A DNA stretch of 20,301 nucleotides. It comes from a virus. This document shows, piece by piece, positions 1-20,301 of this stretch. The notes under the pieces are model-generated. The model had not been told where the DNA came from, made no database searches, and worked only from the letters and a program-made list of their open reading frames with translations. A program made the position numbers and the translations under genes. The stretch lies in the IMG/VR virus record IMGVR_UViG_3300032050_001029, positions 1 to 20,301 of that record, one strand, 5' to 3'. How positions within the stretch are numbered: the first letter of the stretch is position 1; each line of letters begins with the position of its first letter.

Positions 1-1951
1 CAACTTGGAAGGATCCTGTCTGTAATTTTCCATTGCAGACACCAGAAACTGTGGTAATTCCAGTAATTGTAAAGTTAGTACCACCAGCGCCTATCGCAGT
101 AACTTTATTGTAAATTGTATCTCCAGTGAAAGTAGTACTTGCATAAGAAACAATATCACCAACCTTTACAATATTTGTAAATACATTATCAAGACCAGCA
201 GATACAAGTCCATTATTAATATTAAAAGTGGTTCCTGGTTTTGCAATATAAGATCTTCTTGTTAATAAGACATCAGCATTAAAAGTAGTTATGCCAACTT
301 GAGAATATATTGATTTAATATCAGAAACAGAATAATCAGTTACTGAATCAATTAATCTTCCATTATCAATTCCATTAATTATAATTTGTTCGTTTTCTAA
401 GAAATTTCCAGTAGTTTCATATAAAGTTAATATAGTACTTCCAGCAGAAACAGTGTTCTTTAGATATCCAGTTGCTCTACTTTTCTTCCCTTCAACAAAA
501 GTAGGAACTGTAAGATTTGAGGAAAAAGATGTAGTAAGACCTATTTTAGTAAATGTTTGAATATCAAACAATCTTAAGTTCAATCTACTTGTATCATCAA
601 CATAGTCACTTTCTGGAACAAAATCATAAATTCTTGCAACACCAATAGTTGTTCCAGTAGCAACATGAGCGGATTCTCCAATACGAGAATCCATCAAACT
701 CAACGTAGCATCAGTACCAAGACCAATTAAAGGAGCCCCATATGAGTTATTAACTACTAGCAAACTTCCTGCATTATATGAAATAACTTGATTTTCTACA
801 GTCTCAGTTGTTCTTGTCTTTGGAACATCTAAAAGACGTGGTGAAATAGTTTCTACATCATAACCATTCACATATGCTTTTCCTGGTCCAATTTGATAGA
901 CCATCAAATCTTCTGATGGATTATTTCCTTCTACAGTTTTTTGATTCTTAAAATATATACCATTACTTAAAACTTTATCGTTTAAACTATCTCTAACAAA
1001 CAAAGTAAAGGGACTTACAAAATAATTACCAGACTCATCAAAAGTTCTTCTTGCTAGTTCATCTCTAATTAAATTGTATTGTGGATTTTTATTGAAAAAT
1101 TGTGGAATACCTTTATCAACTCTTAATATCTCTACAAAGTTATCTGTTTCTAAGTCATCAAGTGTTCTTTTAGAAAGTTCCAGTGTAATCTTAAATCTAT
1201 CAGCACCTGGAGCAGCATAATTTGAAAATCCTTGAGCATTATCAAATAGTGTAGGATCTTCATCTGAAGATACTACTTCTTCTATAACATTGAAACCAAT
1301 CTTATACGATGGTGCAATCGAATATTGGTCGAGAATAATAAGTTGAGAGGATACTCTTGCAAAAACACCTCTTACAAAATAAACACCACTTGCAACAGAA
1401 ACTGCAGAACCTTCAGAAATTGAATTTGTGGATATTGTATTACAAACTCCTTGACCAACTTGAATTGTAAAATTTCCATAAGTTAATGGGGTCTCTAATA
1501 CTAACGTTTCTGAATTTTGAAACGTCCTATTTGTAAAGTCGTCACCACCGCTTTCTAAATATTTTAAATATAGTGTATAATTGTCCCTTTCAGAGTCTGT
1601 ATTTTTAAGTAAATAAACAACCTCAGCCGACACTCCACTTATCGAACCCCTTATTTTTTTGCCGAGTAATTGGTCAAAATATAGAGAAATGGGTGATCCA
1701 TTAAATGAAGATTCAATCTCTACTGCATAAAATGGATTTTCATATTTTAGTTGTCCAGGAATTACTACAGATCCTTCTTTAAAGATATGTTTTCCATATT
1801 GTTCGACTTGATTTTGGAGAATTGACTGCAGTGTAGTCAATTCTCTTGCCTGAATAGGATATCCAGGTTTAAATAAAACCTTATAATAATCTTTATTTAC
1901 ATCAAAATCATCAAAATATGGAGAGACATTAAGATTAGTTTCCTGTGACAT
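1..1951 (-). CDS. DUF4815-like phage virion structural protein (partial, 3' end outside window)
   Basis: The reading frame starts at ATG 1951 and stays open to the left edge, giving about 650 residues with no stop, so the C-terminus is missing. The start lies 6 bases after the gp8 stop, and the product begins MSQETNLNVSPYFDDFD. Near residues 25-60 it has a stretch with KPGYPIQARELTTLQSILQN followed by HIFKEGSVVIPG. Further on come GADRFKITLELSKR, a YFVSPFTLFVRD segment and GKAYVNGYDVE. From memory this pattern belongs to DUF4815, a family found in structural proteins of T4-like cyanophages. Its place directly after gp8 is where T4 carries gp9 and gp10, so a peripheral baseplate or tail role is inferred. 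The distal part is rich in short beta-type, glycine-containing segments. I see no Shine-Dalgarno sequence, so translation may be coupled to gp8. Family assignment is fairly sure; the exact role is not. Confidence 0.8.
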   Translation of the reverse strand, partial: MSQETNLNVSPYFDDFDVNKDYYKVLFKPGYPIQARELTTLQSILQNQVEQYGKHIFKEGSVVIPGQLKYENPFYAVEIESSFNGSPISLYFDQLLGKKIRGSISGVSAEVVYLLKNTDSERDNYTLYLKYLESGGDDFTNRTFQNSETLVLETPLTYGNFTIQVGQGVCNTISTNSISEGSAVSVASGVYFVRGVFARVSSQLIILDQYSIAPSYKIGFNVIEEVVSSDEDPTLFDNAQGFSNYAAPGADRFKITLELSKRTLDDLETDNFVEILRVDKGIPQFFNKNPQYNLIRDELARRTFDESGNYFVSPFTLFVRDSLNDKVLSNGIYFKNQKTVEGNNPSEDLMVYQIGPGKAYVNGYDVETISPRLLDVPKTRTTETVENQVISYNAGSLLVVNNSYGAPLIGLGTDATLSLMDSRIGESAHVATGTTIGVARIYDFVPESDYVDDTSRLNLRLFDIQTFTKIGLTTSFSSNLTVPTFVEGKKSRATGYLKNTVSAGSTILTLYETTGNFLENEQIIINGIDNGRLIDSVTDYSVSDIKSIYSQVGITTFNADVLLTRRSYIAKPGTTFNINNGLVSAGLDNVFTNIVKVGDIVSYASTTFTGDTIYNKVTAIGAGGTNFTITGITTVSGVCNGKLQTGSFQV

Positions 1952-1957
1952 AATTCT

Positions 1958-3505
1958 TTAGAATTGCAAAATGACTTTGATATCTTCTTTTTGGTTGGAT
2001 GACCTAGTAATAGAAGGTCTATTATCAATATAAATTATATTTCCAGAATACTTTTTAACCTCTGGATTGGACACTCCATTAGTAAAAGATTGTCCAAGAT
2101 TATATGTTCTATTATTTATTGCAGTAGATATGCCGGTAAAGGCCGTATCAATATATAAATTAGTGCCATTAATTATAGTTGTTCCTCCACTTCCCACAGA
2201 ACTAGAAAATCGATTTAAATTAATTCCATAAGTCGGTGTAGAATTTTGAGATCCATCAGTATTAAATCCGACAAGACTTTTATCCTGCCAATATTTTAAC
2301 ACTCCAGTGGTCTGGTCATATGATATGACTCTACCAACGGCAGTTGTTCCTGTGCTTATTGTTTGAGTGAACCTAGAATTGGAAGTAAAGGTGGCAGTAT
2401 CGTATCCACTTCCAGAAAGTTTTAATGCATAAACTGCACTGGCTTTTTCTAGATCCAATAAAGAGATTGAACTATATGCTTCCGGATTTTCTACAATTCC
2501 AATTCTTGCTATTTTGTTGCCGGTAATAAAGTCTGGATTTTCTGTATCATTTTCAATTCTGGAAAAAATTAATACATTATATGATCCAAGTTCTCTATAA
2601 ATATTTGACCCGTGACCTCCTTTTGGAGGAATAATAACATCAAAAGTGGGAGTTACTGTTCCAGTTGGAACATTGCCACCAACAAGATCTACAGTTCCAT
2701 ATGTATATCCAGATCCTCCAATAGAAACTGTAATTGACTCAACTTTAGAGTCATTATTAACTACAATGGTTGCTTTTGCTCCCGTTCCATCACCGCTAAT
2801 TGGTACATTAGTGTAAATTTTATTTGCTGTTCCTATCCCAATTCCTCTATTAGTAATTGTAATAATTTTTAGTTGATTATTAGAATTTGCTGCATTATTT
2901 CGTATGGGAGCAAATTCACTATTCGTATCCCAATCTTTGGGTACCGGTATAAAATTAACAGTATCAAATTTTATAATTTCACTTGGTTTTATAGTATACA
3001 AGTATTTCCAAATATAACCGTCACCACTATCCCCCGCTGCTTTTGGTTCCAAATCGGTAAAAGTTGGCTCATCCAAAGATGGTTTTCCACTTGGATTTTC
3101 TGGATCAGTTCCATTATGTAAGCAGATATAAACTTTATAGTCACTATTAATCACATAATAATTTGAAGAATATAAACTAGTTGCCCCAGAAGATGAAGTA
3201 TTTGTTCTGCTGATGTCATGACGATACATATCATAAACTGTTCCGGAAGACCAAGTTGTTTTGTGAACAACTTGATTAACATCATTTGCTTTGATTTTTT
3301 TCAAAGCAATCATTGTATCCCAATAGTCATTTTCTTGCTCAAAACTATCCTTTGGTGATGGTGGGTTAGAATCCCAACCACTAGAATAATCGGTTGCATT
3401 AGATAACCCAACAAAAGCATAATAAGAATTAGTAGAAGAAATTGCAGCAGAAACAAAATTCTTCGCATTCAAAATTCTTAGTTGATCAGTTATAATTGCA
3501 GACAT
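1958..3505 (-). CDS. 8: Baseplate wedge subunit gp8, enlarged by a glycine-rich insertion
   Basis: This 515-residue protein matches T4 gp8 (334 residues) at both ends. Near residue 160 it has GDGYIWKYLYTI, against GDGYVWEYLFEI in T4. The C-terminus has SGNIIYIDNRPSI followed by a QKEDIKVILQF end, against SGEMIYMENRPPI and a TEEINILFTF end in T4. The N-terminal part also carries the expected baseplate pattern with NDYWDTMIALKKI. In T4, gp8 joins the outer part of the wedge by binding gp7. About 180 extra residues sit in the middle. Around residues 215-300 they include a glycine-rich beta segment with VGGSGYTYG-like spacing (VSIGGSGYTYG) that resembles the repeats in the neighbouring giant gp7. 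The start ATG at 3505 lies 19 bases after the gp7 stop. There is no clear ribosome-binding site, but a late-promoter-like sequence overlaps the gp7 stop. Assignment is strong. Confidence 0.9.
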   Translation of the reverse strand: MSAIITDQLRILNAKNFVSAAISSTNSYYAFVGLSNATDYSSGWDSNPPSPKDSFEQENDYWDTMIALKKIKANDVNQVVHKTTWSSGTVYDMYRHDISRTNTSSSGATSLYSSNYYVINSDYKVYICLHNGTDPENPSGKPSLDEPTFTDLEPKAAGDSGDGYIWKYLYTIKPSEIIKFDTVNFIPVPKDWDTNSEFAPIRNNAANSNNQLKIITITNRGIGIGTANKIYTNVPISGDGTGAKATIVVNNDSKVESITVSIGGSGYTYGTVDLVGGNVPTGTVTPTFDVIIPPKGGHGSNIYRELGSYNVLIFSRIENDTENPDFITGNKIARIGIVENPEAYSSISLLDLEKASAVYALKLSGSGYDTATFTSNSRFTQTISTGTTAVGRVISYDQTTGVLKYWQDKSLVGFNTDGSQNSTPTYGINLNRFSSSVGSGGTTIINGTNLYIDTAFTGISTAINNRTYNLGQSFTNGVSNPEVKKYSGNIIYIDNRPSITRSSNQKEDIKVILQF

Positions 3506-3521
3506 TTTACAGTTTTTTATC

Positions 3522-3529
3522 TATTTATG
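3522..3529 (-). promoter_or_regulatory. Possible T4-type late promoter upstream of gp8
   Basis: On the minus strand this reads CATAAATA, 7 of 8 bases of the T4 late consensus TATAAATA. It lies about 16 bases before the gp8 start and contains the TAA stop codon of the gp7-like gene. In T4 such elements are read by gp55 with gp33 and the sliding clamp. In an AT-rich genome chance matches are expected, so this rests on its position and on the similar element before gp25. Confidence 0.4.
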
Positions 3530-6500
3530 TGGTAGAATACCCAATGTACTTTAATCTAGTAAATCTTTGAACTATTGGTGAAGTTGTTATTCCACCAACA
3601 TTTGCATATGATGTAAATTCTTGTGGATCTTTTCTAGTCGGTACTGAAATCCTTCCCCAACTATATTTCCCATAAAAATTACTAAATCCAAGACCACTTA
3701 AACCATTATATCCAGAAACACTTACTGTTACCTTAGTAACATTTGTAATTCCAACTCCAGCAACTGCAGTTTGTGCTATAGAAACTGCTGCAACTTGATA
3801 AATGTTATCAATAAATGTAGACCCAACTCCAACTATACCTCCTAGAGAATTTCGAGAGGTTAATCCCTTTCCAACATTTGATTCACTGACTACAAAATAA
3901 TATCCAGTTTTTATTCCACTAATCCCAGTTGTCGCAACACCAACACTTACAACATCACTATTTCTTAAAACCGAATCTTTAGGGATGAATAAATCAAATA
4001 CAATTCCAGTAGAGGCAACCCCAACAGATGTTGTTTTAATTCCGGTAATGATACCGAAATCCCCCTCATAAGATACTTTGTCTATTACTTCATATTTTAC
4101 ACTAGGAGATTCGAAGAGAACAATGGGTGGTTCAATAGAGTTATATCCAAATCCACCTGTGGTTATTGCCACAGATGAAACTGATCCGTTAGTAATTATT
4201 GCTTTTGCCTCAGCAACTCCAGTAGAACCTATTCCAATCGGATAGGATATTGAAATAGATGGTGTTGTGGAATATCCAACCCCCCCATCAGAAATATTAA
4301 CAGATGTAATAGTTCCTGATGTAGAAACAGTTACTGTTGCAGATGCAGCAACTAAAGAATCTTGGGAGACGATTAAAATTTTATTTTGCGGTTTTTCGGT
4401 TGTACCATCGTGAGTATATTCTTTTTCGCTGTCAAAAAATGTCTTAACACTTTCGACAAAAATTGTATTTGATGTAATTCCAATATTTTGAATAATATTT
4501 GTGGTTGGTTGTATATATGGTTCATAGATTGTTCTATTCTTTCCAATTTTCTTTCCATTAATGACTAAATCATTTGTTTGGCGACACCAAGTTAGTGGTC
4601 TTAGCAAATTATCATTTTTAGTTATTCCTGGACCAGAATATAAATTAGTAGAAACTATATCTGAAGAGATGATATCATAAACTAATCTATTATTTTCTGA
4701 CAACTTAATGTCATCGCTATTTAAAGTTACAAAATCTCCAGACTTAATGGTTTCTAGTATGTCTACATCTTGAGTATCTACATTAGATGTTCCTCTATAG
4801 AATAGAATTTTACACCTATCTCCTTCTTTTGGAGATTCAGTAAATCTAATAGTGCTTCCACCATTAAAAATGTATCCTTTTCCTGGAACTTGTAATACAT
4901 CATTAATAAAAATTAACAGAGTTGCTTGAACATCAATATTTGATCCTTTTTTAGATCTAATTGTAGTTTGATTTCCATCAATAAGAATTGGGAAAGAAGT
5001 TCTTTGTCCATCAAATAAAGATTCTATAGAATCAATAACCTGTAAATTTCCAATTGCCCAAGCATTAAATTGATCCGAATATGTGTTATCAATGGAAATT
5101 TGAAATTCGGAAAAAGTCAATGTTGTATTTGTTGCAATTCCTGTTGTTCCTCCTATAGAGACGGTTAAAATTTCATTTTGCTTATATCCATACCCAAGAT
5201 TTGACAATTCAAATGAAATTACGCTCGATCCTTGACCTACAATGATATTAACTTTTGCCCCAGTTCCAACTCCAGATGGAGACTTTGAACTGTAAATTAG
5301 CGGAATATTTGAATATGAAAGTGGTGAATCAAAAACTACTATGGGTGGATTTGTTGAAGTATATCCAATACCTGGATTTGTAATTGCAACACTTATTACA
5401 CGACCATTACTTATTGAAGCTATTCCAATAAATTCAATATTTGGAATTCCTACACTTTCTGTTTGTACCCCAACTCTAACCATAGTTTGTATACCAGATC
5501 TATATCCAGATCCACTGTTTCCAATACTAATTGATTGAATTGTTCCTGCAGATGATACAACTGCTGTCGCTCCCGCAGAAACGAGAGGTTGATACCCAAA
5601 TCCTTGTGTTGATGCAATAGAAAGAATGACACCTCCCCTAGGAATACTTGCATAATTTATGTCATAATTTACTGAGGTAGCAGATCCAATAAAGGAAACA
5701 GAAGTTATTCCGCTAGTTTCCACCAAATCATAATCACTAGTTGCAGATGGGTCATAAGGTGCTTGGAATATATTATTGATTAATAAAACCGCATTATCAG
5801 TGGATATTCCAGTTATATTTGAACTATTAGATTTTAAAATAAAATCAGTATCTATTCCATTAAATTGGTTGGAAATGTCATCAAAAATAATGTTATTACT
5901 GTATGGTTCTTGCAATGTATCAAAATCTGCTGTTCTTAAAAATACTCTTCCACTAAAAGAAGAACCTGTTGAAATGCCAATATAGTCAATTTCATCAGGT
6001 CTGTTTGATTGATTTTGTATTGGAGTTTGTCCATATGGAGCTTCTGAAAAGTGTAAAGTATTATCAATTATATTATAATTTCCTGTAACTTTAGTCACTA
6101 GAGAAGAAGAAGCGTGTGTAGATAATCCTGTACCTAGCCAAGGTCTTTGTACAAAAATAGAGTTTGTGCTTCCTACGCCTACGGCAGTAATTTTCATAAT
6201 CTCATTATCAATTTTAATAAGATCTCCACCAAAAATTGATTTGGTGTTTGAAACATATATTTGAGAATCAAAAAATCCAACAGAATTTGATAGTATTGTT
6301 GTAGAAGATGTTGAAATGATTGGTGATTGTATTAAATTATCAATACCCAATATTACCTTTTTATTTTGATTTTTGGAGATAAATACGTGCGAGTTTCCAA
6401 TACCACCAACTGAGGTTAAATCTAAAATATTTGGAATTGATTTAAGTGCATTTGATGAAGATGCTGCAACTTTTACATCTAAATCATTCAATTTTACAAT

Positions 6501-9500
6501 ATATAATGTGGATGGAAGTTTGTCCGTAACTCCTATTCCTGGAATAGATGTTGTTGCAATTCCAATTGAGTTTGATGTTCCATCTCCAGGACTTAAATAT
6601 GTTATTTCTTCTCCCGTAACATAAAAATTATTTGGAATTCTAATAACATTATCTGCAACCCTAACGATATTTGGATTGCTGCCATCAAAATATCTTTTAA
6701 ATATGGGTAAATTTTTATGAGTTAGATTAAAACTTTTTGCTATGTCGTTATCGGTTCCACTATAATTACCATAATCATAATTAATAGCCCCATTATTCAA
6801 AGAAATTTCTGAAAAATCTTCACTTAATCCAATATCAACTTTAAAGACCCTAACCTCAACATTTGCGTTTTTAATGGGAGTGAAATAAATTACAGTATTT
6901 GTACCGGATATTCCTGAGGTTATTATTCCCAGAGAAGAATTTGTCTGCAAAATTCCAAATTCAGAGATATAAGATTCGTTTTGATTTGAAACAGTTAAAA
7001 ATTCTGAAATTTGATATTGAGAATTAGTTTTATCCTCAATACTAAAAATACAATATGAGCAATTATATTCACTATTATTATAACTTGAAATTATATTTGC
7101 AGTTGGAGAAGGTGATGATGATATTGAAATAAGTGAAGAATTTGCCGAACTTCCCCCAACCAATACAGTCCCAATTCCGGATGAATTTGAATTTCCTATT
7201 GATACATTGAAAGTATTTACAATATAATCAATACTAGTGCTATTATTGGGAATTAAATCAATTTTTACTTCTGATCCTGAGATATATGCATTATATGTAC
7301 CTATTCCGGAAGTCGATTTTGAAATGAAATTATCAGTAGTAAGTTGTCCAAAGTCTATAAAATAGACATTTGTATTGTCATGAATATATGTTATTTCATC
7401 ATATTGATAATATGAAGAATCTGTTGCTCCAATTTGTACAAGGACTTTGGATGATCTATATGTTGATGCAATACCAACAATTGTAGTTGAGCTAGTAGTT
7501 CCTGTTGGAATAATTTGAGTATTTGTATTAATATTACATACATTGCCAAGATTAATTGTTCCGATTCCACTTGTAATATCATTTAAAGAGAAAGAAAAAA
7601 TTTCTGCATAGTAGTCATTATATTTTGATTTTACTGGATAAAATAATAGATTTCCCTCAGTTCCGGATATATTAAAATCAAAAAATCCTAAATTATCTAT
7701 CGAATTTAAACTATATTGGTTAATAAATCCTATACTATCATTATGAAGTAATGATATAATATTGAGTTGCTGCTCGTATGAGTATTTTTTATCTTGAACA
7801 AGTAATATATATTTTTTAGATCTAAAATCAGATAATGTAAATGAATCAACGATACTAAATTTGGTTGATCTAAAGTTATTGTTAAATTGAGTAGAAATAT
7901 CGTCAATCACAAGAACTCTATTTCCAATAGACTCAATATAATCTTGTACAATTTTTGAATTTAAAGTAATTTCATTAGATTTTAAAGAACCGTCAATATT
8001 GAGATTATTTTCTTTAGCAAGATCAAAATCATAAACACAATTTAAATCAATAGTTCTTGATAGATCTGCAATTCCAACAAAATCTCCTTGATTTTGGTCA
8101 GTTGAAATTCCAGAATTAATTGGAGTTGATTCGATAATCAAATCACTAAACTTCTTAAATCCTGCAGTATGATTTAATGAATTTACTGAATCTGCCCAAG
8201 TATCTAAATCTTTTTGAGATTTTAATGCATATGAAAAATACTGATAATAATCACTATCATGAACTCTTTGAAAATCATTATTTAAAAATCCAGTTTCTTT
8301 GTTCCATCCCTTTCTGTTTAAGGAAGAAGAATCTACTTTATAATTGGAGTTAAATCTTATTATTTCTCTAATAATTCCTACAGTAGATGAAGTTTTTCCT
8401 TTTATAGTTTGATTTAGTTCAAAATCTTCTAATGCAGAAACTTTTAGATATTGATTTGAAGAATCCCAAGACTCAACGATTCCTTCTGCAGAAGATGAAT
8501 ATATTTTTTCTCCTTTATAATAATCTTTCTTTTTAAGAACCGGGTTAAAAATTGGAAAATCAGACTCTGGAATTATTCTTCCAGAAGAATTAAATTTATT
8601 AAAATTGCCGGGAATTTGTCCATCTTCTAAGTATGATGATAAATTATAAGCAACAGTTGCTCCAATTCCACCGATATTTGGATCAATAGAAGTTATTGTA
8701 AATAATGAATAATTATACTTGGAAGAATTGTATCCTCTTCCTGTCGTTGCTATTCCAACACTTATACCTTCAATCAAAACTTTTCCACCAATAAAAAATG
8801 GGAAATCTTCGGGATTACTAAAACTTGCACCTAAAGTTACAATTACGTCTTTTGTTAAATTATTAAATTGAATATTAGTAATTCCAATTCCATTAGTGTT
8901 ATTTGTTGGAATAATTATAGGAGTAACATTGCTAATCTGTGAACTATTATTGATGATTGTTACTTTTGAATCTCCAATAGAATATAATAATTCAACATCG
9001 TCAATAATTTTATTTGTGGATCCATCAATAACCACTAGAGATGGAGATATAGAATAATTTCTTCCAAAAGAACTAACTCCAATATAATCAAAAGTTGATA
9101 AGGAATCCAACACCAAAATTGTTGGTAACTTTGAAGTCGGTCTAACGCTATAATCTGAAGGATATTCAAATCCAATATCCTGTAAATCAATTGAAATAAT
9201 TTTTCCAATAGAATTTGTATCAGGTATTAAAATAGATCCACTACCAAGATTAGAAGAAACGGAGGTAATTCCCGGTAAGGTGCTGTAGTTTTTACCTCCA
9301 CTTAGTATAGAAATCTTATGTATTGGTCCAGATGCAGATTTAGAATTTGTATAATATTTGACCCCTCCCAAGTATGAATTTGATTCTGGATAATTTAAAA
9401 CATTATATTTAAACGTTGTGGATGTTATTCCAATAATATTATATTTTCCGTTATAATCACTTTCTACGATTGAAATTTTATTTGACCCCAAAACATCAGC

Positions 9501-12500
9501 ATCTATTACTATTTCTTTTTTAAATTGGGAGTTCAAACTTAAATTTATCGGAACTATATTATAATATAAAACATCAGGAACCTTGTCATTTATAGTTAAA
9601 ATAACATTTGCAGTTGAATCAATACCTATTTTACCATTTCTCAGTACTTCAAAAATAGAAGATGACGATGTAGTGTCAAACTCATCTTTAAATAATTCGT
9701 CTGTGTAAAATTTAAAATCAAAGGCAGAATATGTATTTCCAACACTGATAAATGATAGTGATGTATCGGATAGATCAAATATTAAACTCTGATTCTTTAC
9801 AATTTTTATTGGTGGATTAATCGGACAAATATTTCCTGAAGTTGATGATAGAATGCTAATTGTATTTGGAACTTGTTTAACTGAATCGTAGTAAGTATTG
9901 GATAATTTAATTTTATTTGCATCAACAGTGACCACATAGTACATGTTTTCATTTACTAATCCAACTGCTGGGGTATTTGAAGTGTATAAAACTTTTTGTC
10001 CCGTATAATATCCATGATTATTGATTATAATAGTACTATCATCAGTACCAATACTTGAAAAAGATCTTGGATTAACTAACAACCTTCTATTATAATCATC
10101 ATACTTTACGGACAAAGTTGTTGAAATTCCTGGTTTTGCATCAATGATTACATTATCTAATAAAGAAAGACCATGAGTTTCTGCAGTAGAAACTGTTACT
10201 ACATTTTTACTAATTTGTCCTAGTAAAGTATTTGTAAAATTAGTTTTAAAACTATGAATATTTCCTGTCCCAACGGATGTAAAATATAATAATCCTGCAT
10301 TTGATGACGATCCCATGGAAACAAAAGTTCCTGTTGATCCTAGTCCAACTTTGATGGTTGAAATTCCAATTAAATCATTAGAAATTTTTGCGGCATAAAC
10401 AATAGATTTTTCCCCTAGTTGGAAAGATGAAGATCCATTAGTAGAAACTGAAATTCTAGATCCACCATTTGCCGAATAAATTAGAGAATCTCCGTTGTTT
10501 AAATTATGATCTTTAATATAAATTGATCGAGTTGGAATTGTAATTTGAGTAATCCCTACTCCTGGATTGGAAAAATAAAGAGTGCTAACTATTCCGACTC
10601 CAGAAGTTGTTCCTAATCCAACTGTTTCTTTAGGATTAAAATAAAATTCCTCATTAACATTAAAATTATATGAGGTTGAAATTCCAAAATTAATTCCAAA
10701 TTTACTTGATTTTTCAGTTAACCCTATTCCAGAAGAATATGATGATAATCCAATTGTGTTATTTTGATTGCGAAGTACCCTTATCCTTGAAGATTGTTGA
10801 TCTATACCCAAAATCTTTACTTGTTCATTTCCAATTTGGTAAATATCATTTTCCTTTATATTTGGATAATTTAAATTTCCAAAAACATCAAAATAAGTTA
10901 CAATCCCAGTATATTGTGCCGATCCAACTCCAGAAATTAATGTAAGTGTATTATATAATACTGTTATATTTCCAGATTTTTTGTAATCATATTTTCCAGT
11001 AAAAGTTAATAAGTCATTGTTTAAAAAATCGTGAGGTATTGTTGTAAATCCTATAAATTTATCATTACTTGAGTAGATTGCAACATCCTCAAATGTCAAA
11101 GTTTCGCATGAAATGCTATCTACAGATTTTCCTTCAATTAAAGAAATTTTTGCTTTTGGTTTAAATACTTCTTTCGAATCGACATCAAAGATTATACTGT
11201 CACCTACACTATAATCTTGCCCTGCGCTCAAAATATCAATAGTGTCTACGGAACCTTTGGAAACACTTTTAATAATAGAACTTTGAGATCTTATTTCATT
11301 TGGTTTTAGTAAATAGTCATATGAAGAAATATTATATGGAGTTATATTCCTTTTCCATTTGGTTTGATTTATATCAATATAGTCTTGTGATGAAGATTTT
11401 GAAAAATTAAAGTCAATTGGTTTCGATTTATACGAATTTCCTATCACATAAGGAAAAATTGGTTTCTTATAATTCTCAAATAATCCTGTTGTTTCTAAAG
11501 GACCATCACTAACTGCAGTAAAATATGCATAAATGCCATTTGGATATTCTGGGGTAACTGCAAATCTACCATTATGTTCATCCAAATCTCCATTATTTGT
11601 AAATGTGTAGTCTTCTATAAAAAATCCTTGTGGATACAGTGAAACACTTGGTCTGTTATTCTTTAGGGATAATTCATATCCAGAATTTAAAGATTTGACG
11701 GCACCACCAGTTTTGGATGAATAACCATATGGTCCATAAATTGGATTTCCGTCATATGCCCATCCAATAATAGGGGAATGTGCTACTGATGTTTGTTCCC
11801 TACCATCCAGTAATTGTAAATCTATAGAGTATACTGTTTTTCCTTGCCTAAAACTTGTAGACTGAACTGAAGATCTTAGATGTCTCGGGACATATGCATG
11901 GACATACTCTAATCCATAATCATTATTTAATCCAGAAGTTAAAATACCATCATCATTTTTTATTTGGGATGTATACAAAAGTCTTTCAACTAAATTAATT
12001 TTCCAAGATTTTATTTGCGATTCAAATTTAGCCCCACTACCAGATGCAATTACGTTAATAAAAGTATTTTTTTGTTCGTATCCAATTCCACCATAGATTA
12101 CTTTGATTTCTGTTAGAGAACCATTCGAAAGAATTGGAGTCAGTATTGCTCCAGTACCAACACCAATAATATTGAGATTTGGTGGAGAATTGTATCCACT
12201 TCCAGAACTATTAATTACTACATCTACTATTTGCCCATTTGATACAATTGGTTTTATTTGAATTCCTGATCCAGAATTTAGTTCAAAAAGTGGTTGCCTG
12301 CTATAGTTAAGTATTTCTTCAGATCCATACTTTATTCCTCCAGATTTTACAAATACTGATTGAATTTCTCCTCTAAAAACTGGTTGAATAATAGCATTAA
12401 AATCTTTTCCCGAAAGAGTAGAGATGCCGATTTTGCCATTAATAGATACCTGTATATCTGGATAATTGAATTTGTGAATACCAGTTCCACTTGAGGTTAA

Positions 12501-15470
12501 GTTAATATATTGCTTAGTATCATAATATAGAGATGTTGTAATACCAAGTGTTCCAACCCCAATCTGAGATAATTTAAAATTATTATCATCTACTTTTGTT
12601 ACATAATATGAGGTAGAAGAAGATAGACCACCTATTGAAGTTTCTGTTGAATTATATGTAACAATTTCTCCGCTTTGATATCCATGATTGTTGATATTGA
12701 TACTATCAATAGATGTACTAATACCACTACTTGAAGTTGTTGTTAATTTATTTTGATATCCTTCCCCTCCATTTTCTATTGTTATAGATCCTATTTTTTT
12801 CTTTTTATTTTTAGATTTAAATGAATGATTTCCTATACCATAAGAAGTTAATTGAATAGTATTAATACCACTAACAGCATCTGAAAATGATTTATGCAGA
12901 TTAATATCAAATGTATTTTGGACCGAAACAAAATATGAAGAATTTGTTGACAATCCAGAAATTGCTTTTTGACCATCTGTTATGTAAATGACCTCTTCTA
13001 TATCTCTAAATTTATGATAACTAGAAAATCCAATAGTGTTTGTTGGGTTTAACTTAACGGCACCTGCATTTGCTTGAGAATTGAAATTAACTTCATGATC
13101 AAAACTAACTAAGTTTGCTTTAGCAGAAGCTCCAAATCCATTACCACCAGTAATACTAATTACAGGATCTTCTAGGTAATCAAATCCGGGATCTAGAATA
13201 TCAATTCTGGAAAGTTCTCCAATAATTGAACAATACCCCTCTGCACCCGATCCTATTGGATCTATAATTGATAAAGTGGGTGGATTGATTACATCATATC
13301 CAGATCCTGGAGAAGTGGGAATAATATTTTCTATTGGACCATAAAAAACATTATCGTTTGATTTATAATTAAGTACCTCAACTCCATTTATAAAAATACC
13401 AGTCAATCCCGGATTAGTTTCATATACCGCGGCAGTATTTTCTGGAATTGAAATTTTTCTAATTAATTTTTGAGACTCTAGTAGTTGAGTACTCAAATCC
13501 CTATAAGTGAATTCCGTAAGTTCAAAAGTAGCATTGATAACAGTTCCATTTACAGAAATAAAATTGCCAGTAAAAATATTACTCCTACTTCTTGCTAATT
13601 TTAACCTAGTTTCATCTATTTTTTTGACAAAATAAACACCCGTTGATATCCCTAAAGTGTTATTTGTGGATGGTTTATAAACAATTGAGTCTCCTGTATA
13701 AAATCCATGAGAAAATGTCGTATCTATTATTTCTCCACTAAATGTTCCACTGAATGTTATTGATCTATCATTGATTTTTAATTGCGTATTTAAGTATGAT
13801 GGAAGAGATGGTGACGTAACGTATAAAGATTCTTCATCGTCAATATAAACATTTTGAACATTTGAAGTATATTGATTAACTGAGGGATAATTTTCTGTAG
13901 TTACTTTTGATAAATTTTTTCTAGCAATGTAAATAGAATTAACATTTAATGGAGAAATTTCTGATCCAAATTGAATACTAAAAGATTTTTCATTATTGAA
14001 AGAAGTTACGTTTCCAGTATATTCAAATGATGAAGAAGAAATTAAAGTTACAGAATCTCCAATTTTGAAAAAATGGTTAGTATTAGTATCGACCTTGTAA
14101 GATCGATCCGAAATATCTAAAAGTGTAATAGAAGCAACATCATATTTTGTAGGTATGTTGAAGAACCAATTATTCAATTTATAATCTTTTAAATCTGCTC
14201 CCAGAGTTTTTATCTTTACAGAATCTCCTTTGGAGTAAAGACGAGTATTAGTTGGATATTCTAATTCTGATAAAACTCCCAAAATTCTAATTTTTATAAT
14301 TTCATTAGAATCATATCCATAGGCAAAAAAGTTTGATTTTATTTCTGTTGCTTCAGAAATATCTTGAATTATTCCACTACATCCCAAAAATTGATTTAAT
14401 GTTTTTGATTCATATGTTACATCTAAAGAAGTTCCGTTTCCCAATTCAATTAATAGATTTCCATTTTTACTTGGGAATGCAACTGTAGAATCGACTTCTA
14501 GTGTCTGTGACCCAGATTTTATTGTAGTGACAACTCTAGTCTTTGGATGGATGTTAAATTTCCCGTAAACACTCCCTCTTGTTTGAATATCTTTATCATA
14601 TCCAGAATCTAAACTTAGAACGTAATATTCTTTTTCCCCTCTTCTAATCTTTTCAACCTTTGTGATTGTTCCCTGAGCGGCATTTATAAATTCATTTTTA
14701 TCCTGATAAAGAGTTTTATTTACCAAATTCTTTGGATCACCTTCAATAGATTCCACTACAAAATCTGATGTAATTCTGTAGTCTGCATCTGATGGTTGAA
14801 TTAAATAATCTCTAGGTTTTATAATATCTACATTTTGTCCAAATAATGCTTTAAATAGAATTTTAAATGATTTATCAGTTCCTTTTGATGAATAAAAATC
14901 TATAGATTGTTTAATAAAAATATTTTCATTCAAACTAGAATATAATTCTCTATTTTCAAATCCTGGAGTAAATTGTTTTTTTATTTTAACTAAAAATTCT
15001 TTCAGAAAAAGAATACTTAAATTAGAAACAGTAGAGTTTGTACTATGTTCTTCAGAATTTGTTTCTTTAAATGTTAATTCATCATATTTCTCAGTGTGCG
15101 ACGTAACGCCATTAAATCCACGAACGCACCCATTGAATGATGTAGAAGTTTTTGAGGTATATGTAATGATTTCAGAATCGATTAAGATTAGTCCATATGA
15201 ATCGGGAAATCCTGACGTAGAATCTACATTTATTGTAGAATCAAAGAAAGTTACATCAGATGTTAAAAATGTTGAATCAATTAAATTTGTTAAATTATCA
15301 ACCTTAATATACTGATCTATGTTCTGAAGTATATCACTTGTTCCACCTTGATTTTCTAATGAAACGTAGTATTGAGATAAAAATTCAGAGGCAAGAGGAA
15401 ACTCCTCCAAAACATATTGTGGAAGTTGATTTTCAATAATTGAACTGATTTTAATTCTGGTTTCTTTCAT
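3525..15470 (-). CDS. 7: Giant gp7-like baseplate wedge protein with repeat-module extension and YHYH domain
   Basis: The product has 3,981 residues, against about 1,030 for T4 gp7. Residues 188-215 contain SIDFYSSKGTDKSFKILFKA, which matches SYDFYSTKGIEASYKFLFKV near residue 700 of T4 gp7. The following NLVNKTLYQ corresponds to DLVGQTIYT in T4. The conserved C-terminal core of gp7 is therefore at the N-terminus here. The N-terminal beta-propeller-like part of T4 gp7 is missing, and about 3,650 residues are added. The extension holds recurring modules: NHGYxxGExVxY units ending in YYVxxVD (for example residues 922-972 and 1813-1863); GGxGY strands (713-793, 1035-1147, 3282-3385, 3708-3788); and an LIDSEIITYTS type (90-125, 3076-3110). 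A YHYH-type domain lies at about 1190-1345, with HSPIIGWAYDGNPIYGPYGY. T4 gp7 links wedge proteins; the extension may decorate the baseplate or contact the host, which is inference. The gene starts 4 bases after the gp6 stop and is continuous, without a frameshift. Confidence 0.85.
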   Translation of the reverse strand: MKETRIKISSIIENQLPQYVLEEFPLASEFLSQYYVSLENQGGTSDILQNIDQYIKVDNLTNLIDSTFLTSDVTFFDSTINVDSTSGFPDSYGLILIDSEIITYTSKTSTSFNGCVRGFNGVTSHTEKYDELTFKETNSEEHSTNSTVSNLSILFLKEFLVKIKKQFTPGFENRELYSSLNENIFIKQSIDFYSSKGTDKSFKILFKALFGQNVDIIKPRDYLIQPSDADYRITSDFVVESIEGDPKNLVNKTLYQDKNEFINAAQGTITKVEKIRRGEKEYYVLSLDSGYDKDIQTRGSVYGKFNIHPKTRVVTTIKSGSQTLEVDSTVAFPSKNGNLLIELGNGTSLDVTYESKTLNQFLGCSGIIQDISEATEIKSNFFAYGYDSNEIIKIRILGVLSELEYPTNTRLYSKGDSVKIKTLGADLKDYKLNNWFFNIPTKYDVASITLLDISDRSYKVDTNTNHFFKIGDSVTLISSSSFEYTGNVTSFNNEKSFSIQFGSEISPLNVNSIYIARKNLSKVTTENYPSVNQYTSNVQNVYIDDEESLYVTSPSLPSYLNTQLKINDRSITFSGTFSGEIIDTTFSHGFYTGDSIVYKPSTNNTLGISTGVYFVKKIDETRLKLARSRSNIFTGNFISVNGTVINATFELTEFTYRDLSTQLLESQKLIRKISIPENTAAVYETNPGLTGIFINGVEVLNYKSNDNVFYGPIENIIPTSPGSGYDVINPPTLSIIDPIGSGAEGYCSIIGELSRIDILDPGFDYLEDPVISITGGNGFGASAKANLVSFDHEVNFNSQANAGAVKLNPTNTIGFSSYHKFRDIEEVIYITDGQKAISGLSTNSSYFVSVQNTFDINLHKSFSDAVSGINTIQLTSYGIGNHSFKSKNKKKKIGSITIENGGEGYQNKLTTTSSSGISTSIDSININNHGYQSGEIVTYNSTETSIGGLSSSTSYYVTKVDDNNFKLSQIGVGTLGITTSLYYDTKQYINLTSSGTGIHKFNYPDIQVSINGKIGISTLSGKDFNAIIQPVFRGEIQSVFVKSGGIKYGSEEILNYSRQPLFELNSGSGIQIKPIVSNGQIVDVVINSSGSGYNSPPNLNIIGVGTGAILTPILSNGSLTEIKVIYGGIGYEQKNTFINVIASGSGAKFESQIKSWKINLVERLLYTSQIKNDDGILTSGLNNDYGLEYVHAYVPRHLRSSVQSTSFRQGKTVYSIDLQLLDGREQTSVAHSPIIGWAYDGNPIYGPYGYSSKTGGAVKSLNSGYELSLKNNRPSVSLYPQGFFIEDYTFTNNGDLDEHNGRFAVTPEYPNGIYAYFTAVSDGPLETTGLFENYKKPIFPYVIGNSYKSKPIDFNFSKSSSQDYIDINQTKWKRNITPYNISSYDYLLKPNEIRSQSSIIKSVSKGSVDTIDILSAGQDYSVGDSIIFDVDSKEVFKPKAKISLIEGKSVDSISCETLTFEDVAIYSSNDKFIGFTTIPHDFLNNDLLTFTGKYDYKKSGNITVLYNTLTLISGVGSAQYTGIVTYFDVFGNLNYPNIKENDIYQIGNEQVKILGIDQQSSRIRVLRNQNNTIGLSSYSSGIGLTEKSSKFGINFGISTSYNFNVNEEFYFNPKETVGLGTTSGVGIVSTLYFSNPGVGITQITIPTRSIYIKDHNLNNGDSLIYSANGGSRISVSTNGSSSFQLGEKSIVYAAKISNDLIGISTIKVGLGSTGTFVSMGSSSNAGLLYFTSVGTGNIHSFKTNFTNTLLGQISKNVVTVSTAETHGLSLLDNVIIDAKPGISTTLSVKYDDYNRRLLVNPRSFSSIGTDDSTIIINNHGYYTGQKVLYTSNTPAVGLVNENMYYVVTVDANKIKLSNTYYDSVKQVPNTISILSSTSGNICPINPPIKIVKNQSLIFDLSDTSLSFISVGNTYSAFDFKFYTDELFKDEFDTTSSSSIFEVLRNGKIGIDSTANVILTINDKVPDVLYYNIVPINLSLNSQFKKEIVIDADVLGSNKISIVESDYNGKYNIIGITSTTFKYNVLNYPESNSYLGGVKYYTNSKSASGPIHKISILSGGKNYSTLPGITSVSSNLGSGSILIPDTNSIGKIISIDLQDIGFEYPSDYSVRPTSKLPTILVLDSLSTFDYIGVSSFGRNYSISPSLVVIDGSTNKIIDDVELLYSIGDSKVTIINNSSQISNVTPIIIPTNNTNGIGITNIQFNNLTKDVIVTLGASFSNPEDFPFFIGGKVLIEGISVGIATTGRGYNSSKYNYSLFTITSIDPNIGGIGATVAYNLSSYLEDGQIPGNFNKFNSSGRIIPESDFPIFNPVLKKKDYYKGEKIYSSSAEGIVESWDSSNQYLKVSALEDFELNQTIKGKTSSTVGIIREIIRFNSNYKVDSSSLNRKGWNKETGFLNNDFQRVHDSDYYQYFSYALKSQKDLDTWADSVNSLNHTAGFKKFSDLIIESTPINSGISTDQNQGDFVGIADLSRTIDLNCVYDFDLAKENNLNIDGSLKSNEITLNSKIVQDYIESIGNRVLVIDDISTQFNNNFRSTKFSIVDSFTLSDFRSKKYILLVQDKKYSYEQQLNIISLLHNDSIGFINQYSLNSIDNLGFFDFNISGTEGNLLFYPVKSKYNDYYAEIFSFSLNDITSGIGTINLGNVCNINTNTQIIPTGTTSSTTIVGIASTYRSSKVLVQIGATDSSYYQYDEITYIHDNTNVYFIDFGQLTTDNFISKSTSGIGTYNAYISGSEVKIDLIPNNSTSIDYIVNTFNVSIGNSNSSGIGTVLVGGSSANSSLISISSSPSPTANIISSYNNSEYNCSYCIFSIEDKTNSQYQISEFLTVSNQNESYISEFGILQTNSSLGIITSGISGTNTVIYFTPIKNANVEVRVFKVDIGLSEDFSEISLNNGAINYDYGNYSGTDNDIAKSFNLTHKNLPIFKRYFDGSNPNIVRVADNVIRIPNNFYVTGEEITYLSPGDGTSNSIGIATTSIPGIGVTDKLPSTLYIVKLNDLDVKVAASSSNALKSIPNILDLTSVGGIGNSHVFISKNQNKKVILGIDNLIQSPIISTSSTTILSNSVGFFDSQIYVSNTKSIFGGDLIKIDNEIMKITAVGVGSTNSIFVQRPWLGTGLSTHASSSLVTKVTGNYNIIDNTLHFSEAPYGQTPIQNQSNRPDEIDYIGISTGSSFSGRVFLRTADFDTLQEPYSNNIIFDDISNQFNGIDTDFILKSNSSNITGISTDNAVLLINNIFQAPYDPSATSDYDLVETSGITSVSFIGSATSVNYDINYASIPRGGVILSIASTQGFGYQPLVSAGATAVVSSAGTIQSISIGNSGSGYRSGIQTMVRVGVQTESVGIPNIEFIGIASISNGRVISVAITNPGIGYTSTNPPIVVFDSPLSYSNIPLIYSSKSPSGVGTGAKVNIIVGQGSSVISFELSNLGYGYKQNEILTVSIGGTTGIATNTTLTFSEFQISIDNTYSDQFNAWAIGNLQVIDSIESLFDGQRTSFPILIDGNQTTIRSKKGSNIDVQATLLIFINDVLQVPGKGYIFNGGSTIRFTESPKEGDRCKILFYRGTSNVDTQDVDILETIKSGDFVTLNSDDIKLSENNRLVYDIISSDIVSTNLYSGPGITKNDNLLRPLTWCRQTNDLVINGKKIGKNRTIYEPYIQPTTNIIQNIGITSNTIFVESVKTFFDSEKEYTHDGTTEKPQNKILIVSQDSLVAASATVTVSTSGTITSVNISDGGVGYSTTPSISISYPIGIGSTGVAEAKAIITNGSVSSVAITTGGFGYNSIEPPIVLFESPSVKYEVIDKVSYEGDFGIITGIKTTSVGVASTGIVFDLFIPKDSVLRNSDVVSVGVATTGISGIKTGYYFVVSESNVGKGLTSRNSLGGIVGVGSTFIDNIYQVAAVSIAQTAVAGVGITNVTKVTVSVSGYNGLSGLGFSNFYGKYSWGRISVPTRKDPQEFTSYANVGGITTSPIVQRFTRLKYIGYSTT
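4105..4345 (-). repeat. Tandem GGxGY glycine-rich repeats near the gp7-like C-terminus
   Basis: Two units lie side by side here: SVNISDGGVGYSTTPSISIS, then SVAITTGGFGYNSIEPPIVL. A matching pair lies at about 5315-5625 (ISIGNSGSGYRSG and VAITNPGIGYTSTNPPIVVF). The second unit of each pair is similar in DNA as well as protein. Further relatives occur at about 12030-12365 and 13090-13330, and in gp8. Confidence 0.7.
9880..10030 (-). repeat. Coding repeat copy, NHGY module (gp7-like residues ~1813-1863)
   Basis: This is the closest relative of the copy at 12555-12705. It shares INNHGY, a G-(E/Q)-x-V-x-Y strand, a YYVxxVD strand and a final KLS. Spacing between the strands is nearly the same in both copies, about 50 residues in total, as expected for a small beta domain used repeatedly. 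Confidence 0.7.
11440..11900 (-). other. YHYH-type domain inside the giant gp7-like protein
   Basis: This segment codes for about residues 1190-1345. It contains HSPIIGWAYDGNPIYGPYGY, a hallmark of the YHYH domain family. It is followed by HNGRFAVTPEYPNGIYAYFT and ends near FPYVIG, the usual order in that family. YHYH domains are found in secreted bacterial proteins and in some large phage structural proteins; their biochemical role is not settled. Repeat modules flank it on both sides. Confidence 0.7.
12555..12705 (-). repeat. Coding repeat copy, NHGY module (gp7-like residues ~922-972)
   Basis: This codes for INNHGYQSGEIVTYNS, then GLSSSTSYYVTKVDDNNFKL. A second copy at about 9880-10030 codes for INNHGYYTGQKVLYTS and MYYVVTVDANKIKLS. 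Looser copies lie at about 13575-13715 (FSHGFYTGDSIVY), 10340-10520 (DHNLNNGDSLIY) and 6420-6640 (NNFYVTGEEITY). The two best copies also agree at DNA level around TATCCATGATT, which suggests duplication within the gene. Confidence 0.7.
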
Positions 15471-15474
15471 TTTA

Positions 15475-17385
15475 TTATATTCTTACAAGATCTCCGTTTG
15501 TGTAGCTTGATGTTGACTTATATGTTGATCCAGAAATATCTGAACCTGAAGAAATTTCATCAGACAACATATTTAATGTACTGTTATTAATATCTAGTTG
15601 CAAATACAAATCCTGTAATCCAATTACATCGTTTGATTTGGGAATTACTGATATTTGTATAATTGACAGAGAAAATGATAATTTTGTTGTAGATATTATA
15701 TTTACAGGATATAATCGTATTTCGCCCTTTTTATAATCAATAACGCCTGCATTTTTTCTTACAATAATTGGTTGTGTTGCTGATTGTAATTTAAAAAAGA
15801 AAATACTTCCAGTCAATCCATCTGAATTTGGAAGATCCGACAAGTAAAGAGTATCATTTATTCCAGATATTTTAAATCCAGATGATTTGATATTATATCC
15901 ATTTAAATTTTTTATATGAAATTCATTTCCATAACATATTTCATAATCAGCAAATTTATTTAATTCTGGTCTTAAATCACGTCTCATTACAACTTTGGTA
16001 ATATTTGATGTGATTGAAGAATATGAATCATCAATTACTTTAAGATATTTGCTATATTTAAATCTTGCCCCATATTTGTTAAGTTCTTTTGAATTTGCAT
16101 ATTTTTGAATATTATCAAAAATTAAATTTTTTACATAATTTGGATCAGATGTTGAGTTTGAGTTATAATAAGTAGTTACATCAGTCTCAAGATACAAATA
16201 CTTTAAATCGATAATTTCTGGTACAATACCCGCAACAGCATATTTTCTAAGAGAATTTTTAATATTATCTTTTACTTGACTTGAAACAAAAGCACCATTG
16301 ATTGGTTTAATACTAATAAAAACTCTACCATATTTTGGTGGTGTTAAGTCCTCACCACCAAAGACAGATATTGATTCTGCCTCTGGATATATTACTGGAA
16401 TAATAGTCTCATAATCTGTTGCAGTTACTGCACGATTTTGTGAAGAGTATTTTCTTGGAGCGTATTTTTTAATAGATTCTACAGATTCAATCTCTCTACC
16501 ATTCTGTGCAATAGAGTTTGTAGTAACTAAAGATATGCCTGTAGTGACTACTCTATTATTATTATCTACAATGCGACCATTAAAATTGAAAGAAGAAACT
16601 CCGTTTGCATTTTCTCCATTTGTTATATTATAAGAAACTTCCACATAGTTTAAATTTTCAAGATTTTTTCCAAAAATGCCATCACCAAAAATTATTTCAT
16701 ATCTTTGATCTTCTATTTCCTGAATAAAGAAAACTCTTGAATTTGAATCAATGTCAAATAAATTTCTTGATAATTTGAAAGAATTTCTAATTGTACTTTG
16801 TTGAGTATCTCTTACATAGACTACTATCGAATCAACATCAATATTTGGATTGTCTAATATGAACTTTTGATTTGGGTTATTTGCATCAACTGTAAAAGTG
16901 TTGACTAGGAATGTTCCTTCATAAATGTCAATGTTATCAAATAAAGCAATTCCATTAACTATTGGAACTGTTACATCTTGCGGTATAACAAAAGAAAAAT
17001 TCTGGTTTCCAAAGGATGTATTTGATGTACATACAACACCAGTTTTAAGAGTTAAAGTAAGTGGGTTCGTAGAAAATCCAGTAGTATCTACAAAGAATGA
17101 AATATTTGCTTTTGCTGCTGAACGAGAGTGTGGGACATATCCAATATTCCTTGCTAAGGATACGGTATTTTCTCTTAGTGTTGCACTATCAATAAACACC
17201 TCATTACTAATCATATTAGCATTATATGAGGAAATATATGTATTATATGCTAATACATCTATTAAAGTTGATAGATTAGACCCTTCAAAATCATAATCAC
17301 TAAAATTCGAATTCGCTCTTAGATACTCACGAATTGAACTCTTTATTTGATCGAAGTCTAAATTGGTAAAATTGACTAATGCCAT
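15475..17385 (-). CDS. 6: Baseplate wedge subunit gp6
   Basis: This 636-residue protein is close in length to T4 gp6 (660). It opens with NFTNLDFDQIKSSIREYL and LIDVLAYNTYISSYNANMIS, the N-terminal pattern of gp6 and related J-type wedge proteins. Around residues 315-350 it has QNRAVTATDYETIIPVIYPE followed by ISVFGGEDLTPPKYGRVFIS, the most conserved block of this family. In T4, gp6 forms the ring that joins neighbouring wedges and, with gp25 and gp7, makes the core bundle that transmits the trigger for sheath contraction. The start ATG directly abuts the gp25 stop (TAA-ATG with no gap) and no Shine-Dalgarno sequence is visible, which suggests translational coupling. The gene ends with two stop codons in a row (TAATAA), and gp7 starts 4 bases after the first. 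No truncation or odd insertion was seen. Assignment is strong. Confidence 0.93.
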   Translation of the reverse strand: MALVNFTNLDFDQIKSSIREYLRANSNFSDYDFEGSNLSTLIDVLAYNTYISSYNANMISNEVFIDSATLRENTVSLARNIGYVPHSRSAAKANISFFVDTTGFSTNPLTLTLKTGVVCTSNTSFGNQNFSFVIPQDVTVPIVNGIALFDNIDIYEGTFLVNTFTVDANNPNQKFILDNPNIDVDSIVVYVRDTQQSTIRNSFKLSRNLFDIDSNSRVFFIQEIEDQRYEIIFGDGIFGKNLENLNYVEVSYNITNGENANGVSSFNFNGRIVDNNNRVVTTGISLVTTNSIAQNGREIESVESIKKYAPRKYSSQNRAVTATDYETIIPVIYPEAESISVFGGEDLTPPKYGRVFISIKPINGAFVSSQVKDNIKNSLRKYAVAGIVPEIIDLKYLYLETDVTTYYNSNSTSDPNYVKNLIFDNIQKYANSKELNKYGARFKYSKYLKVIDDSYSSITSNITKVVMRRDLRPELNKFADYEICYGNEFHIKNLNGYNIKSSGFKISGINDTLYLSDLPNSDGLTGSIFFFKLQSATQPIIVRKNAGVIDYKKGEIRLYPVNIISTTKLSFSLSIIQISVIPKSNDVIGLQDLYLQLDINNSTLNMLSDEISSGSDISGSTYKSTSSYTNGDLVRI

Positions 17386-17787
17386 TTATCGTGTTGGCTG
17401 AAGTGCAAATGATAACTGTTGCGGAAGGACATCAATTCCTACAATATAATAATTAATTGTCACATTAAATTCATTATTATCATAGTTTGGAAATACATCT
17501 ACTGATATTAAATCAACTCTAGTCTCATAATTTTCAATTGTATTTTTAATTTCATCCTTAATGACAGATGCAGAAATATCGTCAATATTTTCAAAAAGAG
17601 AACGACTTATTTTTGAACCAAGGTTCTCATTAAAAAATTTTTCTCCAGGATATGTAAATACTAAATTTCGAATAGAGCGAGCAATAGCAGTTTCATTTTT
17701 AAGCACAATTAAATCATAGTTAATTGGATTAACTTGAAAAGTCATGCTTAAGTCTTTAAACCCTTTACTTACCCGCTCTACAGGCAT
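17386..17787 (-). CDS. 25: Baseplate wedge subunit gp25 (TssE-like)
   Basis: This protein has 133 residues; T4 gp25 has 132. Residues 60-100 include ISRSLFENIDDISASVIKDE and NYETRVDLISVDVFP. These match LSDQLFENMTPLTADTVERN and NYEPRIDKLAVNVIP in T4. The family, which includes TssE of type VI secretion, binds gp6 in the wedge core and helps start sheath assembly. The usual Glu-Pro-Arg motif reads Glu-Thr-Arg here (residues 88-90), so the proline is replaced. The start ATG 17787 lies 24 bases after the stop of the 54-residue gene. No Shine-Dalgarno sequence is visible, but a TATAAATA-like element lies just upstream. It heads the tightly packed set gp25-gp6-gp7-gp8. Assignment is strong. Confidence 0.93.
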   Translation of the reverse strand: MPVERVSKGFKDLSMTFQVNPINYDLIVLKNETAIARSIRNLVFTYPGEKFFNENLGSKISRSLFENIDDISASVIKDEIKNTIENYETRVDLISVDVFPNYDNNEFNVTINYYIVGIDVLPQQLSFALQPTR

Positions 17788-17808
17788 AAAAATTTATAAA
17801 ATCTGTAT

Positions 17809-17816
17809 TATTTATT
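17809..17816 (-). promoter_or_regulatory. Possible T4-type late promoter upstream of gp25
   Basis: The minus strand reads AATAAATA, 7 of 8 bases of the T4 late consensus, 22 bases before the gp25 start. It overlaps the TAA stop of the 54-residue gene. The same stop-codon overlap is seen before gp8. A second near match, TATAAATT at 17791-17798, is probably too close to the start codon to serve. Confidence 0.4.
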
Positions 17817-17976
17817 CGCCTTTTTTAAATTCATAAAGAGGTTCAGTTCCATAATCCCAATCATCATAGTCATCATCATTGCGAATCTTTGAATGAAGTT
17901 CATTTTGAACTAAAAAATCGTGTTTTTTTGGAGTAAGATTGTCGTTTGCAATCTCTCTTAGCATTTTTTGTTCCAT
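17812..17976 (-). CDS. Small acidic protein of unknown function (54 residues)
   Basis: The frame opens with MEQKMLREIANDNLTPKKHD and has a very acidic middle with RNDDDYDDWDYGTEPLYEF. It ends with KKGE and TAA. The start is well supported: AGGAG lies at 17981-17985, four bases before the ATG. That is one of only two good Shine-Dalgarno sequences in the window. The gene begins 11 bases after the 220-residue gene's stop, so the two are probably co-transcribed, and gp25 follows. No membrane segment or known domain is visible. Small acidic phage proteins sometimes bind RNA polymerase or the sliding clamp, and a short hydrophobic PLYEF segment could suit that. This is a guess, not an assignment. 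Confidence 0.75.
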   Translation of the reverse strand: MEQKMLREIANDNLTPKKHDFLVQNELHSKIRNDDDYDDWDYGTEPLYEFKKGE

Positions 17977-17987
17977 TTTGCTCCTGA

Positions 17988-18650
17988 TTATTGAAAATCA
18001 GAACTTTTTACGGGGTTGCTATCCCGAATTTTTGTAATTTCGTACATAAAATCATCAGATGTTTCAATTTTACGACGATTTTCAACTGAGTATTCAGTCA
18101 GATCAATTTCATAACCTGGATTTTTGGTAATTCTATTTTTAGTCCATGCATCATCATACCACAATATCTTGTTATTAGGATATGCATAGAAGTTTCCATT
18201 ATCCATCTTGAAAAAATGAGCACATTTGTGCTCAGGAGTCTCACTAAAGTTAGTATTCAGAGTAGATTTTGACTCCCATGACCAATCAAGAGTAAACATA
18301 TAGGTTCCTTCATGTTTTTCTCCGCGATAGTTGATTAATTCAGCACGTAAGTTAGCCAATCTTGAACGAACTTGAACATCAATATAAGGAGAAAAGCAAT
18401 CCCACCACATACATTCTTCCAATTCAGGAACTGGTGTATCTGGTTTCCAACAGAATGCATGAATTGGTCTTCGTGTCCAGTTCACCCCATTCTCAAGAAA
18501 CGCCTCAAAGAGCGGTATATGCTTCTCTAAGGACGCTACAGAGTGTACATCACATAAAGTTACCTCACCATGACCTTTTTTGTGATTATAAAGGAATTCA
18601 TTACGAATATAGCAAGTAATTGTAGGAAGATTGTGATTTAAGTATGGCAT
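17988..18650 (-). CDS. Conserved-looking phage protein of unknown function (220 residues)
   Basis: The product starts MPYLNHNLPTITCYIRNEFL and is rich in aromatic residues, with clusters such as EECMWWDCFSPYIDV near residues 78-92 and MFTLDWSWES near residue 120. There are five Cys and several His residues, but not in a pattern I recognise as a metal site. No signal peptide or membrane segment is visible. It resembles hypothetical proteins I associate with cyanophages; no function can be given. The ATG follows the T-run of a strong terminator by only 11 bases and has no Shine-Dalgarno sequence, so how it is expressed is unclear. A downstream start is possible but none is better supported. The 54-residue gene follows after 11 bases. 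Confidence 0.8.
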   Translation of the reverse strand: MPYLNHNLPTITCYIRNEFLYNHKKGHGEVTLCDVHSVASLEKHIPLFEAFLENGVNWTRRPIHAFCWKPDTPVPELEECMWWDCFSPYIDVQVRSRLANLRAELINYRGEKHEGTYMFTLDWSWESKSTLNTNFSETPEHKCAHFFKMDNGNFYAYPNNKILWYDDAWTKNRITKNPGYEIDLTEYSVENRRKIETSDDFMYEITKIRDSNPVKSSDFQ

Positions 18651-18661
18651 ATTTTAATAAC

Positions 18662-18688
18662 AAAAAAGCAGGAATTTCTTCCTGCCTT
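18662..18688 (-). terminator. Intrinsic terminator after the 46-residue basic protein gene
   Basis: On the minus strand the stem GCAGGAA (18685-18679), a GAAA tetraloop (18678-18675) and TTCCTGC (18674-18668) are followed by six T (18667-18662). The stem is perfect over 7 pairs and can extend by a G-T and A-T pairs. This is a classic rho-independent terminator 8 bases after the stop of the 46-residue gene. It separates the accessory block from the genes leading to gp25. Confidence 0.9.
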
Positions 18689-18695
18689 ATCTATG

Positions 18696-18836
18696 TTATT
18701 TTCCTTGACCCCTATATTTTTTCTTACGTCCATTACGAGATGTTGCACTGAGTAATGTACGAGCAGAACGTCCCTGACGAGTCTTCTTCGGTGCTCCGGG
18801 TTCAAAAAGAGTCTTACTACTTCCACCTTTAGCCAT
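18696..18836 (-). CDS. Small, very basic phage protein (46 residues)
   Basis: The product begins MAKGGSSKTLFEPGAPKKTR and continues with QGRSARTLLSATSRNGRKKK, ending YRGQGK. It has many Lys and Arg residues and almost no acidic ones, so nucleic-acid binding is plausible but unproven. I recall similar short proteins with a FxPGxPKKTRQG start and a YRGQGK-like end in T4-like cyanophages; their function is unknown to me. The start is firm: GGAGG at 18843-18847 lies 6 bases before the ATG, the best ribosome-binding site in the window. The gene follows the glycosyltransferase-like gene by 51 bases and is closed by a strong terminator. Confidence 0.85.
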   Translation of the reverse strand: MAKGGSSKTLFEPGAPKKTRQGRSARTLLSATSRNGRKKKYRGQGK

Positions 18837-18847
18837 AAAATACCTCC
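18837..18847 (-). promoter_or_regulatory. Strong Shine-Dalgarno site for the 46-residue gene
   Basis: The minus strand reads GGAGGTATTTT directly before the ATG. It fixes this start and excludes the overlapping frame that begins at 18826. Most other genes here lack such a site. Confidence 0.8.
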
Positions 18848-18887
18848 ATAAAATTTAAAACGAGAAATGTCAGACTATAAAATTTTA

Positions 18888-19658
18888 TCAAATTACGCGA
18901 GTTTTCTCATGTCCAACTCTGATACGAGGATCGCACCAGATATCAAAACCTGCTTCTTTTGCATCAAGACAGAAAGAAACGTCTTCCCCACACATATCCT
19001 GAACTGCACCAGACTCAAAGACTTGCATCTTAGGAGCAAACCAAGGATATTCAAGATTTTCAAAGACTCCATTTTTAATCAGAACCCAACCAAATCCAGT
19101 ATAATCAACTGTAAAGGGTTTACGGCGCTTTGAAATTGAATCAACGGTTTCATGATTCATCACTCCACCATTCTTGCGGAAGTCATCTTCTTCTAACCAG
19201 TGTGCTACTGAAGTTGTGTGTCCATCTTCTGTGGCATACCAACCAGCAACTACTTCTTTTTCTTCTCCCTCTTCATTCAGAGCAAGATCACAGAGTTGCC
19301 AGAATTTTTCTGTGTTAAAGACAATATCCGAGTCAATCCAGAGCTGATAATCATATTGAAGTTTACCGTCCCAAGGAATTTGCTTTGGTCCACGAAGAAC
19401 ATTTGCCCCAAGACACTTGCATCGTGCAAAGTTAACCATTGAGGAATAGTCTTGAGAAATTTGAATACTCATTCCATTTTGTACAAGATCAAAACAAAGT
19501 TGTACAAATGCTTTCAGAAAGATAAATGAACACCCTCTGCCTGGAAGACAAAAGACAATCGACTTTCCTTTCATTCTTTCTTTAATTGCATCATAATCCC
19601 AATCTTGTCCCTGTGTAACAGAGGGGGATTTTGCTTTTACCGTGAATCCTTTTGCCAT
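18888..19658 (-). CDS. Glycosyltransferase-like protein (GT-A fold type)
   Basis: This 256-residue protein has the features of a GT-A nucleotide-sugar transferase. KSIVFCLPGRGCSF near residues 32-45 is the first strand and loop. LWIDSDIVF (107-114) has an Asp-Ser-Asp metal-binding motif at 109-111. YTGFGWVLIKNGVFE (187-200) suits the acceptor side. GEDVSFC (224-230) has the Glu-Asp pair typical of the catalytic helix. RVGHEK near the C-terminus offers the late His often found in this fold. The donor and acceptor cannot be told; phage DNA, a virion protein or host surface sugar are all possible. No membrane segment or signal peptide is visible. A sigma70-like promoter lies just upstream. AAGG lies 13 bases before the ATG, which is far for a ribosome-binding site. 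The fold class is fairly sure and the function is not. Confidence 0.8.
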   Translation of the reverse strand: MAKGFTVKAKSPSVTQGQDWDYDAIKERMKGKSIVFCLPGRGCSFIFLKAFVQLCFDLVQNGMSIQISQDYSSMVNFARCKCLGANVLRGPKQIPWDGKLQYDYQLWIDSDIVFNTEKFWQLCDLALNEEGEEKEVVAGWYATEDGHTTSVAHWLEEDDFRKNGGVMNHETVDSISKRRKPFTVDYTGFGWVLIKNGVFENLEYPWFAPKMQVFESGAVQDMCGEDVSFCLDAKEAGFDIWCDPRIRVGHEKTRVI

Positions 19659-19682
19659 AAAGTGAAATCAACCTTCAGATCA

Positions 19683-19711
19683 ATTTTATCGTTCTATTTA
19701 GTATTTGTCAA
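19683..19711 (-). promoter_or_regulatory. Sigma70-like promoter for the glycosyltransferase-like gene
   Basis: The minus strand has TTGACA (19711-19706), a 17-base spacer and TAAAAT (19688-19683). The -35 box is perfect, the -10 box has 5 of 6 bases, and the spacing is ideal. The expected start of transcription is near 19676, about 18 bases before the ATG. The -35 box begins just after the stop codon of the 66-residue gene. The host polymerase could read it, which suggests early expression. Confidence 0.7.
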
Positions 19712-19716
19712 TTTGC

Positions 19717-19917
19717 TCAGTACGATGAGTTTTGTGGTATGAGTTTATTCACATATACTTCTTCATACTGCAAATCTTTCTCTGAAATATTCACACCTAA
19801 TAAATCAACCATTCGGTGTAACATCTCCCATATCTCAGAAAATTTTTCTTCTGAGATACTGTGATATATGCACCGACCCTTTGCATATATGTGATATAAT
19901 TTTTCTTGTTCTCTCAT
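19717..19917 (-). CDS. Small soluble phage protein of unknown function (66 residues)
   Basis: The product begins MREQEKLYHIYAKGRCIYHS and continues with ISEEKFSEIWEMLHRMVDLL. It ends in an acidic stretch with EKDLQYEEVYVNK. It reads as a compact alpha/beta protein without membrane segments. I associate similar short proteins with T4-like cyanophages but know no function. The ATG at 19917 has a sigma70-like promoter 35-63 bases upstream, which supports this gene as a separate unit. The ribosome-binding site is weak. It ends 58 bases before the glycosyltransferase-like gene, whose own promoter fills that gap. Confidence 0.75.
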   Translation of the reverse strand: MREQEKLYHIYAKGRCIYHSISEEKFSEIWEMLHRMVDLLGVNISEKDLQYEEVYVNKLIPQNSSY

Positions 19918-19936
19918 AAAAATTTTCCGAATTTTT

Positions 19937-20143
19937 TTATTTCGTCACTGCATTATATATTGTTACTATCAGTATTCCAATGGGCACACCAAAAATTCTT
20001 AGCATCTTTCCAGGATAGCGTATTAACCACCCTGCGAAAACTACTTTCCAAAAATTCCAATACGGTTTTCTGCGGGGGTTTTTGGTGCTTTTCATACTCC
20101 GGAAAAATTTTATGAGATTGATATTGATCTCGCGTTTTGTCAC
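19937..20143 (-). CDS. Small membrane protein of unknown function (68 residues, start uncertain)
   Basis: The frame ends with TAA at 19937. The C-terminal half, MLRIFGVPIGILIVTIYNAV, is a likely membrane segment, preceded by WNFWKVVFAGWLIRYPGK, a second partly hydrophobic stretch. The Lys/Arg-rich part before it (KSTKNPRRK) suggests the N-terminus stays inside the cell. The longest form starts at GTG 20143. The alternative ATG 20095 gives 52 residues with GGAG only one base upstream, too close for a good site. Neither start is clearly better. The frame beginning at 20246 overlaps this gene but would start inside the -10 box of the promoter at 20242-20271, so this frame is preferred. Its end carries the promoter for the next gene. 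Function unknown. Confidence 0.6.
   Translation of the reverse strand: MTKREININLIKFFRSMKSTKNPRRKPYWNFWKVVFAGWLIRYPGKMLRIFGVPIGILIVTIYNAVTK
19952..19980 (-). promoter_or_regulatory. Sigma70-like promoter for the 66-residue gene
   Basis: The minus strand has TTGGAA (19980-19975), a 17-base spacer and a perfect TATAAT (19957-19952). Transcription would start near 19945, about 28 bases before the ATG at 19917. It sits inside the end of the upstream membrane-protein gene. Confidence 0.6.
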
Positions 20144-20241
20144 CTCTGTAGGTTAGGGACTTATCGATTTTTATAAACGCAACGCCCCGCGACGATATAA
20201 ACGAACGGCCATAAAACACTGCTGAATCACTATCCTGACAC

Positions 20242-20271
20242 AGCATAACATAAGCGCCCCCAGAGTGTCAA
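20242..20271 (-). promoter_or_regulatory. Sigma70-like extended -10 promoter for the membrane-protein gene
   Basis: The minus strand has a perfect TTGACA (20271-20266), an 18-base spacer and TATGCT (20247-20242). The -10 box is preceded by TG one base upstream (TGTTATGCT), an extended -10. Transcription would start near 20234 and leave a leader of about 90 bases before GTG 20143. The -35 box lies mostly in the loop of the hairpin at 20256-20282. Confidence 0.65.
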
Positions 20272-20282
20272 ACTCCGAGGGC
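20256..20282 (-). terminator. Hairpin, probable terminator of an upstream minus-strand gene
   Basis: The minus-strand transcript can form an 11-pair stem: GCCCUCGGAGU against ACUCUGGGGGC, with a 5-base loop and two G-U pairs. On the plus strand those two positions become A-C mismatches, so the structure suits minus-strand RNA. No clear T-run follows, so termination is not certain. It would end a gene lying beyond the right edge. Confidence 0.5.
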
Positions 20283-20301
20283 ATCCAACTATCAGAAATC
20301 A

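Follow-up and report, generated by a model that had tools for sequence, protein, structure and literature searches.

A probable composite terminator-promoter with its -35 box at the hairpin loop in a T4-like cyanophage contig

The locus and its genomic context

The window analysed here is an entire IMG/VR record of 20,301 bases (IMGVR_UViG_3300032050_001029). Homologues of the T4 baseplate wedge proteins gp25, gp6 and gp8 are encoded on its minus strand, and its named-phage matches are cyanophages and marine viruses; the window is a contig of a T4-like cyanophage. Between the gp6 and gp8 homologues, positions 3525-15470 of the minus strand form one ORF of 3981 aa. Close to the other end of the record, with its stem starting 18 nt from the contig end, lies a hairpin that shares its bases with a promoter (Table 1). 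Rfam returned no matches on the window at the gathering threshold. At E of at most 1 across five loci there was one match, to a nematode snoRNA, which scored below gathering, lay about 3 kb from the element and was rejected.

The minus strand from 20283 to 20255 reads 5'-TGCCCTCGGAGT-TTGAC-ACTCTGGGGGCG-3' and folds with TTGAC as the loop. A sequence-only reading of this DNA had described an 11-pair hairpin with two G-U pairs; this was confirmed, with a twelfth pair if the outer U-G is counted and both G-U pairs internal. The same reading had placed TTGACA in the loop, which holds for its first five bases, while the sixth lies within the stem. The extended -10 box it proposed was found 18 bases from TTGACA, as a TATGCT hexamer (20247-20242) with TG ahead, giving the sigma70-type promoter TTGACA-18-TGTTATGCT with 10/12 matches. 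Directly after the stem, the minus strand continues as CTTATGTTATGCT. An intrinsic terminator consists of a GC-rich stem and then a U-tract. Here, the calculated folding energy is -19.7 kcal/mol for minus-strand RNA versus -13.2 kcal/mol for plus-strand RNA, in keeping with the proposal that the G-U pairs favour the minus-strand transcript, and the U-tract formed by the tail CTTATGTTAT is interrupted, with 5 T in 8, so that the stop may be leaky.

Table 1. Features of the hairpin-promoter element and the adjoining leader (window coordinates).
Feature	Position	Strand	Basis
TGA stop codon of a small upstream ORF (ORF body outside the window)	20292..20294	-	L003 identical to the window here
Stem-loop, proposed to terminate the upstream message or form its RNA 3' end	20255..20283	-	Sequence; pairing kept in relatives
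-35 box TTGACA (first five bases form the loop)	20266..20271	-	Hairpin centre in 48/76 relatives' promoters, among the matches listed
U-tract CTTATGTTAT 3' of the stem, imperfect, overlapping the extended -10	20245..20254	-	Sequence
Extended -10, TG-T-TATGCT	20242..20250	-	18-nt spacer to the -35
Predicted transcription start, about 7 nt past the -10	20235	-	Predicted from the hexamers
TATAAAAA, late-promoter-like, in the leader	20168..20175	-	Likeness to late consensus
CCTAACCTACAGAGGTGACA, conserved intergenic leader motif, anchor of the syntenic comparison	20138..20157	-	Present in relatives

This hairpin ranked top of the 12 terminator-like sites that a scan found in the window (6.2 in shuffles). 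Promoter-like sites of the window showed no excess as a class, with 112 found versus 116.5 in shuffles, and the promoter call therefore rests on comparison with relatives. We defined the element as a hairpin of at least 9 pairs, at least 5 of them G-C, over TTGAC and with a -10 in place. Such an arrangement occurs once in the window and in none of 1000 dinucleotide-shuffled windows. The central claim of the sequence-only reading, that hairpin and promoter share the same bases, is confirmed for the window: the overlap is real. Another promoter-like site (TTGACA-17-TAAAAT, 11/12) lies at 19683-19711 on the minus strand, about 25 nt before the phrog_1574 gene, and the matching place in S-SM2 (59175), Bellamy (74129) and P-TIM68 (58562) carries TTGACA-17-TATAAT.

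The identical element is present in three further IMG/VR contigs (L003, L004 and L005). In L003, which reaches further upstream, 8 nt separate the end of an intact 46-aa ORF (603-743) from the stem. The hairpin is thus preceded by a stop codon, and the promoter faces the next genes. The window and L003 are identical over their first 125 nt, which take in the stop codon, hairpin, promoter and start of the leader, and are 81.7% identical over 1637 nt with those 125 nt included. An exact scan of IMG/VR with the 15-mer GGAGTTTGACACTCC returned 59 stretches and was set aside, most of them being chance matches without the extended stem; a few of the matches in other phages resemble real hairpins with T-runs.

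The downstream leader and the syntenic spot in relatives

Downstream of the promoter lies a leader that is conserved among marine cyanomyoviruses by BLAST. Its match falls outside annotated features in 10 of 13 phage records and under a hypothetical protein in two; one record is unannotated. The motif CCTAACCTACAGAGGTGACA also occurs at S-SM2 58851, Bellamy 73827 and S-SCSM1 2196, with a TATAAAA-like stretch about 10 nt ahead of it in most of the aligned rows. Its core CCTAACCTACA was found in 10 of 12 cyanophage genomes, once in nine and twice in SynMITS9220M01, whose second copy lies in sequence that does not resemble the leader; there was no copy in RB49, T4, KVP40 or Aeh1, some of these being partial. 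The late promoter consensus is given as NATAAATA in the available part of PMC2984593. The leader carries an indel at window positions 20161-20176, where the TATAAAAA stretch is absent in L003 and a different AT-rich stretch stands in L005, with the flanks alike in both. Among 27 sequences, the leader showed four invariant pairs and no covariation as a structured RNA. A coding role seems unlikely, as in-frame stops and an invariant base at the would-be third position of one frame speak against it (frames read by eye). A PMC full-text search with the letters of the motif returned no paper. The motif may be a late promoter with a fixed start region, an origin or a protein site.

Searching IMG/VR with the anchor motif CCTAACCTACAnAGGTGACA yielded at least 120 stretches (L180-L299); the pattern is exact over 19 of its 20 bases, and the invariance of the leader there is thus a product of data selection. 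From the matches listed we obtained 111 unique sequences at the syntenic spot, which are related and not independent, and called a promoter at 9 or more of 12 matches. By this definition, a promoter is present in 76 of the 111 sequences, among the matches listed. The hairpin-plus-TTGACA combination, which the sequence-only reading had proposed looking for elsewhere in the genome and in relatives, occurs only once in the window and is frequent at this spot: a hairpin is centred on the -35 in 48 of the 76 promoters among the matches listed, compared with a mean of 10.0 (sd 2.7, maximum 18) when the hexamers were held fixed and the flanks shuffled 200 times. These 48 hairpins, again among the matches listed, have 38 different 5' arms. 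When the -35 was required to lie wholly within the loop and either wobble was allowed, the count was 49 of 74 distinct promoters among the matches listed (15.0 in 100 shuffles, maximum 24).

The strongest control exchanged arms between loci, in sequences that had been included irrespective of hairpins. Left in place, the arms of 36 of the 74 promoters pair in runs of 6 or more and those of 28 of the 74 in runs of 8 or more, among the matches listed. With the 3' arms dealt among loci 500 times, the means fell to 12.2 (maximum 21) and 5.4 (maximum 13), respectively. The arms match their own partners and not arms from other loci. Together with the shuffles, this supports the view that the pairing is kept by selection. 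Twelve hairpins (11 distinct) share a register and align without gaps, with 96.7% of cells paired, compared with 43-56% when the partner is slid by 1-3 columns. Eight of their 11 pairs have changed on both sides, which 0 of 500 shuffles reach, a result that illustrates rather than proves since the twelve rows were picked for pairing.

Individual phages show how freely the letters vary. The spot reads GCGGGG...TTGACATCAG...CCCCGT in S-SM2, GGCGGG-GGTTTACATT-CCCGCC in SynMITS9220M01 and GGGCAG-GTTGTTGACAGT-CTGCCC in AG-345-E15, and the U-tract is poor in all three. Tail T content hardly differs at this spot between hairpin loci (3.88/9) and promoter-only loci (3.26/9), among the matches listed. 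S-SCSM1 and S-SSM7 have a plain hairpin whose loop lacks TTGACA, and in Bellamy and P-TIM68 the promoter is present but no good hairpin overlaps it, indicating that the overlap is not obligatory. A total of 128 loci entered the classification and eight with short upstream sequence were dropped; the remaining 120, among the matches listed and with near-identical loci (e.g., L219/L224) unmerged, comprise 49 with hairpin and promoter, 34 with a promoter but without such a hairpin and 37 without a recognised promoter.

The stems also discriminate between the two strands. In the 49 stems among the matches listed, G-U outnumbers A-C by 77 to 8 (binomial p 5e-5, computed on related sequences); shuffles already give 72% G-U, so that composition explains part of the excess but not all of it. 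This excess argues that the hairpin is selected as RNA of the minus strand and not just as a DNA palindrome, as had been supposed from the two G-U pairs of the window.

Upstream of the stem, an ORF ends within 2-61 nt in 46 of the 49 loci with hairpin and promoter and within 33 nt in 41 of them, among the matches listed, versus 29% and 11% at random points in the same loci. An ORF end directly upstream of the stem is the placement that a terminator needs. The upstream ORF was taken as the longest of at least 30 aa in any frame; the pick in L003 is in the wrong frame, and those in L071 and L281 look alike in this respect. By blastp, the upstream ORFs fall into 11 clusters beside one leader, of which the L003/L281 and L071 clusters are actual or apparent wrong-frame picks, and the leader is common to all loci by construction, since it served as the anchor.

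Hairpin placement in cyanophages and other T4-like phages

Across twelve cyanophage genomes (three partial; 911 promoters), 25 strong hairpins have their centre no more than 7 nt from a -35 box, compared with a mean of 4.8 and a maximum of 8 in 10 shuffles. Seventeen of the 25 have the loop form, with the hairpin centre within 2.5 nt of the -35 centre, and in seven others the -35 lies within the stem or abuts it. Each genome holds between 0 and 4 such -35-centred hairpins, with unlike stems within one genome; Syn9 has -35-in-stem cases only, and the genome-wide scan found no -35-centred hairpin in S-CRM01. Clean T-runs follow the same loop geometry elsewhere, at S-SM2 167151, S-SCSM1 146713, and P-SSM4 173779 and 40542, and a clean T-run also follows the -35-centred hairpin at Bellamy 184228. 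Other hairpin positions are in excess too, above all the stretch 30-50 nt downstream of the -35, where RNA is predicted to start (28 versus 3.7 in shuffles), and that 40-60 nt upstream of the -35 (18 versus 5.7). Cyanophage promoters thus have hairpins in several placements, the -35-loop form among them.

The composite signal itself is common to T4-like phages, with the overlap placed differently. In contrast to the loop position seen here, hairpins lie on the spacer (12) or the -10 (12) in RB49 (116 promoters) and on the -10 (6) in T4 (56 promoters), and KVP40 (71 promoters) has the -35 in the stem, in seven near-identical copies. In Aeh1 (160 of 233 kb) they are mostly on the -10 or upstream, with one loop form. 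The KVP40 hairpins have the form AAAGGGTTGAC-n4-GTCA(G/A)CCCTTT and lie on the plus strand at 21147, 59699, 85859, 97800, 100194, 121377 and 150227. In T4, TTTACA promoters carry hairpins of at least 14 pairs centred at or close to the -10, at 20611, 57989, 65798, 123092 and 136335 of the minus strand.

These signals recall the promoter-early stem-loops (PeSLs), in which a strong sigma70-type promoter overlaps an effective terminator in intergenic positions among small variable genes. PeSL copies are many and alike, are dense in hyperplastic regions and have been proposed as junctions of modular exchange. Arbiol and colleagues in 2010 and Comeau and colleagues in 2014 (in Genome Biol Evol) are said to have described them as composite promoter-terminators in RB49/phi1 and other T4-like phages. 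The cyanophage element is alike in that a sigma70-type promoter and a stem-loop share bases in an intergenic position where the neighbouring genes of relatives differ. By sequence the promoter is a strong one (TTGACA-18-TGTTATGCT), the stem-loop overlaps it in the relatives counted above, and the ORF ends just upstream of the stem correspond to a setting between small variable genes. The copies, however, are neither many nor alike, with 0-4 per cyanophage genome and unlike stems as against 24 on the spacer or -10 in RB49, and the element is therefore not filed as a full PeSL. As to exchange junctions, we found one exact junction (L213/L242) and one island of identity (window/L003), and the other close pairs are without a break at the stem.

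An early promoter and potential stem loops have been described in the ORFanage region of S-PM2, in the available part of Puxty et al. (2015; PMC4503421). That part gives the PeSL density in S-PM2 as much lower than in other T4-like phages and considers this route unlikely, and its account of the S-PM2 PeSLs does not include the -35-in-loop form. It was also the only place where our literature search for a cyanophage version met PeSLs in a cyanophage; an earlier description of the -35-in-loop form, for instance in the 2010 and 2014 papers, is possible.

Interpretation and alternatives

Considering the arrangement of the sequence and its conservation, we interpret the element as a probable composite terminator-promoter of a T4-like cyanophage (probability about 0.77). 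A chance overlap of a terminator with promoter-like sequence would agree with the chance-level number of promoter-like matches in the window as a class, but the shuffled windows never reproduced the element, and the relatives lie above both shuffles and swapped arms. The 48 of 76 syntenic promoters with a centred hairpin, among the matches listed, against a shuffle maximum of 18, together with the arm-swap control, refute this explanation and leave it a negligible probability. Inverted repeats over a -35 box are a usual operator position, and the palindrome could accordingly be a repressor operator or a cruciform acting as DNA. That reading is largely refuted by the excess of G-U over A-C and by the diversity of the 5' arms among the matches listed, which leaves no common site for a sequence-reading protein; we regard it as extremely unlikely.

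Two further explanations were considered. In one, which follows a proposal made for PeSLs, selection would retain the element chiefly as a site of homologous recombination between phages, and its effects on termination and initiation would come second. Between the leader motif and the first base of the stem, L213 and L242 agree throughout (0 mismatches, 99 nt), and downstream they differ at 7 of 3322 nt; over the 200 nt upstream their identity is 0.62 (random pairs: mean 0.54, 95th percentile 0.73). Their identity thus ends at the first stem base and is at random level upstream, which points to an exchange junction at the hairpin, and L213 shares its upstream part with L206 and its downstream part with L242. 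The identical 125 nt of the window and L003 and the variety of upstream ORF clusters beside one leader, wrong-frame picks included, are in line with this explanation. However, a break at the stem is seen in one of seven close pairs, which makes it an example and not a rate, and where both members have hairpin and promoter, one pair breaks and two run on. The stems are also unlike between loci and among the copies of a single genome, a poor basis for homologous pairing, and the part in common is the downstream leader; a main role in exchange is very unlikely. In the other explanation the hairpin is not a terminator but stabilises the 3' end of the upstream RNA or serves in its processing, and it overlaps the promoter for compactness only. 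This would account for U-tracts that are poor at the syntenic spot in spite of selection on the RNA strand, but elsewhere in cyanophage genomes clean T-runs come after hairpins of this loop geometry, and we judge the explanation unlikely.

If the element is a composite terminator-promoter, RNA of the upstream small gene would fold into the hairpin just past its stop codon, where transcription would stop or pause. In the DNA, the loop would serve as the -35 and the descending arm as the spacer, and the T-rich tail would hold the extended -10. A host sigma70-type polymerase would then begin the next message some 20 nt downstream, and this message would run through the conserved leader into the small genes, the phrog_1574 gene and the baseplate genes (gp25, gp6 and others). 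Lying ahead of the start site, the hairpin would be part of the upstream message only and never of the new one. The element stands where a variable block of small genes gives way to the conserved structural block, and may allow either side to be swapped with transcription of the other side unharmed.

A closer coupling of the two signals is also conceivable. RNA polymerase that is kept on the DNA after intrinsic termination can restart nearby, according to the available parts of two single-molecule studies of bacterial polymerase (PMC6978380, PMC6978322). A terminator that contains a promoter would offer such an enzyme a very short path, a link to the present element that we draw from this general bacterial work. 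A relay, in which the polymerase ending the upstream message is released onto the embedded promoter and restarts after picking up sigma, is in our estimate quite unlikely. If true, the strength of the upstream early operon would set the output of the downstream operon, and selection on the hairpin would be for positioning the released enzyme at the -35 and -10, beyond insulating two operons.

The comparative evidence, in which the letters of the stem are free while its pairing and the central -35 are kept, suggests that a terminator-like hairpin and a promoter are selected as a unit. The idea of the composite promoter-terminator would extend to cyanophages, with a different overlap geometry. 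The variants at this one spot form a natural series in which termination, occlusion and re-initiation may be measured within less than 45 bp.
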